From: Anaerolineae bacterium
GTDB taxonomy: Bacteria > Chloroflexota > Anaerolineae > Aggregatilineales > Phototrophicaceae
Direction: 5' to 3'
DNA length: 64,000 nucleotides
NCBI GenBank assembly: GCA_022841825.1
Contig: JALHQT010000002.1
Coordinates: 829,276 to 893,275, forward strand
Position numbers and translations under genes: made by a program
Shown: piece after piece, positions 1 through 64,000 of the stretch
How positions within the stretch are numbered: position 1 is the first letter of the stretch
Layout: every line of letters starts with the position of its first letter
The notes under the pieces: generated by a model
The model's input: only the letters and a program-made list of their open reading frames with translations
Databases searched by the model: none
Told to the model about the DNA's origin: nothing

Positions 1-94
1 GTACCGCTTTATGCATGGAGGATGAGCAGGTGAGAAAAAGCCAACCGCAGAGTGTCGATGATCTTCATTCACACCCGTGTATGAAAGACGACCA

Positions 95-161
95 GCGGGC
101 GCACACACGGGTGCGCGGGCATTTCCTGTTGCCATCACGGACGGACCCATGTGTCCGCCCG
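95..161. repeat. Two adjacent short inverted repeats
   Basis: Positions 95-119 hold a GGGCGCAC...GTGCGC hairpin and 139-161 a CGGACGGAC...GTCCGCCCG hairpin. They resemble the paired elements at 62838-62889. No coding potential is convincing in positions 1-175, so this stretch is treated as repeat-bearing intergenic DNA downstream of the metallo-hydrolase gene. Confidence 0.6.
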
Positions 162-175
162 CGTGGGGTGACGGA

Positions 176-1087
176 TTACGACGGCTGGATGAACAAACCC
201 CAGAACTGAAGGATGCCCTCGACCTCGTAGCCGGGGTATTCCGCCGTCAGCCCAGCGATCACGTCGTCGGCGCTCGTGGTATTGGCTGCAAGCTCGTCCG
301 CCAGCGATAAGTATTGGATCATCTGCGTGATTTCGCCGGGCGAGGTCGGCATTCCGTGCCCACTCAGCAGGGTGTCGAAGTCGCCCGCTGACTGCAATTC
401 GCTCAGGATGCTGATCCAGTTCTGGCGATCTGTGCCGGGGAAGGCGTGCCCGTTGGTATAGACCAGATCCTGTGCCACGACGATGCCGTGATCGGGCAGG
501 CGCAGGACGATTTGCTGCGGTGCCTCGGCATTGTCGTAGACCTGCGCGTCAAACGTCACACCATCGACCTCGAACGTCCCCGCCTCGAAACTGGCTTCTG
601 GCACGCGCGGTTCGGCGGGCACTTCGCTTTCGCCGACCAGCCCGGCACGCTGCTGCACGCCGCCTGCGTCAAGGTCTGCCTGGACGCCCTCGGCGATGGC
701 TGGCGTGGTCACGAACGGGATACCTGCGAAAATGTTGCCCCCGGAGCTGTGGTCGGGGTGCTGATGGCTGAGGATGACGCGCTCGATGGGCTTACCCAGG
801 CTTTCGGCGTATGCCAGCACATCGCGCGCTGCCGTCTGGAGGAACTGCGTATCGACGATGACGAGCTGGTTGGGCGTCTCGACGATGTGCGAGGTGACCA
901 GGAAGGACGTGGGTGGTGCGATGTAGGTGTGAACGGTGACATCTCCCTTGAGCGTCTGAACGATACGTCCGATCATGCTGGACTGTGCGCGTGCGCGGCG
1001 CGTCAGGTTGGGCATCCCGCCCAAGGCAGCGACTGCGCCCGCAGCGCCCATCATGCGTAACACTGCTCGACGTGAAAGTGCGTTCAT
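176..1087 (-). CDS. Tat-exported MBL-fold metallo-hydrolase
   Basis: A 303-residue metallo-beta-lactamase-fold protein. The N-terminus carries a twin-arginine signal (SRRAVLR at residues 5-11, then a hydrophobic stretch and ARAQ cleavage region), so the enzyme should be exported folded. The zinc motif HQHPDH lies at residues 108-113, and later histidines (GHAFPG and LSGHGMP) fit the remaining ligands. The start at 1087 is chosen because GAGGAG lies about 10 nt upstream; an upstream in-frame ATG at 1159 would put 24 extra residues before the Tat motif and falls inside a palindrome. The gene is divergent from an HxlR-type regulator that probably controls it. The substrate is unknown; hydrolase or lactonase activity is the family expectation. 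Confidence 0.85.
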   Translation of the reverse strand: MNALSRRAVLRMMGAAGAVAALGGMPNLTRRARAQSSMIGRIVQTLKGDVTVHTYIAPPTSFLVTSHIVETPNQLVIVDTQFLQTAARDVLAYAESLGKPIERVILSHQHPDHSSGGNIFAGIPFVTTPAIAEGVQADLDAGGVQQRAGLVGESEVPAEPRVPEASFEAGTFEVDGVTFDAQVYDNAEAPQQIVLRLPDHGIVVAQDLVYTNGHAFPGTDRQNWISILSELQSAGDFDTLLSGHGMPTSPGEITQMIQYLSLADELAANTTSADDVIAGLTAEYPGYEVEGILQFWGLFIQPS

Positions 1088-1155
1088 GCGGTGGTATCTC
1101 CTCTTGTCTGTACACCGCAGACATCCTATACTCGCTGTATCCAGCTGTATAGTAC

Positions 1156-1190
1156 GCACTATAAAGTGCTGTAGTTACCTTTTGGTAACT
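1156..1190. promoter_or_regulatory. Putative HxlR operator (two inverted repeats)
   Basis: The divergent intergenic region holds two perfect inverted repeats: GCACT-ATAA-AGTGC at 1156-1169 and AGTTACC-TTTT-GGTAACT at 1173-1190. The second ends just before the GGAGG of the HxlR gene at 1193-1197. HxlR-family dimers bind such dyads, so autoregulation and control of the divergent metallo-hydrolase gene is a reasonable inference. Confidence 0.6.
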
Positions 1191-1201
1191 ATGGAGGCAT
1201 C

Positions 1202-1597
1202 ATGGAACCGCTCGCTCAAATGCAGATCAGCATCTTCAACCCAGTGTGCCCGTCGCGTTACACGCTGTCGCTGCTCGCCGACAAATGGACGATGCTGATC
1301 GTCGTGGCGCTGAAGCATGCACCGATGCGGAATGGCGAACTGAAACGCAAACTTGGCGATGTCTCGCAGAAGATGCTGACGCAGACACTGCGAGAACTTG
1401 AAGCAAACGGAATCGTCCAGCGGACGATTTACGAAGTCGTTCCGCCGCATGTCGAGTATAGTCTGACGCCGCTGGGCATGTCGCTGGAGGAACCGATCAA
1501 GGCGATGGCGAAATGGGCGGAAGCGAACTGGGCGCAGGTGCTGGCTGCGCGGGAGAGCTGTTCCGCGATTGGTGATTTAACCGCCGATGAAGGATGA
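1202..1597 (+). CDS. HxlR-family transcriptional regulator
   Basis: A 131-residue winged-helix protein of the HxlR/YodB/HypR type. The hallmark N-terminal segment is present: NPVC (Cys16) followed by LLADKWTMLIVVAL. Then come the recognition region (SQKMLTQTLRELEANG) and the wing (YEVVPPHVEYSLTPLG). The conserved cysteine often senses oxidants or electrophiles in this family. GGAGG lies 4 nt before the ATG. The gene is divergent from an exported metallo-hydrolase, and its stop overlaps the start of a small membrane protein gene by 4 nt (ATGA), so the latter is probably translationally coupled. Family assignment is firm; the inducer is unknown. Confidence 0.9.
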   Translation: MEPLAQMQISIFNPVCPSRYTLSLLADKWTMLIVVALKHAPMRNGELKRKLGDVSQKMLTQTLRELEANGIVQRTIYEVVPPHVEYSLTPLGMSLEEPIKAMAKWAEANWAQVLAARESCSAIGDLTADEG

Positions 1598-1956
1598 CGA
1601 GGACGAACATCTTGCAAACCCCTGCCGATCTCATCTATGTGCTGGCATTGTGTTTTCTCATCGCCCATGAACTGGACGCCATCGATCAACAGGAGTGGCG
1701 GTTCTTCTTCCGCTTCCTGGATGACCGTGCCGCTTACCGCCTCTTCGCAGCCCTGCACGTCCCGCTTCTGGCGGTCATCCTGTGGAACCTCCAGTCCCGT
1801 TCATTCCAGATCGGCATGGATATATTCCTGCTGATCCACCTGGGGCTGCACATCCTACTGCGCAATCACCGACTGATTGCCTTCAAGTCATGGTATTCGT
1901 GGTTGTGGATCGTGGGCGCTGCGCTGTTTGGCGCGGCGCATCTGGTGATGAGCTGA
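1594..1956 (+). CDS. Small four-helix membrane protein (DUF6713-like)
   Basis: A 120-residue hydrophobic protein with about four membrane segments (roughly residues 12-26, 50-66, 75-90 and 100-118). The motif AHELDAIDQQEW near residue 24 and further His residues between helices (LHVPLL, HLGLHILLRNH) recall the DUF6713 family of small membrane proteins, though this match is from memory. It overlaps the HxlR gene by 4 nt and presumably belongs to the same transcript. HxlR partners are often DoxX-like or oxidoreductase genes, so a membrane redox or stress role is possible but not shown. Confidence 0.75.
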   Translation: MTRTNILQTPADLIYVLALCFLIAHELDAIDQQEWRFFFRFLDDRAAYRLFAALHVPLLAVILWNLQSRSFQIGMDIFLLIHLGLHILLRNHRLIAFKSWYSWLWIVGAALFGAAHLVMS

Positions 1957-1988
1957 CGGCAGTGGATGCAGCGTAAGCAGTTGCTCCC

Positions 1989-2687
1989 TCAGAGCTTGTC
2001 GGCGAACGCCTTCAGCGTCGGCGCTGCGCCATGCATCGGCACTCCATGCCCGAAGAGCAGCAGCTCCGGCTCCAGCGCTGCGATGTGTTTGACCGACCGC
2101 TTCGCCTGCGCCATATCCGACGTGAAGCCTGCGAACGGCAGCCGCAGCCCAGGCGCGAGGATGCGCATGACCGCATCGCCCGTGAAGAGCAGCTTGTGTG
2201 CGGGATGCCAGAAGCTCATGTGTCCGGGGGAATGCCCCGGCGTGGCGACCGCCTGCAAGCCGCCCAGGACTTCCGGCAGTACATCGCCCTCTTGCAGGAC
2301 GCGCGCGACCGATGTGCCCGGCATTGCCGTGGGTTTGCCCGACATCATCATGCGCGCGAGCGGGGGAACGTCCTCGCGGTTTGGCGATACGAGCGCACGC
2401 TCGCCCTCCACAAAGGGACGCTCCTCCGCCGAGCAGATGACTGCTGCCCCGCTCACCGCGCGCAAATCCGGCAGCCCGCCGACATGATCGGGATGGGCAT
2501 GGGTGACGAGGATGCGCTTGATATCCGTCGCGGCGTAGCCCGCCTGTTTGATCTGACCCAGGATGCGCGGTACGGCGAGCCTCAGCCCGGCGTCGATAAT
2601 CGTCCAGCCATCCGCATCTTTGATGGCGTAGACGCGCCCGACGAGCAGGTTGGAGAAGCAGTAGACGTTGTCGAGGATTTTTTTCAT
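1989..2687 (-). CDS. MBL-fold metallo-hydrolase, cytoplasmic
   Basis: A 232-residue glyoxalase-II-like metallo-beta-lactamase-fold protein without signal peptide. Zinc ligands are in THAHPDHVGG (His63, His65, Asp67, His68), with GHSPGHMSFW, FTGDAV and FGHGVPM supplying later metal-binding residues. The start at 2687 follows GGAG by about 11 nt; the frame extends 13 codons upstream but those residues are not family-like. It is separated from the small membrane protein by a short convergent gap. The substrate cannot be told from sequence; hydroxyacylglutathione hydrolase-like thioester hydrolysis is the usual generic prediction. Confidence 0.85.
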   Translation of the reverse strand: MKKILDNVYCFSNLLVGRVYAIKDADGWTIIDAGLRLAVPRILGQIKQAGYAATDIKRILVTHAHPDHVGGLPDLRAVSGAAVICSAEERPFVEGERALVSPNREDVPPLARMMMSGKPTAMPGTSVARVLQEGDVLPEVLGGLQAVATPGHSPGHMSFWHPAHKLLFTGDAVMRILAPGLRLPFAGFTSDMAQAKRSVKHIAALEPELLLFGHGVPMHGAAPTLKAFADKL

Positions 2688-2790
2688 GGGAACGTTGCGC
2701 TCCGGGTTTCGATGCGGCGAAAGCAAGACTTTTCGACTATACCGCTAACCCGCATCGAATGCCGGAACTCACGCGAAGGCGCGGCTGGTT

Positions 2791-3810
2791 CTACAGCCGG
2801 TCAATGAGCGCGAACGTGTCGCCGAAGATCAGCTCGCGCACATGCGAAGAGTATAGGAAGCGATTTGGGAAACCAAGCCGGAAACCCGCGATCTGATCGA
2901 GCGTGCTCATGGCTTCGGCATCCAGCTTGAAATCCAGGCAGCCGAGGTTATCGTCCAACTGCGCTACTTTGCGACAGCCAAGGATCGGAATGACATTGCC
3001 CGCCTGCTGGCGCACCCAGTTGCTGGCGACCTGCGCCGGTGAGCGTCCCAGCGTTTCCGCCAGTTTGACGATGGTCTCCGCTGCTGCGCGTTCTGCGTCG
3101 CTGATGCTTGACTCGCGGCGTGGCTCATCACCTGGTTGGGCGTATTTGCCAGTCAGCGTACCTCCGTCCAGCAGACCCCACGGGAGGATTGCCAATCCAT
3201 GTTCGCGCGCCATCGGCAGCACGTCGTTTTCGACGCTGCGCCCCAGCACCGAGTAGGGGATTTGCACGCCAAGCGGCTTTGACCAGCCATGATCCTCGGC
3301 TTTGGCGATGGCATACGAGATGACCCATGCCGGGGTATCGGAAAATGCGAAGTACAGAACGCGTCCGCTTCGGATCAAATCATCCACGCCGCGCAAAACT
3401 TCCTCGACCGGGGTCGTGAAGTCCCACATGTGCAGATAGAGCAGGTCGAGGTAATCGGTGTTGAGACGCTTCAGGCTGTTCTCGACCGACCTGAACATGC
3501 TCTTGCGCGAGTTGCCCCCCAGGTTAGCATCGGATGGGTTCGCCGGGTTGACCCGCAGCGTGTACTTGGTCGCTACGACGTAGCGGTCGCGTTCGGCGTG
3601 GATGAATTCACCGACATAACGCTCACTGGTGCCGTTGGTGTAGTTGTTCGAGGTGTCGATGAAATTGCCGCCCTGGTCGGCAAATCGTTCGAAAATCTTC
3701 TGGCTGGTGTCCTTGTCGGCACCCCAACCCCAGTCCTCACCAAAAGTCATCGTACCGAGGCAGAGTTCGGAAACCCGCAGCCCACTGGGTCCCAGGAGTC
3801 GATAGCGCAT
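2791..3810 (-). CDS. Aldo/keto reductase
   Basis: A 339-residue NAD(P)H-dependent aldo/keto reductase. The catalytic tetrad is visible as Asp52, Tyr57, Lys82 and His127 (in FIDTSNNY, VVATKY and LLYLHMWD). The C-terminal part contains the cofactor-binding segment VIPILGCRKVAQLDDNLG. The start at 3810 is only 4 nt after the stop of the upstream MerR regulator gene and follows GAGG; the open frame continues upstream but there overlaps the MerR coding region. The two genes therefore form an operon behind a BmrR-like promoter, suggesting that the reductase is induced by a MerR ligand and acts on a reactive carbonyl. The true substrate is unknown. Confidence 0.92.
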   Translation of the reverse strand: MRYRLLGPSGLRVSELCLGTMTFGEDWGWGADKDTSQKIFERFADQGGNFIDTSNNYTNGTSERYVGEFIHAERDRYVVATKYTLRVNPANPSDANLGGNSRKSMFRSVENSLKRLNTDYLDLLYLHMWDFTTPVEEVLRGVDDLIRSGRVLYFAFSDTPAWVISYAIAKAEDHGWSKPLGVQIPYSVLGRSVENDVLPMAREHGLAILPWGLLDGGTLTGKYAQPGDEPRRESSISDAERAAAETIVKLAETLGRSPAQVASNWVRQQAGNVIPILGCRKVAQLDDNLGCLDFKLDAEAMSTLDQIAGFRLGFPNRFLYSSHVRELIFGDTFALIDRL

Positions 3811-3814
3811 CTTG

Positions 3815-4666
3815 CTAATCCTCGCTTTCAATCGGTAGCTGGAGTTCTGTGACGAATAAAGCAGGCTGATCGGTGAGAAAGGCGGGGGAAAGACCCAGGC
3901 TGTCGGCATTGTCCGCGCCGTAGCGCAGGTAGACCTCGCGCAGTGGTCCCGCAATGCGGTAGGCGTGCAGCGCTAACCAGCGCAAAAGTGTGTTCAGCAC
4001 TTCCTGTGTCCGGTCATAGCTGCCCGTGTAAACGGCACATGCCATGCGCCCGCCGGGAAGCTGCCGCACCCGGATCGGCGGTTGTTCCTCGACGACCTGG
4101 AGGAGCGGAACCGCGACTTCGATATCCAGGTCGGTTTCTCGGTAATCCGCGTCGTGATAGAGCATGAGCGGGCTGGCGGCAGCGCGCGCATAGTGGCGCG
4201 CCGCGAATGCCTCCACCTCATCAAACATCGCCGCGATCTGCCGCCCCTCATTCGCAACCGTGGCGCGCAGCGTCGCCATGGGTTGTGTGCCGATCTCACG
4301 AACGATCACATCATAGAGCGGGCGCGTTTCCTGCTCGATTTGCGAAAGACGGGTCTCGACATTGAGGAGGCGCTGCTCGTCGGCGCGAAGCTGCGCTGCG
4401 ATCTGCGTACGCCTCATCAGCAGCATCCCACGCAGCTCCTGCACGGTCAGCGGCTCGTCAATGATCGTCCTGACCTGGTCGAGCGAGAAGCCGAGTTCTT
4501 TGAGCGCAAGGATGCGGTTCAGCCGGGGAAGCTGGTCGGCGGTGTAGTAGCGGTAGCCAGACGCCGAATCGATGTAGGCGGGCAGCAGCAAGCCATTCTC
4601 GCTGTAATGCCGCAGCGTCTTGACCGAAACGCAGGTCAGTCTCGAAAAGTCACCGATCTTGAACAA
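3815..4666 (-). CDS. MerR-family regulator with GyrI-like effector domain
   Basis: A 283-residue BmrR-type activator. The N-terminal MerR helix-turn-helix (IGDFSRLTCVSVKTLRHYSE, residues 4-23, then GYRYYTADQLPRL) is followed by a coiled coil at about residues 75-115 and a C-terminal ligand-binding domain of the GyrI/BmrR class (about 120-283). Translation begins with TTG at 4666; GGAG lies about 8 nt upstream and no in-frame ATG is better placed. The promoter at 4688-4718 has the 19-bp spacer and internal dyad typical of MerR control, so the gene is probably autoregulated together with the aldo/keto reductase downstream. A paralogue with the same operator style lies at 26813-27628. Confidence 0.9.
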   Translation of the reverse strand: MFKIGDFSRLTCVSVKTLRHYSENGLLLPAYIDSASGYRYYTADQLPRLNRILALKELGFSLDQVRTIIDEPLTVQELRGMLLMRRTQIAAQLRADEQRLLNVETRLSQIEQETRPLYDVIVREIGTQPMATLRATVANEGRQIAAMFDEVEAFAARHYARAAASPLMLYHDADYRETDLDIEVAVPLLQVVEEQPPIRVRQLPGGRMACAVYTGSYDRTQEVLNTLLRWLALHAYRIAGPLREVYLRYGADNADSLGLSPAFLTDQPALFVTELQLPIESED

Positions 4667-4687
4667 GGAACACTCTCCTTGCTCAAC

Positions 4688-4718
4688 AGGGTAAACCCTC
4701 CCATGATGGGAGAGTCAA
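4688..4718 (-). promoter_or_regulatory. MerR-type promoter/operator of the reductase operon
   Basis: Read on the minus strand: -35 TTGACT (4713-4718), a 19-bp spacer (4694-4712) and -10 TACCCT (4688-4693). The spacer contains the perfect dyad CTCCCAT-N-ATGGGAG (4698-4712). An over-long spacer carrying the regulator dyad is the signature of promoters activated by BmrR-like MerR proteins through DNA distortion. Confidence 0.8.
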
Positions 4719-5104
4719 GAGCGAGCGCGATATTCCGCAATCGCCGCCTCGACCGCGTCGTCGAGCGAGCGGTCGATCTCGGCGTCTTCCGCGCCCTGCG
4801 CCGCGATCAGTGTGCCTGCTTCGAGTGTGTCGAGCGCCTTCAGCACCTGGACGCCTCGGCTTGACCAGACTTCGCGCTCCTGCGCGTAACTTGCATCATC
4901 CAGCTTGCCGAGCGCATGGTCTTCGTCGAGGTCGCTCATATTGCGCAGCACGCGCTCGTAGTAAAGCTGCGCGCGTTCGCGCTGGCGGGCGACCTGCGCC
5001 GCCTGCTGATCGAAAGGTGCATCGCGCCGCAGCAGCGGCAGCGCGACGACCAGGACGACCGCGCTCAGAACGATGAATCCGAGGATCAATCCTTCGATGC
5101 TCAT
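4715..5104 (-). CDS. Short CcmI-like cytochrome c biogenesis protein
   Basis: A 129-residue protein with one N-terminal membrane helix (residues 3-25, LILGFIVLSAVVLVVALPLL) followed by a charged, helical tail (ARQRERAQLYYERVLRNMSDLDEDHALGKLDD). This layout matches the N-terminal part of CcmI/CycH, where the helix anchors a cytoplasmic region near the haem ligation complex; the TPR-rich periplasmic part of proteobacterial CcmI is absent. The start at 5104 overlaps the stop of tlpA by 4 nt (ATGA), placing it last in the ccm operon. Assignment rests on position and architecture more than on sequence identity. Confidence 0.7.
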   Translation of the reverse strand: MSIEGLILGFIVLSAVVLVVALPLLRRDAPFDQQAAQVARQRERAQLYYERVLRNMSDLDEDHALGKLDDASYAQEREVWSSRGVQVLKALDTLEAGTLIAAQGAEDAEIDRSLDDAVEAAIAEYRARS

Positions 5105-5685
5105 GATGCGCTCGCCAGCAGTCGGTCGATGACACTGCTCAGGTACGTTTCGTTGACGCGTGTGGTGCCGATCAGCCGCTCTATCACATCGCCCTGCTGG
5201 TCGATGATGTAGGTCTCCGGGACGCCGGCTAGCGCGTAGTCGTCGCCGATACGTGTACCCAAATCGGGCGCGTTGGGGTAGGTTAGCCCGAATTCGTTCA
5301 TGAATGCCAGCGAGTCGCTGTCCACATCCGACCATGCGATGCCGAGGACGACCACGCCGCGCTCGCGGTATTTCTCCCAGACCGCCTGAAGATGCGGCGC
5401 TTCTTCGCGGCAGGGCACGCACCAGCTCGCCCAGAAGTTGAGCAGCACGATTTGACCGCGCAGGGTATCCATGTCCACGGGCTGACCGTCAAAGGTCGTC
5501 ACGGCGAAGTTCGGCGCGCGCCCGCTCTCGACGGGTCCGCGCGTCTGCCGCGCGAGCTGCACGGCAAAGACGAGCGCAATCGCCGTGATGCCCGCCAGCA
5601 GCACAAGCGTGCCAAGCGTGAGTCGTGGGCGTGTCGCCGAGGTGGGCGCGGGGGCAGGGTCTTGCAGGAATTCCAGGTCTGTCAT
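5101..5685 (-). CDS. TlpA/CcmG-type thiol-disulfide oxidoreductase
   Basis: A 194-residue membrane-anchored thioredoxin-like protein. An N-terminal helix at about residues 24-44 is followed by a periplasmic-side thioredoxin fold with the redox motif WASWCVPC (Cys89, Cys92), the TlpA/ResA-type GVPETYIID cis-proline loop and a C-terminal helix. In System I cytochrome maturation this protein (CcmG/DsbE) keeps the apocytochrome CXXCH cysteines reduced. The ATG at 5685 is the last Met before the conserved part; the Shine-Dalgarno is weak. Between it and ccmH lies a 28-bp perfect palindrome. Confidence 0.9.
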   Translation of the reverse strand: MTDLEFLQDPAPAPTSATRPRLTLGTLVLLAGITAIALVFAVQLARQTRGPVESGRAPNFAVTTFDGQPVDMDTLRGQIVLLNFWASWCVPCREEAPHLQAVWEKYRERGVVVLGIAWSDVDSDSLAFMNEFGLTYPNAPDLGTRIGDDYALAGVPETYIIDQQGDVIERLIGTTRVNETYLSSVIDRLLASAS

Positions 5686-5759
5686 GTTCGTTTCATCATG
5701 TTCTGTAGGGCAGGATGTATCGTGCCCCAATTGGTCATACCAACACAATCATGTATAGC

Positions 5760-5787
5760 GTAGGGGCGACCCATGGGTCGCCCCTAC
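5760..5787. repeat. 28-bp perfect palindrome between ccmH and tlpA
   Basis: Both arms are 14 nt, starting GTAGGGGCGACCCA and mirrored exactly. The element shares its GTAGGGGCG outer arms with the palindrome at 62187-62214. It sits in the ccmH-tlpA gap and could form a stable hairpin in the operon mRNA, but no T-run follows on either strand. Confidence 0.9.
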
Positions 5788-5797
5788 AGATAATCGA

Positions 5798-6286
5798 TTA
5801 TCCCCGCAAATCCCGTTCCAGCCTTGCACGATACTCGTCATCGCCGCTCGCAGGGGCGGCGGGCGCAGGGGCGAGCGTTTCGCTCGCGCCACGCAACCGC
5901 CAGCGCCACAGCGTATAGCCGCCGACGGCGACCGCAATGACCGCGAGTGCCCAGGGTGTGATCAGCGAGAGGGCGCGGAGGGTCGGGTCCTGCGGCGAGC
6001 CGATGACGCGCTCGCCATAGCGCGCGATGAAGTTGGCGATGATTTGCTCGTCGCTTTGCCCCGCGACCATCTGCTGGCGAATCTCCTCGCGCCATTCCGC
6101 ACACGCCTGCGTGCGACACGCATCCAACGTCTCGTTCGGGCAGACCGGGCAGTAAAGCTGCCGGGCAAGGTCATAGACGCGGTTGAGCAGTTCTGTGTCG
6201 CTGGTATCCTGCGCACTGGCGGACGTGGCGAGGAGGAGCAGACAGACGAGAAAACCGCCAAGACGCAATAAAGGTCTTCTACTCAT
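5798..6286 (-). CDS. ccmH: Cytochrome c maturation protein CcmH
   Basis: A 162-residue protein with signal/anchor helix (residues 8-25), the CcmH redox motif LYCPVCPNETLDAC (Cys46, Cys49) and a C-terminal membrane helix (about 108-128) followed by a short cytoplasmic tail. CcmH works with CcmF in System I, reducing or holding the apocytochrome cysteine pair so that haem can be ligated. The usual motif is LRCxxCQN; here CPN replaces CQN, as is common outside Proteobacteria. The start overlaps the ccmF stop by 4 nt (ATGA), indicating translational coupling. Confidence 0.92.
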   Translation of the reverse strand: MSRRPLLRLGGFLVCLLLLATSASAQDTSDTELLNRVYDLARQLYCPVCPNETLDACRTQACAEWREEIRQQMVAGQSDEQIIANFIARYGERVIGSPQDPTLRALSLITPWALAVIAVAVGGYTLWRWRLRGASETLAPAPAAPASGDDEYRARLERDLRG

Positions 6287-8409
6287 GCCGCTGCTCCTGC
6301 GCGCGTGTCGTTGCGTATGGGCGCGCGGGCGCGCTCTGTGGCGCGGTCATCCTTCCAGGCGGCGACGAACGTGCCGACGATCAGGATGAGTCCTCCCCAC
6401 CAGACGAGATTGATGAGCGGGTTGAGATAGATGTGCAGGGTGACGCTGCTGCCCGCCACTTCGTCGTAGCCGCTCAGGAGCACGTAGACATCGCCTTCAA
6501 GCGTGCTGTGCGCCCCTGGAATGGTGACCGCCATCTCCGGGTAATGATCGATGCGCGGGCGGATATGCTGAACTTCTGCGCTATCGCGGAAGATCGTCAG
6601 GTTGGCGATGTCCATCAGGCGACCATCGTCGGCGATCTGTCCGAGATCCAGGCTGTCGAAACGTACGTCGTACCGCCCGATCCGTGCGCTTTCGCCCGGC
6701 AGCAAGCGCTGGATGAGATCATCCTGATACGCCGTGCTGCCAATGACCCCCAAGCCGATGACGACGATGCCCAGGTGGACGAGGAAGCCGCCATAACGAC
6801 GGCGGTTGCGCCCGAAGATGTTGACGAGCGCCTGCGGCAGTGCTTCCCCTGTCGTCATGGTGCGGGCGCGCGCGCCGCGATAAATCTCATAGAGGGCGAC
6901 GAAGCCCGCCAGCAGGACAATGCCGTAGGCGAACATCGTTCCGGGGGTCTGGGCACCGAGCAGTACTGCGACGACCACGCCGAACGCCGTCAGCGCGAGC
7001 GGGACGATCAGCGACTTGCCGAGGCGTCGTGCCGACATGATGCCCCAGGCTGCCAGCGGCGCGACGCCCATCAGGATGTACATCGCGGCGAAGAGTGGGA
7101 CTGTCACCTGGTTGAAGTAGGCAGCGCCGAGCGTGATCTCGGTATCCATGAAGAGCGTGCTGATGACAGGCGCGCCGAAGCTGCCCCAGAAGATCGCCAG
7201 CGCCAGCGCGACGAAGACGACGTTGTTGAGGACAAACATCGCTTCACGACTGAGCCAACCGGTGAACTGGTGCTCATCACTCAGCTCGCCGCGCGAACGT
7301 CGCCACATGATCAGCCAGACGCCGATCAGCGTCATCACCAGCCAGAAGGCGAACATCGGGAAGCCGATTTGACTTTGGGCGAAGGAATGCACGCTTTCGA
7401 TCAGACCGCTGCGGGTGGCAAAGGTTCCAAACAGCACGGCGGAGAAGGTGAAGATGACGAGGAACATGTTCCACGTCTTGAGCATCCCACGCTTTTCCTG
7501 GATCATGACGCTGTGCAGATACGCCGTGCCGACCAGCCAGGGGATGAATGCCGCGTTCTCGACCGGGTCCCAGCCCCAGTAGCCGCCCCAGCCGAGCACG
7601 TCATATGCCCAGCGCCCGCCCAGGATCAGCCCCAGGCTGAGGAACAGCCAGGCGATCAACGTCCAGCGCCGGGTCGCCTTGATCCAGTTGGTGGTCAGGT
7701 CGCCGGATGCCAGCGCCGCCATCGCATAGGCGAAGGGGATCAGGAAGCCGACGAAACCGAGGTAGAGCATGGGCGGATGGATGATCATGCCGAAGTGTCG
7801 CAGTAGGGGGTTTAAGCCGTTGGCAGTCTGCGCCAAGCCGCCCTGCGCAAATAAGCCGCCTGTGCCCTCTGGGACATAGAGGGGCGGGATTTCGCTGTTG
7901 GGCGGGATGAGCAGGTGCGGGGCAAGCTGCGCGGTCGTCAGGTCTATCGGGGTGATCCAGAAGCGGGCGAATGGACTTTCGCCAAACAGCGACAAGCCTC
8001 CGAAGAACGCCATCGTCGCCATCTGGAAGATGATCACGTAGGGCATCAGGCGGTGGTTTTCGCGCCAGTTCAGCAGCAGCGACGCAAAGGCGAAGCCGCT
8101 CATCGTCACGTTCCAGAACAGCAGGGATCCTTGCTGCGACCCCCAGAGCGCTGTGATGCGGTAAAAGAGTGGGGTCGTCGGATCGGTGACCTGCCAGACG
8201 TATTCGACCTGATAATCCTGCTGCACGAGCAGCACGAGCAGTACCCCCGCCGCGCCGAGCAGGAGCGGGAAGGTGAGCAGCGCGGCATTGCGGGCGCTGA
8301 TGAGCAGACGTTCGCTGTGAGAGCGCGTGCTGAAGAAGGCGGCGGCGGTCGCGTAGATGGACGCGGCGAAGGCGAGTACCTGTAAGACGATGCCGAGTTC
8401 GGCAAACAT
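6283..8409 (-). CDS. ccmF: Cytochrome c haem lyase subunit CcmF
   Basis: A 708-residue polytopic membrane protein, close to the usual CcmF length. The tryptophan-rich haem-handling WWD motif is clear (WGGYWGWDPVENAAFIPWL, about residue 270), with conserved histidines around it (FGMIIHPPMLYLG, VHSFAQS). CcmF receives haem from CcmE and ligates it to apocytochrome c on the outer face. The gene lies between ccmE (6-nt gap) and ccmH (4-nt overlap). ccmABCD, which load CcmE, are not in this window and must lie elsewhere if the pathway is complete. Confidence 0.96.
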   Translation of the reverse strand: MFAELGIVLQVLAFAASIYATAAAFFSTRSHSERLLISARNAALLTFPLLLGAAGVLLVLLVQQDYQVEYVWQVTDPTTPLFYRITALWGSQQGSLLFWNVTMSGFAFASLLLNWRENHRLMPYVIIFQMATMAFFGGLSLFGESPFARFWITPIDLTTAQLAPHLLIPPNSEIPPLYVPEGTGGLFAQGGLAQTANGLNPLLRHFGMIIHPPMLYLGFVGFLIPFAYAMAALASGDLTTNWIKATRRWTLIAWLFLSLGLILGGRWAYDVLGWGGYWGWDPVENAAFIPWLVGTAYLHSVMIQEKRGMLKTWNMFLVIFTFSAVLFGTFATRSGLIESVHSFAQSQIGFPMFAFWLVMTLIGVWLIMWRRSRGELSDEHQFTGWLSREAMFVLNNVVFVALALAIFWGSFGAPVISTLFMDTEITLGAAYFNQVTVPLFAAMYILMGVAPLAAWGIMSARRLGKSLIVPLALTAFGVVVAVLLGAQTPGTMFAYGIVLLAGFVALYEIYRGARARTMTTGEALPQALVNIFGRNRRRYGGFLVHLGIVVIGLGVIGSTAYQDDLIQRLLPGESARIGRYDVRFDSLDLGQIADDGRLMDIANLTIFRDSAEVQHIRPRIDHYPEMAVTIPGAHSTLEGDVYVLLSGYDEVAGSSVTLHIYLNPLINLVWWGGLILIVGTFVAAWKDDRATERARAPIRNDTRAGAAA

Positions 8410-8415
8410 GCAGCT

Positions 8416-8955
8416 TTACTCTGCCCCCACACTGCCCGTTTGGTTGGCTGCGCCTTCGATGAAGCGGCTGGGGCACTTGAGCTGAAGCTCGCTCGCCAGG
8501 AAGATGCCATCGCTGCCCATCGTGCCGCTCATGATCGCCTGCGCTTCGTGGCGCAGCAGGTCGGGCTTCGTCTGCCCTTCGACGCGCACGCGCATCCGTG
8601 TGGCGTCCGTGTCGTTGACGGCATTGAAGAGCGTCTCGCCCGTGATGTCCTGTCCTTCTGGGATGTGGACGACGGTGAACTCGATGGTGAGCGTGTTCTC
8701 GTCATAGACGATGGTATCGCCCAGCACCGCGCCGGAAACGCGCACAGGCTGCCCCAGGTAACGCGATTCTTCGACCACTTCATCAACCGTGATGAAGAAA
8801 CGCGCGCCCTGGCTCATGCCGGTGGCGATCAGGGCGATGATGGCGACGAGGATCAGCCCGCCGCCGATCAGAAACTTGAGGCGCTCGCTGCGTGGTGCAG
8901 CGGCTGCTGCCGTTAACGGACTACTGTTCGGCTTTTCCCAGGCTGCCTGCGCCAT
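8416..8955 (-). CDS. ccmE: Haem chaperone CcmE, Cys-type with Phe in place of Tyr
   Basis: A 179-residue protein: cytoplasmic N-tail, one membrane helix (about residues 28-46) and an OB-fold domain. CcmE binds haem covalently and delivers it to CcmF. In the classic family the haem site is HxxxY; a CxxxY version is known in some bacteria and archaea. Here the site reads LKCPSRF (Cys161, Phe165), so it is Cys-type but has lost the usual Tyr. The codons are TGC and TTC, with no sign of frameshift. It is the first gene of the ccm cluster, 6 nt before ccmF. Confidence 0.92.
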   Translation of the reverse strand: MAQAAWEKPNSSPLTAAAAAPRSERLKFLIGGGLILVAIIALIATGMSQGARFFITVDEVVEESRYLGQPVRVSGAVLGDTIVYDENTLTIEFTVVHIPEGQDITGETLFNAVNDTDATRMRVRVEGQTKPDLLRHEAQAIMSGTMGSDGIFLASELQLKCPSRFIEGAANQTGSVGAE

Positions 8956-9033
8956 ATCCCCGCCCGCTCCAACGCTTACAATTATGCTTATGGCGATCAG
9001 TATATCAATTTGTGACGACGTTCACAATGAGAG

Positions 9034-9125
9034 GGTGCGAAGTGCGAAAAAACAGGTGCGAAGTGCGAAGTGCGATAAAACAAGTTCCTGTTTGTTCGCA
9101 CCCCGCGCTTCGCACCCCGCACTTT
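9034..9125. repeat. Direct/inverted GTGCGAAG repeat hairpin
   Basis: Copies of GTGCGAAGTGCGA on the left face copies of TTCGCACCCCGC on the right, forming a large imperfect hairpin in the divergent-side gap upstream of ccmE. It resembles in layout the GTGCGTGGTGCG hairpin at 14881-14943. Its right arm runs up to the stop of the small membrane protein gene at 9126. Confidence 0.7.
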
Positions 9126-9329
9126 CTATTCGTTCTTGCTCACACGGCTGTTGACCGCCAGATAGCTGCCGAGCGCGACGATCAGCCCCGCGCCAATCAG
9201 GAAGACGAGCGGCGAAATATCGGGAGCGGATGACTCGGCTGCTGCGGCTTCCTGCGCAAAGGCACTGCCTGCCACGATGAGCGTGCTGATGGTGGTGAGG
9301 ACAAACGTCATAAGACGGCGGGTGTGCAT
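9126..9329 (-). CDS. Small secreted or membrane protein of unknown function
   Basis: A 67-residue protein with an N-terminal signal-like segment (RRLMTFVLTTISTLIVAGSAFAQ) and one C-terminal membrane helix (about residues 38-59, ISPLVFLIGAGLIVALGSYL) ending in a short charged tail. The ATG at 9329 follows GGAG; in-frame upstream codons lack a ribosome site. It lies upstream of the ccm genes on the same strand but is separated from them by the repeat hairpin. I do not recognise a family; the size recalls small subunits or stabilisers of membrane complexes. Confidence 0.65.
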   Translation of the reverse strand: MHTRRLMTFVLTTISTLIVAGSAFAQEAAAAESSAPDISPLVFLIGAGLIVALGSYLAVNSRVSKNE

Positions 9330-9471
9330 GGTGAACTCCAAAGAGTAACGAGGTGATCGTATTGTAGCGCGCAATCCGCCCTCATGTCACGGGCGGGCGC
9401 AACTGTGTTACACTTTTGCGCGTACAGATCATCGCGCGCCCTGGCATAACCTTTATGAGGAGCAGTTCCCG

Positions 9472-10203
9472 ATGGCATCTCTCATCGAAAAAGTGAATAC
9501 GTTGATCAGCGCCAATCTGCACAGCATCGTCGACCGTGCGCTGGAGCAGAATTCCGTCGCCGTCATGGACGAATACATTCGCCAGGCGGAAAAGAACCTG
9601 GAAGCGTTGGAGGACTCGGCGGCGACCGTCGGCGGCACCGTCAAGACGCTCAAGCGCAAGTACGACGAATTCGCGGCAGCGGCGGAAAAGCTGGATCGCG
9701 ACATCGACACCTTAATCATGAAGGGCAAGAATGACCTTGCCGGGGCGGCGCAGGCGGAGCTGAACACCAAGCAGCAGCTCGCGCAGGAATATTATGAGCA
9801 GTGGCAGGAGCAGGATCGCCAGTATCAGAACATGCTGGACATGCGTCTGAAGCTGGAAGGGCGGCTGACGGCAATTCGCCAGGAGCGCGAACACCTGCGC
9901 TCGCTGATCGAACTGACCGAGGCGAAGAAAGTCACGACCAAGACGATCAAGAGCCTCGACAACCTGGCGACGATGGGCGACAAAGAGATCAGCAGCCTTG
10001 CCGACCAGATTCGTGGGCGGCTGGACACGGAAGATGCGCGGCTGGACATGGCGACGCGCAACATCAGCGAGCAGATCGACGACGTGGTGCGGAGCGGCGA
10101 GATCGAGCGGCAGTTGGAAGAGCGCAAGAAGCGCCTGGGGATGGGTGCCGCTGGCGACGGCGGCGCGGCGAGCAGCGGCGGAAGCAGCGCAGCCAGCAGC
10201 TAG
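9472..10203 (+). CDS. PspA/IM30 (Vipp1) family membrane-stress protein
   Basis: A 243-residue, almost entirely helical coiled-coil protein. The N-terminus (LIEKVNTLISANLHSIVDRA) matches the amphipathic helix a of PspA/Vipp1, followed by the family core with LEDSAATVGG and QAELNTKQQLA segments. Such ESCRT-III-like proteins polymerise on the inner membrane surface and keep it intact under stress. The tail is a Gly/Ser/Ala-rich low-complexity segment (AAGDGGAASSGGSSAASS). GAGGAG lies about 11 nt before the ATG. The esterase gene begins 5 nt after the stop, so the two are likely cotranscribed. Confidence 0.88.
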   Translation: MASLIEKVNTLISANLHSIVDRALEQNSVAVMDEYIRQAEKNLEALEDSAATVGGTVKTLKRKYDEFAAAAEKLDRDIDTLIMKGKNDLAGAAQAELNTKQQLAQEYYEQWQEQDRQYQNMLDMRLKLEGRLTAIRQEREHLRSLIELTEAKKVTTKTIKSLDNLATMGDKEISSLADQIRGRLDTEDARLDMATRNISEQIDDVVRSGEIERQLEERKKRLGMGAAGDGGAASSGGSSAASS

Positions 10204-10208
10204 GGCAC

Positions 10209-11021
10209 ATGCCACCCACCTCCAGACACATCATGCCTGGCGCGGAGCCGTTCTTCTTTCGCGGCGGCGCGACCGGCGTCCTCTGCATTCATGGCTTTAC
10301 CGCCAATCCGTCGGAGATGCGCTGGCTGGGGCAGCATCTCGCCGCGCAGGGGCACACGGTCTGCGGCGTGCGGCTGGCGGGGCACGGCACGCACCCGCAT
10401 GATTTGGCGCGCACCCGCTGGCGTGACTGGTTCGCCAGCGCGCAGGATGGGCTGCATCTGCTGCGCGGTGCCTGCGAGCGCGTTGTGATCGTCGGGCATT
10501 CGATGGGGGGCTTGCTTGCGCTGCTGCTGGCGGCACAAACCGATGGTGTCGATGCGCTCTCTGTTCTCGCCAGCCCGATCCGCTTTCCCGAAAGACTCGA
10601 TCACACCCGCTGGCTGGGTTACGTCCAGCCGTTCACCGATCAAAGCGATACCAGCGGCTTGCAGGCGATCATCCGCGAGGAGCAGGTGCGGCGCGGGGAA
10701 GCGGTCGTCGGGCGTGTCCGTTACAACCAATGGTCAACATTTGCCGTATATGAGTTGGTAGAATTAGCCCGACAGGTGGATGACGTGCTGCCGATTGTGA
10801 CGCAGCCTTTACAGGTAATCTACTCGCGCAAGGATGCGACGGTGCCGCTTGATCACGCCGATCACATTGCGCGGCGGGTGGGCAGCCGCCAGATCGAGCA
10901 GCACACGCTCGAAGTCAGCGGACATATCCTGCCGCAGGATCGTGAGCGCGAGACGGTCTTTCAACTCGTGGCAAGTTTCGTCCAGAGGGGTGGTAACTCA
11001 GATGTTCAAAGCAATTCTTGA
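10209..11021 (+). CDS. Alpha/beta-hydrolase, Est30-like carboxylesterase
   Basis: A 270-residue serine hydrolase. The catalytic triad is visible as Ser98 (GHSMGG), Asp209 (YSRKDATVPLDHAD) and His239 (VSGHILPQD). The N-terminal CIHGFTANPSEMRWL forms the oxyanion region seen in thermophilic carboxylesterase Est30 and monoglyceride lipases. The reading frame is open far upstream through the PspA gene, so the start was set at the first ATG after that gene's stop; an ATG at 10233 is an alternative. Its 3' end overlaps the next gene by 20 nt. Confidence 0.85.
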   Translation: MPPTSRHIMPGAEPFFFRGGATGVLCIHGFTANPSEMRWLGQHLAAQGHTVCGVRLAGHGTHPHDLARTRWRDWFASAQDGLHLLRGACERVVIVGHSMGGLLALLLAAQTDGVDALSVLASPIRFPERLDHTRWLGYVQPFTDQSDTSGLQAIIREEQVRRGEAVVGRVRYNQWSTFAVYELVELARQVDDVLPIVTQPLQVIYSRKDATVPLDHADHIARRVGSRQIEQHTLEVSGHILPQDRERETVFQLVASFVQRGGNSDVQSNS

Positions 11022-11316
11022 CCAATTTCGTCTGACGTGGCGGCTGCTGCGTGACCCGCGCGTGCCGCTCTACATCAAGGCGATCCCGTTTCTGCCGCTG
11101 ATCTATGTGATTTCGCCGCTGGATTTCCTGCCGGACTTCATCCCGGTCATCGGGCAGCTTGACGATGTGACGATCATGATCCTGGGGATGCGAATGATGG
11201 AGTCACTCGCGCCGCAGCATCTGGTGCAGGAGCACCGCCAGGCGGTCGAGCGGGGGGAGTATGCGCGTTCGGGAGATGTGATCGACGGTAAGGTCAGGCG
11301 GACAGAGCGAGAATAG
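11002..11316 (+). CDS. YkvA-like membrane protein (DUF1232)
   Basis: A 104-residue protein with the DUF1232 core: LYIKAIPFLPLIYVISPLD followed by FLPDFIPVIGQLDDVTIMILGMRMM, which forms a helical hairpin at the membrane. Members such as YkvA are small membrane-associated proteins of unknown function. The start lies inside the last 20 nt of the esterase gene and follows GAGGGG, implying coupled expression. The C-terminus is basic and charged (VRRTERE). Confidence 0.82.
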   Translation: MFKAILDQFRLTWRLLRDPRVPLYIKAIPFLPLIYVISPLDFLPDFIPVIGQLDDVTIMILGMRMMESLAPQHLVQEHRQAVERGEYARSGDVIDGKVRRTERE

Positions 11317-11332
11317 GTGCTTTATGTCTTCT

Positions 11333-11396
11333 CCTGGCGTCCTTTGCGACTTGGCGGTTCAACCCTATCAACCGCCATGCCGCCAGAAACGCCAGG
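11333..11396. repeat. Nested inverted repeat between convergent genes
   Basis: Outer arms CCTGGCGT (11333-11340) and ACGCCAGG (11389-11396) enclose inner arms GGCGGTT (11353-11359) and AACCGCC (11370-11376). The element fills the gap between two convergent genes and shares the GGCGGTT/AACCGCC core with 55545-55580. Confidence 0.75.
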
Positions 11397-11408
11397 TATG
11401 CAGCGTCG

Positions 11409-12221
11409 CTACTTTAGCATCAGCCGCTGCGACTGCACCTCGTCCAGCGCTTCAATCGTGTCTTGCAGGCTGGCGACCTCATCCTGGATGTCGCCACGCA
11501 GCCGCTGTGCCCGTGCGCTGTCCACATCTTTTGTCCCCAGCAGCGACATCTGCGCATAAATCGTGGCGAGCGCCGTCAGCGTGCTCTCAAGCTGAATTTC
11601 CGCGCGCTTGGCGCTGCTTTCTGTCGCTTGCAGGTTGGAAAGCTGTTTTTCGAGCTGGTTGATCTGTGTCTCCATGTCCCGCTGGACAGCCTCGTCCTTC
11701 TCGACCGTCAGGCGGCGGCGCGCGGCGTCAAGCTGCTGCGGCACCATCGAGCGGTCACGGCGCACCAGCTCGTTCTCCTCGAAGGCGTCGATATGCAGCG
11801 CCAGGTCGTACATGTGGCTGATCCAGTCGTCCACATCAGCGGCGGTCTGCTCCAGGCTGACGCGCATCGCGCCGCTGTGCCGCCCGGCGAGCGTCATCAG
11901 GTTACGACGGTATTCCAGCGCGTCTTCCAGGCGCTTGCGCGAGACCGCGTTTTTGACCTGGCGCAGATCGAACTTCTGCTCAAACTCGCGGGCGACCGCC
12001 TGCCGAGCGGCGTTCGGGTCGGTGAGCGCCGAGATGACAAGCGCGCTTTCCGCCAGCGCACCGCCGACGAGCCAGAACCAGGGCTGCCAGCCGGGGAAAG
12101 GCTGCGGTTGCAGGATCATCAGCCCGGCAGTCAACCCGATGGTGAGCAGGCTTTCCCAGCGCGTGAGAGCATTCAAAAGCACCGCGCCAAACGCGCGATT
12201 GCGCACATTGTTTTCCGACAT
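11409..12221 (-). CDS. Coiled-coil membrane protein of unknown function
   Basis: A 270-residue protein with two N-terminal membrane helices (about residues 22-38 and 48-68, rich in Trp and Pro between them) and a long helical, coiled-coil cytoplasmic region from about 80 to the end (RKRLEDALEYRRNL, LEKQLSNLQATESSAKRAEIQLE). The ATG at 12221 is preceded by GAGGTGG. Its neighbour on the other strand is the PspA/esterase/YkvA set, and both encode membrane-associated helical proteins, but no functional link is proven. No named family is recognised. Confidence 0.75.
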   Translation of the reverse strand: MSENNVRNRAFGAVLLNALTRWESLLTIGLTAGLMILQPQPFPGWQPWFWLVGGALAESALVISALTDPNAARQAVAREFEQKFDLRQVKNAVSRKRLEDALEYRRNLMTLAGRHSGAMRVSLEQTAADVDDWISHMYDLALHIDAFEENELVRRDRSMVPQQLDAARRRLTVEKDEAVQRDMETQINQLEKQLSNLQATESSAKRAEIQLESTLTALATIYAQMSLLGTKDVDSARAQRLRGDIQDEVASLQDTIEALDEVQSQRLMLK

Positions 12222-12304
12222 GGTGTCCACCTCGCCTTTGCACTCTATTATACGCGGGCAGGTGGACACAGTTGCAAGGGGTTGCGGTAATCTCGGGTGA
12301 GATC

Positions 12305-13723
12305 TTACCCCGTCACGGGCACGCTGTTGATATTTGCGCCTGCCGAGAGCACGACGAATTCCGCCGAGACCCAGCCGACGATGCCGTTGAAGTTCACCTG
12401 ATACCACTGGTTAAGCGCGTTACGTCCAACCAGCGCGGCGGTCGAACCCGCCGGAATACGGGCGATACGGCTGAACTGCGTCCCAGGTCCCTGGCGCAGG
12501 TTGACCGTGTAGGGTGAAGCGGTCACCGTGATTTGACCGGTCTGCCCGCCGCCCTGACCCGGTTGTGGCACAGGCGCAGCACCCACCACCGGGACTGCCC
12601 CGATGTTGAACGTGCTTACAAAGCGCGCGGCGACCCAACCCACGGTGCCATTGACGTTGATCTGGAACCAGCTGCTCTGCGCGTTGCGTCCGACAACCGG
12701 GTAGGTCTCGTTGCGGTTAATGCGCGTCAGGATGGCACCGGTGATGTCTGGCGTGGCACGAACATTGAGGCGGAATGCCCCGCTGACCGTGATCGACGGA
12801 CCCGTCGGCGACTGTGGGATGGGCGTGGCGAAGCTTGTGGTGGGCTGTGTCAGGCTGTAATTGAGGAACGCCAGCCCGCCGAATTCGACGAATTCGACGA
12901 CGAAGTTGTTATTGCCCTGCACCAGCGTGACCGGGATGCTGAAGGTCTGCCCGGTTGCCGCACCCAACTGATTGATGATCGTCGCGCCGTTGATGGTCAC
13001 ACGAACGCCATCGTCGGCGCTGACATTGAGCGTGTACTGCCCGGCGTTCAAATTCTGCGTGCTGGTCCAGCGTGCGGTCCAGTTGTCGTTGGGGAGCGAC
13101 GGCAGCGGCGACCCACCGCCCCAGTTGCCGCCCGGATTGCTGGTCGTCAGGATCGCGGTGGGATCGCCTGAGAAGTTGGTGTTGGCGTAATACTGTACGG
13201 TCCAGGGACCGGAGCCGACGGGGATGTTCACCGGTGCCTGGAAATTGGGACCCGTCGGGTTGGTCGCCAGATTTGCCCACGAGAGATACAGATAGGCGTC
13301 ACTCGACAGCTCGACATAATCGATCTGGATGTGGGTCGGTCCATTCAACTGAACATCTGCGCTGATGACCTGACCGAGGCGGCTTTGACCGAGCGTGTTG
13401 ATCAAGGGCAGCGGGTTAAAGTTGACGGTTACACGCGCCTGGTCGTCCGCCAGCATGTAAAAGCGATACGTGCCTGCCGGAAAGCTGACATCGGTCGTGA
13501 AGCGCGCCGAGAAATTATCGGCGTTGATGCCATTTGCTGGAGATCCTTGTCCCCAGTTGAACGAAATCGCGCTTTCACCGCGCGTGACGGCTGCATCTCC
13601 CGTAAGTGTGGGGTTATTGTAATACTGCGCGATCCAGCTCGCGCTCTGGGCGGCGGCGGGTTGAGTGATCAACACGCTCAACAGAGTCACTAACAGGGCG
13701 ATCACGAGAATTTTTCGTGACAT
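12305..13723 (-). CDS. Secreted protein with two PA14-like and two SH3 domains
   Basis: A 472-residue exported protein. A signal peptide (residues 1-26, ending QPAAAQ) is followed by two PA14-like beta-sandwich domains (about 30-150 and 175-290; each with a QYY start and a Y-F/L-x-M/V-x-A-D-D strand) and two bacterial SH3 domains (about 315-372 and 400-460, each with LNVR or VNLR...P and WFQI/WYQV...GWVxA). PA14 domains usually bind carbohydrate and SH3 domains bind peptidoglycan, so a cell-envelope adhesive or anchoring role is inferred. GGGAGGAA sits 8 nt before the start. The leader contains a stem-loop at 13755-13787. Confidence 0.85.
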   Translation of the reverse strand: MSRKILVIALLVTLLSVLITQPAAAQSASWIAQYYNNPTLTGDAAVTRGESAISFNWGQGSPANGINADNFSARFTTDVSFPAGTYRFYMLADDQARVTVNFNPLPLINTLGQSRLGQVISADVQLNGPTHIQIDYVELSSDAYLYLSWANLATNPTGPNFQAPVNIPVGSGPWTVQYYANTNFSGDPTAILTTSNPGGNWGGGSPLPSLPNDNWTARWTSTQNLNAGQYTLNVSADDGVRVTINGATIINQLGAATGQTFSIPVTLVQGNNNFVVEFVEFGGLAFLNYSLTQPTTSFATPIPQSPTGPSITVSGAFRLNVRATPDITGAILTRINRNETYPVVGRNAQSSWFQINVNGTVGWVAARFVSTFNIGAVPVVGAAPVPQPGQGGGQTGQITVTASPYTVNLRQGPGTQFSRIARIPAGSTAALVGRNALNQWYQVNFNGIVGWVSAEFVVLSAGANINSVPVTG

Positions 13724-13754
13724 GGCTTGTTCCTCCCTAGAAAACACACATCAT

Positions 13755-13787
13755 CCCTCTGAATACTGCAAAAAGTATATCAGAGGG
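13755..13787. promoter_or_regulatory. Stem-loop upstream of the PA14/SH3 gene
   Basis: CCCTCTGA (13755-13762) pairs with TCAGAGGG (13780-13787), with ATAC/GTAT extending the stem around a TGCAAAAA loop. A GG-T5 run follows on the + strand, which mimics a terminator, but no + strand gene precedes it. On the minus strand it falls about 30 nt upstream of the PA14/SH3 start and may be an operator or 5' leader structure. Confidence 0.5.
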
Positions 13788-13843
13788 GGTTTTTGTTGTG
13801 CGCGCACCGTAGGGGGAGCGTCAGGAGATCGCAGTGGTGGGGT

Positions 13844-14305
13844 TTATTTTTGGGTCGCGGCGGCGACGGCGAGCGTCACGCTGTCTTCCGGCTTGACCTT
13901 GATCTGCACGTCGATGAACTTGCCATCTTCGTCGATCACCCAGTGCGAGCGGATGGTGCCCATGTAGGTCTTGCCGTACATCGACTTTTCGCCCCATGCG
14001 CCCCATGCTTCCAGCACCTGATGCTCAGGATCAGACAGCAGGTCGTAGGGCAGGTTCTGCTTGGTCTTCCACTTTGCCAGGTCTTTCTGGGGGTCGTTGC
14101 TGATGCCCAGCACCACCGCACCATCGACCTGGAGTTTGGGGAAGCTGTCGCGGAAGCCGCATGCCTGAGTGGTGCAGCCAGGGGTATCCGCTTTCGGGAA
14201 GGCGAACAGGATCACCTTCTTGCCGCGAAGATCGCTCAACTTGATGGTCTTGCCATCCTGATTGGGTAACTCAAAATCGGGCGCGAGGTCGCCAACTGCG
14301 GGCAT
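13844..14305 (-). CDS. bcp: Peroxiredoxin, Bcp/PrxQ type
   Basis: A 153-residue thiol peroxidase. The active-site loop is [18 protein letters not shown] with peroxidatic Cys44 and resolving Cys49 five residues later, the spacing of the atypical 2-Cys PrxQ/Bcp group; Arg in the later [13 protein letters not shown] segment completes the site. It reduces hydrogen peroxide and organic hydroperoxides using thioredoxin. It follows a second gene of the same family, 63 nt apart on the same strand, with about half of the residues shared over the aligned core. Confidence 0.92.
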
Positions 14306-14368
14306 GGAACGTTCCTTTCGTAAGCAAAGTTAGAATCGAAACACGAACGTACGGAGTTGAAAACAGCT

Positions 14369-14845
14369 TTATGTCGCGGGCTGCTTTGCGCCCATACGCT
14401 GCAAAACCGCCAGCGCCTGAGTTACCGCGCCCGCCGCGCCGACCTTCGCCTCGATCACGATGCCGTTGGCGTCGATCACCCACAGCGAGTGAGCGGTCAT
14501 CGGCAGCTTGAACAAGCCCAGCAACGGCGCGCCATAAGCACCCCATTCGGTCAGCATCGCTCGTTGCGGGTCGGAGAGCAGGTCGTAGGGCAGGTTGCGG
14601 CTGCGCTTAAATTCGGCGAGCGTCTCGACCGAGTCGGCGCTGACAGTCAGCACGGCGGCATTGGCGGCGCGCAGCTCGTCAAATTCATCGCGGAAGGCGC
14701 ACGCCTGCGCCGTACAGCCGGGGGTGCCCGCCTTGGTGAAGGCGAAGACGACGACGGGCTGACCGCGAAAGTCGCTCAGACGAACGGGCTTGCCGTCCTG
14801 GTTTTTCAGTTCAAAATCGGGGGCAGTTTGTCCCACCTGGGGCAT
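14369..14845 (-). CDS. bcp: Peroxiredoxin, Bcp/PrxQ type (second copy)
   Basis: A 158-residue Bcp/PrxQ peroxidase. Cys44 and Cys49 lie in TKAGTPGCTAQACAFRDEF, matching the neighbour's active site; the C-terminal half ([20 protein letters not shown] and AHSLWVIDANG) also parallels it. The pair looks like a tandem duplication that has diverged, possibly with different substrate preference. Upstream of the start is a perfect-arm hairpin repeat at 14881-14943, so transcription of both genes may begin beyond or within it. Confidence 0.92.
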   Translation of the reverse strand: MPQVGQTAPDFELKNQDGKPVRLSDFRGQPVVVFAFTKAGTPGCTAQACAFRDEFDELRAANAAVLTVSADSVETLAEFKRSRNLPYDLLSDPQRAMLTEWGAYGAPLLGLFKLPMTAHSLWVIDANGIVIEAKVGAAGAVTQALAVLQRMGAKQPAT

Positions 14846-14880
14846 GGATTGTCACTCCTGTTAAGGACGCTTCTTACTCA

Positions 14881-14943
14881 AGAGTGCGTGGTGCGTCGTG
14901 CGTGGTGCGAAAAAGCTGTGTCCTATTCCGCACCACGCACTCT
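14881..14943. repeat. Hairpin repeat with 15-nt perfect arms
   Basis: AGAGTGCGTGGTGCG (14881-14895) is exactly complementary to 14929-14943. Internal direct copies of GTGCGTGGTGCG lie in the left arm and GCACTATGCAC follows on the right. It occupies the divergent gap between the peroxiredoxin pair and the membrane protein gene. Confidence 0.85.
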
Positions 14944-15027
14944 GCACTATGCACTGGTCACCTATGGCGAGTCTAGCCCCTCTTCATGAGCGAGGCTTTA
15001 GAGCACGCTTGTGGTATGCTCTGGCGC

Positions 15028-16887
15028 ATGAAGATTTCGTCACGCGCCTTCTGGCTGCCCTTCGCAGCCGCCCTCATTCTGCTTCTGCTCGCCGTGCTGC
15101 CGACACTGCAAACGATCCCCAACGGCAGCGAGCATTACTACATGATCGACGTGGGCGAGACGCAGATCGTGCTGAACGTTTGGGGAACGCTGCACGCGAC
15201 GGGCTACCCGCTTTACGTGATGTTGAGCAGCGCGCTCACGGGGCTGCTGCGCGCTGTGAGCATGGACGCGGCAGTCGCGCCCGCCGTCACCTCGCTGCTG
15301 TGGGGGACTGCGGCGCTGTTTCTGCTCTATGTGCTCGCCGTCCGCACAGTGGGATCACCGTTTCTCGCGGCGATCATGATCGTGCTGGTCGGGCTGACCC
15401 GCACAGTCTGGATTCACCTGGTGGTCGCGGAGATCTACAGCTTTGGGCTGCTGATCATGGCTGGGCTGCTCGCCCTGGCGCTGTGGGAGCCGCCGATCCG
15501 CCATCGCCTCTACTGGCTGGCGCTGCTGGGCGGGATCGGCGTGGCACATCACCGCGCCATCGCCATGATGATTCCGGCGCTCGTCTATGCCGTTTGGGGC
15601 GACCTGGGCGCGGAGATGCGGCGCAGGCGGATCGCGCTGGCGTTGGTCGCCTGCCTCGCGCTGGGTCTGCTCGGCTTCGCGCAGTACATCTATCTGCCGC
15701 TGCGTGAACAGGCGGGGGCAGCGTGGGTCTACGGTGAGCCGGGGACATGGACGGGTTTGTGGGATCAGTTCACAGGGCGCGAGGCGGAGCGCTTCATCGG
15801 CTCGCCAGAGACGCTCGACGGGCTGCTGACGAACATCGGGCTGATCACGAACGTGCTGGTCACCGACCTGACGATGCCGGGACTGATCGCGGGCGTCATC
15901 GGCTTGGCGTTGGGCGTGGACGTCCGGCTGCGCCGCAGAGTCGCGTGGGTGATGATCCTGAATGCGGGGATCGCGCTGCTTTTCCACTATCTTTTCTATA
16001 CCGACATTCTCTCGGCGCTGATCCTCCCAGTCATCGTCTCGGTGGGCTTCGGATGGCTGCTGCTGGCAGAACGTGTCTTCACATGGGCGGCGGGATCGCC
16101 AGGGCAGGTACAATCGATGTTTATCATCCGCTCGACGGTCTCACCGCTGCTGATGCTGGGACTGCTCGCCCTGCTTGGCGTACATCTCTACATGACCAAC
16201 GCGCCCTTCATCGCCTCGCTCACACAGGATACGACAGGCGTGCGGACCATCGCCCAGGTGCGCGAGACGCCGCAGGGAAGCGCGCTGATGGTCGCCTGGG
16301 GACCGCGCCATTTCGCGGCGGGTTTCGCGCGCGACGTGCGCGGCGGCATGGAAGGCGTGACGCTGGTCGATCACAAGGCGGATTTCCGCACGCTGGCGGG
16401 GCAGATGCCGCTTTACACGCCGGACTTCACCTTCTACCGCTATCCGGTGGCGTGGTGGGCGGAGCAGTTGGGGACGCCCGTCTATCTTCATGCGCAGGCG
16501 CACGGCTTGGTCGCGCTGGCGACGCAGCCGGAACGCGGCACGGGCGATCTTCTCGTGGCGCAGTCAGTCGCGCTCGAATGCGCGGCGGATGCGCTGACGC
16601 TGCGGGTCGCATGGTACACACCGGATGTTCCGCTGCGCGATCTGGGCGTTTTCGTGCATCTGCTGGATGCGACCGGCGCGATCATTGCGCAGGGCGACCA
16701 GGCAGCTCCTGTCTTCGGCTGGCGACCGCTGACAAGCTGGACAGCGGGCGAGATCGTGCGTGATGTTTATTCGCTGCCTCGCCTGCCGGATGGTGAAATG
16801 ATCCGTTTCGGCTTGTATGCACAGCGCGAAGATGGCACATTTGAGAACGTGGTCGAGGACATGGTGAGGGTCGAATGCGCGGAATGA
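15028..16887 (+). CDS. Polytopic membrane protein, DUF2723/glycosyltransferase-like
   Basis: A 619-residue protein with about ten or more membrane helices in the first 390 residues and a soluble C-terminal domain (about 410-619) of beta-sandwich character. The N-terminal HYYMIDVGETQIVLNVWGTLHATGYPLY and WIHLVVAEIYSFGLL with YIYLPLRE recall the DUF2723 family, which is related to GT-C protein O-mannosyltransferases. A lipid-linked sugar transferase role at the outer membrane face is possible. The start is uncertain: ATGs at 14986, 15016 and 15028 are in frame and no good ribosome site precedes any of them. The stop overlaps the next gene by 4 nt. Confidence 0.8.
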   Translation: MKISSRAFWLPFAAALILLLLAVLPTLQTIPNGSEHYYMIDVGETQIVLNVWGTLHATGYPLYVMLSSALTGLLRAVSMDAAVAPAVTSLLWGTAALFLLYVLAVRTVGSPFLAAIMIVLVGLTRTVWIHLVVAEIYSFGLLIMAGLLALALWEPPIRHRLYWLALLGGIGVAHHRAIAMMIPALVYAVWGDLGAEMRRRRIALALVACLALGLLGFAQYIYLPLREQAGAAWVYGEPGTWTGLWDQFTGREAERFIGSPETLDGLLTNIGLITNVLVTDLTMPGLIAGVIGLALGVDVRLRRRVAWVMILNAGIALLFHYLFYTDILSALILPVIVSVGFGWLLLAERVFTWAAGSPGQVQSMFIIRSTVSPLLMLGLLALLGVHLYMTNAPFIASLTQDTTGVRTIAQVRETPQGSALMVAWGPRHFAAGFARDVRGGMEGVTLVDHKADFRTLAGQMPLYTPDFTFYRYPVAWWAEQLGTPVYLHAQAHGLVALATQPERGTGDLLVAQSVALECAADALTLRVAWYTPDVPLRDLGVFVHLLDATGAIIAQGDQAAPVFGWRPLTSWTAGEIVRDVYSLPRLPDGEMIRFGLYAQREDGTFENVVEDMVRVECAE

Positions 16888-17768
16888 CATCCAAATTTGT
16901 GAGGCGTAATGTCTGCGGACGAGGCATGCCTCGTCCCTACATCAAGATAGATGCGACTGTAGGGACGAGGCGTGCCTTGTCCGTTCTCAAATTCCTCATC
17001 ATGATTGCCCTCCTCGCCGCCTGCGAAGCCGCGCCTGCCGCCACGACCGCCGATCCCTTCGCGGGTGTGCCGCAGGTCAAGCTGCTGGCAACGGTGCCGC
17101 CGCTGCCCACCGCCGACACGCGCATCCAGGAAGCGAACGCGGCTGCCGCGCTGCCGACCGTTATTCCCACGGCATTGCCGACGCCAACGCCGTACGTGGG
17201 CGTCTTCCTGGGCGGCGGCGCGGGCGAGAACTTGCCGATCTTCGACGCCGCGCGCTTTACTACGCCGACAGCGGTCATTGCCACACTCGAACCGCTGACG
17301 GTCTGCGAATTCACGCCGGACGAGCGCTACGGCACAGGCTGGGCAACCAGTCAGGTCGTGGTGGCGACGCTCGGCTGCCCCGGCGAGACGGCGGCGAGCT
17401 ACGACGGTGCGTTGCAGCTTTTTGAGCGCGGCGTGATGATCTACATCCCCAGCGGCGAGATCTGGGCGATTTCGCAGGGCGTGCCGACCGGGCGCTACTG
17501 GTATGTGGCGTCCGCGCCGCCGGAGCAGCCGATTGATCAGACGCCGCCGGATGGCTTGCGGCTGCCCGTCAGCGGCTTTGGCGCGACCTGGGCGGGCGTG
17601 GTAGGCGTACGACAGGCGCTCGGCTTCGCGCGCACGGAGGAGGCGGGCACGCCGATCCTGGTGCAGCGCTTTATAGGCGGGCTGCTGATCCAGGACTTAT
17701 CGACCGAGCAGACGTTTGCGCTGCTGGGCGTCACTGCTCCGACCGGCGTCGTGTATGGACCGTTCTAA
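16884..17768 (+). CDS. Lipoprotein of unknown function with repeat-invaded leader
   Basis: A 294-residue putative lipoprotein. The lipobox LLAAC places the lipidated residue at Cys47. The ATG at 16884 overlaps the stop of the membrane protein gene (ATGA). A composite palindromic repeat (16917-16982) of exactly 66 nt encodes residues 12-33, in frame, ahead of the hydrophobic h-region LKFLIMIALLA. An internal TTG at 16977 would give a short leader instead. The mature part has a Thr/Pro linker (PTALPTPTPYVG) and two similar segments, LGCPGETAASYDGALQLFERG and LGFARTEEAGTPILVQRFIGG, that look like a degenerate internal repeat. No family is recognised. Confidence 0.75.
   Translation: MTSKFVRRNVCGRGMPRPYIKIDATVGTRRALSVLKFLIMIALLAACEAAPAATTADPFAGVPQVKLLATVPPLPTADTRIQEANAAAALPTVIPTALPTPTPYVGVFLGGGAGENLPIFDAARFTTPTAVIATLEPLTVCEFTPDERYGTGWATSQVVVATLGCPGETAASYDGALQLFERGVMIYIPSGEIWAISQGVPTGRYWYVASAPPEQPIDQTPPDGLRLPVSGFGATWAGVVGVRQALGFARTEEAGTPILVQRFIGGLLIQDLSTEQTFALLGVTAPTGVVYGPF
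16917..16982. repeat. Composite palindromic repeat inside a coding leader
   Basis: Copy one (16917-16940, GGACGAGGCATGCCTCGTCC then CTAC) and an inverted copy two (16959-16982, GTAGGGACGAGGCGTGCC then TTGTCC) flank an 18-nt spacer. The unit is 66 nt, a multiple of three, and lies within the first codons of the lipoprotein gene. Confidence 0.85.
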
Positions 17769-17792
17769 GATGGCAAGAAAAGCACATAACGC

Positions 17793-18935
17793 ATGAAGAT
17801 TGTAAAGCTACAAGGCAAGATTGAGGGAGTGCGATATAAGGTATATCTTGCCCCGCAATTGAATAAGTACGAGCTCGATGATTTCGACATCAACAATTCT
17901 GCGACAAGTGGAATTGTAGTCGTTGGACAGTCAGAACTAGGGTATGCAGCTTGGGTCTCGCCAAAAAGGACGCGAAGTTACCCATTTGCACGCGTATATG
18001 ACATCTATGGTACATCCAAGCGCGTTGCGGTAATCCCCATCATTAAGGATGAAGGAAAGAATGGAGACTGTGATCGCATAAACTCGATCACCCTTTCCAT
18101 GATGAATTTGTTGAATGTCTACGTGATTCTTGCTTGGTACACAGATGCCGAGCCTAGCTCACGCTATCCAGGAAAAATCACTGAGCAACAATTCCCAATC
18201 AAATATGTTCGTGAACGGATAGGTGAGATTGCTGATTACCATCAAAGTGCATTGCATTGGAACATTATGCATTTTGAGCGCGACTTCGAGCGCGTGTATC
18301 GTTTGGCGATTAGCGAGTATCAAGCCATTAGTACTCGTACGAATATTGCAGTGCACTCCCCTCAATCGCACATGAATGCGTTGAAGAAGTTTATGCAGAA
18401 CGACACTTTCAATCGCGAACTCTTCCGAATGATGACCCTCAAGGAGTCACTAAGAGCAGCAAAACGTGAAGTGTCCATTCTCTCTCACTTGAAAGAGCAT
18501 CTGACTGATGGAGACAAAGCAATTATTTCACTCGAGAATTATTTGGGCGGTGAATATCACTTGACCATCGATGAAGTATTTGAAGAAGATGGCAAAATCG
18601 TTTTGCAGGAATGCAAGAATACTGGTGAGGGAAAGTTTCCAAAGGTTGCCGACATAAAGGATGGGTTGCTAAAGCTTATTCTTTACAGCAATATCGATAC
18701 TCTGTCGCGAGAAGATGGTGGCGAAATCGACTTTCGAGTTCAACTTAAGCTCACTGGCAAACTGAAAGGGAGGTTGGTCATTCCGTCGAACAAGCACGTT
18801 ATCGATAAGTTCTGCGGAGACAACAAGCTTTCTACAGGAGAGACCAGTATCATCGCAGCGCTCCAGCAAGAAGTAGCCTACAATCAAACGCAGTATCAAA
18901 GACCAATAACTGTCCTCATTACAGGCAACACATGA
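17793..18935 (+). CDS. Putative type II restriction endonuclease
   Basis: A 380-residue protein with no recognised full-length homologue. Its context is decisive: the stop overlaps the start of a DNA adenine methylase by 4 nt. In the C-terminal third, Asp260 (YHLTIDEVF) and Glu273-Cys-Lys275 (KIVLQECKN), followed by Asp290, fit a PD-(D/E)XK nuclease core. Residues 1-240 are of unknown fold and may bind DNA or recognise the target. The gene is visibly AT-richer than its neighbours, with A/T-ending codons common, consistent with horizontal transfer. No strong ribosome site precedes the ATG. Function as cognate nuclease is inferred. Confidence 0.7.
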   Translation: MKIVKLQGKIEGVRYKVYLAPQLNKYELDDFDINNSATSGIVVVGQSELGYAAWVSPKRTRSYPFARVYDIYGTSKRVAVIPIIKDEGKNGDCDRINSITLSMMNLLNVYVILAWYTDAEPSSRYPGKITEQQFPIKYVRERIGEIADYHQSALHWNIMHFERDFERVYRLAISEYQAISTRTNIAVHSPQSHMNALKKFMQNDTFNRELFRMMTLKESLRAAKREVSILSHLKEHLTDGDKAIISLENYLGGEYHLTIDEVFEEDGKIVLQECKNTGEGKFPKVADIKDGLLKLILYSNIDTLSREDGGEIDFRVQLKLTGKLKGRLVIPSNKHVIDKFCGDNKLSTGETSIIAALQQEVAYNQTQYQRPITVLITGNT

Positions 18936-19744
18936 GTACCCTGGCAATCACACCGCTGCGCTATCCCGGCGGCAAATCGAAAGCGCTCGATCAAATTCTG
19001 CCGCTCCTGCCCAGGGAGATCGGCGAGTTTCGAGAACCATTTCTCGGCGGGGGGTCGGTACTGCTGGCGGTGAAAAAGCTCTATAGCAAACGCATCAATC
19101 ACTACTGGGCAAACGACCTGAACAGCGATCTTTTCCACTTCTGGCAGGCGCTGCGGGATACGCCAGACGAACTCGTCAGTCAGGTGCAAAGTTTTCGTGA
19201 TGGATATGAAAATGGGCGCGAACTTTATGCATTCCTGCGCGACGAAGCCAACATGCGCTCGAACTTTGATCGCGCCGTTCGCTTCTTCATCATGAACCGC
19301 ATCACCTTCTCCGGCGTTATGGACTCCGGCGGCTATTCCGATCAGGCGTTTCATCTTCGCTTCACACAGTCATCTATCGACCGCCTGCATCGCACGGCGC
19401 ATTACCTTCCCAACGTCGAGATCACACATGGGGATTACGAGGTGGTCTTACGGCGTCCTGGCGATAACGTATTCCTTTTCCTCGATCCGCCCTATTGGAA
19501 GGCGACCAAGTCGAAGCTCTACGGCGTGAAGGGCGATTTGCATACCTCGTTCGATCATGAGCGCTTCGCAGCAGCAATGCAAACATGCAAGCATCGTTGG
19601 CTGATCACCTATGACGACTCAGAAAAGATTCGGAGCTTGTTCAGCTTCGCGCGAATCATCGAATGGGAATTGCAATATGGGATGAACAACTATAAACGTG
19701 ACACGGCAGAAAAGGGCAAAGAGTTGTTCATCGCCAATTATTGA
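18932..19744 (+). CDS. D12-class DNA adenine N6-methyltransferase
   Basis: A 270-residue Dam/D12-class methylase. The N-terminal TPLRYPGGKSKAL, AdoMet motif I EPFLGGGSVLL (Phe37-Gly41) and catalytic motif IV DPPY (Asp185-Tyr188, in FLFLDPPYWKATK) are all present in the order of the alpha group, with the target-recognition region between them. It should transfer methyl groups to adenine N6 in a short palindromic site that cannot be read from sequence; GATC is only one option. Its start overlaps the stop of the putative restriction nuclease (ATGA), so it presumably protects the host DNA. Base composition is intermediate between the nuclease gene and the surrounding genome. Confidence 0.93.
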   Translation: MSTLAITPLRYPGGKSKALDQILPLLPREIGEFREPFLGGGSVLLAVKKLYSKRINHYWANDLNSDLFHFWQALRDTPDELVSQVQSFRDGYENGRELYAFLRDEANMRSNFDRAVRFFIMNRITFSGVMDSGGYSDQAFHLRFTQSSIDRLHRTAHYLPNVEITHGDYEVVLRRPGDNVFLFLDPPYWKATKSKLYGVKGDLHTSFDHERFAAAMQTCKHRWLITYDDSEKIRSLFSFARIIEWELQYGMNNYKRDTAEKGKELFIANY

Positions 19745-19756
19745 CGGAGCGAGCGA

Positions 19757-20656
19757 ATGCCAGAAACTCCCCACCTCTTCGACGAACCCACGCGGCGCAA
19801 GCTGGAAGCGCTCATGTTCCATGCTTCGCGCGTGCGCGCCGGGGCGATTAAGGGCGACCGCCGCTCGAACAAGCGCGGCACCAGCATCGAGTTCGCCGAC
19901 TATCGTAATTACGCGCCCGGCGACGATCTGCGCCGTCTTGACTGGAACATCTATGCCCGTTCCGACCGCCCGCTGACGCGCCTGTACGAAGACGAGGAAG
20001 ACCTCGCCGTCCATCTGCTGCTGGATACCTCCGCCAGCATGGACTGGCAGCCCGACGAGGGCGGCGTTGGCGCGCCGGACAAGTTCCTCTTCGCACGGCG
20101 CATCTTCGCCGGGCTGGGCTTCGTCGCGCTGGCGGAGAACGACCGCCTGACAATGAGCACGCTCGACGGCGCGCTGTATGGTCCCGTGCGTGGGCGCGGC
20201 TATGGCATTGGGCTGCTGCGCTACGTGGGGGGACTGGCGGCGCGCGGCACGACCGACCTGAACGCCGCGCTCAAGGCGTATGCGCTGCGGACGACGCGCG
20301 CCGGGCTGGCGGTCATCATCAGCGACTTCTTCTCGCCAGCGGGCTACATGGACGGCTTGAACGCGCTGCTCGCCAAGGGCTGCGAAGTCGCCGTCGTGCA
20401 TCTGCTCGCGCCCGCCGAGGCGGAGCCACCGCTGGTGGGCGATCTGCGGCTGATCGATATGGAGACAGGCGAACCGCAGGAGGTGAGCCTGGACGACGGA
20501 ATGCGGGCGCTGTATGTGGAGCGCGTGCGCGAGTGGCGCGATGGCATCCGCACGGAATGCAGCAAGCGCGGCGTCCACTACGTCTATGCGCAGACCGACG
20601 CGCCCTGGGAGCGCGTCATCTTGCAGGATCTAAGACGAACGGGAGTTGTCCGATGA
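19757..20656 (+). CDS. DUF58 family protein (VWA-like)
   Basis: A 299-residue protein with the DUF58 signature: RRSNKRGTSIEFADYRNYAPGDDLRRLDWNIYARSDRPLTRLYEDEEDL, followed by a von Willebrand A-like core with metal-site motif DTSAS (VHLLLDTSASMDW). Such proteins normally accompany MoxR AAA ATPases and act in chaperone-like assembly of metal enzymes or membrane complexes. Here the preceding gene is the methylase, 12 nt upstream, and no MoxR gene is adjacent, so the restriction cassette may have been inserted into a former operon. The stop abuts the convergent proline dehydrogenase stop. Confidence 0.88.
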   Translation: MPETPHLFDEPTRRKLEALMFHASRVRAGAIKGDRRSNKRGTSIEFADYRNYAPGDDLRRLDWNIYARSDRPLTRLYEDEEDLAVHLLLDTSASMDWQPDEGGVGAPDKFLFARRIFAGLGFVALAENDRLTMSTLDGALYGPVRGRGYGIGLLRYVGGLAARGTTDLNAALKAYALRTTRAGLAVIISDFFSPAGYMDGLNALLAKGCEVAVVHLLAPAEAEPPLVGDLRLIDMETGEPQEVSLDDGMRALYVERVREWRDGIRTECSKRGVHYVYAQTDAPWERVILQDLRRTGVVR

Positions 20657-21580
20657 CTAACCCCCAAAGAAGTTTTTGACGAAAAACCACAGATTCGCCG
20701 GGCGCTCCGCCAGCCGCCGCATGAAGTACGGATACCAGGCATCCCCGAACGGCACATACACCCGCACCGGATAGCCCGCCGCCGCCAGCGCATCCTGCCG
20801 CGCCGCGCGGATGCCATACAGCATCTGGAACTCGCTGCGCTGAATGAGCTGCGTATCGCGCTGGAGCAGCGCCTCGGCGTGCTGGATGATGCGCTCGTCG
20901 TGCGTGGCGATGCACAGGTAGGCGCTGCCGGGAGTCTTCAGATAGGCGTCCATCACATCGACGTACTGCTGGTCAACATCCGCCTTGATAGGGAGCGCGA
21001 CCGTCTCCGGCTCCAAATATGCCCCTTTGCACAGCCGGATGTGCGCGCCTTCCGCTGCCAGCTCGCGCATATCGTCTGGCGTCCGGCGCAGATACGCCTG
21101 AATGACCGTGCCGACGTTGCTGAAGTCGTACTCGTCGCGCAGCGTGCGGTAGATGCGCAGCGTACGCTCGGTGTATTCGCTGCTTTCCATGTCGATGGTG
21201 ACGGGGATGGCGTGCGCTTTGGCATCGCCCAGGATGTGACGCAAATTCGCCATGCAGAGATCTTCGCCGATGTCCAAGCCCAGGTGCGTCAGCTTGAGCG
21301 AGATGCTCGCCTGCGCCTCTTCATTGGCGATGCGCTGAATTAACCCTCGGTAGGTGCTGACGACCAGCTCGGTGTCCTTCGCTTCGTGGACGCTTTCGCC
21401 CAGGAAGTCGAGTGAGACGAGCAGTCCCTTGCGATTGAGCGCGTGCGTCGCCGTCAGCGCGTCGTCGAGCGTTTCGCCCGCCACGAAGCGCCGCGCAAAG
21501 GCACGCGCCGTCCCCCATCCGGTCACCCATCGGCGTGCCCAACCCGCCTGAGAAAGATATAGAAGCAACCGTCGCAGCAT
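20657..21580 (-). CDS. Proline dehydrogenase (monofunctional)
   Basis: A 307-residue FAD enzyme of the PRODH family that oxidises proline to pyrroline-5-carboxylate and passes electrons to the membrane quinone pool. Recognisable segments are SLKLTHLGLD, IDMESSEYTERTL, IRLCKGAYLEP and the C-terminal RRLAERPANLWFFVKNFFGG, which is the substrate-binding helix region of this family. The ATG at 21580 is favoured by GAGGA nine nt upstream; a TTG three codons earlier is possible. No pyrroline-5-carboxylate dehydrogenase lies next to it, though an aldehyde dehydrogenase occurs at 41640. Confidence 0.93.
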   Translation of the reverse strand: MLRRLLLYLSQAGWARRWVTGWGTARAFARRFVAGETLDDALTATHALNRKGLLVSLDFLGESVHEAKDTELVVSTYRGLIQRIANEEAQASISLKLTHLGLDIGEDLCMANLRHILGDAKAHAIPVTIDMESSEYTERTLRIYRTLRDEYDFSNVGTVIQAYLRRTPDDMRELAAEGAHIRLCKGAYLEPETVALPIKADVDQQYVDVMDAYLKTPGSAYLCIATHDERIIQHAEALLQRDTQLIQRSEFQMLYGIRAARQDALAAAGYPVRVYVPFGDAWYPYFMRRLAERPANLWFFVKNFFGG

Positions 21581-21664
21581 GATGAACAATCCTCAAGGAG
21601 TGGTTGATGCGGTAGAATAGTTTAGCGTTGTGTGAGCAAAAATCACATCACCTTATCCAGGGTA

Positions 21665-21733
21665 GAATTCAACCGCGAAAGCGCGAAGAACACGAAGCAC
21701 TTTGCGTCCTGCGCGTCCTGGTGGTTCAATTCA
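21665..21733. repeat. AACCGCG...GGTTCAATT inverted repeat
   Basis: GAATTCAACCGCGAA at the left faces GGTGGTTCAATTC at the right, with CGCGAAG and CGCGTCCT pairs between. It matches in design the element at 51607-51666. It lies in the gap before the class II aldolase gene and extends its open frame upstream without adding a plausible protein start. Confidence 0.65.
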
Positions 21734-21763
21734 ATCATACTCATTGCCCCATTAGGACAGATC

Positions 21764-22456
21764 ATGAACCCAGAAGACATCACGAAGGACCCGGCGATCC
21801 AGGCGATGCGCGGCAAGGTCGCCCGTTTCGGCAAAATGCTCTATGAACGCCACCTCACCGATGCGGCGGGCGGCAACGTCAGCACTCGCGTCGGCGACCT
21901 GATCTGCATGTCGCCGCGCTATTCAGGCTCGCAGCATCAGTGGGATTTGTCACCCGACCAGGTGCTGGTCATCGACCTCGACGGCAATGTCCTGGTCGGT
22001 GCTGGGCAAATCTCGCGTGAGTCGAAGGCGCACCTGCGGCTGTACCGCGATTTTGGCGAACACGGCAGCGGCGTCATCCACTGCCACGCGCGCAACGTGC
22101 TCGTCTTCGCCGTCATGGGGCAGCCCATCCCGCCCATCCTCGAAGCGACGCGCAAGTTCGGTACCATCCCGGTCACGCCCTACGCACCCGCCCACAGCGA
22201 CGACCTCGCAGGGTTCATCGCCGACGCCATTCGCGGCAACGAGTCGCGCATCCGCAAGCAGGCGGCGGCGGCAATCGCGCCCTGGCATGGGCTGTTCGTC
22301 ATCGGCAAAGACCTGGATGCGGCGTTCGATGCCGTCGAGCGCATCGACACCAGCGCCTATATCCTGATGATGAGCCGCCACCTGGGTGGCGAAGGGTCGC
22401 TGGAAGCGCAGCGCGCGGCGATGGAAGCGGCGATTGCGCCTTTTGAGTCGAAGTAA
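21764..22456 (+). CDS. Class II aldolase/adducin family protein
   Basis: A 230-residue zinc-dependent aldolase-like protein. The substrate-phosphate segment AAGGNVSTRVGDLICMSPRYSG, the metal ligands in VIHCHARNVLVF and the later WHGLFVIG histidine are those of L-fuculose- and L-rhamnulose-phosphate aldolases and relatives. The ATG at 21764 follows AGGA; upstream codons come from a repeat. It is followed by a PfkB sugar kinase, so a sugar-phosphate catabolic pair is plausible: the kinase phosphorylates and the aldolase cleaves a sugar phosphate. The exact substrate is not determined. Confidence 0.88.
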   Translation: MNPEDITKDPAIQAMRGKVARFGKMLYERHLTDAAGGNVSTRVGDLICMSPRYSGSQHQWDLSPDQVLVIDLDGNVLVGAGQISRESKAHLRLYRDFGEHGSGVIHCHARNVLVFAVMGQPIPPILEATRKFGTIPVTPYAPAHSDDLAGFIADAIRGNESRIRKQAAAAIAPWHGLFVIGKDLDAAFDAVERIDTSAYILMMSRHLGGEGSLEAQRAAMEAAIAPFESK

Positions 22457-22465
22457 GGCATGAAA

Positions 22466-22580
22466 CCCTCACCCTAAATCCCTCCGCTTACGCGTCAGGG
22501 CGAGGGACTTCCAGATTCGATGCGCGGCACAGTCTGGCTCCCCTTCTCCCTCAGGGAGAAGGGGTTGGGGGTTGAGGGTC
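22466..22580. repeat. CCCTCACCC...GAGGGT repeat with inner palindrome
   Basis: CCCTCACCCTAA at the left and GGGGGTTGAGGGT at the right enclose a tight hairpin CCCTTCTCCCT-C-AGGGAGAAGGG (about 22541-22563). The same core recurs inside a coding region at 50669-50704. The 159-nt gap between aldolase and kinase genes is almost entirely this element. Confidence 0.8.
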
Positions 22581-22615
22581 TTGCGTCAAACCGCACTGTA
22601 CTCATAGTAGGTATC

Positions 22616-23545
22616 ATGATCATCTCGCTTACCGCCAACACCACGCTCGATCAGACGGTCTTCATCCCGTCGCTTGTCCCGAATAAGACGATCCGCGCCA
22701 CGCAGACTGTGCAGAGCATGGGCGGCAAGCCCGCCGATGCCTCGTGGATATTGGGCGAGGTCGGCATCCCCAGCCTGGCGCTCGGCTTCGCGGGCGGCGC
22801 GACGGGCAAGAAGATGGAGTCGCTGCTTAACGCGCGCGGCGTGCAGACCGACTTTATCTGGATGGAGACCGATACGCGCATCAACGTCGTCATCGTCGCC
22901 GAAGACACCAAGAGCATGACGACGATCACCACGACGACGATGGAGATCACGCCAGAAGCGCTCGACAAGTTGCGCGCGCAGTACGCGGCGCTGCTCGACC
23001 AGGCAACCGTCGTCGTCACCGGCGGCACGCTGCCTAAGGGGCTGAGTCCGGAGTTTTACACCGAGTTCATCGGCATGGCGCGCGCAAAAGGCGTCCCGGT
23101 CGTCTTCGATGCCGCCGAGCCGAACCTGAGCGCAGGTGTAAAGGCACAGCCGACCTACATCAAGCCTAATCGTGACGAGCTGGGCGCGCTGGTCGGCGCG
23201 ACGATTACGACGTTGGATGACGCGCTGCGCGCCGGGCGCGAGGTCATCGCGCGCTGGGGTGTCTCGCCGATCATCAGTCTGGACAGCGAGGGGGGGCTTG
23301 CGGTGCTGCCCGACCGCGCATACCGTATTTCGGCGATCCCGGTCGATGTCGTCAGCGCGGCAGGCGCGGGGGATGGCGTACTGGCGGGCATCACCGCAAG
23401 TCTGCACCTGGGTCAGCCGATTGAAGAGGGTTTGCGATTGGGGTTTGCGTGTGCGACGGCGGTCTGTTTGCAGCCCGGCACCGCCGACTGCCGGCGGGAA
23501 GATGTTGAGCGTTTCCTGCCGATGGTCGAGCTGATCCCGGTGTGA
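22616..23545 (+). CDS. PfkB-family sugar kinase (1-phosphofructokinase-like)
   Basis: A 309-residue ribokinase-fold kinase of the hexose branch. It starts like 1-phosphofructokinase and tagatose-6-phosphate kinase (MIISLTANTTLDQTVFI), has the GGKPADASWILGEVG substrate segment and the C-terminal catalytic anion-hole motif AAGAGDGVLAG with the base Asp. It likely phosphorylates a sugar phosphate, fitting the neighbouring class II aldolase. The start at 22616 was taken because the residues upstream derive from the CCCTCACCC repeat. The Shine-Dalgarno is weak (AGTAGG). Confidence 0.88.
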   Translation: MIISLTANTTLDQTVFIPSLVPNKTIRATQTVQSMGGKPADASWILGEVGIPSLALGFAGGATGKKMESLLNARGVQTDFIWMETDTRINVVIVAEDTKSMTTITTTTMEITPEALDKLRAQYAALLDQATVVVTGGTLPKGLSPEFYTEFIGMARAKGVPVVFDAAEPNLSAGVKAQPTYIKPNRDELGALVGATITTLDDALRAGREVIARWGVSPIISLDSEGGLAVLPDRAYRISAIPVDVVSAAGAGDGVLAGITASLHLGQPIEEGLRLGFACATAVCLQPGTADCRREDVERFLPMVELIPV

Positions 23546-23550
23546 TGAGG

Positions 23551-23596
23551 GTTAACGCAGTTGAAGCGCTTTCGTCCGTGCGCTCAACTGCGTAAC
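23551..23596. terminator. Stem-loop between convergent genes
   Basis: GTTAACGCAGTTGA (23551-23564) pairs with TCAACTGCGTAAC (23584-23596) with one bulged base, extended by GCGC/GCGC. It lies between the PfkB gene stop and a convergent gene stop. No U-tract follows, so terminator function is only suggested by position. Confidence 0.5.
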
Positions 23597-23609
23597 TTCT
23601 CGTGATTTC

Positions 23610-23999
23610 TTAGCTCTGTTTGCCGTTGCCGCGCAGCAGCAGCCCCAGGACGATGCCGAACAGCAGCACGATGCCGAGCATCGGCAGCGGGTTGCGCTTG
23701 ACGGCGCGCTCGACATCCTCGCCCATGTCGTCAAACGAGTGGCGGTTCAGGTAATGCGCGGCTTTCTCCAAGCCATGCGCGAATTTGTCCGCTGTCTCGG
23801 TCGCGTCGCCGCCCGCCTTGTTTTCACGCACTTCGCGGCGGATGCCCTCGGCAGCTTCGTACAGCTTGTGGACAACATCCTTCTTGGCGCTGTCTGCCTT
23901 ATGGCGCGCCTCGCGCCCCAACTCGCGCAGTTCCTTCGAGACTTCGTCCTTCAGCACTTCGACATTCTTCTCGACGCTCTTATGTCCGTTGTCTGCCAT
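23610..23999 (-). CDS. Small membrane-anchored coiled-coil protein (YqjD/DUF883-like)
   Basis: A 129-residue protein: a charged helical N-terminal region (EKNVEVLKDEVSKELRELGREARHKADSAKKDV) and one C-terminal membrane helix (about residues 105-122, LPMLGIVLLFGIVLGLLL) with a short basic tail. The layout is that of YqjD/ElaB, small inner-membrane proteins that bind stalled ribosomes in enterobacteria, though sequence identity is not evident. Two adjacent ATGs exist (24002 and 23999); GGAG lies 7 nt from the second. Function is unknown. Confidence 0.75.
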   Translation of the reverse strand: MADNGHKSVEKNVEVLKDEVSKELRELGREARHKADSAKKDVVHKLYEAAEGIRREVRENKAGGDATETADKFAHGLEKAAHYLNRHSFDDMGEDVERAVKRNPLPMLGIVLLFGIVLGLLLRGNGKQS

Positions 24000-24079
24000 C
24001 ATGCATCTCCGTTTGGCTCATATCAACATTACACTGCGCATTATAGCGCAGTTGGGTGCGAAACACTACGCGCGCTGTG

Positions 24080-25618
24080 CTACTTTCGACTGTGGTCGGG
24101 TGCGGCGGCGACTGCGCCGGGATTGCGGGCGAAGAAGCGCGTCATGTCGCGCAGGCGCTGGCGCGGCAGGCTTGAGAACTGCTCCTCGGTCAGCCGCCAC
24201 GCCCAGTTGCCGCCCTGCACGCTTGGGATATTCATGCGTGCGTCCGCGCCCAAGCCGAGCAGATCCTGCGCCGGGATGACCGCCATACGCGCCACCGACC
24301 CCAGCGCCAACCGGATCATCTCCCAGTTGATCTCGTTGATCCAATGCCCGACATACGCGCCGATGTGCACCTTGATGGCGTCGTTCGCTTCGCTGCTGTT
24401 CCACCATCCCACCGTCGTATTGTTGTCGTGCGTACCGGTGTAGACGATGCAGTTGGGGATGTAGTTGTGCGGCAGAAAGACATTGACCCCGCGCGTATCG
24501 CCCCAGGCGAACTGCAAGACCTTCATGCCTGGCAGGTTGAAGCCATCGCGCAGCGCGTAGACATCCGGCGTGATTTCGCCCAGATCTTCCGCGATGACGG
24601 GGATGTCGCCGAAGACCGATTGGAAGGTCTCGAAGAGCGCCTGCCCCGGCGCATCCACCCATTCGCCGCCGACTGCCGTCTCGTCCTGCGCGGGGATCTC
24701 CCAGTACTGGCAAAATCCGCGAAAGTGATCGATGCGTACGATATCAACCAGCTTGAGTACGCTGCGCACGCGCTTGATCCACCAGTTGAAGCCCGTCGCC
24801 TGCATCGCGTCCCAGCGATAGAGCGGGTTGCCCCACAACTGCCCGGTCGCGCTGAAGTAATCCGGCGGCACGCCCGCCACGACCGTCGGCATCCCGTCGG
24901 CGTCGAGATAGAACAGATCGCGCGCCGACCAGACGTCACTGCTGTCGTGGGCGACAAAGATCGGGATGTCGCCGATCAGCCGGACGCCTTTGCTGTTGGC
25001 ATACGCCTTCAGCTCAAACCACTGGGTATGGAAGACCCACTGACGGAACTTCTGCCGTTCAATCGCGGCGGCGTGGGTGGTGCGCGCGGCGGCAATCGCG
25101 GTGGGTTCGCGCAGCGCCAAGCCTTTCGCCCACTTCGTCCATTCGTGCCCGTCATTCGCTTCTTTGATGGCGACAAAGAGCGCGAAATCGTCCAGCCAAT
25201 CGGCGCTTTCCTGCGACCAGGCGGCAAATGCCGCGCGCTGGTCAGGCGTGGCGCGCGCGCTGAAGCCCGCGTATGCCTTGTCCAGCAGCGCGAAGCGCCA
25301 GGGGATGACCCAACCGTAATCGACGGCATGGCGTGGGAAGGGTGGCAGATCGGCGAAATCCTGCGGCGTCAGCCAGCCCAGCCCGACCAGCCTGTCGGGG
25401 TTGATCAGCAGTGGATTTCCTGCGAAGGTCGAGAGCGCCTGATAGGGCGAATCGCCATAGCTGGTGGGACCGAGCGGCAGCATCTGCCAGAGCGTCTGGT
25501 CGGTTTCGACCAGGAAGTCGACAAAGCGGTAAGCCCATTCACCCAGGTCGCCCAGCCCGTAGCGTCCGGGCAGCGAGGTCGGATGCAACAGTACACCGCT
25601 GGAACGTGAGAAATCCAT
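24080..25618 (-). CDS. malQ: 4-alpha-glucanotransferase (amylomaltase, GH77)
   Basis: A 512-residue GH77 enzyme, typical of the short bacterial amylomaltases. Family landmarks are SSGVLLHPTSLPGRYGLGDLG at the N-terminus, the nucleophile region VRIDHFRGF, the acid/base segment VIAEDLGEITPDV and TGTHDNNTTVGWW. It transfers glucan segments between maltodextrins in the cytoplasm, linking glycogen breakdown to glucose release. The ATG at 25618 follows AAAGG. It lies on the same strand as glgC, glgA and the branching enzyme but separated from them by the BtrH/MerR operon. Confidence 0.95.
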   Translation of the reverse strand: MDFSRSSGVLLHPTSLPGRYGLGDLGEWAYRFVDFLVETDQTLWQMLPLGPTSYGDSPYQALSTFAGNPLLINPDRLVGLGWLTPQDFADLPPFPRHAVDYGWVIPWRFALLDKAYAGFSARATPDQRAAFAAWSQESADWLDDFALFVAIKEANDGHEWTKWAKGLALREPTAIAAARTTHAAAIERQKFRQWVFHTQWFELKAYANSKGVRLIGDIPIFVAHDSSDVWSARDLFYLDADGMPTVVAGVPPDYFSATGQLWGNPLYRWDAMQATGFNWWIKRVRSVLKLVDIVRIDHFRGFCQYWEIPAQDETAVGGEWVDAPGQALFETFQSVFGDIPVIAEDLGEITPDVYALRDGFNLPGMKVLQFAWGDTRGVNVFLPHNYIPNCIVYTGTHDNNTTVGWWNSSEANDAIKVHIGAYVGHWINEINWEMIRLALGSVARMAVIPAQDLLGLGADARMNIPSVQGGNWAWRLTEEQFSSLPRQRLRDMTRFFARNPGAVAAAPDHSRK

Positions 25619-25784
25619 GGAATAACCTTTCAAAATGTGATGTTTTTGTATCGTAGATGATAACAAAGAAAAGCGGAGGGTTCACCTGTCGGAACCCTCA
25701 CGCGACAACAGTAGGCACATCGATTCGTTGTTCACTTGCCCAACAGGACTCGCTTTCGGTGGATACTGCGAGCCAGGGTGCTTA

Positions 25785-26816
25785 CTAGGGCGTGACCATC
25801 GCTTCATGCGCAGGCAGCACACTGTAGAGGTGCGCCCACGCCGCGTTTTCCAGGTCGGCGACATGGAGCAGCGCTGTGCGCCCCTCACGCAAGTCCGGCG
25901 CAGACGACTCGGACATCGCCTTGCACCACACGCCAATCTTCTCCCACGCATCGCCGATGGCGCGGAACTGCTCGGCACACACGGTCAGCGCGGGGTTGTC
26001 CGTTAATGCCGCGGCTTCTGCCAGGAAGCGACTGAACATATAGCGGAAGGTGCCACCCCCCGTACCGCCAACCGGACTGATGAAGATATAGGCGTTAAAG
26101 AGCGCCCACTTCAATTCTTCGGCGCTCATATTGTCTTGCCAGGCGGGCAGCAGTTGCGCCGCCTTACGTATCCCCTTCAGTCCCAGATTGCTGATCGGCG
26201 GGTGCAGCATACGCTCGCACTGGTTGCGGATCGCTGTATTGATTTCATCGGCTATGGGCATTCGCTTGTGCGTGAAATCGACCGCGTAAAGCTTGTAATG
26301 TGGCGGGAAGGGCTTGAAGTTCGAGCCGCGCGCCTTCGCCAGATCATCCAGCGAGACAGGATGGAGATCGGCATCCCGATCTGCAATCAAGACCTGCCGC
26401 CGCGCGGCGTCATAACCACAGACCACCACGACATGCCCGCCGAAATGGTACTCTGTGCCCTTGAAGTCGAAATAGGGCAAAAAACCCATATCCACTTGCA
26501 GCATGACTGGAACGTCCTTTTCGAGCCGTTCCAGCAGTGCTGCTTCGGCTTTACGCCCGCTGGATGTGCAGATGGGTGTCACCTGTACACCCGTCCGTAA
26601 GCCCGCTAGTTCTTCAAGGCTCGGCTCAGGTGTGGCGCGCCCACCGATGAAAGGCGGCTGCCCCTTTTGCTGCCAGTAGACGAAGCCGACACCCTCGCCC
26701 AAACCCAGCAGCATGTCTTCGCTCAGCGTGTGATCATAGTAGAGGTAGAGATGGTGCAGCGACCCCGTAACGCAGTGATGCGTCTCGACATGCTGAAAGC
26801 CTGCAAATGGTTTCAT
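25785..26816 (-). CDS. BtrH-like papain-fold acyltransferase/peptidase (DUF4872)
   Basis: A 343-residue protein with a BtrH N-terminal domain (residues 1-145) and a C-terminal DUF4872-like helical domain. The candidate catalytic Cys15 is in ETHHCVTGSLHHL, and the partner His/Asp are in YHFGGHVVVVCGYD. BtrH itself transfers an acyl group in butirosin synthesis; most relatives are uncharacterised. The ATG overlaps the stop of the upstream MerR gene by 4 nt, so it is probably the sole target of that regulator. No antibiotic biosynthetic genes surround it, so a detoxifying or lipid-related acyl transfer is as likely as natural-product assembly. Confidence 0.85.
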   Translation of the reverse strand: MKPFAGFQHVETHHCVTGSLHHLYLYYDHTLSEDMLLGLGEGVGFVYWQQKGQPPFIGGRATPEPSLEELAGLRTGVQVTPICTSSGRKAEAALLERLEKDVPVMLQVDMGFLPYFDFKGTEYHFGGHVVVVCGYDAARRQVLIADRDADLHPVSLDDLAKARGSNFKPFPPHYKLYAVDFTHKRMPIADEINTAIRNQCERMLHPPISNLGLKGIRKAAQLLPAWQDNMSAEELKWALFNAYIFISPVGGTGGGTFRYMFSRFLAEAAALTDNPALTVCAEQFRAIGDAWEKIGVWCKAMSESSAPDLREGRTALLHVADLENAAWAHLYSVLPAHEAMVTP

Positions 26817-27628
26817 GATCTGCCTCCCTCAATCGGAATCTGGATCTCCGTAATGAACTGATCAGGCGTGTGCGAATGATGGCGTTCACCTCCATAGCTC
26901 ACCAGATAGATTTCCCGGATCGCGCCGGACATACGGTAAGCGCTCTCGCTGCGCGCCAGCCATTGCAGCATAGCGCTGTAGGCGCTGTGGAGCGCTTCGT
27001 AGCTGCCCTGGTGAATCGTCGTCGCCATCAGCCCACCTTCCAGCAACCGGGTGTTGTCGCGCTGCTCCGTCTTTGCAACTGCGACTGCCAGTTCGACATC
27101 CGGGTCATGCTCGCGGTATTCGCGGTCGTGGTACAGCACAAATGGCGGACTGATCGGGTGCAGCGCGGTGCGGAAGAGTTCGCCGAACAAGATGGGGATG
27201 TCGGCATACGACGGGATGACTCGGCGCACGAAGGCGATGGTCTGCGCCTCGACGGGTTTGACGACGATTTCGTAGGGTGAGGCATGACCTTCGCTTTCGA
27301 TCTGGTCGAGTCGTGCCTGGATGCGCGCCAGCCGCGCCATTTCCGCCTGTACGCTTTGTTCCACTTCCGCCTGGCGCAGCTTCAGCATCCCTTTGATCTG
27401 GTCGACAGGCATGTTCTCTTCCAGCAAACGGGTGATCTGTTCCAGCGTGAAGCCCAGTTCTTTCAGCGCGATGATACGGTTCAGGCGTGGAAGTTGATCG
27501 ACTATGTAATAGCGATAGTGGGTGAGCGGGTCAATTTGCGCGGGCTTTAGCAAGCCGATCTCATCGTAGAAGCGCAGTGCCTTGATGCTAACCTGGGTTA
27601 ACCTGGAAAAATCGCCAATCTGCAACAT
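26813..27628 (-). CDS. MerR-family regulator with GyrI-like effector domain
   Basis: A 271-residue BmrR-type regulator. Residues 4-23 (IGDFSRLTQVSIKALRFYDE) and HYRYYIVDQLPRL form the MerR DNA-binding domain, a coiled coil spans about 75-115, and the remainder is a GyrI-like ligand domain. It is clearly paralogous to the protein at 3815-4666: the HTH, the linker LNRIxALKELGF and the overall layout match. The ATG at 27628 has GGAGG five nt upstream; a short in-frame extension upstream has no ribosome site. The promoter at 27650-27680 carries the matching operator. Confidence 0.92.
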   Translation of the reverse strand: MLQIGDFSRLTQVSIKALRFYDEIGLLKPAQIDPLTHYRYYIVDQLPRLNRIIALKELGFTLEQITRLLEENMPVDQIKGMLKLRQAEVEQSVQAEMARLARIQARLDQIESEGHASPYEIVVKPVEAQTIAFVRRVIPSYADIPILFGELFRTALHPISPPFVLYHDREYREHDPDVELAVAVAKTEQRDNTRLLEGGLMATTIHQGSYEALHSAYSAMLQWLARSESAYRMSGAIREIYLVSYGGERHHSHTPDQFITEIQIPIEGGRS

Positions 27629-27649
27629 AGTGCCTCCACATCTCACTGC

Positions 27650-27680
27650 ACAATACCATCTCCCGTTACGGGAGAGTCAA
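27650..27680 (-). promoter_or_regulatory. MerR-type promoter/operator of the btrH-like operon
   Basis: On the minus strand: -35 TTGACT (27675-27680), 19-bp spacer (27656-27674) and -10 TATTGT (27650-27655). The spacer holds the perfect dyad CTCCCGT-N-ACGGGAG (27660-27674). Transcription should start about 15 nt before the regulator's ATG. The design is the same as at 4688-4718. Confidence 0.85.
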
Positions 27681-27816
27681 GCAGTCTGGTGGGATCGCCA
27701 TCTGTTGGCAATTGTTGGGCAACACAATCATACCGTGGACGAGTCATCCAAGGGGAATTCTTCGCAGGTTCGCGCTCGATCCTGGCTCGCCTCTACGGAA
27801 GATTAGACATGTCTGT

Positions 27817-27840
27817 ATGGACGAGGCGCGCCTCGTCCAT
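27817..27840. repeat. 24-bp perfect palindrome, GGACGAGGC family
   Basis: ATGGACGAGGCG is followed directly by its exact complement. It lies in the 235-nt gap between glgC and the MerR promoter, 24 nt downstream of the glgC stop; I see nothing else in that gap beyond the promoter. Confidence 0.9.
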
Positions 27841-27863
27841 CACCTGTCTTGTTTGTCGGAGCG

Positions 27864-29123
27864 CTACTTCTTCTTGTATCCGACCTTGGCGTTGTTGGGG
27901 ACATTCTTGTCCGGGAAGGCGTTGAATTCCTCCAGACGCAGATCGGTGCCGAGGATGACGCCCTTGCCGACGCGGAAGCCGGGCGGGACATGCGTAGCCT
28001 TCCCAACGCTGGTGATGCTCAGATCGCCCACCTGGCTGATGTCGCCAACATGCGCGCCATTGCCGATGATGGCGAGCTTGTCAATGATGCAGCGCTCGAC
28101 GACGGCGTTCGCCTCGATGTAGGCGTCGGTCAGGATGATCGACTCGCGGACGACGGCGTTGGGTCCGACGAAGACGCCCGGCGACAAGACCGAACGCTCG
28201 ATCAATGCCCCTTCGGAGATGACGGTACCATCGGCGAGCATACTGTTACGCACGGTCGCGCCGGTATGCACATGCACCGGCGGGCGCTCCTCGCTGCGGG
28301 TGTGGATGATCCAACTGCGGTCGTTCAGATTCAGCGAAGGCGGCGACTTGAGCAGATCCATGTGCGCTTCCCAGTAGGCATCGACCGTCCCCACGTCGAT
28401 CCAGTAGCCGCCGTAAGGGAAGGCGAAGACCGCCATGTTTTCGCGCACCATGCGCGGGATGATGTCTTTTCCGAAGTCATGGTTGCTATCGAGCATGACA
28501 TGATCTTCCTGGAGCAGGCGTTCGAGGCTCGCATAGTTGAAGACATAGACGCCCATGCTGGCGAGGTTGCTGGGTGGGTTGGCGGGCTTTTCGACGAAAT
28601 CGCGCACGGCGTAGTCGTCATCACAATCCAGGATGCCGTAGCGGCTCGCCTCGTCCATCGGCACGCGGATGGTGCAGATGGTCGCTTCCGCCTTCTTTTC
28701 GCGGTGGAACTGGATCAGGACATCGTAGTCCATCTCATAGATATGATCGCCGGACAGGATGAGGACATATTCCGGGCGTCCGCGCCGGACGAAGTTGATG
28801 TTCTGCGTCACCGCGTCGGCTGTGCCCAGGTACCAGTCGGTGTCCGACTTGCCTTTGTACGGCTGGAGCATCTGCACGCCGCCTGTGAACGAGCGGTCGA
28901 GGTCCCAGGGGCCGCCGCGCCCGATGTGGTCATTCAGGCTGTGCGGGCGGTACTGTGTCAGGATCAGCACGTCGAAGATGCCGGAATTGACGCAGTTGCT
29001 GAGCGTGAAATCGATGATGCGGTACTTGCCCGCAAAGGGGACGGCAGGTTTCGCGCGTTTTGAGGTCAGTGTTGCCAGGCGTGTGCCTTCGCCGCCCGCG
29101 AGAATGATTGCTTTGACTTTCAC
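27864..29123 (-). CDS. glgC: Glucose-1-phosphate adenylyltransferase
   Basis: A 419-residue ADP-glucose pyrophosphorylase, the committed step of glycogen synthesis (glucose-1-phosphate plus ATP to ADP-glucose). The N-terminal nucleotide loop [29 protein letters not shown], the glucose-phosphate region ([19 protein letters not shown]) and the [13 protein letters not shown] metal site are present; the C-terminal half is the left-handed beta-helix expected for the allosteric domain. It lies upstream of malQ and downstream of glgA on the same strand, with a DUF6194 gene inserted in opposite orientation before glgA. Confidence 0.97.
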
Positions 29124-29289
29124 CCAAGCACCTCCAAAATGTCGTCAAAGAAGAAATCGCCAGATCGCCAGTAAGAACACCAGAATGCTGTCTAGTGTCC
29201 TATTTCTGACGAAAACTTGCCACAATTAGAAGTTAAGGGTTGAAAGTGTGAGAGTTAAAAGTTGAAAATCAGAATTTGGAGGACGAGCC

Positions 29290-29697
29290 ATGAACCAATC
29301 GGAAATCGAGGCGTTTGTCGAGAGTTTGGACAACGTGCAGCGTGAGGAGAACTTCGGCTATATCTTCTTTTTCGTCGGGGATGATCATCGCCTGCCGTTT
29401 ACCACGATTGCCGAGACAGACAATGAGTACGAAACCATCTCCAATCTCAGTCGGGACGGCGTCTTCCGCGTCAACATCGGCATCAATAAAGCGAGCTTCG
29501 AGGCGCTCTTGGGCGATACGGATGGGGCAACCATCGACTACACGGCGCTGAACCTCTTCATGCCGCATCCCGACTACGCCAAGCAGCACTTCATCTGCAT
29601 CCTGAACCCGGAAGGCGAAAACGCCGAGCGCACGAAGCAGCTCATCGTCGAAGCGCATGTGATTGCGGCGGGGCGGCTGCTGCGGCGGGGAGCATAG
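29290..29697 (+). CDS. DUF6194 family protein
   Basis: A 135-residue soluble protein matching the DUF6194 pattern: aromatic-rich FGYIFFFVGDDHRLPFTTIAETD, then YETISNLSRDGVFRVNIGI, DYTALNLFMPHPDYAKQHFICILNPE and a C-terminal helix. The family is related to proteins of the luciferase/YjbR-like type whose function is unknown. GGAGG sits 8 nt before the ATG. The gene is oriented against glgC and glgA and inserted between them. It is followed by a repeat cluster (29711-29812). Confidence 0.8.
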   Translation: MNQSEIEAFVESLDNVQREENFGYIFFFVGDDHRLPFTTIAETDNEYETISNLSRDGVFRVNIGINKASFEALLGDTDGATIDYTALNLFMPHPDYAKQHFICILNPEGENAERTKQLIVEAHVIAAGRLLRRGA

Positions 29698-29710
29698 ACG
29701 AAACCAACGC

Positions 29711-29812
29711 GGACGAGGCATGCCTCGTCCCTACAGAGAACGAACATGCTTGTAGGGACAAGGCGCGACCGAGCGCGCAGCGGCGAGGAAGTCCCTTTAG
29801 GGGTGACTTGTC
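29711..29812. repeat. GGACGAGGC-family palindrome plus long inverted copy
   Basis: GGACGAGGCATGCCTCGTCC (29711-29730), a perfect palindrome, is followed by CTAC. A second element starts GTAGGGACAAGGCGCGACC at 29752 and ends GGGGTGACTTGTCC at 29812. The unit fills the convergent gap between the DUF6194 gene and glgA. Confidence 0.8.
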
Positions 29813-29835
29813 CGCCGTTGAGAAAAGATACAACT

Positions 29836-31302
29836 CTATCCGTGCCGCGCCTTGATCGCTTCATACAGCTTGCCGTATTCGGCGGCGCTGCGTGACCACG
29901 AGAGATCGGTCTGCATGGCGCGTGCCTGCATCCGCGCCCAGGCGTCCTTGCGATGATGGAACGTCTCGACTGCCCAAACGAGTGTGTTGTAGACAGCGTC
30001 CACTTCTTCCCAGGCGAAGACGAAGCCCGTGCCCTCCGCCGCATCGCCATTGTCGTAATTGGTGACGGTATCCGCCAAGCCGCCCGTCTCGCGCACCAGC
30101 GGCAGTGACCCGTAGCGCATGGCGATCATCTGCCCGATGCCGCACGGCTCGTAGTGGCTGGGCATCAGGAACAGGTCGCCGCCCGCGTAGATGCGGTTGG
30201 CGATGGTGGCGTTGAAGCCGACGAACGTGCGCGCCTTCCACGAATACTGCTGCCCCAGATCATAAAAGGCGTCACTGTACGCCTTTTCGCCTGCGCCCAG
30301 CCCGATGAACTGCACGTCGTGCGTCTCCAGCAGTTGGCTTATGGCGGGCAGCGCCAGGTCTAGCCCCTTTTGCCAGACGAGTCGGCTGACCAAGCCGATC
30401 ACGGGGACATCATCGCGTACATTCAAGCCGACATCGCTCTGCAACTGGCGCTTGTTGAGCGGGCGCTTCTGGGCAAAGTCTGTCGCATCATAGTTGGCGA
30501 CCAGGACTTTATCGGTCGCGGGGTTCCAGACCTCGGTGTCGATGCCGTTGAGGATGCCATGCAGGTCGCTGGCGCGGGTGCGCAGCAGATCATGCAGCCC
30601 ATACCCCTGATAGGGGAACTGGATTTCGATGGCGTAGCGTGGGCTGACGGTGGTGATGATGTCGCTGTAGACGAAGGCGCTCGCCATCAGGTTATCGCTC
30701 AAGCCACGCGCGATCAGCTCTGGATGTTCGCGCCCCGGCACGCCATGATTCCAGCACCAGCCGCCCGCGTTATCGCCCTGATATGCCATGTTATGGATGC
30801 TGTACATGCTGCCCATGCGCGCGAAGGTGGCGTCGCTTTTCTTGCGCTCGCTGAGCAGGAACGGCGTCAGCCCGGTGTGCCAGTCGTTGGCGTGGACAAC
30901 ATCCGGCAGCCAACCCAGGCGGCGGTTCAGTTCGGCGATCACCTCAATTGTGAGCTGGTTGTAAAAGACGAAGCGCGGCATGTCGTAGTCCCAGTCGCCG
31001 TACACCGCCTGCTCGTTGCCGAAATACCAGGGCGCGCGCACGAAGTAGACCGTCACCCCTTCATACTCCGTCTGGGACACCGTCACGTCGATGCTGCCGG
31101 AGCGATGGAAATAGGTGAAGCTGAAGAGCGGCTGGATGCCAAAGCGCGCAGAGTCGATGAAGCCGTAGTGCGGCATGAGTACGCGCGCGTCGATGCCCTG
31201 CCTGCGCAGCGCTTTCGGCAGCGACCCAGCGACATCCGCCAAGCCGCCAACTTTGGCGAACGGGTCCACTTCGGCGCTGGTCAGGAGAACTTTTGTAGCC
31301 AT
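29836..31302 (-). CDS. glgA: Glycogen synthase (ADP-glucose, GT5)
   Basis: A 488-residue GT5 enzyme that extends alpha-1,4-glucan using ADP-glucose. The KVGGL acceptor/donor motif is at the N-terminus (EVDPFAKVGGLADVAGSLPKAL), DVVHANDWHTGL lies in the middle, and the C-terminal domain has SRLVWQKGLDL and the donor-site stretch PSHYEPCGIGQMIAMRYGSLPLVRETGGLADTV. Length is typical. It follows the GH57 branching enzyme gene on the same strand, separated by a 46-nt gap that contains a palindromic repeat. Confidence 0.97.
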   Translation of the reverse strand: MATKVLLTSAEVDPFAKVGGLADVAGSLPKALRRQGIDARVLMPHYGFIDSARFGIQPLFSFTYFHRSGSIDVTVSQTEYEGVTVYFVRAPWYFGNEQAVYGDWDYDMPRFVFYNQLTIEVIAELNRRLGWLPDVVHANDWHTGLTPFLLSERKKSDATFARMGSMYSIHNMAYQGDNAGGWCWNHGVPGREHPELIARGLSDNLMASAFVYSDIITTVSPRYAIEIQFPYQGYGLHDLLRTRASDLHGILNGIDTEVWNPATDKVLVANYDATDFAQKRPLNKRQLQSDVGLNVRDDVPVIGLVSRLVWQKGLDLALPAISQLLETHDVQFIGLGAGEKAYSDAFYDLGQQYSWKARTFVGFNATIANRIYAGGDLFLMPSHYEPCGIGQMIAMRYGSLPLVRETGGLADTVTNYDNGDAAEGTGFVFAWEEVDAVYNTLVWAVETFHHRKDAWARMQARAMQTDLSWSRSAAEYGKLYEAIKARHG

Positions 31303-31324
31303 TGCAACACCTCGCGTGGGTTAA

Positions 31325-31342
31325 GACGAGGCGCGCCTCGTC
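31325..31342. repeat. 18-bp perfect palindrome, GGACGAGGC family
   Basis: GACGAGGCGCGCCTCGTC lies in the gap between the branching enzyme gene and glgA, followed by CATACG. It is the same core as 27817-27840, so the glycogen locus alone carries at least three copies. Confidence 0.9.
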
Positions 31343-31348
31343 CATACG

Positions 31349-33046
31349 TTAACTTTGTTCTGTTTCGGCGAACCAGCGAAAGTCGATGTCTGCGAAGACC
31401 TTGTCCAGTTCGTACAACTCGTCCGCCAGCGCACGATCCGGCTTGCCACTTTCGACGCTGGTCGCCAGCTTGTCGAAGCGCTCGACGTGGCTGTTGAAGC
31501 GTTCAGCCGCGTAGTCGGGAGCCTGCTTGCTCGTGACCTGAAACTGCCAGTCCGAGCTTTGTGCCAGCAGCGATTCGCGCGCTGCCTGGTTGAGTACGAC
31601 GCGCACATCCGGGGCGGGAGCGCTGTGCTTGCGTGCCAGGGCTTCCATGCGCGCTTCCATCTCATGGATGGGCTGCCACATCCAGTGATTATCGGCATTG
31701 TCCCAAACCTCGTGCGCACCCCCTGCACCCCACGAGCTTTCCGGGATGTTAAGCGTCTCGCGCGGGGCATGAGCCTCCAGGTATTCAGAGGCGGTGGAGA
31801 GATCGATGTTTTTGTCCGTTGCCAGGTAGCGCAGCACCTTGCCCAGCCACGAGACGCCTTCGAACCACCAGTGCCCGAAGAGTTCGGTGTCATAGCTTGA
31901 CATGACCATGCCGTAGTCGCCGGTCTTTTTGCTGTAATTGCGGATCAGGTCGCCGACGAGGTGGACGTAGTGCTCGGCGTGTTGATCGACCTTGTATGCC
32001 GCCCAATCGGGATGGTAATTGTCCTTTTCGCCCAACTCGACATTCTTACCCGTCACCCGCCAGTATTGCAGCCCGCCATGATCCGACTTGCGATGAAATT
32101 CACGGTAGTCAAAGTCGCCGGGATAGCCCCAGTCCGCACTCCAGACCTGCTGCCCGGTGCGCTCGTTGCGTGCGATGATGGCGACGCCGGAATTGATCTC
32201 GCCGCCGACCCCAGCGGTGGTATCGGCAACGTAGTATGCCTCGTAGGGAGTGGCGGTACGTTCCGGCAAATCGCCCAACGCGAGGGCATAATCGCGTTCG
32301 ATGCCGCCGTAGCCACCGACCGCGCGCGTCGTGCCTACCACGACCGGGCGACCGCCTGTGATGGCATGGGTTTCTCCGAAAAAGGCGCGCACTCCCAACC
32401 CGGCGAGGAACTTCTCGATGCCGGGACGCAGCACGCTGCCGTCGTAGTAGGCGGGGCGATAGGCGCACTCCGGCAGCCAGACGGTGCGCGGCTGCCTGCC
32501 GAACATGCGCTCATAGGAACGTAAGCCGGTCTTGAGCTGCGCATGGATGGTGCTGTCGCGTTTGAGGAGCGGGAGGTAAGCGTGGGTGGCGGCGCTGGCG
32601 ACGATTTCGATATAGCCTTCGTCCTGCAACGTCTTAAACGCGCCGATCAGGTCTCGGTTGTAGCGCTTTTGGAAGCTGTTCTTGATGCCCTGGTAGATGC
32701 CGTCGTACCAGGACGCCAGGTAACGCAGGTGCGGGTCGTAGTGTTCGCCCTGCTCGTAATAGCTGATGTCGGCGCGGGCGGCTGCGATGCGCGCGTCGAG
32801 GTATTCGTCGAGATGTTGCAGGACAAGCGGGTCAGCGAGCTGCTCGGCGAGCACGGGGGTCAGCCCGATATTGAGTTTGTAGCGGATGCCCTCGTTCTTG
32901 AGGTCGTAGAGTGTGTTGAGGAGGGGAATATAGGTCTCGACGATTGCTTCATGGAGCCACTCTTCGCCATGAGGCCAGCGCCCCGCGAGCCGCACATACG
33001 GTAGATGGCTGTGCAGCACGAATGTAAACGCGCCTAATGCTGCCAA
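31349..33046 (-). CDS. GH57 1,4-alpha-glucan branching enzyme
   Basis: A 565-residue GH57 enzyme. The conserved motifs appear in order: HSHLPYV (residues 12-18), the nucleophile Glu193 in VWLPECAYRP, and the acid Asp386 in MSSYDTELFGHWWFEG; the C-terminal helical domain is of the DUF1957 type found in GH57 branching enzymes such as those of Thermus and Thermococcus. It would introduce alpha-1,6 branches into the glucan made by GlgA. It is the first gene of the glycogen set in transcription order. A GH13 GlgB is not present in the window. Confidence 0.92.
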   Translation of the reverse strand: MAALGAFTFVLHSHLPYVRLAGRWPHGEEWLHEAIVETYIPLLNTLYDLKNEGIRYKLNIGLTPVLAEQLADPLVLQHLDEYLDARIAAARADISYYEQGEHYDPHLRYLASWYDGIYQGIKNSFQKRYNRDLIGAFKTLQDEGYIEIVASAATHAYLPLLKRDSTIHAQLKTGLRSYERMFGRQPRTVWLPECAYRPAYYDGSVLRPGIEKFLAGLGVRAFFGETHAITGGRPVVVGTTRAVGGYGGIERDYALALGDLPERTATPYEAYYVADTTAGVGGEINSGVAIIARNERTGQQVWSADWGYPGDFDYREFHRKSDHGGLQYWRVTGKNVELGEKDNYHPDWAAYKVDQHAEHYVHLVGDLIRNYSKKTGDYGMVMSSYDTELFGHWWFEGVSWLGKVLRYLATDKNIDLSTASEYLEAHAPRETLNIPESSWGAGGAHEVWDNADNHWMWQPIHEMEARMEALARKHSAPAPDVRVVLNQAARESLLAQSSDWQFQVTSKQAPDYAAERFNSHVERFDKLATSVESGKPDRALADELYELDKVFADIDFRWFAETEQS

Positions 33047-33161
33047 AACATGGGTCTCCCAGGACTTCTTACAGTAAAGATGTGGGTGCTATTCTAACCG
33101 CTGGCTCATCTTGCGCGCAAGCCGGGATGTCGCCAGCTTCGTCGGGCTGAAAGCCGCCTGT

Positions 33162-34442
33162 CTACTGTCCCATCTGTGCCAGCACCGCTTCAAGCGCGTC
33201 GTTGGCGCTGCTCTGCCCGCTGATGACCGTGGCATATGCGTTTTGCAGCGCGCGTGCCAGCGTGCTCTGTCGGTAGGTCGCCGGGGGGATGCGCATGGCT
33301 GCCAGCAGCGGTTCGATGAAGGCGGCATACTCGGCATCCACCTGGCGCTGGGCGGCGGTTGCCGCAGGCAGGCGGTCGATGGTGCTGTGATATGCCGACT
33401 GGCGTTCGGTCGCCAGCATCCAGGTCATAAAGCGCAGCGCCGCCGCCTGTCTGCCGCTGTCATTCGTCGTGATCACCCACAGCCAACCATCGCCAAACGT
33501 GACGGGTTCGCCGGTCACGGTCGGCACATAGCCGTAGCCGAGTGGCTGCCCCTGGCGCAGCGCCTGCAGAACCATATGCGAGTTGACGACCAGGGGCATG
33601 TCGGCACCCAGGCTGGCGGCGTAGCGGTCGGGAATGTCGTACTCAAGCACCTCGACCGGGACGAGGTCGTCGGCGACCGCGCGCTCGTAGAAGCGCAGGG
33701 TCGCGCGCAGCGCTCCCTCGTCCAGCACCAACGTCTCCTGGCTCACTTCCGCAGCGCCCGCCGTCAGGTATTGCAGCAGGAAAACATCAGCGATCCCATC
33801 GGGCGGTGCAGCGGGAAACAGGAAGGTGAATTGTGCGTCCAGCAGGTCGTCGAAGCGCCAGGAGGCGGGGAACGCGCTGTCCGCGGGTGCGCTGACGTGC
33901 AGCAGATCGATGGTTGATGGGATTCCGTACAGCGCGCCGTCCACCTGCGCCATCGCCGCGACGCTTGGCGCATAGGTCTCGTCCAGGGGCGGCACTTCGG
34001 ACGGGTCGAGCCGCGCGATCAGCCCTTGCTCGACCGCCTGGAGGAATTCCGGATAGCGCAGCAGCGTGATGTCCGGCAGCGCGGCGGGTGCGACGGTCGT
34101 CGCCGTGCGCAGCGCTTCGAGAACGCCACCCGCCCCCTCCGCAGCGCGCAGGCGCAGCTCCACGTCGAGCGCGGGATTTGCCGCCTCAAACCCGCTGATC
34201 TGCTCGGCGAGGACATCGCCCGCTTCCACGCTGTCCAACCCCGCCAGTGTATCGGGCAGCCAGAAGCGCACCGCGACCGTGGCGGGTTCCTGCGTCTGGG
34301 TGGGCGCTAGGCGCGGGGTTGCCGTCAGGGTTGCCGAGGGCGTTGCCGTCGTCTCGCGCTCGGAAGTGGGGGTGATGATCTGCGCTGGCGGCTGCGGCGC
34401 GCAGGCAGCGACCAGGATGAGGGTCAGGAGAAAGTGTTTCAT
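33162..34442 (-). CDS. ABC transporter substrate-binding lipoprotein (family 1 type)
   Basis: A 426-residue extracellular solute-binding protein. The lipobox LVAAC places the lipid anchor at Cys14, followed by a Pro/Thr-rich linker. The mature part has the family 1 features: VRFWLPDTLAGLDSVEAGDVLAEQISGFEAANPALDVELR at the N-lobe and ATERQSAYHSTIDRLPAATAAQ near the C-terminus. Such proteins usually capture sugars. No permease or ATPase gene is adjacent, so the partner transporter must be elsewhere. Its start lies 15 nt downstream of the FemAB-like gene stop, suggesting cotranscription. Confidence 0.88.
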   Translation of the reverse strand: MKHFLLTLILVAACAPQPPAQIITPTSERETTATPSATLTATPRLAPTQTQEPATVAVRFWLPDTLAGLDSVEAGDVLAEQISGFEAANPALDVELRLRAAEGAGGVLEALRTATTVAPAALPDITLLRYPEFLQAVEQGLIARLDPSEVPPLDETYAPSVAAMAQVDGALYGIPSTIDLLHVSAPADSAFPASWRFDDLLDAQFTFLFPAAPPDGIADVFLLQYLTAGAAEVSQETLVLDEGALRATLRFYERAVADDLVPVEVLEYDIPDRYAASLGADMPLVVNSHMVLQALRQGQPLGYGYVPTVTGEPVTFGDGWLWVITTNDSGRQAAALRFMTWMLATERQSAYHSTIDRLPAATAAQRQVDAEYAAFIEPLLAAMRIPPATYRQSTLARALQNAYATVISGQSSANDALEAVLAQMGQ

Positions 34443-34457
34443 GGACAGGATTATAGC

Positions 34458-35534
34458 TTATCCCCGTCGCAGCAGGCGCATGACGCGTGGCATCAGCTCG
34501 GTGTAGGCACGGTAGAGCGGCTGGAAAGGCGCATAATCCCACGCGCCGATGTGCCGCGCGACCACGCCGCGAAAGCCACGCTTGAAGTTGTAAACCCCCC
34601 ACAGCGGGTCACTCTCGACAAATTCGTTCGGCGCACCCCACATATCGTAGAGCGCATACCCCTGCGCTTTCGCCCAGCGCATCGCCTCCCACTGCAAGAG
34701 GTAGTTCGGCATCGTGTCGCGCGCTTCGTTGGCGCTTGCGCCGTAGAAGTACCAGCACTTGCGCCCGAAGTGGAAGAGGATGACATGCGCCACCGCGCGC
34801 CCATCGACTTCCGCGATCAGCGGCTGCGCCAGCCTCGCCTCGATGAAGCGCCGCCATGCTTCCTGATAGTACGCGAACGGGCGGATCAGGAAGGCATCGC
34901 GTTCGCCCGTCACGCGATACAGGTCGTAGAGGAGAGGCAGATCGTCGAGCGTCCCGGCGCGCACGCGCACACCCTCGCGCTCGGCGATGCGGACTTTGCG
35001 GCGGGTGTTCTGGCTCATGGCGGCGAGCAGGGCGTCTTCGCTTTGCGTCAGGTCGAGGAGGATGCTGTTGCGGAACTGCACCTGATCGGCGGAGAAGCGC
35101 CAGCCCTGCCCGCGCAGCAGCGCAGTCAGTGCCGTGCCGCGCGGCTCGTCCTGCGCGTCGGGGTCGGCGGGGATGCCCGTGCCGACGACGATATCGGGGT
35201 CGATCTTGAGCCAGATCGCGCCCTGCCTGCGCGCCCAACGTTCGAGTTCAGTGACGACCGTCTGCCAGATGCCGAGGTCGTCGTCGGCGAAGACGGGTCC
35301 CTTCGGGGCGTACATCACCTTGAGAGGACCCATGCTGCGCACGCCGACCGATGCCAGCGCCGCGAGTCGCTCGCCGCGATAGAAGGCGAGGCGTGCCGGC
35401 TGCCAGCCGGTCGTGGCGCGCTTGAACTCGCCCCATTCCCAGGTTTGCAGGATGTGCGCGTAGGGCAGCGGGCGCAGCAGCGTGTTCCAGTCAGCAGGCG
35501 AAGCGATGGTTTGAGTCGTGAGTTGAAATCGCAT
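34458..35534 (-). CDS. FemAB-family aminoacyltransferase
   Basis: A 358-residue protein with two GNAT-like halves typical of Fem/lipid II glycyltransferases. Signature parts are HILQTWEWGEFKRATTGWQPARLAFYRGER, VMYAPKGPVFADDD, RKVRIAEREGVRVRAG and the C-terminal YALYDMWGAPNEF with LWGVYNFKRGFRG. In other bacteria the family attaches amino acids from tRNA to lipid II side chains, building peptidoglycan cross-bridges. Here that role is inferred from family only. The gene is divergent from a Uma2 gene with a 35-nt gap and followed by the solute-binding lipoprotein. Confidence 0.88.
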   Translation of the reverse strand: MRFQLTTQTIASPADWNTLLRPLPYAHILQTWEWGEFKRATTGWQPARLAFYRGERLAALASVGVRSMGPLKVMYAPKGPVFADDDLGIWQTVVTELERWARRQGAIWLKIDPDIVVGTGIPADPDAQDEPRGTALTALLRGQGWRFSADQVQFRNSILLDLTQSEDALLAAMSQNTRRKVRIAEREGVRVRAGTLDDLPLLYDLYRVTGERDAFLIRPFAYYQEAWRRFIEARLAQPLIAEVDGRAVAHVILFHFGRKCWYFYGASANEARDTMPNYLLQWEAMRWAKAQGYALYDMWGAPNEFVESDPLWGVYNFKRGFRGVVARHIGAWDYAPFQPLYRAYTELMPRVMRLLRRG

Positions 35535-35569
35535 ATAGTTAAAGATAGTCGAATTGAGGACAGCGCGCC

Positions 35570-36217
35570 ATGCAAGAAGCGATTGTCACCCCAACGTCCC
35601 AGACCGAAACGATCACGAGCGAGACCCTCTCGTTTGAAGAGTACCTGCGCCAGTTTTCAAGCCGCGAAGGCATCATGAGTGAATGGCTGGGCGGAGAGGT
35701 TGCCATTTATCCCGTGACCAACAACCTTGCGCATCAACGCCTGCTTTATGTCCTCAGTTTTCTGCTCCACTATTTTCTTTCGCAGAAACAGCTTGGTCAG
35801 CTCGTCTTCATGGGGCTGCCGATGAAGTACAGCGAGAGCCAGCCCGCGCGCGAACCCGACCTGATGGTGCTGCTGAACGAACATGCTGATCGGCTGCGTC
35901 CGACGTATGTCGAAGGCATTGCCGATGTCGTCATCGAGATTGTCTCGCCGGAGAGCGTGGCGCGGGATCGTGGCGACAAGTTCGCGGAGTATGAGAAGGC
36001 AGGTGTTCCGGAATACTGGCTGCTCGACCCCATTCGGAGTGAGGCGCTCATTTATGCGCTCGATGCGCAGGGAACCTACGAGCGCATTCCTCTGGACGAC
36101 GAAGAGCGCATCCTCTCACGGGTTCTGCCCGGTTTCGCCGTGTCGCAGGCGTTTCTGTGGCGTCCGACACTGCCGGACGCTGTCGAGCTGATCGCCGAAG
36201 CGCAGAAGCTGGGGTAG
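35570..36217 (+). CDS. Uma2 family (DUF820) nuclease-like protein
   Basis: A 215-residue Uma2 protein, a PD-(D/E)XK-fold family expanded in Cyanobacteria and Chloroflexota. The core is visible as EPDLMVLLNEHA, VVIEIVSPESVARDRGDKFAEYEKAGVPEYWLLDP: Asp in EPDLMV, Glu in IEIVSP and Lys in DKFAEYE form the putative nuclease site. GAGGA lies 9 nt before the ATG. The biological role of Uma2 proteins is not known. Confidence 0.92.
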   Translation: MQEAIVTPTSQTETITSETLSFEEYLRQFSSREGIMSEWLGGEVAIYPVTNNLAHQRLLYVLSFLLHYFLSQKQLGQLVFMGLPMKYSESQPAREPDLMVLLNEHADRLRPTYVEGIADVVIEIVSPESVARDRGDKFAEYEKAGVPEYWLLDPIRSEALIYALDAQGTYERIPLDDEERILSRVLPGFAVSQAFLWRPTLPDAVELIAEAQKLG

Positions 36218-36358
36218 ATCCCAGAGTGAATATCTAAAGCGCGGGTGAGAAAACAACTCCGCCATATTCTGTAACTGACGACTTGGGTACAATCCCTCCT
36301 CGGCATCCCACGCGAGTCGGCTGCATGACTTTTTGTGTACTCAGGAGCAGAACATCGT

Positions 36359-37810
36359 ATGAGCAAGACCCCGATCACCGTCGCCAAAGGTGATGGCATT
36401 GGACCCGAGATCATGGACGCGAGCCTGCATGTGCTTCTCGAAGCCGGTGCAGACATCGAAATGGAAGAAGTCGTCGTCGGCGAGAAAATCTACCTTCAGG
36501 GCAACACTGCAGGTGTCGAGTCGAGCACATGGGAGTCGCTGCGCCGCACGAAGGTCTTCTACAAGGCACCGCTGACGACCCCCCAGGGCACCGGCTTCAA
36601 GAGCATGAACGTGACCACCCGTAAGACGCTTGGCTTGTACGCCAATGTCCGCCCAAGCGCCTCCTATCATCCCTTCGTCAAGACCAAGCACCCGGTGATG
36701 GATCTCGTCATCGTCCGCGAGAATGAGGAAGACCTGTACGCGGGTATCGAACATCGCCATACCGATGAGACCTACCAGTGCCTCAAGCTGATCACTCGCC
36801 CAGGCAGTGAGAAGATCATCCGTTATGCCTTCGAGTACGCGGTGCGCAACAACCGCAAGAAGGTGACCGCCTTCACCAAAGACAACATCATGAAGATGAC
36901 CGATGGCTTGTTCCATAAGGTCTTCGAAGAGGTGGGCGCGGAATATCCGAACATCGAAAAAGAACACTGGATCGTCGATATCGGCGCGGCGAAGATGGCG
37001 GATACGCCGGAAGCGTTCGATGTGATCGTGCTGCCGAATCTGTATGGCGACATCCTGTCGGATGTTGCAGCGCAGATTGCGGGGTCGGTCGGTCTGGCAG
37101 GGTCGGCGAACATCGGCGAAGGCGCCGCGATGTTTGAAGCCATTCACGGTTCCGCGCCGCGCCGCGCCAACCAGAACCTCGCCAACCCATCGGGCTTGCT
37201 GCTGGCAGGCGTGATGATGATGGTGCATATCGGTCAGCCGGAAGTCGCGGAGCGTGTTCATAACGCCTGGCTTCGCACACTCGAAGATGGTGTTCACACC
37301 TACGACATCTTCCGCGATGGCGTGAGCAAAGAGAAGGTCGGGACGAAGGAATTTGGGCAGGCGATTGTTGCGCGTCTCGGTCAGCAGCCGCAGACGCTCA
37401 AGCCCGTCAGCTACGCCAAGGGTGAGAACAAGCCGCTTGAGATTGTGCTGAAGGTGCTGCCGCCTACCAAGAAAGAACTGGTTGGCATCGATGTCTTCAT
37501 CAACTGGAACGAAGCCAACAAGAATCCGAATGTCTTCGGCGACGCATTGACGTCTAAGGTACAGGTCCCAGGCTTCAGGTTGAGCATGGTCAGTAATCGT
37601 GGTCAGAAGGTCTATCCTGGTGGTTCGCCGGAGACCTTCTGTGTCGATCACTGGCGCTGCCGCTTCCTGGCAACGGAAGGCACCATCAGCCACTCCCAGA
37701 TTACCGCGCTGCTTCAGACCGTGGCGGATGCAGGGTTCGACTTCACCAAGACGGAAAATCTCTATACGTTTGACGGTGAGAAGGGCTTCTCGATGGGGCA
37801 GGGCGAGTAA
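36359..37810 (+). CDS. icd: NADP-dependent isocitrate dehydrogenase, long Thermus-like form
   Basis: A 483-residue decarboxylating isocitrate dehydrogenase. The N-terminal two thirds carry GDGIGPEIMDA, the substrate segment SYHPFV and VIVRENEEDLYAG, the Mg-binding NLYGDILSDVAAQIAGSVG and GSAPRRANQNLANPSGLLL. About 140 residues follow the catalytic core (KPLEIVLKVLPPTKKELVGIDVFINW onward), the extension seen in the roughly 500-residue enzymes of Thermus and Rickettsia. It supplies 2-oxoglutarate and reductant in the citric acid cycle. A GTG eight codons upstream is in frame, but the ATG at 36359 starts at the conserved MSKTPITVAKGDG. A -10-like TACAAT lies at 36288-36293. Confidence 0.93.
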   Translation: MSKTPITVAKGDGIGPEIMDASLHVLLEAGADIEMEEVVVGEKIYLQGNTAGVESSTWESLRRTKVFYKAPLTTPQGTGFKSMNVTTRKTLGLYANVRPSASYHPFVKTKHPVMDLVIVRENEEDLYAGIEHRHTDETYQCLKLITRPGSEKIIRYAFEYAVRNNRKKVTAFTKDNIMKMTDGLFHKVFEEVGAEYPNIEKEHWIVDIGAAKMADTPEAFDVIVLPNLYGDILSDVAAQIAGSVGLAGSANIGEGAAMFEAIHGSAPRRANQNLANPSGLLLAGVMMMVHIGQPEVAERVHNAWLRTLEDGVHTYDIFRDGVSKEKVGTKEFGQAIVARLGQQPQTLKPVSYAKGENKPLEIVLKVLPPTKKELVGIDVFINWNEANKNPNVFGDALTSKVQVPGFRLSMVSNRGQKVYPGGSPETFCVDHWRCRFLATEGTISHSQITALLQTVADAGFDFTKTENLYTFDGEKGFSMGQGE

Positions 37811-37828
37811 ATTAGCGAATCGGCTCTT

Positions 37829-37852
37829 GGGGCGCACACACAGGTGCGCCCC
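37829..37852. repeat. GGGGCGCAC...GTGCGCCCC inverted repeat
   Basis: Nine-nt perfect arms (37829-37837 and 37844-37852) flank ACACAG. It lies between the convergent stops of icd and the dockerin gene and could act as a bidirectional stem, but it lacks a U-tract. Confidence 0.8.
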
Positions 37853-37867
37853 GGAGTACCGCGCATC

Positions 37868-39262
37868 CTACCCCGCGCGCCGCAGATTCTGCGCAATCGC
37901 CCGCAGGTCGAGGATGTCGATCCGCCCATCGCGGTTGAAGTCGCCGCGCGGATCATACAGCGCGGGATTGCCATACCAGACGGTGAACTGCACCACATCC
38001 AGTTCGTCCACCACCGCCCGCTCACTCACGACCACATCACCCGCAAACAGGAACAGCGTTCCCAATGATGCACCGCCGCCTTCGCTCAGAGTCAGCGGCA
38101 GCGAGAGCGGGAGATAGCCTGCTGCTTCGGCGACGACGACATAGTCCCCAGGTGCCACCGCATCAAAACGGAATGTGCCCGCGTCATCGGCGCTGCCCAG
38201 CATGACCACCGTGCCGTCGGCGGTTCGCAGGCTGACGACCACGCCGGATGGCGTGCTGTCCGACAGGGCGACCTGCCCGACGATGCTGCCAGGCAGGGCA
38301 GCGGCGAAGGTTTCCGGCGACGCGGTGGGTTCGAGCGTCGGCGTCAGGTCCGGTGTAGAGGTCATTTCGGGTGTCATGGTGCCCTCGGACGTGACTTCCG
38401 GCGTGATTTCGGCGGTCATGCTGGGGTCAACGGTCATCTCCAGCGTGGGCGAAACCTCCGGCACAACTGGGGTGATCGCATTGGGATCCAACGTCATCTC
38501 GATGGTGGGTGTGGCTTCCGGCGTCACCTCGGTGATCACGGTCGGCTCGCTGGTGACTTCCGGTATCGGCGTGGTCTCCGGCAGCATCGCCAGCGTGGGG
38601 GTTTCCAACGGGCGCAGCGTGGCGGACGGTTGGGCGGTTGGCGCATCGGCAATCGTGAGCGTGAGTGGCGCAAAGGCGAGCGGCAGACGCACGCCGTCCA
38701 TGCCTACGCCCGTCATGAAGCAGTTGACGCTGACGACGCCGCTGGCTGCGCCCACGGCAGCCAGGCGGAATAGCGTTCCGCCCATCAGCGGGGCGCTGGG
38801 CTGCGAGACCGCGAACACCCAGGTTCCATCGGGGGTCATTCCGGTGTTGATGACCAGCGCATCCGGCGTGAACGCTCCGGGAATGATCTGGCTGCTGACG
38901 AGGTTGGCACCCGGCGTGATGCTGCACTGCGCATCCAGGCTGTTGATGGGCGCGCTGTTGGTAGTATCCAGGAGGATATTGATCTCGCCGGGCATCCCGA
39001 CCGTCCACACGGTGAGGGTTTCGGCGCGTAAGGTTGGCGACGGCAGCGCTGGCGTAGGCGGCGGCAGTGTTGGGATAGGCGTCAGGGTGGGTGGCTCAAG
39101 CGTCGGCGGCACTTCGACCGTCAGGACGGGCGTGAGGAGATCTGACGTGGGGACCACTTCGGGCGTGGGTGCCTCGGAAGTTGCCTCCTGCGCCAAGGCA
39201 GCGTTCGCGCCCATGGCGATGCTGATGAGACAGGCGGCGAGAATTCTATAATGAATGTTCAA
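37868..39262 (-). CDS. Secreted dockerin-bearing protein with cohesin-like domain
   Basis: A 464-residue exported protein. A signal peptide (to about ANAALAQ) leads into a Pro/Thr linker, a beta-sandwich of about 130 residues that starts LTVWTVGMPGEINILLDTT and is similar in style to cohesin or cohesin-like adhesion domains, a long Thr/Pro/Glu-rich low-complexity region with repeated TPEVT/TPEM units, a carboxypeptidase-regulatory-like domain (GSIVGQVALSDSTPSGVVVSLR) and one C-terminal dockerin calcium loop (GDFNRDGRIDILDLRAIAQNL). Translation appears to begin with TTG at 39262 with GAGG nine nt upstream. The role is probably cell-surface assembly or adhesion; cellulosome membership is not implied. 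Confidence 0.82.
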   Translation of the reverse strand: MNIHYRILAACLISIAMGANAALAQEATSEAPTPEVVPTSDLLTPVLTVEVPPTLEPPTLTPIPTLPPPTPALPSPTLRAETLTVWTVGMPGEINILLDTTNSAPINSLDAQCSITPGANLVSSQIIPGAFTPDALVINTGMTPDGTWVFAVSQPSAPLMGGTLFRLAAVGAASGVVSVNCFMTGVGMDGVRLPLAFAPLTLTIADAPTAQPSATLRPLETPTLAMLPETTPIPEVTSEPTVITEVTPEATPTIEMTLDPNAITPVVPEVSPTLEMTVDPSMTAEITPEVTSEGTMTPEMTSTPDLTPTLEPTASPETFAAALPGSIVGQVALSDSTPSGVVVSLRTADGTVVMLGSADDAGTFRFDAVAPGDYVVVAEAAGYLPLSLPLTLSEGGGASLGTLFLFAGDVVVSERAVVDELDVVQFTVWYGNPALYDPRGDFNRDGRIDILDLRAIAQNLRRAG

Positions 39263-39454
39263 GGCGAAAGCCTCTTCATCTCAATGGTCTTTCTATTCTG
39301 TGATTATACACGCAGGGGTGGGTGATGCGGGCTACCTGACTTATGTACTGTCTAGGTTTGCTGCTGAAGTCGAAATCTTCGCGTCTCAACGGTCGGGACA
39401 ATTCACTGCATCATACAATGGTATGGGGCGAGGAAAGGTATTCGAGTAAGAATC

Positions 39455-40564
39455 TTGACAACACGCAGCCAGCAGCCAACAGCGTCTAGGTATTCATCCG
39501 GGCATCCGCGGATGATCCAGCGGATGGGGATGTTTCTCTACATCATCCCGATCCTTCTCTACGCCTTGTACGTGTTCTTCGTCATTAGCGGTGGACGCGG
39601 CGGCATCGATTACGAGACCTTTATGGAGATTGGGGCGCGCTTCAATGCTGGTGCGCCAATCTGGGCGGAAAACAGCTACTACCCCCTGCCCTACGTGCTG
39701 GTGTTTGCGTTCTTTAGCGCGCTTCCACGCGAACTGAGCGTGCTGCTGTGGCACGCCGTGCCCGTCATCGCGGCATTGGCGATCGTACGCTGGCGACCTT
39801 CCGTTCTCCTCTTCGCCCCCCTGTTCGCTCACATGGTCGGCGGTCAGACCGCCGTCTTTGCCATGATTGGGCTGGCACTTTATCGAGGCGACCGCCACGG
39901 CTGGCGCGGCGGGGTCGGATTGGCGCTGTTGCTGCTCAAGCCGCAGCTCGGCATCTTTCCGCTGCTGTGGGCAGGCTGGGAATGGGTGACGACGCTTGTG
40001 CGCGAGCGTCGGCTGCCGACATCCGCAATCGTTTTCGTCGCCTGCGCCCTTGCGATCTACCTGCCGACTTTTCTGATCATTCCGGACTGGGTGAGTCAAT
40101 GGCTTGCCCAGCCGCGCCCCTTCTTTGAGCGCGCACTGGCGGGCTTTTTGCCGCGCACCTTGTATCTCGTCTTTGAGCAGGGCAGCCCGGCGTTCTGGGC
40201 GGCGTTAATCTTCTTGAGTGGCGGGTTGTTGTACGGGATCACGCTTATCACTCGTGCGCGCATCACGTTTGACCAGTACATGCTGGCGGGTTTCGTGATC
40301 AACCCGTTCGTCCATGATTACGACCTGATTCAGATGATCCCGCTGCTCCAGCGTCCACGGCTGATCTGGGCTGCGGTATTGGCGTCGATCCCGACGTGGG
40401 CTGTGATCGCCTTCGCCTATGGCATTGATTTCGCATGGTATGTTGTTACGCTGATCGCTCCCATTGTACTCGCGGTTCTGCTGTGGGATAAGCGCCGCGC
40501 GCAATCCCACGATCAAGTTAACAACGCAATCTCCCGCTCCAACGCCGCCGCCCGTACTTCGTAG
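39455..40564 (+). CDS. Polytopic membrane glycosyltransferase (DUF2029/GT87-like)
   Basis: A 369-residue protein with about nine membrane helices. The pattern GIDYETFMEIGARFNAGAPIWAENSYYPLPYVLVFAFFSALP, WHAVPVIAALAIV, a LLKPQLGIFPLLWAGW segment and VHDYDLIQMIPLL near the C-terminus is characteristic of GT87-like polyprenyl-phosphate sugar transferases (mannosyltransferase PimE relatives). It may build envelope glycolipids. The start is uncertain: TTG at 39455 gives the longest frame and ATGs at 39512 and 39524 are alternatives, none with a clear ribosome site. Its last 52 nt overlap the convergent CgeB-like gene. Confidence 0.8.
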   Translation: MTTRSQQPTASRYSSGHPRMIQRMGMFLYIIPILLYALYVFFVISGGRGGIDYETFMEIGARFNAGAPIWAENSYYPLPYVLVFAFFSALPRELSVLLWHAVPVIAALAIVRWRPSVLLFAPLFAHMVGGQTAVFAMIGLALYRGDRHGWRGGVGLALLLLKPQLGIFPLLWAGWEWVTTLVRERRLPTSAIVFVACALAIYLPTFLIIPDWVSQWLAQPRPFFERALAGFLPRTLYLVFEQGSPAFWAALIFLSGGLLYGITLITRARITFDQYMLAGFVINPFVHDYDLIQMIPLLQRPRLIWAAVLASIPTWAVIAFAYGIDFAWYVVTLIAPIVLAVLLWDKRRAQSHDQVNNAISRSNAAARTS

Positions 40565-41643
40565 GTGTGCGCGGCGTAGACGTGCGCCTGCCCTGCGGCG
40601 GCGATGCGCGCCCGTTCATCCGGATGCGCGAGGTAATGGCGGACTTTGGCGCGCAGGTCGTCCGGGTCGGCGTAGGTGACGATGTTCTCGCCTGGCGTGA
40701 ACCACTGGCGTGTCCCCGGTAAGTCATCTGCAATCTGAAAAACACCCGCCGCTGCCACCTCGAACAGGCGAATGTTGCCCCCGTAGAGCATGAAATCGCC
40801 GTGCGGATTAATGCTGATCTGCGCGGCGCTCAGGACGCGCTGAACCGTCGCGCCGAGCGCCGGACCGCGAAAATGTGCGCGCAGGCTGGGTGGCACTTCG
40901 TGCACACTCCAGATGCCCAGGTCGAATTCGCGCAGCGCTTCCAGCGCCTGGACGCGGCGGCTGTAGAGATGATCCGGTACCAGCGTGCCGACGAATGCCA
41001 CCTGACAGGTGTAACGCGCCTGTTCCTCGTCGCTGAGGGGGTAGGGATGATGAAATGCCGGATCGCAGGCGACAATCGGCAGACAGACCATGCGCGGCGT
41101 GCCGAGTTCGCGCCATTGAATGCCATGATAGTAGTCGTTGGCGAAGACGATGTCATACAGACGTGCTGCCGCGCGGTCGAGCGCGGGCGCGAAGATTTGC
41201 GGCGAGGTGCCGCAGAAGTAGAGCAGCTTGGCACCCGTTTCCGCTTTGATCTGCGCCAGCGTTTCCGGGTAGATGATGTTGTTATCGCCGACCATCCACA
41301 GGATGTCCGGCTGGAAGGCGCGCGCCTGGTCGATCAGCCGGGCGTTGCGCAGTCGCAGGTCGGGGTTGGCACGTGGCGGCAGACGGTTGAAGGCCGCACG
41401 CGCGAGTTTGCCCGGCGTGATGCCCTGAGTGTGGCGGGCGGTCTGGTGGTCGCCGATGCCAAAAGCGGGATCTGTCCGGTAGAACGCCGCCAGCAAGTGC
41501 CCGCGTTTGCGCAGCGCCTTCTCCCAGAAGTGCTGGCTGACGCTGGGCGGGAAGAGCAGGGGTGCTTCGCCGGGCGGCGTGTTGGCACGAGCAGCGCGCA
41601 GCTCTTCAGGATGATGGATGGGGGCAATGAAGAGGATTTTCAT
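40513..41643 (-). CDS. CgeB-like glycosyltransferase
   Basis: A 376-residue GT-B-fold protein. The N-terminal half has ILFIAPIHH and DILWMVGDNNIIYPETLAQIKAETGAKLLYFCGT; the C-terminal half carries a glycosyltransferase family 1-like segment VAFVGTLVPDHLYSRRVQALEAL, GDFMLYGGNIRLFEVAAAGVFQIADDLPGTRQWFTPGENIVTYADPDDL, the donor-sugar region of CgeB/DUF3880 relatives. A surface polysaccharide role fits the neighbouring GT87-like gene. Its start overlaps the aldehyde dehydrogenase stop by 4 nt, so it is cotranscribed with that gene. Its 3' end overlaps the convergent membrane protein gene by 52 nt. Confidence 0.85.
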   Translation of the reverse strand: MKILFIAPIHHPEELRAARANTPPGEAPLLFPPSVSQHFWEKALRKRGHLLAAFYRTDPAFGIGDHQTARHTQGITPGKLARAAFNRLPPRANPDLRLRNARLIDQARAFQPDILWMVGDNNIIYPETLAQIKAETGAKLLYFCGTSPQIFAPALDRAAARLYDIVFANDYYHGIQWRELGTPRMVCLPIVACDPAFHHPYPLSDEEQARYTCQVAFVGTLVPDHLYSRRVQALEALREFDLGIWSVHEVPPSLRAHFRGPALGATVQRVLSAAQISINPHGDFMLYGGNIRLFEVAAAGVFQIADDLPGTRQWFTPGENIVTYADPDDLRAKVRHYLAHPDERARIAAAGQAHVYAAHTYEVRAAALEREIALLT

Positions 41644-43166
41644 AGGAACGGCAGCCAGCGCCGCAGATGCCGCATCGTATGCACGCCGAGGCGTGTGATA
41701 GGGTCGAGCACTGCCAGCGTCGGCGGGTTGAAGACCAGCTTGTCGGTCATCACGGCGTGTGTCGTTACGAAGCGCAGCAGTCCTGGCGCGCCATTGCGCC
41801 GCCCGATGCCGCTGTCTTTGACCCCGCCGCTGGGCATCCCCGCTGTCGTCACGTTGATTAGAACGCGGTTGATCGCGACATCGCCCGCCTGGATGCGGCG
41901 TGCCAGCGCCCGCCCGCCTGCCAGATCGCGCGTGTAGATGGCGCTCGAAAGTCCGTAGTCGCTGTCATTCGCCAGCGCGACCGCTTCGTCGCCATCGCGC
42001 ACATGCATGACCGGGATGATCGGACCGAACGTTTCTTTGGTCATGACATCCATCGTGTGGTCAACATCCGCCAGTATGGTCGGCTCGAAGAAGAGTGGAC
42101 CTAGATCGGGGCGACGCTTGCCACCGTAGACGAGCCGCGCTCCTTTCGCCAGCGCATCGGCGAGCTGGCGTTCGGTGCGCAAGAGTTCGCGCTCGTGCTC
42201 CATGCTGCCGACGTGGATGCCATAGCCATCGCCGCCTGTGCCGATCTTCAGCTTTGCGGCATGATGGCGCAGCCGTTCGAGGTACTGCTCATAGATCGGC
42301 GCTTCGACATAGACGCGCTCGATCGCGACGCATGCCTGCCCCGCGTTCTGGAGCGCACCAACCAGCGTCGCCGTCGCCGCCAGATCTAGGTCGGCATCGC
42401 GCAGAATAATCATGGGAGCTTTGCCGCCCAGCTCAAGGCTGTACGGGATCAGGCGTTCCGCCGCGCGCATGGCGACCTTGCGCCCGGTGGCGGTGCTGCC
42501 TGTGACATGCACGTAATCGACCACATCGACCAGCGCAGCGCCCGTCGTCCCATCTCCTGGGACGATCTGGACGACATCTTTCGGCACGCCGACACGATGC
42601 AGCATGTCGATGATGAAGAGCGCGGTGTACGGCGTCAGCTCGCTCGGCTTGACGAGCACGGCGTTGCCTGCGACCAGTGCGGCGACCAGCTCGAAGGCGA
42701 TATTGAGTAGTGGATAGTTCCAGGGTGCGATCATGCCGACGACGCCATGCGCGCGGTACTCGACATCGACGCGCTGGATGATGGGGAAGATCGGTGTGCC
42801 GCGATACGGACGCAGAATGCGCGCAGCGTGCTGTGCGTAGTAGATGGCGATCACATCGGTGGAAAACAGCTCTCCGATGGCGTCATGGTAGGTCTTGCCG
42901 GTTTCGCGGCGCAGAACCGCCACCAGCTCGTGATCACGCATCCACAGCGCGTCGATCCAGGCACGCATGAGTAGGGCGCGGCGCTTGACGCCGAGCGCTT
43001 CCCAGGCGGGCTGTGCCGCGCGCGCGCGCGCAGCGGCAGCGCGGAGAGCGTCCGCATCGAGGATGGGGAGTGTGCCGATGGTTTGACTGGTGACGGGATT
43101 GCGAATCTCGAAACGAGGAAGTGTGTCGGTCGCGGAGTGCAGGGTGTGGGGATCGTCGATGCTCAT
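41640..43166 (-). CDS. NAD(P)-dependent aldehyde dehydrogenase
   Basis: A 508-residue aldehyde dehydrogenase superfamily enzyme. Catalytic Glu lies in LELGGKAPMI, catalytic Cys in NAGQACVAIERVYV, and the cofactor loop in VTGSTATGRKVA; APWNYP is also present. The C-terminal KDSGIGRRNGAPGLLRFVTTHAV and the hydrophobic end resemble the succinate-semialdehyde/broad-range branch that oxidises aliphatic aldehydes. The ATG at 43166 follows GGGAGG by 7 nt; the frame is open 106 codons upstream but without family-like residues. It is divergent from the Usp-like gene. Confidence 0.93.
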   Translation of the reverse strand: MSIDDPHTLHSATDTLPRFEIRNPVTSQTIGTLPILDADALRAAAARARAAQPAWEALGVKRRALLMRAWIDALWMRDHELVAVLRRETGKTYHDAIGELFSTDVIAIYYAQHAARILRPYRGTPIFPIIQRVDVEYRAHGVVGMIAPWNYPLLNIAFELVAALVAGNAVLVKPSELTPYTALFIIDMLHRVGVPKDVVQIVPGDGTTGAALVDVVDYVHVTGSTATGRKVAMRAAERLIPYSLELGGKAPMIILRDADLDLAATATLVGALQNAGQACVAIERVYVEAPIYEQYLERLRHHAAKLKIGTGGDGYGIHVGSMEHERELLRTERQLADALAKGARLVYGGKRRPDLGPLFFEPTILADVDHTMDVMTKETFGPIIPVMHVRDGDEAVALANDSDYGLSSAIYTRDLAGGRALARRIQAGDVAINRVLINVTTAGMPSGGVKDSGIGRRNGAPGLLRFVTTHAVMTDKLVFNPPTLAVLDPITRLGVHTMRHLRRWLPFL

Positions 43167-43358
43167 GCTGTGCCTCCCGGCAGCAGAGACTTGCCTCGCT
43201 GCCAGCATATAGCGCTGAGTATACCTCGCTCGTGCCAGAATATTCCGCAGGTAATCTTGACGAAACCCTGATACTTCTTTCGCTTCTTCTTGTCCCGATC
43301 TTGATCCCGGCGGGTCTAGACTTCGAGATAAGCATACGAAACGAAGGATGTCCCTGTT

Positions 43359-43841
43359 ATGAGCAGAATCCTGGTGCAAATCGCCAATCCGATGTGGACG
43401 AAGCGCGCGCTTCATCTCGCATGTGGTCTGGCGCGTGAGCAAAACCACGAAATTATCCTCCTGCGATTGATGCAGGTAGAACACATCAGCTATCTCGGAT
43501 CAGAGTTTGGCAACAGTGCCATAACACACGAAGACTACCTGTTGCTGCAAGAGTACGCAGCAACGGCTGAAGATTACGGCATCACGGTCACTCTCGAACA
43601 GACGCAATGCCTGTCACCATTGGACGCAATTGCCGACGCCGCAAGTCTGCTGGATGCCCGGATCATCTTTGCTCATATCCCGCAAAGCCCCGTGCCGTTC
43701 CTGCGTGAACTGCGCCTGCATCATCTGGAACGCAGGCTGCGCGACAGCGGTTGCCTCCTCTACACGTTGGATGCACCCGATCTGTACGAGGGTCATTCGA
43801 CGTGGCTGAAACGTTCATCAGCGACCTCTTCGTCCTCTTGA
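43359..43841 (+). CDS. UspA-like protein next to the K+ transporter
   Basis: A 160-residue protein with a universal-stress-protein-like alpha/beta fold: RILVQIANPMWTKRALHLACGLA at strand and helix 1, IILLRLMQVEHIS at strand 2, then LDAIADAASLLDARIIFAHIP. The canonical ATP-binding glycine loop at the C-terminus is not clear, so it may be a nucleotide-free or divergent form. AAGGA precedes the ATG. It lies 87 nt before a KimA-like potassium transporter. KdpD proteins contain an internal Usp domain that the shortened KdpD here lacks, so this gene could supply it in trans; that is inference. Confidence 0.75.
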   Translation: MSRILVQIANPMWTKRALHLACGLAREQNHEIILLRLMQVEHISYLGSEFGNSAITHEDYLLLQEYAATAEDYGITVTLEQTQCLSPLDAIADAASLLDARIIFAHIPQSPVPFLRELRLHHLERRLRDSGCLLYTLDAPDLYEGHSTWLKRSSATSSSS

Positions 43842-43928
43842 CGGATTCCAGGAAAACCTTCACAGCACCTTTTCACTGACTACATTGGCTTGCCCTGGGA
43901 TGGGTAATTGAGCTTATAGGGGGAACAG

Positions 43929-45974
43929 ATGACATTACACGATGTCCGTGATCGTGTTGGGACGCTCGTCTTCGGTGAACGCCTCAAGACTGCCGAAATA
44001 TCACACCAAACTGCGTCAAATCCCATCGCACTCGCGGTCCTTGCGAGTGACGCGCTATCGTCGGTGGCATATGCGACCGAAGAAATTCTGATCATCCTGA
44101 ACGCGGCGAGCCTGGGCGGGTTTGTACTCCTGGGCTTTCAGGGGAACGCGGCGTCTATCCCGATTGCGCTGGCGATTTCATTGCTGATCGCTATCGTCAC
44201 GATTTCTTATCGTCAGACGATCTTCTCCAATCCGGCGGGCGGCGGCGGTTACCGTGTCGCCAAAGAGAACCTGGGCGAAGAATTGGCGCAGGTGACCGGC
44301 GCGGCGCTGTTGACTGATTACATTCTCACGGTCGCTGTCAGCATCAGCGCCGGTGTTGCCAACCTGATCAGCGTCATCCCTGGGCTGGAACCGCTGCGTA
44401 TCGAATTAACTGTGGGCATCATCGTGGCGATGACGGTCATCAACCTGCGCGGTGTCAAGGAGAGCGCGCGTCTCTTCTCAGTCCCGACTTACTTCTTCCT
44501 GGTCAGCATGGCGCTCGCATTGATCATCGGCTTCTACCGCATGGCGACCGGAAGTCTAGGCGTCGTCACGGGCGTTGAACCCATCCATCATGATCTGGCG
44601 GGTCCCGTCACGCTGCTGCTGATGCTGCGCGCTTTCTCGTCCGGCTGTACTGCGCTGACGGGGATTGAAGCGATCTCGAACGACACGCAAATCTTCAGGC
44701 AGCCGCGCGCGAAAAACGCCGCCAATACACTGCTGGTGATGGCAACGATTCTCATCACACTCTTCATGAGCATTACAGTGCTGTCCAACGCCATTGGTGC
44801 TGTACCCTCACACGAGGAAACAGTCATCAGCCAGATGGCGCGGACGATCTATGGCACGGAAGGTATTGGCTATATCTTCTACCTGTTCACGATGGCGGGT
44901 GCATTCGCCGTACTGTTTATGGCGGCAAACACGCCTTTTGCGGACTTTCCGCAGCTTGCAGCGCTGCATAGCTCGGATGGTTTCCTACCCCGCCAGCTCA
45001 CCTATCGCGGTCGTCGTCTTGTATTCAGTTGGGGAGTGCTGACGCTTGCTGCCGGCTCGATCCTGATCGTCATCATCACGGGAGCGTTGGTCACCAACCT
45101 GATCCCGCTATATGCCATCGGCGTCTTCCTCGGCTTCACCATTTCGCAGACAGGGATGACTCGTCGGTTCTGGCGCAGTGGCAAGCTCAAGCCGGGTGAA
45201 TTCGCCTGGGGTCTGGAGACAAAGATCGAGTACGACCGCAACTGGTGGGTCAAGATGATCATCTCCGGCGTTGGAGCGATCATCACCTTCGTCGTAATGT
45301 GCGTCTTCATTGTCACCAAGTTCAGCCAGGGCGCATGGGTGATCGTCATCATCATCCCGACACTCGTCTGGATTTTCTTCCGCATCCACCGCCATTACAA
45401 GGAAACCGCAGCCCGGCTCAAGCTCGATCACATGCCCAAATTCGATGACATGCCTGTGACGTTTGATGCAAGCCGTGACAAGGAACTCGCCATCTACTTC
45501 TGCGATACCTGGTCAAAACTGGCGGTACGGGTCGTCAATGCCATCCTCAAACGCGGGCTGCCGATACTGATCATCCATATCAATGTCGATCAGAAACGCG
45601 CCGACGCTTTTATCAAGCGCAGTCGTGAAGTCATCGCGCTCAATGGTTGGGACGCGAACCTGATTCGCATCATCGACGATCCGTACCGTGATCTGCACAA
45701 AAGTGTGGCACGGACGTTGGATGAATTACGGGTACAGTATCCGAACATCTACTTCGAGATCTATATTGGTGCGCTGAGGACGAAGTTCCCATACAGCCTT
45801 CTGCATATGTCCACCGATCGCTTCCTGCGTGATGCGCTCTATGATGCCGACGACATCGCTCTCAACATCAAACAGATGGATATCGATGGAATTCCACTCC
45901 CACCAGGATTCAAGGTCACATTCGAACATGCGACCGAACATCACCATGAGGAGTTGAACGCGGCGCATACCTAA
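43929..45974 (+). CDS. APC-superfamily transporter, KimA-like potassium importer
   Basis: A 681-residue membrane protein: about twelve helices to residue 500, then a cytoplasmic domain. The N-terminal TASNPIALAVLASDALSSVAYATEEIL and YRQTIFSNPAGGGGYRVAKENLG match the substrate-site helices of KimA/YdaO, a proton-coupled high-affinity potassium importer, and not ordinary amino-acid permeases. The soluble tail (AIYFCDTWSKLAVRVVNAILKRGLP) has an alpha/beta character. GGGGGA sits 5 nt before the ATG. Its stop codon shares bases with the convergent kdpE stop. Adjacent KdpE/KdpD-type regulators support a potassium role. Confidence 0.85.
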   Translation: MTLHDVRDRVGTLVFGERLKTAEISHQTASNPIALAVLASDALSSVAYATEEILIILNAASLGGFVLLGFQGNAASIPIALAISLLIAIVTISYRQTIFSNPAGGGGYRVAKENLGEELAQVTGAALLTDYILTVAVSISAGVANLISVIPGLEPLRIELTVGIIVAMTVINLRGVKESARLFSVPTYFFLVSMALALIIGFYRMATGSLGVVTGVEPIHHDLAGPVTLLLMLRAFSSGCTALTGIEAISNDTQIFRQPRAKNAANTLLVMATILITLFMSITVLSNAIGAVPSHEETVISQMARTIYGTEGIGYIFYLFTMAGAFAVLFMAANTPFADFPQLAALHSSDGFLPRQLTYRGRRLVFSWGVLTLAAGSILIVIITGALVTNLIPLYAIGVFLGFTISQTGMTRRFWRSGKLKPGEFAWGLETKIEYDRNWWVKMIISGVGAIITFVVMCVFIVTKFSQGAWVIVIIIPTLVWIFFRIHRHYKETAARLKLDHMPKFDDMPVTFDASRDKELAIYFCDTWSKLAVRVVNAILKRGLPILIIHINVDQKRADAFIKRSREVIALNGWDANLIRIIDDPYRDLHKSVARTLDELRVQYPNIYFEIYIGALRTKFPYSLLHMSTDRFLRDALYDADDIALNIKQMDIDGIPLPPGFKVTFEHATEHHHEELNAAHT

Positions 45975-46672
45975 GCATCGCTGATAAAGCGATAGCCGAC
46001 GCCCGGCTCGTTAAGGATGTAGCGCACATTCCGAGCCGGGTTTTCACGCAGTTTCTTGCGTAGTGTGTTGATGAACACGCGCACGTAATGATCCATTTCG
46101 CCATATTCGGGTCCCCAGACCTCGCTGAGGATGGCGCGGTGGGTCATGACCTTGCCGGGATGGGTCGCTAAAAGTCGCAGGAGATCGTACTCCTTCGGCG
46201 TCAGATGGATTTCTTCGTCGTCGGCGAAAACGCGGCGGTTCACCAGGTCGATGAAAAGCGCACCTGTCCGAATCTCGGCGCGTGTGTTGGTGGCAGGTTC
46301 GACGGCAATGCGCCGCATGATTGCGATGATGCGTGCGTGGAGTTCTTCAATCCCGAACGGCTTTGTCAGGTAGTCGTCAGCACCCGCCATGAGCGCGGCG
46401 ACTTTCGTCTTTTCCTCGTTATGCACCGACAGCATGATGATCGGCACCTTTGACCATTCCCGCAGCCGCTGGCAGACCTCCAGACCATCCGGTCCCGCGC
46501 CGAGTGAGATGTCCAGGATGATAAGGTCTGGCGAACTCTGTGCCACTGTTATGATGGCTTGTTGCCCACTCTCGGCAGTGAGAACGTCATAGCCGCCATA
46601 CCCACCCAACCCGATCTTGAGCTGTTTGCGAATCTGGGGCTCATCATCCACGACCAGGATCTTGAGTTTCAT
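45971..46672 (-). CDS. kdpE: KdpE-type response regulator
   Basis: A 233-residue OmpR/PhoB-family regulator. The receiver domain has DDE at residues 9-11 and phosphoacceptor Asp54 (LIILDISLG), with Lys in YLTKPF; the C-terminal winged helix includes LTPKEYDLLRLLATHPGKVMTHRAILSEVWGPEYG and RVFINTLRKKLRENPARNVRYILNEPGVGYRF, which closely follow KdpE. In other bacteria KdpE activates kdpFABC on potassium limitation. Here no kdpFABC is nearby and the convergent gene is a KimA-like importer. The start overlaps the kinase gene by 29 nt. Confidence 0.93.
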   Translation of the reverse strand: MKLKILVVDDEPQIRKQLKIGLGGYGGYDVLTAESGQQAIITVAQSSPDLIILDISLGAGPDGLEVCQRLREWSKVPIIMLSVHNEEKTKVAALMAGADDYLTKPFGIEELHARIIAIMRRIAVEPATNTRAEIRTGALFIDLVNRRVFADDEEIHLTPKEYDLLRLLATHPGKVMTHRAILSEVWGPEYGEMDHYVRVFINTLRKKLRENPARNVRYILNEPGVGYRFISDA

Positions 46673-47783
46673 AGCCCTTTGTCTCCCTGATGGGCAATGC
46701 GATCACAAAAGTTGCGCCCCCACCAAGAGTGTCTTCGACGCGCAGTTCTCCATCGTGCGCTTCGATGATCCCTTTGGCAATCGGCAGCCCTAAGCCAATT
46801 CTGCCATCTTTGCCACGATAAAACGGTTCCATCATGTGTGCTTTGGTCTCTTCGTCAATCGTCTCGCCATGATTGATAATCCTGAAGAGCGCCCATTCCT
46901 TGAGCTGTTCTCCCTGCAGTTCGACCTGCTGGGCGGCAGGTTCATAGCGCAGTGCGTTGTCGACAAGGTTGGTCACTGCCTGCAGGATCAGACCATAGTC
47001 AAATTCGACCAGGGGCATAGTGTCGGGAAAATCGATCTTCAGTCGTTCCTGTTTCGTCAACTGCCAGACACGCGCCGCCACATCTCCCGCAACTTCTTCC
47101 AATGAATTCAAGCCTACACTTAACCTGAGTGCACCCGCCTTGAGCCGTGACATATCGAGCAGATTACCCACCAGACGATCCAATTGGTCAGCTTCCGTCT
47201 CGATGGTCTCGGCAAGCTCGACTTGCTGCTGCGGGGTGAGTCTACTCCTGAGCTGGCGCAGATTGGATGCCGAACTCTTAATGATGGTGATCGGCGTCCG
47301 CAGGTCATGCGAAACCGCGTGCAGCAGCGCTGTTTTCAACCGGTCCGCTTCTTCAAACTTGCGGCTTTTGCGTTCCATCTCGAGCAGCATCTCACCTTCA
47401 CGCACCTGCTGCCGCGCGATCTCCGCCTGCTGCCGCGAGTAAGCGCCTAACCGCCCTGCGATCATGGCGACAATCAGAAAGACGATCAGGTCGAGTAATT
47501 CCCGCGAATCGGATGCCCAAAGCGTGTAGTAGGGAGGCACAAAGAAGAAGTTGATTGAGAAGAAACTGACAAAAGTCGTCACGAGGGCGGGGACGATCCC
47601 CTGGGTGATGGCGACGAGGACGACCAGCAGCAGAAAGAACATGGTGATATTGGCGAGCGTGAGGGTGTCGCGCAGCAGGAGCAGCACGAACGTCAGCACT
47701 ACAGCGCACAGCAGCGCCAGCGCGTGCGCACGCAGCCGACCGCGCCTGGTCGTCAAGTGCTGAGGATGGAGTTGGGTGTTCAT
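46644..47783 (-). CDS. Shortened KdpD-like sensor histidine kinase
   Basis: A 379-residue kinase made of a four-helix DUF4118 membrane domain (about residues 20-112, including the conserved FSINFFFVPPYYTL), a linker coiled coil, a HisKA domain with His159 (LLHAVSHDLRTPITIIKSS) and a HATPase domain (NLVDNALRYEP, GIGLGLPIAKGIIEAH-type G boxes). This is exactly the C-terminal half of KdpD; the N-terminal cytoplasmic KdpD and Usp domains, about 400 residues in the enterobacterial protein, are missing. It shares a transcript with kdpE. A GTG one codon before the ATG is an alternative start. Confidence 0.9.
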   Translation of the reverse strand: MNTQLHPQHLTTRRGRLRAHALALLCAVVLTFVLLLLRDTLTLANITMFFLLLVVLVAITQGIVPALVTTFVSFFSINFFFVPPYYTLWASDSRELLDLIVFLIVAMIAGRLGAYSRQQAEIARQQVREGEMLLEMERKSRKFEEADRLKTALLHAVSHDLRTPITIIKSSASNLRQLRSRLTPQQQVELAETIETEADQLDRLVGNLLDMSRLKAGALRLSVGLNSLEEVAGDVAARVWQLTKQERLKIDFPDTMPLVEFDYGLILQAVTNLVDNALRYEPAAQQVELQGEQLKEWALFRIINHGETIDEETKAHMMEPFYRGKDGRIGLGLPIAKGIIEAHDGELRVEDTLGGGATFVIALPIRETKGYETQDPGRG

Positions 47784-47887
47784 CACACTGATTCTACAAC
47801 ATCTGCGTGCCCATTTCTTCGCCTTTCGTGTTGAAATCTCTCCGGTGGTACACTACCTCTGATGTCGTACTGGAGTGCCATCTCCCG

Positions 47888-50809
47888 ATGATCTTTACCG
47901 CGCCGCTGGCGCTGCTCCTGCTGCTTGCGCTTATTCCCATCATCGCCTGGGGGGTGCCGCGCACGTCGTTCCGGCGGCTGCGCGACTGGACGAGCCTGAT
48001 CCTGCGCTGCCTGCTCTTCACGCTCGTTGTGCTGGCGCTGGCAGGCACGCAGGTCGTGCGTTCCGCCGACCGTCTGGCGGTGGTCTTCCTGGTGGATGCG
48101 TCGGACAGCATCACGCAGTCGTCGCGCGAAGCGCAGCTTGACTACCTGCGCGCTGCGCTGACGGCGATGACAGTCGATGATTCGGCGGCGGTGGTCGTCT
48201 TCGGCGCGAACGCGGTGGTCGAACGCGGCTTGAGCGTGGTGCGGGAACTCCCCAACCTGCGCTCGGCACCGATCACGACGCAGACTGACCTGGACGAGGC
48301 GATCCGCATCGGTTTGGGGCTATTCCCGGCGGATGCCGCCCGACGCATGGTGATCCTCAGCGATGGCGCGCAGACGGTCGGCAGCGCGGAGACGGCGGCG
48401 AGAAGAGCGGCGGCGACTGGTGCCGAGATCAGCTATGTCCCGCTGGTGCGCGATCCCGCGCCGGAAGTCCAGGTGATCGACGTGCGCGCGCCGGAAGAAG
48501 TGGGCGCGGGGCAGGAATTCGACCTCAGCTTCACCGTGCGCGCCGAAGCGGCGACCCCCGCCACCATCACGATTTCGGCGGGCGGTGCCATCCTCTTCCG
48601 CACCGAAGCCTCGCTCAATCCCGGCGACAACAACTATGCCGTCTCGCTGACGGCGGATGCGGCGGGCTTCCGTGACTTCGAGGTGCGTGTCGATCCGCGC
48701 GATGGCGACTCGTTCTATCAGAACAACGCTCTCGCGACGTTCAGCCAGATCGTCGGACCGCCGCGTGTGCTGCTGGTCGCCCGCAACGATGGCGATGGCG
48801 CAGCCCTGGAAAGCGCGCTGACCGAGACGGGCTTGGAGGTTGAGCGCGTGCAGCCGGATGGGCTGCCGATTGGGATCGCCCCGCTCGCGGACTACGAAAG
48901 CGTCATTCTTTCCAACATCCCCGCGACCCTCCTGAGCGAGCGGCGCATGGAGGCGCTGGCGTCGTATGTGCGCGACCTGGGCGGTGGCTTGGTCGTTGTC
49001 GGGGGACCCGATGCTTACGCGCCCGGTGGTTACTTCCAGACTCCGCTCGAAGAAGCACTGCCGGTCGAGATGCAAATCCGCGATCAGCAGCGGCTGCCGC
49101 AGCTCACGATTGCCTATGTGATCGACCGTTCAGGCAGCATGGGGGTGGCGGGACCCAGCGGCTTCGAGGCGATTGAGCTGGCGAAAGAGGCGATGATCCG
49201 TTCGATTGAGTTTCTTCAGGCGAGCGACCGCGCCGGGGTCATCTCGTTCGATACCGGCGCGTCGTGGATCGCCGATATTCAGCCCGTGCTGGATCGCATC
49301 AGTCTGCAAACGCTGATCGGCACGCTGCGCGCCAGCGGCGGCACCGACATCGAGGCGGGTTACACGCTGGCGGCGCAGGCGCTGGCGCTCGACCCGTCGC
49401 CGCGCAAGCATATCATCCTGCTGACCGACGGCGGCGCGAACGAGGGGCTGCTCGTGCAAACGGCGACCGAGCTGTCGGCACAGGACATCACCACCAGCGT
49501 GATTTCGATTGGCGCGGGACCCGACTTCCTGGCGGCGATGGCGCAGGCGGGCGGTGGAAACTATCACGAAGTGCTGGCGGTCGAGGAAATCCCGACGATC
49601 TTCGCCTCGGAAACGGTGCTGGCGAGCCGCGCCTATATCATCGAGGACGAGGCGTTCGTCCCGGCGTTGAGCGCAAACAGCCCGATTATCAACGGCATCA
49701 CCAGCGCTCCGTCGCTGCTCGGCTATGTGGCGACGACGCCGCGTCAGACGGCGCAGGTCATCCTGCGCACGCCGAACAGCTTCGCCGACCCGATCCTGGC
49801 AAGCTGGCAGTATGGGCTGGGGCGGGCGGTCGCCTTCACCAGCGACGCGGGTGCGCGCTGGGCGGGCGAATGGGCGACCTGGGGCGACTTCGCGCGCTTC
49901 TGGGGGCAGACGGTGCGCTGGACGATCACCGCGACCGCCGCCAACAACGTCGAAGCGCGCATCGTCCCGGATGGCGAGCAGGCGCGGGTTGTGGTCGATG
50001 CGCGCGATGCGGCGGGGCGCTTCCTGAACGGGCTGACGCTGGAGGCATCGGTCGTCGCGCCTGACCTGACGGCGGAGCGGATCGTCTTGCAGCAGGTCGC
50101 GCCGGGGCGCTACGAAGCCGCCTTTATGCCCGACGCGGAAGGCGCGTATTTCGTGCGGCTGGCGGGCAGCGGTGGTGAGGTCGTCGTCAACCAGACGAGC
50201 GGCTGGGTCAACAGCTATTCGCCGGAGTACGACACACGCCCGGTGGCGGAAGGCGAAGGGCTGCTGGCGGAGGTGGCGACGCTGACGGGCGGGCGCTCGC
50301 TGCTCGATACGCCGGAGGCGGTCTTCGCCCACACGCTGCAAGCCGCGCCGAGCTACACGCCGGTCGCGCCCTGGCTGCTGCTGCTCGCCGCCCTGCTGCT
50401 GCCGCTCGACATCGCCGTGCGCCGCCTGCTGATCACGCGCAGCGATCTGGCGCGCTGGCGAGCGGCGTTGACTCGGCAGCGCGCGGCGGGCGAGACGAGT
50501 GAGCGCATGTCCACGCTGCTGGAGGCGAAGCAGCGCGCGCGCGAAGCGACGACGGTCGAGGGGGCGGTAGGGACAGCAGGTGCCGGGGTGGCGGACGCCC
50601 GGAATGGCGTCCCGACAGGATCGCGCGGCGTTTCTGCCGCAACGAGGCGTTCCACAGCGGACGATGCGCCCTCACCCCCTACCCCTCTCCCTCAGGGAGA
50701 GGGGAGCAAACCACCCTCTCGCCCATTTCCTGCGTCGCCGCCGCCCCCCGCGCCGGGCAGCACGGCGTCGAAGCTGCTGGAAAAACGCAAAGAGCGGGAT
50801 AACCGCTAG
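47888..50809 (+). CDS. Large membrane VWA-domain protein
   Basis: A 973-residue protein with N-terminal membrane helices (residues 1-25 and about 38-58), a first von Willebrand A domain (VVFLVDASDSITQSS), a class I glutamine-amidotransferase-like region (LVARNDGDGAALESALTETGLEVERV onward), a second VWA domain with an intact MIDAS (IAYVIDRSGSMGV), a beta domain and a C-terminal helix (PWLLLLAALLLPLDIAV). This is the architecture of BatA/YegL-related proteins in Chloroflexota. The cytoplasmic tail, about residues 900-960, is partly made of two intergenic-type repeats (50593-50612 and 50669-50704). The substrate or partner is unknown. Confidence 0.88.
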   Translation: MIFTAPLALLLLLALIPIIAWGVPRTSFRRLRDWTSLILRCLLFTLVVLALAGTQVVRSADRLAVVFLVDASDSITQSSREAQLDYLRAALTAMTVDDSAAVVVFGANAVVERGLSVVRELPNLRSAPITTQTDLDEAIRIGLGLFPADAARRMVILSDGAQTVGSAETAARRAAATGAEISYVPLVRDPAPEVQVIDVRAPEEVGAGQEFDLSFTVRAEAATPATITISAGGAILFRTEASLNPGDNNYAVSLTADAAGFRDFEVRVDPRDGDSFYQNNALATFSQIVGPPRVLLVARNDGDGAALESALTETGLEVERVQPDGLPIGIAPLADYESVILSNIPATLLSERRMEALASYVRDLGGGLVVVGGPDAYAPGGYFQTPLEEALPVEMQIRDQQRLPQLTIAYVIDRSGSMGVAGPSGFEAIELAKEAMIRSIEFLQASDRAGVISFDTGASWIADIQPVLDRISLQTLIGTLRASGGTDIEAGYTLAAQALALDPSPRKHIILLTDGGANEGLLVQTATELSAQDITTSVISIGAGPDFLAAMAQAGGGNYHEVLAVEEIPTIFASETVLASRAYIIEDEAFVPALSANSPIINGITSAPSLLGYVATTPRQTAQVILRTPNSFADPILASWQYGLGRAVAFTSDAGARWAGEWATWGDFARFWGQTVRWTITATAANNVEARIVPDGEQARVVVDARDAAGRFLNGLTLEASVVAPDLTAERIVLQQVAPGRYEAAFMPDAEGAYFVRLAGSGGEVVVNQTSGWVNSYSPEYDTRPVAEGEGLLAEVATLTGGRSLLDTPEAVFAHTLQAAPSYTPVAPWLLLLAALLLPLDIAVRRLLITRSDLARWRAALTRQRAAGETSERMSTLLEAKQRAREATTVEGAVGTAGAGVADARNGVPTGSRGVSAATRRSTADDAPSPPTPLPQGEGSKPPSRPFPASPPPPAPGSTASKLLEKRKERDNR
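50593..50612. repeat. GGACGCC...GGCGTCC hairpin inside a coding tail
   Basis: Seven-nt arms (50593-50599, 50606-50612) lie within the C-terminal tail of the VWA gene. The same arms occur intergenically at 50833-50854, so a mobile intergenic element appears to have been absorbed into the reading frame. Confidence 0.8.
50669..50704. repeat. CCCTCACCC-type repeat inside a coding tail
   Basis: CCCTCACCCC then the hairpin CCCCTCTCCCT-C-AGGGAGAGGGG (50682-50704) is read as part of the VWA protein (PSPPTPLPQGEG). The same element is intergenic at 22466-22580. Confidence 0.85.
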
Positions 50810-50832
50810 ACCGTTGATCGGTACAACGGACA

Positions 50833-50854
50833 CGGACGCCATTCATGGCGTCCG
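50833..50854. repeat. CGGACGCC...GGCGTCCG hairpin
   Basis: Eight-nt arms flank ATTCAT, 24 nt after the VWA gene stop. It may help end transcription, but no U-run follows. Confidence 0.75.
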
Positions 50855-50942
50855 CCGAAGTTCCATAATCCTCTATCCATCTGCTGCCAAACGCGGCTAT
50901 AATGTTTGAAGTGTGTAATATCGTCAAACGTTGGGGTGGCGC

Positions 50943-51587
50943 GTGTTCAATCGCCTGCAAGACCTGATCGACCGGATTCCTTCCGGGTTACGCCGCGTGC
51001 TGATCGCCGTCATCGTCCTGGGGCTGTTGGCGGTGTTTTTCCCGTTGCAGCAGGACATCAACCGCCTGAACCAGCCGCTGCCGCCGTTGACGCCGACGCC
51101 TGGCACGACGAACGATGCTGCAAGCGGAGGCGCGGTCAACACCAGCAGCGGTGGGACGACCGAGAGCGAAGGCGGCGCGGTCAATACCAGCAGTGGCGGC
51201 ACTGACGCGGGCGGGAACACCAGCAGCAGCGGGACGAACGCCGAAACCCGCGACACCCAGGACACCCCCTCGACGCCTGTCGCCAGCATCCAGCCCAGCG
51301 CCACCGGACGCCCCACCACTGCGCCGTCCCCAACACTTTCGCCCTGCGGTGCCAACGCGGGGTGGGTGATCTACACGGTGCGCCCAGGCGACACGCTCAA
51401 CGGCATCGCGCAGTTGGTGGGCACGACGCTTGAAGTGCTGATCGAATGTAACGACCTGGCAAATCCGAATGCGCTGCGCGTGAACCAGCAGTTGTTCGTG
51501 CCGGAGCTGCCGAGCCTGTTCGTGACTTCGACGGCGACGCCTTCGATTACGCCCACGCCGAGCGTGACGCCGACCCCGCGCACGTAG
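50943..51587 (+). CDS. LysM-domain secreted or anchored protein
   Basis: A 214-residue protein with one N-terminal membrane helix (about residues 16-34, RRVLIAVIVLGLLAVFF), a long Ser/Gly/Thr low-complexity linker containing three copies of an NTSSGGT-like unit, and one LysM domain (about 143-188: YTVRPGDTLNGIAQLVGTTLEVLIECNDLANPNALRVNQQLFVP). It would bind peptidoglycan or chitin-like glycans outside the membrane. The start is taken at GTG 50943, with GGGGTGG just upstream; a TTG at 50931 is also in frame. Confidence 0.82.
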   Translation: MFNRLQDLIDRIPSGLRRVLIAVIVLGLLAVFFPLQQDINRLNQPLPPLTPTPGTTNDAASGGAVNTSSGGTTESEGGAVNTSSGGTDAGGNTSSSGTNAETRDTQDTPSTPVASIQPSATGRPTTAPSPTLSPCGANAGWVIYTVRPGDTLNGIAQLVGTTLEVLIECNDLANPNALRVNQQLFVPELPSLFVTSTATPSITPTPSVTPTPRT

Positions 51588-51606
51588 CCGCCCAAAAATG
51601 CAAGAT

Positions 51607-51666
51607 AACCGCGAAGACGCGCAGAAAAAGGGAACTGTACTTCGCGTCCTCTGCGCCTTTGCGGTT
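51607..51666. repeat. AACCGCG...GCGGTT inverted repeat
   Basis: AACCGCGAAGACGCGCAG on the left pairs imperfectly with CTGCGCCTTTGCGGTT on the right, with an inner TTCGCGTCC copy. The element fills the convergent gap between the LysM and GNAT genes and is related to 21665-21733. Confidence 0.75.
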
Positions 51667-51669
51667 CAA

Positions 51670-52122
51670 TTATCTCTCTTTGACCATGATGTGAATCGTC
51701 AGCCGGAGCACCCGCTCGACGAACCAGAGCAGCGCGCGCGGTGGCAGCATGGCGGCGGGGCGCGCATCGCCTAGGACTTCCCGATAGCCCAGGCGCGTGT
51801 AATAGGGCACGTTGTGCGAGCCGCACATCAGATAGAGCGGCAGCCCGGCGCGTGCTTCGAGCGCCGCCACCAGCGCCGCGCCGACGCCCTGCCCGCGCAT
51901 CTCCGGCGCGACCACCAGGCTGCCCAACTCCTTGATCGTCCCATGCAGGCGGATTTGCCCGATGCCGACGATGCGGTCGCCGCTTTCGGCGATCAGGAAA
52001 TTCTGCCAGTGGACATCGCGCGGGTTGAGGCATTCGGACGTGACCATGCGGCGGATGATCGGCTGGTCGTCCTCGGTCGCGCGGCGCAGGGTGATCTCGG
52101 CGCTAGTCGGGGAATACATCAT
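51670..52122 (-). CDS. GNAT-family N-acetyltransferase
   Basis: A 150-residue GCN5-related acetyltransferase. The acetyl-CoA loop is LGSLVVAPEMRGQGVGAALVAALE (motif A with RGQGVG), followed by GLPLYLMCGSHNVPYYTRLGY (motif B). The C-terminus ends in a hydrophobic, basic helix. The start at 52122 overlaps the stop of the upstream nuclease gene by 4 nt (ATGA), with a second ATG directly following. The substrate is unknown. Confidence 0.9.
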   Translation of the reverse strand: MMYSPTSAEITLRRATEDDQPIIRRMVTSECLNPRDVHWQNFLIAESGDRIVGIGQIRLHGTIKELGSLVVAPEMRGQGVGAALVAALEARAGLPLYLMCGSHNVPYYTRLGYREVLGDARPAAMLPPRALLWFVERVLRLTIHIMVKER

Positions 52123-55100
52123 GCCTTCCCCCGCCGCATGATCGCCATGCGGCACATCGTCGCGTACTCGCAGTAGCGGCTGCACTTGCCCTCTTCCATC
52201 TTGTTCGCCTCGGCGCTGAAGTCGCCCGCTTTGCCGCGCGCCAGGTACGCCGCCAGATGCGCGCGCCCCTCGTCGATGGCGCTGTCGTCCGGGCGCAGTT
52301 CGCCGCTCGTCCTGCGTGTGCTGATGTGCCAGAACGCTCCGCCCGCCACCGCCGGCGCGTCCGTCCCCGCGCCCAACGCCTGTGCCGCCAGCAGGTAGAG
52401 CATCATCTGGAAGTTGCGCCCGCGCGTGATCTCGCTGGTGGGGATTTTCGTGCTGCCGCTCTTGTAGTCGAGGATGAAGATCTGGTCGCCGATGCGGTCG
52501 ATGCGGTCGATCTTGCCGCGCAGCCGAATGCGTTCGTCGCCCAGCTCCAGGGTCATGCCGTCGCCATCGCCGAACGCCGCTTCCAAGATCCAGGGGCGGC
52601 GCTCGCCGTCGCGGTTGAACTTGCGGATCGTCGTGTTGATATCGCTCTCCGGGTCGAAGTCCTGGCGAATGAGCAGGCGCAGCCGCCGCAGGATCAACTG
52701 CTGCTCCTGCTGCCAGAGCGCCGACGCGCGGAAGCCCAGACGTTCCGGCGCGCTGGCGAGCAGGCGCACGGCGTGGTCGTCGAAGATTTCGAGCGCGGCA
52801 TCGGTGTTTTCCGGGATCAGCGCCAGTCCTTCGCCTGCGATCTGGCGGTAGGTTGCTTCGAGGATTTCGTGGTAGATGCTGCCAAGTTGCGCAGCGTCCA
52901 TCGCTTCTTCCGGCTCGGTCAGCGGCTCCAGCCTGAGCATTCGCTTGGCGAAGAAGCGGAAGCCGCAGGTGCCGAAGTCGTTGAGCTGGCTGGCGCTCCA
53001 GATGCGGCGGCTGAACTGCTCGCTCGCCTGTGCGATCAAGGCGGCGTTGTGCAGCCGCCCGCTGTAGTGATCGTGGGGTGCCCGCGACATCCGGCGCAGT
53101 TCAATCGTCCGTGCACGCTGAATGTGCGCCCAGGTCGTCGGGTGTTCCGCCGACCACCAGGCATAGCCCCCTGCCAGATCGTTCGCAGGAGTTGCGCGCG
53201 AAAGCCCATCGGCGATGGCGAGGGCGGCTTCGCGCGGCGAGGCAGTATCCGCCAGCGGCACGACCGCGCCGATGCGCTGCTCGCGCGGCTCGGCATCGCG
53301 GAAGGCGAGGCGTACCGCGCGCCAGAGATGGCTGTGTGGCAGGGGCGCGCCTTTTTCCAGCGTCGTGCGCGTCAGCGTCAGCGATTCGGTCGCCAGGCTG
53401 ATCATCTCGTAGAAAAGCCCATCGTCATCGCTGCGTTCCGCCTGGGTTTGCAGCTCGATCCCGCGCGCCCGCAGCGCCAGGCGCTCGCTGTCCAGGTAAA
53501 GCGGGTCCTGCGCGGCGCGCATCGGGAAGATGCCTTCGGACAAGCCCAGCACGAGCACATGGCGATGGGGCAGCCCGCGCGCCTCGCTGACGGTGGTCAC
53601 GAGCACGCGCCCATCCCGCCCCGCCGATGTCCGCAGCGTCGCGCCTTTGGCGGCGTTGACGAGGTCACCGTAGAATGTTTCCCAGCCGGGGATGTCGTCG
53701 CCTTCCAGCGATATGAACAAACGCTGCGCGCCCAACATGCCGCGCAGCATCCGCTTGAATGCCGCCAGCGCCGCCAGGTCGCGCGCGACGATGCCGCTTC
53801 GCCCCGCGCCCACCGTTGGCTGGCGCACCTGCCCGATCCAATCGAGCGAATAGCGCGGCGAGGAAAGGGCGCGTTCTTCGTCTTCGGGGTCTGCGACGCC
53901 GTCGCTGCCGAGAAGGTCTTCTAGCCAGATGGCATATTCGTCGGGGAGGCGGCTGTGCGGCGGCGTGACCGCCGCGAAGAAGCGTTCCAGCGCCGCGCGC
54001 AGTGCCGCCAGCTTCGCCGCTTCGTCCTGCGTATCGCCTTCTTCGGCGATCTCGCCTTCTTCGTCTTTGCGCGGTGCCGCCGCTGCCAGCGCCGCCAGCC
54101 ATTCCTTGCGCCCGCCGGTGACCAGGCGTTCGCGGCTGATGCGCTCCAATAGGTCGATCTCCGCAGCCCCGATACCGGGGATCGCCCAGTACGCCGAGCG
54201 CAGCACGTCGAGCAGTTCGCGGCGGCGGAAGTCCGCCCGGTGCAGGTCGAGCAGGCGCAGCAGCGCATAGATCGCCGGGTTATCCGCCAGCGCTTCGCCG
54301 CCGTCAATGGCGAGCGGCAGCCCGTAAGCGCGTGCCTGCGGCGCGAAGCCGCTGCCGTAACGCGTCCAGTCGCGCACCGCGATCAGGATGTCGTCGGGCT
54401 TCGCGCCGTCGAGGATCAGCCGCTTGGCATGGCGCAGCGTCGCCGCGATTTCTGCCGTCGTGTCCGGCGCTTCCAGCAGTGTGATGCCGCCCTGCGCGCT
54501 GACGCGCGGTGCATCCGCGACGAAGATCGAGTCGATCAGATGGCGCAGTGCGGAGTGCCGCCCGCTGCTCTGTGTCAATGGGCGGCGTACACGGTGGACG
54601 ACCGACTCGGACTGATGATCCTTGACAAGCCGCTCCAGCGCACGGGCAAAGCGCTTGCCGATGGTCGCCTCGCGCCCTTCGACGTGGGTCAGGGTGATGA
54701 GCGTCTCGTCGGCGCGCCCGGCGAGCAGCGTGAGGAGCTGCGATTGCAGGGGGTTGAACTGGTCGTAGCCATCGACCAGCAGCAGCGAGACATCGCGGGC
54801 GAGGTGGCGATCATTCTCCAATTCGTCGAGCGCCAGCCAGCCCTCGCCCTCGCGATCCACCATCGCATTCATGCGCAGGACATCCTGATAGAGCGCGTAG
54901 ATGCGGGCGATCTCGCGGTCTTTGTCCGTAAGCGCTGCATGACCAAAGCGATCCGGGTCGGTCATGCCCTGCTTGAACTCGTAGAGGAAATCCGCCAGCA
55001 GACGGATGAAACCGGGCGTCTGGGCGATTCGCCCGAACACCTCAAGCTCACCATCGCGCTCCAACTGCGCGAGGATCAGCCGCAGCAGGCGATAGCGCGC

Positions 55101-55370
55101 GGCATTGTCCAGCACGCGCTGGGGGTTGCCCGCGCTTTCCAGGATGTAATGATACAGACCGTAGAAGGTGAAGAATTCGATGTTGACGTAGACGCTGCTC
55201 GCTTCCGGGCGCTCCATCAGCCGCTGACGAAAGGCGTAGATCTGCCGCTCGGTGGCAAGCAGGCACCAGACTTTGGCATAGGGGTCGCGGCGTTTGAGGT
55301 CGGTCAGGCGGGATTGGGCGGCTTCGGTCTTGCCCGCGCCCACGCTCGCCAACATGAATTCGGTCGGCAC
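52119..55370 (-). CDS. AddB-like helicase/PD-(D/E)XK nuclease with Fe-S motif
   Basis: A 1083-residue protein of the AddB/UvrD-like class. A Walker A motif is at the extreme N-terminus (SVGAGKTEA, Lys14), SF1-type helicase segments follow, and the C-terminal nuclease core carries FILDYKSGSTKIPTSEITRGRNFQMMLYLLA (Asp, then Lys, then Gln of the RecB motif). One Cys in FGTCGFRFF and three at the end (Cys1063, Cys1067, Cys1073) match the 4Fe-4S staple of AddB. It processes double-strand ends for recombination with AddA. No addA is adjacent; a separate AddA or a standalone role is possible. Start is GTG with GGGGAG five nt upstream. Confidence 0.88.
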   Translation of the reverse strand: MPTEFMLASVGAGKTEAAQSRLTDLKRRDPYAKVWCLLATERQIYAFRQRLMERPEASSVYVNIEFFTFYGLYHYILESAGNPQRVLDNAARYRLLRLILAQLERDGELEVFGRIAQTPGFIRLLADFLYEFKQGMTDPDRFGHAALTDKDREIARIYALYQDVLRMNAMVDREGEGWLALDELENDRHLARDVSLLLVDGYDQFNPLQSQLLTLLAGRADETLITLTHVEGREATIGKRFARALERLVKDHQSESVVHRVRRPLTQSSGRHSALRHLIDSIFVADAPRVSAQGGITLLEAPDTTAEIAATLRHAKRLILDGAKPDDILIAVRDWTRYGSGFAPQARAYGLPLAIDGGEALADNPAIYALLRLLDLHRADFRRRELLDVLRSAYWAIPGIGAAEIDLLERISRERLVTGGRKEWLAALAAAAPRKDEEGEIAEEGDTQDEAAKLAALRAALERFFAAVTPPHSRLPDEYAIWLEDLLGSDGVADPEDEERALSSPRYSLDWIGQVRQPTVGAGRSGIVARDLAALAAFKRMLRGMLGAQRLFISLEGDDIPGWETFYGDLVNAAKGATLRTSAGRDGRVLVTTVSEARGLPHRHVLVLGLSEGIFPMRAAQDPLYLDSERLALRARGIELQTQAERSDDDGLFYEMISLATESLTLTRTTLEKGAPLPHSHLWRAVRLAFRDAEPREQRIGAVVPLADTASPREAALAIADGLSRATPANDLAGGYAWWSAEHPTTWAHIQRARTIELRRMSRAPHDHYSGRLHNAALIAQASEQFSRRIWSASQLNDFGTCGFRFFAKRMLRLEPLTEPEEAMDAAQLGSIYHEILEATYRQIAGEGLALIPENTDAALEIFDDHAVRLLASAPERLGFRASALWQQEQQLILRRLRLLIRQDFDPESDINTTIRKFNRDGERRPWILEAAFGDGDGMTLELGDERIRLRGKIDRIDRIGDQIFILDYKSGSTKIPTSEITRGRNFQMMLYLLAAQALGAGTDAPAVAGGAFWHISTRRTSGELRPDDSAIDEGRAHLAAYLARGKAGDFSAEANKMEEGKCSRYCEYATMCRMAIMRRGKA

Positions 55371-55384
55371 GGTATCTCCCCAAC

Positions 55385-55450
55385 GGACGAGGCATGCCTC
55401 GCCCCTACAGATGCAGTGTGTTTTTCGATGGGACGAGGCACGCCTCGCCC
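55385..55450. repeat. Two tandem GGACGAGGC palindromes
   Basis: Copy one (55385-55408) is GGACGAGGCATGCCTCGCCC plus CTAC; copy two (55431-55450) is GGACGAGGCACGCCTCGCCC. Each can fold into a hairpin. They lie upstream of the AddB-like start in a 266-nt gene-free gap. Confidence 0.85.
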
Positions 55451-55544
55451 GCTGAGAGGATTGTAGCGTGAGTTGCCGATGCGGGATATGCGAGGCAACC
55501 GCGAAGATGCAAGCGCCTCAGTCGAATCCCCCGGCGTTCCTGGT

Positions 55545-55580
55545 GCCCTGGCGGTTGATGTTGATGAGAACCGCCAGGGC
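55545..55580. repeat. Inverted repeat with 12-nt perfect arms
   Basis: GCCCTGGCGGTT (55545-55556) is exactly complementary to AACCGCCAGGGC (55569-55580). Outer copies of the same theme (GGCGTTCCTGG and GGACGCCAGGG) flank it. It lies between the AddB-like gene and the DUF3352 gene and shares its core with 11333-11396. Confidence 0.85.
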
Positions 55581-55636
55581 GCGAAGGACGCCAGGGCATG
55601 GAACGCGGAGGACGCGCACTTGCGCGTCCCTACGCC

Positions 55637-57394
55637 TTATTCCGGGAACGTCCAGACGGCGCGCCCGTACGAGACGCCATCTTCGTAGCTGGCGCTCATC
55701 GAAGCGCTGCTCACGAGCGAGAGCAAGGCGGCGAAGCTCGCGGCATCGTCCGAACCGCTCGACTGCTCAAGCATGCTGACCAGCGGTTGCAAGCCGGCGC
55801 TCGCCAGGTACAGCAGCGACCGTTCGTCCGCCAGGATGTAGTTCGAGGCTTCCTGGAACTGGGCGTCGCCCAATAAGCCGCCATCCGGGCTGAGTGCGGC
55901 GCGCGCATAATCCGGCGTGCCGATGAAGAAGACTTCTTCATCGCCGCCGATGACGATTTCGAGCGGGAATGGCAGGTCGCCCTGTGAGGTGACCGTCACC
56001 ACATTGACGACATTCCCGCCCATCGTATCGGTAGAAACGTCGATGCTGGTACGCTCATCGACGGGGAGCGCGGTGATCGCATCGGTCAGGTTTTCGATCA
56101 GCGCGCTCGTCACTGCCGGATCGTTGACGGAGAACAGCAAGCCAAAGTTGATCGGGTTGCTTCCCAGCACGTCCATCAGACTGGTGGCGTCCGCCAGCGA
56201 CGTGCTCAAGCCCAGGTAGAGGGCGTAGTCTTCCGTCAGAGCGGGCATCAGTTCCGTGTCGAGGTCAAGCCCGGTCGCGCCCTGGACGAAGAAGCGAATC
56301 TGTTCCAGCGTGCGCTCGACCTGCGCTTCCATCTCTTCCGGCGTCATTCCGGACTCGTCTTCCATGCCCGCCAGCATCTCCATCTGGATGCGCATCGCCT
56401 GGAGTGACTGGTTGTAGACCGCGCGCAAATCGCTGCCCTGCGCCACCAGCGGCGTGCCCGCCGGGATGCGTTCAACGAAGTCGGGGTTGAGCGGCGCGTT
56501 AGGAGTCACGCTCAGACCCATCGCCGCCATTCCGCTTTCCATTTCGGCGAGCGGCACGGCGAAGTCGATGGCGAAGGAACGCTCGTCGAGCGTGGTCGCG
56601 CCGAAAGCCATCGGCGGATAGTTCTGGAGCATTTGCAGGAGCGGTCCGGGGATCATCGCCATGTCGGCGTCACTCATCTGCGCGTTGTTCAGCGTGAGCT
56701 GCAAGACATCGCCGACGTTGAGGAAGGCGACGATGTTGTACGCAGGCTCCGGCAGCAAAGCAAGCGACGCGCTGAAGACTTCGGACTGCGCGAGGTTGTC
56801 ATTCGGCACCTCGCTGGGCAGCTCGGCATTTTCGGCGGCGATGAAGACCACGTCGTCGCCCACGGCGACAATCGGTTCGTCATCCCGGCGGCGCGATGGC
56901 GAAAACACTGTGAAGTCGCCATCTGTGCTGCGCACGTAATTCTCCGTAGTTTCCAGCACCGCCCAGAAGTCCTCGGCGGCGGCGCGGTTGGTGACGTCCA
57001 GCGCGAACAGCACTGGCGGAGTATCACTGCGTTCTGTGATCACATCTTCCAGGCTGAGGATGGCGACTGCGCCTGTCGCGCCGAGCCAGGAGCGGATTGC
57101 GGACTGGAAGTCAGCATCGTTGCCGAACAACCCCGAATCTCGGATAGCCCCATCCAGCGAAGCGACCAGCGGGGGGATGTCTGCATCCGGGATGGCGGCG
57201 TTAAGCCGCTGCCCGACCGCATCGAGTGTTGCCAGATAGTCATCATCGGTGCGGAAGCCGAAATAGAGCGGAGTTTTGCTGGGCATCCAGCGTGCCAGTG
57301 CGCCGAGTTCGCCTGTGGCGACCTGCGCGAACGTGGGCATCGCCATGCCCAACACCAACAGGACGAACAGACACAGGACGACGAGTCGTTTCAT
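55637..57394 (-). CDS. Secreted DUF3352 family protein
   Basis: A 585-residue exported protein: a signal peptide (residues 1-23, ending PTFAQ) and a long alpha/beta mature region of the DUF3352 type, recognisable by GALARWMPSKTPLYFGFRTDDDYL at the start, FALDVTNRAAAEDFWAVLE, and a C-terminal FFIGTPDYARAALSPDGGLLGDAQFQEASNYILADERSLLYLA. The family is widespread in Chloroflexota and Cyanobacteria and is of unknown function. GGAG precedes the ATG by about 8 nt. It follows the WD40 gene on the same strand across a 110-nt gap. Confidence 0.87.
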   Translation of the reverse strand: MKRLVVLCLFVLLVLGMAMPTFAQVATGELGALARWMPSKTPLYFGFRTDDDYLATLDAVGQRLNAAIPDADIPPLVASLDGAIRDSGLFGNDADFQSAIRSWLGATGAVAILSLEDVITERSDTPPVLFALDVTNRAAAEDFWAVLETTENYVRSTDGDFTVFSPSRRRDDEPIVAVGDDVVFIAAENAELPSEVPNDNLAQSEVFSASLALLPEPAYNIVAFLNVGDVLQLTLNNAQMSDADMAMIPGPLLQMLQNYPPMAFGATTLDERSFAIDFAVPLAEMESGMAAMGLSVTPNAPLNPDFVERIPAGTPLVAQGSDLRAVYNQSLQAMRIQMEMLAGMEDESGMTPEEMEAQVERTLEQIRFFVQGATGLDLDTELMPALTEDYALYLGLSTSLADATSLMDVLGSNPINFGLLFSVNDPAVTSALIENLTDAITALPVDERTSIDVSTDTMGGNVVNVVTVTSQGDLPFPLEIVIGGDEEVFFIGTPDYARAALSPDGGLLGDAQFQEASNYILADERSLLYLASAGLQPLVSMLEQSSGSDDAASFAALLSLVSSASMSASYEDGVSYGRAVWTFPE

Positions 57395-57504
57395 GAGCGA
57401 GTCTCCTCATTGTGCGATGACGGCGCAGCCCCGGCGGGCGGAACTGCACCTGGTAGCCTATACGCATTGTAAAGGAGACTCGTTGCACAACGCCTGAAGC
57501 TTGT

Positions 57505-58863
57505 TCAGCCCGCTGCCGCTGCTACTGCCCACAGGCGCAGCGTGTTGTCGTCGCTCACGGATGCCAACCGCGTCCCATCGGCATTGAAGGCGACCACGCG
57601 CACCGCTGCCTGATGTCCGGGCAGCCCTTGCAGCACCTGGAATGTGTCGATGTTCCACAAGCGGATCGAATTGTCGCGCGTCAGCCCTTCGGTGGTGCCG
57701 CCCGCCGCCGCGAGCAGTGTACCGTCGGGACTGTAGGCGAGCGCAGCAATGTTGTCGTCCGTGCCGTTGTCCAGCACGCTGGCGACCTGGCGCGTCTCGT
57801 TGTTCCAGAGGCGGATCAAGCCGTCTTCGCTGCCGACTGCCAGTTGCGCGCCCGTCACGGGGTTGAAGGCGAGCGCCGTCACGCCGGTCAGGCTGATCTG
57901 CTCGGCGGACGCGATACCGCTGACGACGCCAGGGGCGGCAAACGACACGATGCCCTGCACATCGCCCCATGCCAGCGTCGCGTTGTCGGGGCTGTAAGCG
58001 AGCGCGTTCACGACGAGATCGGCGGGATAGTAAGCGACCAGCGCGGCGGTTGCCGTATCCCAGACGTAGACGCCCTGCCGTTCGCCCGTAACTGCCGCGA
58101 TCTGTGCACCGTCGGGACGGATCGCCAGGATGCGAATCGCGCCCAGGATTTCGGTCGGCTCGCCTTCCAGCACGCGCGATTCGCCTTCTTCGGGCGTGAC
58201 CAGCACCGTTCCATCGTCATGCCCGCTGACCATAAAGACGCCTTCGGTACCTGTACCATATGCCAGGGCAGTCACAGGCGCGGGGAAGCTGATCGTCTGC
58301 GCAGCGCTGGCGGTATCCAGCGCGTTGTAGAGCAGCACGTCCGGCGTCGGCGCATCCGGCGCATCCGGCAGTTCGCCCGCCGCGACCGTGATCGACGCGC
58401 CGTCTGGCGACCACGCCAGGATCGGACGCCCGCCTGCTTCGAGCTGCGCGATCTGACCGACTGCGCTCGCCGTGTTGATGGCGATGACATCTTCTGAGGG
58501 CGGAACGAAGGTCGGCGTTGGGATCGGCGGCACAGTCGGCAGGCTGGTGCTGCCGATGGTGCAGAGGAACAGATTGCCCGCCTCGTCGGCGCGATAGTCG
58601 TAGGAACTTCCGGCGTGCACCAGGATGATCTGGTAGCCGACGGTGACGACCTGCGCAGCTGCCACCCCTTCGAGCCGGCAGCCCAGGCTGGCATCGTCAT
58701 AGACGCTCTGCGACCAGCTCCAATCTGCCAGGTCGGTCAGCGCGAGGTTGGTCCCCAGGCGCGTGTTGAGATCGGCAAGCGCGCGCGTGACGGCGTCGGG
58801 TTGGGCAAAGGCTGCGCTGATAGGTATGAGCAGGAGCAGGAAAATGCAGAATAGTCGTCGCAT
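57505..58863 (-). CDS. Secreted WD40-repeat protein
   Basis: A 452-residue exported protein. The signal peptide (residues 1-21, to SAAFAQ) is followed by a small N-terminal domain of about 110 residues with two cysteines (LGCRLEG and LFLCTIG, likely a disulfide) and then a beta-propeller of about six or seven WD40 blades, the last three clearest: VTALAFNPVTGAQLAVGSEDGLIRLW, IAALAYSPDGTLLAAAGG and VRVVAFNADGTRLASVSDDNTLRLW. Propellers usually serve as interaction platforms. The start at 58863 is the Met at the signal peptide. The partner is unknown. Confidence 0.88.
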   Translation of the reverse strand: MRRLFCIFLLLLIPISAAFAQPDAVTRALADLNTRLGTNLALTDLADWSWSQSVYDDASLGCRLEGVAAAQVVTVGYQIILVHAGSSYDYRADEAGNLFLCTIGSTSLPTVPPIPTPTFVPPSEDVIAINTASAVGQIAQLEAGGRPILAWSPDGASITVAAGELPDAPDAPTPDVLLYNALDTASAAQTISFPAPVTALAYGTGTEGVFMVSGHDDGTVLVTPEEGESRVLEGEPTEILGAIRILAIRPDGAQIAAVTGERQGVYVWDTATAALVAYYPADLVVNALAYSPDNATLAWGDVQGIVSFAAPGVVSGIASAEQISLTGVTALAFNPVTGAQLAVGSEDGLIRLWNNETRQVASVLDNGTDDNIAALAYSPDGTLLAAAGGTTEGLTRDNSIRLWNIDTFQVLQGLPGHQAAVRVVAFNADGTRLASVSDDNTLRLWAVAAAAG

Positions 58864-59023
58864 GTCAGATAATCCCCTGTACACTACAAACTGAATACAA
58901 ACGATTATGCGCTGTTTCGTCGGTAAAAACATACCGTACAAACGTCGCAGAGGGGGCGATTGCCCTCCGCCCGCCCTGCGTCAAGGTTAGAAAATATGTT
59001 CTGTTACATTTATCAAACTGTTG

Positions 59024-59029
59024 TAGAAT
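59024..59029 (+). promoter_or_regulatory. Candidate -10 of the TIR gene
   Basis: TAGAAT lies 40 nt before the ATG in an AT-rich stretch (58988-59030) that contrasts with the surrounding GC-rich DNA. A -35 is less clear: TGTTAC 16 nt upstream is the best match. Confidence 0.45.
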
Positions 59030-59068
59030 GAAGCCGCGACAGACTTACACCAGCGAAGACAGGCGACT

Positions 59069-59950
59069 ATGACCGCGCAGACCCCCTACATCTTCATCAG
59101 CCACAGCTCGAAGGACAAGCCTTTCGTGCGCCCATTTGCCGCGCAGCTTGAACGCGCAGGGATGAACTCCTGGGTCGATGTCGAAGACATCCTCGACGGC
59201 GACCAGTGGGTGCGTGTCATCCAGGCGGGTGTTGAAGGCTGCGGCGCGTTGGTGGTGGTCTGGTCGGCGAATGCGCGCGCATCGGTGTGGGTCGAACGCG
59301 AGACGCTGCTGGCGCTGCGCCTGAACAAGCCGGTCTTCATCGCGCTGATCGACGATACGCCGCTGCCGATCTACCTGATCGAACGGCAGGCGACCGATTT
59401 ACGTGGGACGCAGAAAGCGCCGCCGCAGCGCCTGATCCGCGCGATCAGCAAGGTGCTCTATCTGCCGCAAGATCCGACACCTTCGCCGGATGTGGGCAGA
59501 CCGACCGAGCACAACTTCTTCAAGTATCTGGAGCAGCTCCCGAACGGCGCGGAGAACGCACGGATCGCGCGGGCGCTCTTCGCGTTTGGCGAGCGCCACG
59601 CCGATGCGGTTACGTTTAGCGGGAAGACCGAGCCTGCCTTTCACGCGCATCTGTGGCTGGGTCCGGGCGGTGTGCCGCTCTTTTCGGTGCGCGCCTACCG
59701 TAAGCAGCCCGCCCTGGAAATCCCGCTGCAATTCTGGATGAATTTCCCGCCGTATGATGTGCGTTCCGAACGTTTGGCTGTGCTGGAAGCTATCAATCGC
59801 CTGCTGCCGGAACGCGAACGCTTCAAGGCGGATCGCGCCGACCTGCGTCCAAATCTTGCACTGAGCAAAGCGCTGGCGCAGGATGACGCGCTGGGGTCGG
59901 TGACGGCAGCACTGCAAGAAGTTGCAAGGCGGTTGAAAGCGGGACGCTAA
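59069..59950 (+). CDS. Standalone TIR-domain protein with unknown C-terminal domain
   Basis: A 293-residue soluble protein. Residues 1-140 form a bacterial TIR domain: YIFISHSSKDKPFVRPFAAQL at the start, WVDVEDIL, and the candidate catalytic Glu78 in SVWVERETLLAL (consensus SxWxxxE). TIR domains of this kind cleave NAD+ or signal in anti-phage defence. Residues 145-293 form a separate domain of unknown family (FFKYLEQLPNGAENARIARALFAF, FHAHLWLGPGGVPLFSVRAY), perhaps a sensor. The gene is flanked by housekeeping genes and has no Thoeris, Argonaute or nucleotidyl cyclase partner in the window. Its stop shares bases with the convergent hydrolase stop. Confidence 0.88.
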   Translation: MTAQTPYIFISHSSKDKPFVRPFAAQLERAGMNSWVDVEDILDGDQWVRVIQAGVEGCGALVVVWSANARASVWVERETLLALRLNKPVFIALIDDTPLPIYLIERQATDLRGTQKAPPQRLIRAISKVLYLPQDPTPSPDVGRPTEHNFFKYLEQLPNGAENARIARALFAFGERHADAVTFSGKTEPAFHAHLWLGPGGVPLFSVRAYRKQPALEIPLQFWMNFPPYDVRSERLAVLEAINRLLPERERFKADRADLRPNLALSKALAQDDALGSVTAALQEVARRLKAGR

Positions 59951-60750
59951 TTTGCCTTCAGGAAGGTCAATGCGCGCTCAATGAATACCTGCGGGCGCTC
60001 CATCGGCAGCAGATGCCCGGCGTCCGGGATCAATTCTTTGGTGGCGTTGTCGAGCGCGAAGGCGATCATGCCGCTGATGTTGATGAAATCCGGGACGTCG
60101 TAAGCCCCCACAAGGACGAGCGCAGGTGCCTTGATCTGCCACAGGCGGTTGATGGCGGGCGGCGAGAGCGGGCGTTCGTCGCCCAGCGTGGGTGGCGTCT
60201 TGTAGACATCCGCCGCCATCGCGCGTGCTTTTTCCAGGAATGCCGGGTCGAGCGTCTCCGCCCGCCGTTTGGGTCCGATCACCCACATGCGCATGTCGAG
60301 TTCGGTCGCCAAGGCAATCTCGCCTGCCGCGAACGCATCGTCGTTCTGCTGCGCGTAGGTCGCCACCACGTCCGAAAATTCATAGCCGCGAATGCCGGTG
60401 CCGCTCAGGACGAGCGAACGCACCCGTCCCGGATGCGTGAGCGTGAACTCCAGCGCGACACGCCCGCCATCGGAGCAACCGATCAGGTGCGCGCTGGCGA
60501 TGCCCAGATGATCGAGCAGCCCTGCCAGATCGTCGCGGTGCGCGTAATCGCCGACCGGCATGAGCGACCGCCCATAGCCGCGACGGTCGTAACGGATGAC
60601 GCGGAAGTGCTCGGCGAGCGCGGCGAATGCCTCATCCCACATGCCGCTGTCGGCGATGCCTGCGTGCAGCAGGATGACGGCGTCACCCTCGCCCGCCGCT
60701 TCGTACCAGAGACGCGCGCCATTGATCTCGGCGTAATCGTTCGTCGTCAT
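59947..60750 (-). CDS. Alpha/beta-fold hydrolase
   Basis: A 267-residue alpha/beta hydrolase. The triad is Ser93 (LIGCSDGGRVAL), an Asp in VLVGAYDVPDF and the His in PDAGHLLPMERP; the oxyanion segment is LLHAGIADSGMWDEAF. The nucleophile elbow GCSDGG resembles that of C-C hydrolases and 3-oxoadipate enol-lactonase relatives. The ATG at 60750 was preferred with GGTGG eight nt upstream; a GTG at 60756 overlaps the antiporter stop by 4 nt. The substrate is unknown. Confidence 0.88.
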   Translation of the reverse strand: MTTNDYAEINGARLWYEAAGEGDAVILLHAGIADSGMWDEAFAALAEHFRVIRYDRRGYGRSLMPVGDYAHRDDLAGLLDHLGIASAHLIGCSDGGRVALEFTLTHPGRVRSLVLSGTGIRGYEFSDVVATYAQQNDDAFAAGEIALATELDMRMWVIGPKRRAETLDPAFLEKARAMAADVYKTPPTLGDERPLSPPAINRLWQIKAPALVLVGAYDVPDFINISGMIAFALDNATKELIPDAGHLLPMERPQVFIERALTFLKAN

Positions 60751-60752
60751 GT

Positions 60753-61712
60753 TCACACCACCGTCACCGCGATGAAGATCCCGTAGGCAACCAGGAACAG
60801 AACACCCATCAGCCTGCCCATGACATTGCGCAGCAGGAAGGGCAGCAGCGCCAGCGAGAAGGCGATCATGAGGGGCAGGTCGAAATTGGCGACTTCGCTC
60901 GGCACAGAGATGGGTTGAATGATCGCCGTCAAGCCCAGGATGGCGAGCAGGTTGGCGATGTTGGAACCGATCACGTTGCCCACGACGATGTCGTTCTCTT
61001 TGCGCAGCGAACCCATGACCGCCGCCGTCAGCTCTGGCAGCGAGGTGCCGATGGCGACGACGGTCAAGCCGATGATGAATTCCGGCACGTTGAAGCCGCG
61101 CGCGACACCGACCGCGCCATCAACCGTCCACTGCGCACCGAGGATGAGGAGGACGAGACCGACCAGCAGGCGCGCCAATTCCCGCCCACGATTGACGCGG
61201 GCGGCAGGCGTGATGCCTTCTTCCTCGGCAAACTCCTCCATTTCGCGCGCCAGTTGGCGGCGCTGGCGGTTGGCGATGATCAGGCTGGCGACCGTGAAGA
61301 CGATGAAGCCTGCGAACAGGATCAGACCGTCGATCTGATTGAGGCTGCCATCCAGCGCCAGCAGCAGCGTGACGACTGACGCGCCGATCATGTAGGGGAT
61401 TTCGCGCCGCAGCAGCGACCACTCAATGGTGATCGGCAGGATGACTGCGCTGACGCCCAGGATGAGCGCGACATTGGCGATGTTGGAGCCGATCACGTTG
61501 CCGAGCGCCACGCCGCTGACGCCTTTGAGCGCTGAGTCGATGGACACGAGCAGTTCCGGCACCGAAGTCCCAAAGGCGACGACCGTCAGCCCGACGATCA
61601 GTACCGGGATGCCGAATGCGCTTGCCAGACGCGCTGCTCCCTTGACGAGCGAATCGCCGCCGAAGAAGAGTGCCACCAGCCCGATTGTGATGAGTCCTAA
61701 GGATTGCGCCAT
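60753..61712 (-). CDS. Na+/Ca2+ antiporter (CaCA family, YrbG-like)
   Basis: A 319-residue membrane protein with about ten helices and the inverted alpha-repeats of cation/calcium exchangers: GTSVPELLVSIDSALKG with GNVIGSNIANV in the first half, and GTSLPELTAAVMGSLR with GNVIGSNIANL in the second. The central acidic loop (REMEEFAEEEG) joins the halves. It exchanges calcium or another cation for sodium or protons across the membrane. The ATG at 61712 lies 16 nt inside the end of the DUF423 gene, implying one operon of DUF423, antiporter and hydrolase. Confidence 0.93.
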   Translation of the reverse strand: MAQSLGLITIGLVALFFGGDSLVKGAARLASAFGIPVLIVGLTVVAFGTSVPELLVSIDSALKGVSGVALGNVIGSNIANVALILGVSAVILPITIEWSLLRREIPYMIGASVVTLLLALDGSLNQIDGLILFAGFIVFTVASLIIANRQRRQLAREMEEFAEEEGITPAARVNRGRELARLLVGLVLLILGAQWTVDGAVGVARGFNVPEFIIGLTVVAIGTSLPELTAAVMGSLRKENDIVVGNVIGSNIANLLAILGLTAIIQPISVPSEVANFDLPLMIAFSLALLPFLLRNVMGRLMGVLFLVAYGIFIAVTVV

Positions 61713-62077
61713 CGCCACACTCCAATCACAAGCATTAGCCAACCTGCCAGATACCCAGCCCCGCCCAGCGGCGCGACCGCGCCCATAAAGCGCAGGTCGA
61801 AGACCGCAAGCAGGAAAAGACTCCCGGAGAAGAGGATGTTGCCGACGATGAAGCCCCAGCCCGATAGCCGCGTCCAGCGCCCTGGAAAGCGCTCGCCGAT
61901 CCACGCCGCGCCGATCAGCGCGACCGCGTGAACGAGCAGGTACTGCACCGCCGTGTCATACGTACCGAGCCGCCCGCTTGCCTCCAGCATCGGGCGCAGG
62001 GTATGCGTGCCGAATGCGCCCGCCGCGACTCCCAGAAAACCTGACAGCCCAGCGGCAAGTGCCCAATATTTTGTCAT
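61697..62077 (-). CDS. DUF423 family membrane protein (YgdD-like)
   Basis: A 126-residue four-helix membrane protein. The DUF423 marks are clear: LSGFLGVAAGAFGTHTLRPML near the N-terminus, YLLVHAVALIGAAW, GFIVGNILFSGSLFLLAV and APLGGAGYLAGWLMLVIG. The family is of unknown function. It overlaps the antiporter gene by 16 nt. Confidence 0.92.
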   Translation of the reverse strand: MTKYWALAAGLSGFLGVAAGAFGTHTLRPMLEASGRLGTYDTAVQYLLVHAVALIGAAWIGERFPGRWTRLSGWGFIVGNILFSGSLFLLAVFDLRFMGAVAPLGGAGYLAGWLMLVIGVWRWRNP

Positions 62078-62186
62078 CTTGTTCTCCGCGTGATATGCCC
62101 CACTTTAGTGGAATGGCAGGCGTGCGTAAAGGAAAATCGCCATGAATTTCGTAAATTCACATTCGGTGCGATGTGCGAAAATCGGT

Positions 62187-62214
62187 GTAGGGGCGCAATG
62201 CATTGCGCCCCTAC
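62187..62214. repeat. 28-bp perfect palindrome overlapping the lspA stop codon
   Basis: Arms of 14 nt start GTAGGGGCGCAATG and are mirrored exactly. The lspA stop codon (TAG, 62211-62213 read on the minus strand) is the outermost part of the palindrome. The element belongs to the same family as 5760-5787. Confidence 0.9.
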
Positions 62215-62723
62215 GTCACCATCTCTTGTTCAGGTTTCGCCTTCTGTCCATCCGTCCGCCAGCTTTCGAGCACCAGCAGCAGCACGCCGAAGACGATGGC
62301 GTGGTCGGCGAGGTTGGAGACGTTGGAGATGACGCCTGGGATGGTGTAGTGGATGAAGTCGATGACCGCGCCATATTCCAGGCGGTCGAGCGCGTTGCCA
62401 ATCGCGCCGCCGCAGACCAGCCCGAAGGCAAGACGGGAAAAATGCGCCTTGTCTGGCAGGCGTGGGTAGAAGATGACCATCCCTATGATGATGATGACAG
62501 CGAGGACGAGAAACACATCGCCCGCCTGGGGGAGAAAGCCGAATGCTGCGCCGCGATTTTGGCTGTAGGTGATCTGGAAGAGGGGGGCAAGCTGCGGGAT
62601 TGGTTGCAGCGACTGCCCGACGACCAGGGTATCGACGACGACGCGCTTGGTGACCTGATCGACCAGCAGGACGACGGCGATGATAGCGATCAGCAGCAGC
62701 CAGCGGCGCAGCGGCAGTGACAT
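62211..62723 (-). CDS. lspA: Lipoprotein signal peptidase (signal peptidase II)
   Basis: A 170-residue membrane aspartyl protease with four helices that removes the signal peptide from lipid-modified prolipoproteins. Motifs are NRGAAFGFL (residues 56-64), the first catalytic Asp113 in GGAIGNALDRLEYGAVIDFI and the second, Asp140, in NVSNLADHAIV. The start at 62723 aligns with the family's N-terminus; the frame is open further upstream but contains no membrane segment. Its stop codon is furnished by a palindromic repeat. The two lipoproteins in this window are candidate substrates. Confidence 0.95.
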   Translation of the reverse strand: MSLPLRRWLLLIAIIAVVLLVDQVTKRVVVDTLVVGQSLQPIPQLAPLFQITYSQNRGAAFGFLPQAGDVFLVLAVIIIIGMVIFYPRLPDKAHFSRLAFGLVCGGAIGNALDRLEYGAVIDFIHYTIPGVISNVSNLADHAIVFGVLLLVLESWRTDGQKAKPEQEMVT

Positions 62724-62796
62724 AGGGGGAGGCTCTCTTTCAGCAAATTTCCTGCGGCATTGTATCATAGAGGAATGTGAGGGCGAGGAGTTGGTC

Positions 62797-63037
62797 ATGG
62801 TCAGCATTCTGGTCGAGTTTTCGGCAGACGAAATGGAGCGCACCTGTGTGTGCGCCCGTTGGCGGGCAGACACATGGGTCTGCCCCTACGGATGATCAAC
62901 GGTGTGTGTATCTGCTGCTGATCTATTCAAAGTCATCGCAGGAAGATGTTTCGGATGCGTTGATCGTGCAGGCAATAGAAGACGCGGACGTGAGCGAAGA
63001 AGAGTCGCCCCAAGACGGCGAGAATGAACAGGATTAG
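62797..63037 (+). pseudogene. Possible RelE/HigB-type toxin remnant split by a repeat
   Basis: A short frame starts MVSILVEFSADEMERTC at 62797 and ends in a stop at 62893-62895. In another frame, about 62916-63037 encodes VYLLLIYSKSSQEDVSDALIVQAIEDADVSEEESPQ, which resembles the C-terminal part of RelE/HigB toxins (the LLxxYxKSxQEDxS pattern). The paired repeat at 62838-62889 lies between the two parts. This suggests a small toxin-like gene disrupted by repeat insertion; no antitoxin is recognised. Evidence is thin. The rest of the 317-nt region between lspA and the aminopeptidase holds only the repeat. Confidence 0.35.
62838..62889. repeat. Paired inverted repeats of the GGGCAGACAC family
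   Basis: GCGCACCTGTGTGTGCGCCC (62838-62857) and GGGCAGACACATGGGTCTGCCC followed by CTAC (62864-62889) form two hairpins. The 3' CTAC end is shared with the GGACGAGGC and GTAGGGG families, which suggests a common ancestral end sequence. Confidence 0.8.
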
Positions 63038-63040
63038 ACG

Positions 63041-64000
63041 ATGACTTTGACTGTGAGATGGGTGGTCCTGCTGTTTGCGATGGTGATCGTGCCGTCTGTG
63101 AGTGCGCAGTCGGTCGTCGGCATTGGCGATCCGCTGCTGCCGAGCGCGGGCAACCCTGGTTATGACGTGCTGCACTACACCATCGACCTGAACATCCTCT
63201 CGGTCGAGACGGGCGAGATGACCGCCGTCACCGAAATCGAACTCATGCCGACGACCGTGCTGCGCCGCTTCAACCTGGACTTCTCGTCGCTGGACATCAG
63301 TGCACTTAGCGTGAACGGGGCACCCGCCGATTTTGCCTTCGCGCGCGGCGAACTGACGATTACGCCTGCCAGCCCATTGGCTGTGGGAGAAACGGTCGCG
63401 GTCCGTATCGAGTACCAGGGCACGCCGCGCCAGAGCGTCAACCCGATCATCGGAGTTGGCGGCTACACCGTTTATGACGACGGCATCTACGTCGCCGGGC
63501 AGCCCAACAGTGCTGCGTCGTTCATCCCGGTCAATGATCACCCGCGCGACAAGGCGACCTACGACATCACCCTCACCGTGCCGGAGCCGTATCTGGCGGT
63601 CAGCAACGGCGTGCTGGAAAGCGAAACCGATAACGGCGATACCACCACCTACGCATATGTCATGAACGACCCGATGGCGAGCTATCTGATCACGCTGGCG
63701 GTCGGGGAATTCGATGTCTATCCACAGACTGGACCGGGCGACCTGCCCATGCGCACCTACATCCCGCCCGATGCCGATGCGAGCGTCGCTGGAGCGTTCA
63801 AGCGCCAGGGCGAGATGATCGAGTACTTCGAGACGTTATTCGGTCCCTACCCGTTCGAGTCATCGGGCGGGATTGTCGTCGATAACCCGCGTATGGGCTT
63901 TGCACTGGAGACCCAGGCGATGCCGATTTACAGCCTGGGCATTGTCGAGTCTGCCGGAGAGCTGGTCGTCGCTCATGAACTGGCGCATCAATGGTACGGC
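63041..64000 (+). CDS. M1-family zinc aminopeptidase (5' part, cut by window end)
   Basis: The first 320 codons of an M1 metallopeptidase; the frame is open to the last base. A signal peptide (to VPSVSAQ, about residue 23) implies secretion. The N-terminal beta domain (YDVLHYTIDLNI), a GAMEN-like segment replaced by GFALETQAMPIYS, and the start of the zinc motif HELAHQWYG (His312, Glu313, His316) are visible; the third zinc ligand Glu lies beyond the window. It should remove N-terminal amino acids from peptides outside the cell. The ATG follows the remnant stop by 3 nt. Confidence 0.93.
   Translation, partial: MTLTVRWVVLLFAMVIVPSVSAQSVVGIGDPLLPSAGNPGYDVLHYTIDLNILSVETGEMTAVTEIELMPTTVLRRFNLDFSSLDISALSVNGAPADFAFARGELTITPASPLAVGETVAVRIEYQGTPRQSVNPIIGVGGYTVYDDGIYVAGQPNSAASFIPVNDHPRDKATYDITLTVPEPYLAVSNGVLESETDNGDTTTYAYVMNDPMASYLITLAVGEFDVYPQTGPGDLPMRTYIPPDADASVAGAFKRQGEMIEYFETLFGPYPFESSGGIVVDNPRMGFALETQAMPIYSLGIVESAGELVVAHELAHQWYG

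What the first reader, a model, noticed from the sequence alone, without database searches (positions are those of the whole stretch)
17793..19744. AT-richer restriction-modification cassette with an unrecognised nuclease
A 380-residue protein with a plausible PD-(D/E)XK core (Asp260, Glu273, Lys275) overlaps by 4 nt a clear D12-class adenine methylase. The nuclease gene has visibly lower GC and different codon preference than flanking genes and sits between a lipoprotein gene and a DUF58 gene that normally follows moxR. Its N-terminal 240 residues match no family I know. It is the best candidate for an undescribed system in the window.
Basis: partly seen in the sequence, partly recalled or inferred. 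Interest (0 to 1): 0.75.

Follow-up and report, generated by a model that had tools for sequence, protein, structure and literature searches.

The report
GGCC-cutting restriction system with purged genome
A pair of genes for a DNA-cutting enzyme and its protective methylase, probably aimed at the four letters GGCC, sits in a bacterial genome that has lost about 98 of every 100 GGCC sites expected, so thoroughly that its proteins avoid the one amino-acid pair that cannot be written without that word.

Summary
The two genes are real, at the stated coordinates. They form an orthodox type II restriction-modification (R-M) pair, not an undescribed kind of system. R (380 aa) belongs to a PADLOC type II REase family (E 3.5e-63) without a Pfam or NCBIfam match; its D260/E273/K275 core is invariant in 20 of 20 aligned homologues. 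M is Pfam "D12 adenine methylase", but its closest solved relative (59% identity) is M.CbeI, an N4-cytosine methylase of GGCC, so "adenine" is probably wrong.

The genome points to GGCC independently. In 664 kb I count 73 GGCC against 4181 expected (0.017). All 8 scorable genomes with R (own included) have ratios of 0.18 or less; 41 of 48 without R have 0.299 or more. Around R in other bacteria it is 0.11. Two relatives with intact M but no R show no depletion. Trp-Pro, encodable only as TGG-CCN, is at 0.19 of expectation, against 0.82 in a same-genus genome without depletion.

R has no HaeIII-family match, although the same M type sits beside a HaeIII-family gene on an Aulosira plasmid. Site and product are inferred, not measured. 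Seven GGCC-poor relatives lack R; five of these remain unexplained.

The parts
17793..18935 (+). R: type II restriction endonuclease, 380 aa, PADLOC PDLC03572 family, predicted to cut GGCC
18474..18932 (+). C-terminal domain of R (residues 228-380), probably PD-(D/E)XK-like
   Evidence: AF2 mean pLDDT 83.4, pTM 0.84; VIA-align second look: XisH Z 5.7, AF1548 Z 5.5, McrBC chain Z 5.0, BamHI Z 4.4, all below the level that can be trusted alone
18570..18617 (+). catalytic motif D260 (18570-18572), E273 (18609-18611), K275 (18615-18617)
   Evidence: invariant in 20 of 20 homologues; residues checked
17793..18482 (+). N-terminal domain of R (residues 1-230); no Pfam match, no NCBIfam match above cut-off; fold unassigned
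   Evidence: best Z 5.0 (ERCC1 central domain), below the level that can be trusted
18932..19744 (+). M: alpha-class amino-methyltransferase, 270 aa, 59% identical to M.CbeI (predicted GGCC, N4-methylcytosine)
19034..19054 (+). M motif I (EPFLGGG, SAM binding; motif number recalled)
   Evidence: position
19484..19495 (+). M motif DPPY (residues 185-188)
   Evidence: position; same motif in M.CbeI
18932..18935 (+). ATGA overlap of R stop and M start
   Evidence: the same -4 nt overlap in 8 of the 23 other rows measured

Best explanation
An orthodox type II restriction-modification pair aimed at GGCC. M methylates the N4 of a cytosine in GGCC on host DNA, and R, from an overlapping gene upstream, cuts unmethylated GGCC with a C-terminal PD-(D/E)XK domain. 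Shown here: gene pair, families, conserved catalytic residues, co-occurrence of the pair, and near-total loss of GGCC from the sampled genome and from genomes and loci that carry R. Inferred: the site, the m4C product, cutting itself, co-transcription, and that lapses of methylation made each GGCC costly, so that selection removed GGCC first through synonymous codons and, where none existed (Trp-Pro), by changing the protein.
For: Family: PADLOC REase_II 3.5e-63, matched by 20 of 20 homologues; M 154 of 260 residues identical to M.CbeI, which methylates GGCC at N4 of C (PMC3425538). Site: GGCC 73 observed against 4181 expected in 664 kb; Karlin-type ratio 0.036 in 264 kb, by my own script; 31 against 1624 +/- 27 under a synonymous-codon shuffle. 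Gly GGC before a codon starting with C: 10 of 2851, before other codons 8093 of 12345; in same-genus G012, which has no depletion, 1469 of 3048 and 5313 of 7713. Association: 8 of 8 scorable R+ genomes (own included; R is in two frames in G028) at 0.18 or less against 7 of 48 R- (Fisher 4.5e-6, not corrected for relatedness). Flanks of R in 12 loci of other bacteria: 13 against 120.5, the lowest of 16 tetranucleotide palindromes, the next being 0.48. Trp-Pro 27 against 142.6 in own, 69 against 84.4 in G012, 109 against 127.7 in 36 pooled others; lowest of 400 dipeptides relative to controls. Need for R: intact M without R in G016 (113/106) and G025 (301/340) goes with no depletion. Partner swapping: the M type beside a HaeIII-family gene, R beside a PF01555 methylase whose translation holds SPPY.
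Against: Nothing biochemical was measured. Seven of 48 scorable genomes without R are GGCC-poor (G003, G004, G005, G006, G015, G017, G042). G017 keeps M and G042 keeps M fragments; the other five have only weak Dam-like hits or none, and HaeIII-family and NgoPII-family models found nothing in them (the NgoPII search rang in no control). R+ genomes G009 and G058 are less depleted (0.131, 0.181). The own sample is 664 kb of one contig out of 5.9 Mb; relatives' samples are 3-60 kb, plus the 439 kb of G012. Many other palindromes are also rare in this genome. Of the dipeptides, Trp-Pro stands clear, but four with no GGCC link (Cys-Tyr, Cys-Asn, Cys-Ile, Asn-Gln) rank below Gly-Pro. The orthologous-position test of Trp-Pro loss was too small: 12 positions, 3 kept; Pro-Trp 8 of 17 kept, Tyr-Pro 9 of 40 kept.
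Confidence: 0.88

Rival explanations
1. The pair is a GGCC system, but the GGCC purge was made by an older isospecific R-M system (or a succession of them) in the lineage, and this cassette is a later arrival that could settle easily because the sites were already gone.
For: Five relatives are GGCC-poor without R or a close M. R of same-genus genomes (43-47%) is no closer to the window's R than R of other genera and families of the order (43-47%). In 13 loci of 12 R+ genomes, none of four proteins encoded around the window's cassette was found within about 1.5 kb of R-M, so the cassette has moved. The cassette is AT-richer than its flanks.
Against: All scorable R+ genomes are depleted, with none at normal GGCC, which recent arrivals should sometimes show. 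M does fall with kinship: 63-65% in the genus, 57-63% in R+ genomes of the family, 55-58% in the order. Low GC against the flanks is common to the cassettes elsewhere, with exceptions such as L015 and L016, so it does not date this one.
Confidence: 0.25
2. GGCC was lost by mutation caused by the methylated cytosine, not by selection against cutting.
For: Methylated bases can be mutable, and M is present in all R+ genomes of the relatives sample. Among Gly codons other than GGC before C, GGT has a slightly larger share in own than in G012 (0.289 against 0.243).
Against: G016 and G025 carry intact M without R and have normal GGCC (1.06 and 0.885). Among Ala codons other than GCC after G, GCT has a smaller share in own than in G012 (0.077 against 0.156). 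The loss is spread over all replacement codons, GGG and GCG taking most. Whether the two M genes are active and GGCC-specific is not known.
Confidence: 0.08
3. M is an N6-adenine methylase as its Pfam name says, and R cuts a site containing A; GGCC rarity is a coincidence.
For: MethyltransfD12 match, DPPY motif, Dam-family NCBIfam match just below cut-off (112.2 bits against 114.85).
Against: M.CbeI carries the same annotation and DPPY motif and was shown to modify C in GGCC (PMC3425538). GGCC is the most depleted of 256 tetranucleotides in own DNA and of 16 palindromes in R-bearing loci of other bacteria.
Confidence: 0.05

Closest known systems
CbeI / M.CbeI of Caldicellulosiruptor bescii (GGCC, m4C)
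   Same: M 59% identical over 260 residues; REase gene beside the methylase gene in C. bescii (PMC3679861 passages)
   Different: R and CbeI could not be compared directly (no CbeI sequence at hand). [quoted passage not shown] R has no match to the HaeIII family. The genes are 45 bases apart in C. bescii and overlap by 4 nt here.
HaeIII restriction endonuclease family (PF09556)
   Same: Probable GGCC specificity; on the Aulosira laxa plasmid a PF09556 protein is encoded directly before an M of the same family
   Different: No PF09556 match in any of 20 R homologues even at E 5
DmtB of Anabaena (GGCC m4C methylase)
   Same: 57% identical to M.CbeI and m4C at GGCC, according to PMC3425538
   Different: Not compared directly here
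Restriction-site avoidance as described by Rusinov et al. 2015 (PMC4687349)
   Same: Under-representation of the site of an orthodox type II system; traces left by lost systems (abstract, passages, first part of the Discussion)
   Different: Their cut-off is a Karlin ratio of 0.78; here it is 0.036, and the effect reaches amino-acid pairs. I did not see their tables of lowest ratios.

Membership tests
Orthodox type II restriction-modification system | separate endonuclease and methylase genes, adjacent and found together | tested here: met
   25 of 27 other R loci have the same M family (or its remnant) adjacent, one has a PF01555 methylase, one is cut by the contig end
Orthodox type II restriction-modification system | endonuclease catalytic motif conserved | tested here: met
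   D260, E273, K275 invariant in 20 of 20 aligned; broken R genes were not aligned
Orthodox type II restriction-modification system | PD-(D/E)XK fold of the catalytic domain | tested here: inconclusive
   Best-ranked solved chains for residues 228-380 are largely nucleases or nuclease-like, but best Z is 5.7, unrelated receptor complexes reach about 4, and no Foldseek E is at or below 0.001
Orthodox type II restriction-modification system | cuts a defined site, blocked by the partner's methylation | not testable with these tools
   needs purified protein
M.CbeI-type alpha-class m4C methylases | sequence relationship and motif order with DPPY | tested here: met
   154 of 260 identical; FLGGG at residue 37 before DPPY at 185
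M.CbeI-type alpha-class m4C methylases | modifies N4 of cytosine in GGCC | tested here: inconclusive
   only indirect: GGCC depletion in genomes and loci with R
HaeIII REase family PF09556 | match to the family model | tested here: not met
   no match at E 5 in 20 of 20 homologues; the model does match the Aulosira neighbour at 6.6e-22
CbeI nuclease | sequence homology of R to CbeI | not tested
Restriction-site avoidance (Rusinov et al.) | Karlin ratio at or below 0.78 for the site | tested here: met
   0.036 over 264 kb, by my own script of that measure

The most novel reading that the evidence does not exclude
A type II restriction system reshapes the proteome of its host: selection against its site is so strong that Trp-Pro, the one amino-acid pair that cannot be encoded without GGCC, is removed about five-fold from the proteins, with milder loss of Gly-Pro, Gly-Gln and Gly-His, the pairs whose codons next most often contain GGCC. 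The same footprint stays behind in relatives after the system has been lost.
Probability: 0.7. Interest if true: 0.75.

Novelty: new variant of a known kind. Interest (0 to 1): 0.62.

Why it matters
It turns the cost of carrying a restriction system into something countable: sites, codon choices and amino-acid pairs can be compared between close relatives with R and M, with M alone, and with neither. If the Trp-Pro loss holds genome-wide, R-M systems are a selective force on protein sequence, and peptide statistics could reveal a genome's restriction history even where the enzymes are gone. It also shows two nuclease families, unrelated by sequence search, beside one methylase type, and warns that 'D12 adenine methylase' annotations can hide cytosine methylases.

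Tried and rejected
GTWWAC (M.BceJIV) as the site: followed first because I recalled it for a related methylase; dropped when chain 7m6b was identified as M.CbeI. GTWWAC occurs 11 times in the window; I computed no expectation.

Plasmid or phage origin of R: tblastn at E 1e-5 found no R in 72,556 plasmid and 50,697 phage records; one viral contig (L205) encodes a relative with M beside it, so spread by mobile elements is possible but not shown.

A clean empty site: not found. None of four proteins encoded around the window's cassette matched beside the relatives' cassettes (about 1.5 kb either side), and around the relatives' DUF58 genes only DUF58 itself matched.

Other GGCC systems to explain the five GGCC-poor genomes without R or close M: HaeIII family, one fragment, in G034 only; NgoPII family none, but the control rang nowhere, so absence is not shown.

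Orthologous positions for Trp-Pro loss: 12 positions, inconclusive.

N-terminal domain alone: modelled (the five models range from pLDDT 43 to 82). Best solved-structure match Z 5.0 (ERCC1), with FANCM and BsmI close behind, but proteases, a hydratase and GTPases score nearly as well. A second nuclease-like domain is a hint, not a result.

Rows left out: broken R genes L011-L014, L018, L026 and L027, and G028, were not put in the alignments; five genomes read only N and were unscorable (G018, G031, G040, G048, G051); the '36 others' pool omits G012 (used alone), G030, G034, G036 and G053 of the 41 non-depleted genomes. One search ran the Fisher test with 47 R- genomes in the table; one search gives it with the right count, 48.

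Literature: of 166 papers found only 15 were listed. PMC2745766 (passages) reports palindromic tetranucleotides, GGCC among them, below codon-based prediction in an acid biofilm community, and names restriction avoidance as a constraint; the passages say nothing of amino-acid pairs.

Full report
Observation. GC is 0.441 (R) and 0.528 (M), against 0.66-0.67 in the genes on either side and 0.616 in the window.

Families. R has no Pfam match at E 1 and only a sub-threshold NCBIfam match, and nothing in the PDB by sequence at E 10, alone or as a 20-row profile. PADLOC, however, has it: REase_II PDLC03572, E 3.5e-63 over residues 4-316, matched by 20 of 20 homologues. So the nuclease is catalogued as a type II enzyme, although the general libraries lack the family. 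M is MethyltransfD12 in Pfam. Its best solved relative is 7m6b (E 1.3e-101), which is M.CbeI of Caldicellulosiruptor bescii (PMC8616854, passages); 154 of 260 residues are identical. M.CbeI was annotated as an adenine methylase and was shown to place N4-methylcytosine in GGCC, with a DPPY motif (PMC3425538, section 7 and passages).

Structure. AlphaFold2 on the window protein with 9 homologues gave mean pLDDT 83.4 and pTM 0.84; strands 254-265 and 268-276 carry D260 and E273/K275, followed by helix 285-299 and strand 301-306. Foldseek has no match at E 0.001 or better. The VIA-align second look ranks XisH (Z 5.7, 98 residues, 2.9 A), AF1548 (5.5), SduA (5.0), a McrBC chain (5.0), PaqCI (4.7) and BamHI (4.4) for the C-terminal part (residues about 228-380), with unrelated receptor complexes from about 4.2 down. 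These Z values prove nothing alone, but the conserved catalytic residues and the strand order agree with a PD-(D/E)XK domain. The N-terminal domain alone (best model pLDDT 81.6) gives at best Z 5.0.

Company. Besides the window, R was found in 27 loci: 13 in named genomes, 8 in relatives, 5 more in the phylum sample and one viral contig. M or its remnant lies directly beside R in 25; several of these R genes are broken (L011-L014, L018, L026 and G028). In L002 the contig ends behind R. In L025 R overlaps a different methylase (PF01555, E 2.3e-45), whose translation holds SPPY; PMC3425538 calls SPP(Y/F) the hallmark of N4-cytosine methylases. Conversely, on the Aulosira laxa plasmid an M of this family (55% identical to the window's) lies behind a HaeIII-family nuclease gene (PF09556, E 6.6e-22), while no R homologue of 20 matches PF09556. 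Nuclease and methylase families have thus been exchanged around what looks like one site.

GGCC is missing from the genome. The window has 3 GGCC against 393 expected, at 28910, 32973 and 41392. In 264 kb there are 33 against 1628, the lowest ratio of 256 tetranucleotides, and the Karlin-type ratio, by my own script, is 0.036. In 664 kb, 11% of the genome and all from contig C2, there are 73 against 4181. Codon usage does not explain it: shuffling synonymous codons among 192 ORFs gives 1624 +/- 27 against 31 observed. Gly GGC is 65.6% of Gly codons before a base other than C, but 10 of 2851 before C; Ala GCC is 39.9% after a base other than G, but 19 of 5944 after G. In G012, same genus and not depleted, GGC before C is 48.2% and GCC after G 41.5%. 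The 73 remaining sites are only mildly clumped (mean 2.2 per 20 kb, variance 3.4).

Depletion follows R, with exceptions. Of 61 genomes (own included), 56 were scorable. All 8 with R have ratios of 0.000-0.181 (one, G028, has R in two frames); of 48 without R, 41 have 0.299 or more and 7 have 0.058 or less (Fisher 4.5e-6, not corrected for relatedness). Within the genus, R+ G000, G001, G007 and G009 are at 0.00-0.13; R- G002, G008 and G010-G014 at 0.47-1.05; R- G003-G006 at 0.04-0.06. Among the seven exceptions, G017 has M without R and G042 has M fragments, as expected for recent loss; G003, G004, G005, G006 and G015 have neither a close M nor R and stay unexplained. Avoidance as a trace of lost systems is described by Rusinov et al. 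(PMC4687349, abstract, passages and first part of the Discussion). Around R in 12 loci of other bacteria, cassette left out, GGCC is 13 against 120.5, the lowest of 16 palindromes.

Cutting rather than methylation. G016 and G025 carry intact M of this family and no R, and have normal GGCC (113/106 and 301/340). The replacement codons give a mixed signal: among Ala codons other than GCC after G, the C-to-T product GCT has half the share it has in G012 (0.077 against 0.156), while among Gly codons other than GGC before C, GGT has slightly more (0.289 against 0.243). I read this as selection against cleavage rather than mutability, resting mainly on the M-only genomes, whose M activity is untested.

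The protein level. Trp is only TGG and every Pro codon starts with CC, so Trp-Pro always contains GGCC. In 191,056 residues of own ORFs Trp-Pro occurs 27 times against 142.6 expected (0.19); Pro-Trp is 0.74 and Tyr-Pro 1.02. In G012 Trp-Pro is 69 against 84.4 (0.82), in 36 pooled non-depleted genomes 109 against 127.7 (0.85), in seven R+ relatives 7 against 26.9, and in the seven GGCC-poor R- genomes 14 against 50.7. Over all 400 dipeptides, relative to the controls, Trp-Pro is the most depleted (log2 -2.13). The pairs next most likely to contain GGCC, Gly-Pro, Gly-Gln and Gly-His, are at -0.60, -0.46 and -0.46, but four pairs with no link to GGCC (Cys-Tyr -0.94, Cys-Asn -0.81, Cys-Ile -0.77, Asn-Gln -0.64) lie lower, so only Trp-Pro stands clear by itself; over all pairs the trend is weak but present (Spearman -0.19, p 1e-4). 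Trp-Ala (+0.02) and Val-Ala (+0.07) do not follow it. A position-by-position test on orthologues had only 12 positions and decided nothing. ORFs were called mechanically (150 codons or more), so some are spurious.

Novelty. Restriction-site avoidance is well known, and GGCC/m4C systems of the CbeI type are described. I found no report of avoidance reaching amino-acid pairs in four searches of the open-access library (of the 166 papers only 15 were listed) and in passages of four papers (PMC2841640, PMC7560954, PMC10993293, PMC2745766); most subscription literature was not searchable. The parts that differ are the nuclease family (no HaeIII-family match), the size of the purge, and its reach into the proteome.

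Verdict. Function: GGCC-specific type II R-M pair, confidence 0.88, with site and modified base inferred. Not an undescribed kind of system, but a variant whose footprint on its host is very strong and can be tested directly.

Noticed in passing
window and 600 kb of G000:C2: Many six-base palindromes are also strongly depleted: GAGCTC 5/119, GGCGCC 29/645, CAGCTG 17/301, CTCGAG 17/236, GTCGAC 39/414; 14 of 48 six-base palindromes (those with GGCC left out) are under 0.3, against 3 of 48 in G012. The words of GRGCYC (GGGCCC left out) and CYCGRG are low as sets, suggesting further past or present type II systems; CYCGRG words and GAGCTC are low in G012 too.
   Followed up: partly
G019, G028, G029 sample contigs (L078, L087, L088): These relatives lack GATC almost as completely as GGCC (ratios 0.05, 0.15 and 0.00), pointing to a second purged site.
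   Followed up: no
G042 contig C2, locus L052 1561-1845: A C-terminal remnant of an M.CbeI-like methylase in a genome with GGCC at 0.045 of expectation: perhaps the ghost of a lost system.
   Followed up: partly
L028 2139-3831 (Aulosira laxa NIES-50 plasmid5): An M.CbeI-like methylase behind a HaeIII-family nuclease annotated only as hypothetical protein.
   Followed up: yes
phage records, e.g. MN013189.1 17938-18729: 411 phage records, by their names nearly all cyanophages, carry a homologue of M, up to 57% identical in Microcystis phage Mic1, while no phage record matched R: possible anti-restriction methylases against GGCC systems.
   Followed up: no
window 16875-17768 and 19757-20656: A moxR-like frame (by eye) lies upstream of DUF58 in 6 of 12 relative loci; here DUF58 follows the cassette, and one relative's moxR-like protein finds no match in the window.
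   Followed up: partly
window 17793-18482 (R residues 1-230): The N-terminal domain's top structural rows are ERCC1 and FANCM (nuclease-like by recall), with proteases and GTPases close behind; an invariant KDEG (residues 85-88, 20 of 20) might mark a second nuclease-like domain.
   Followed up: partly
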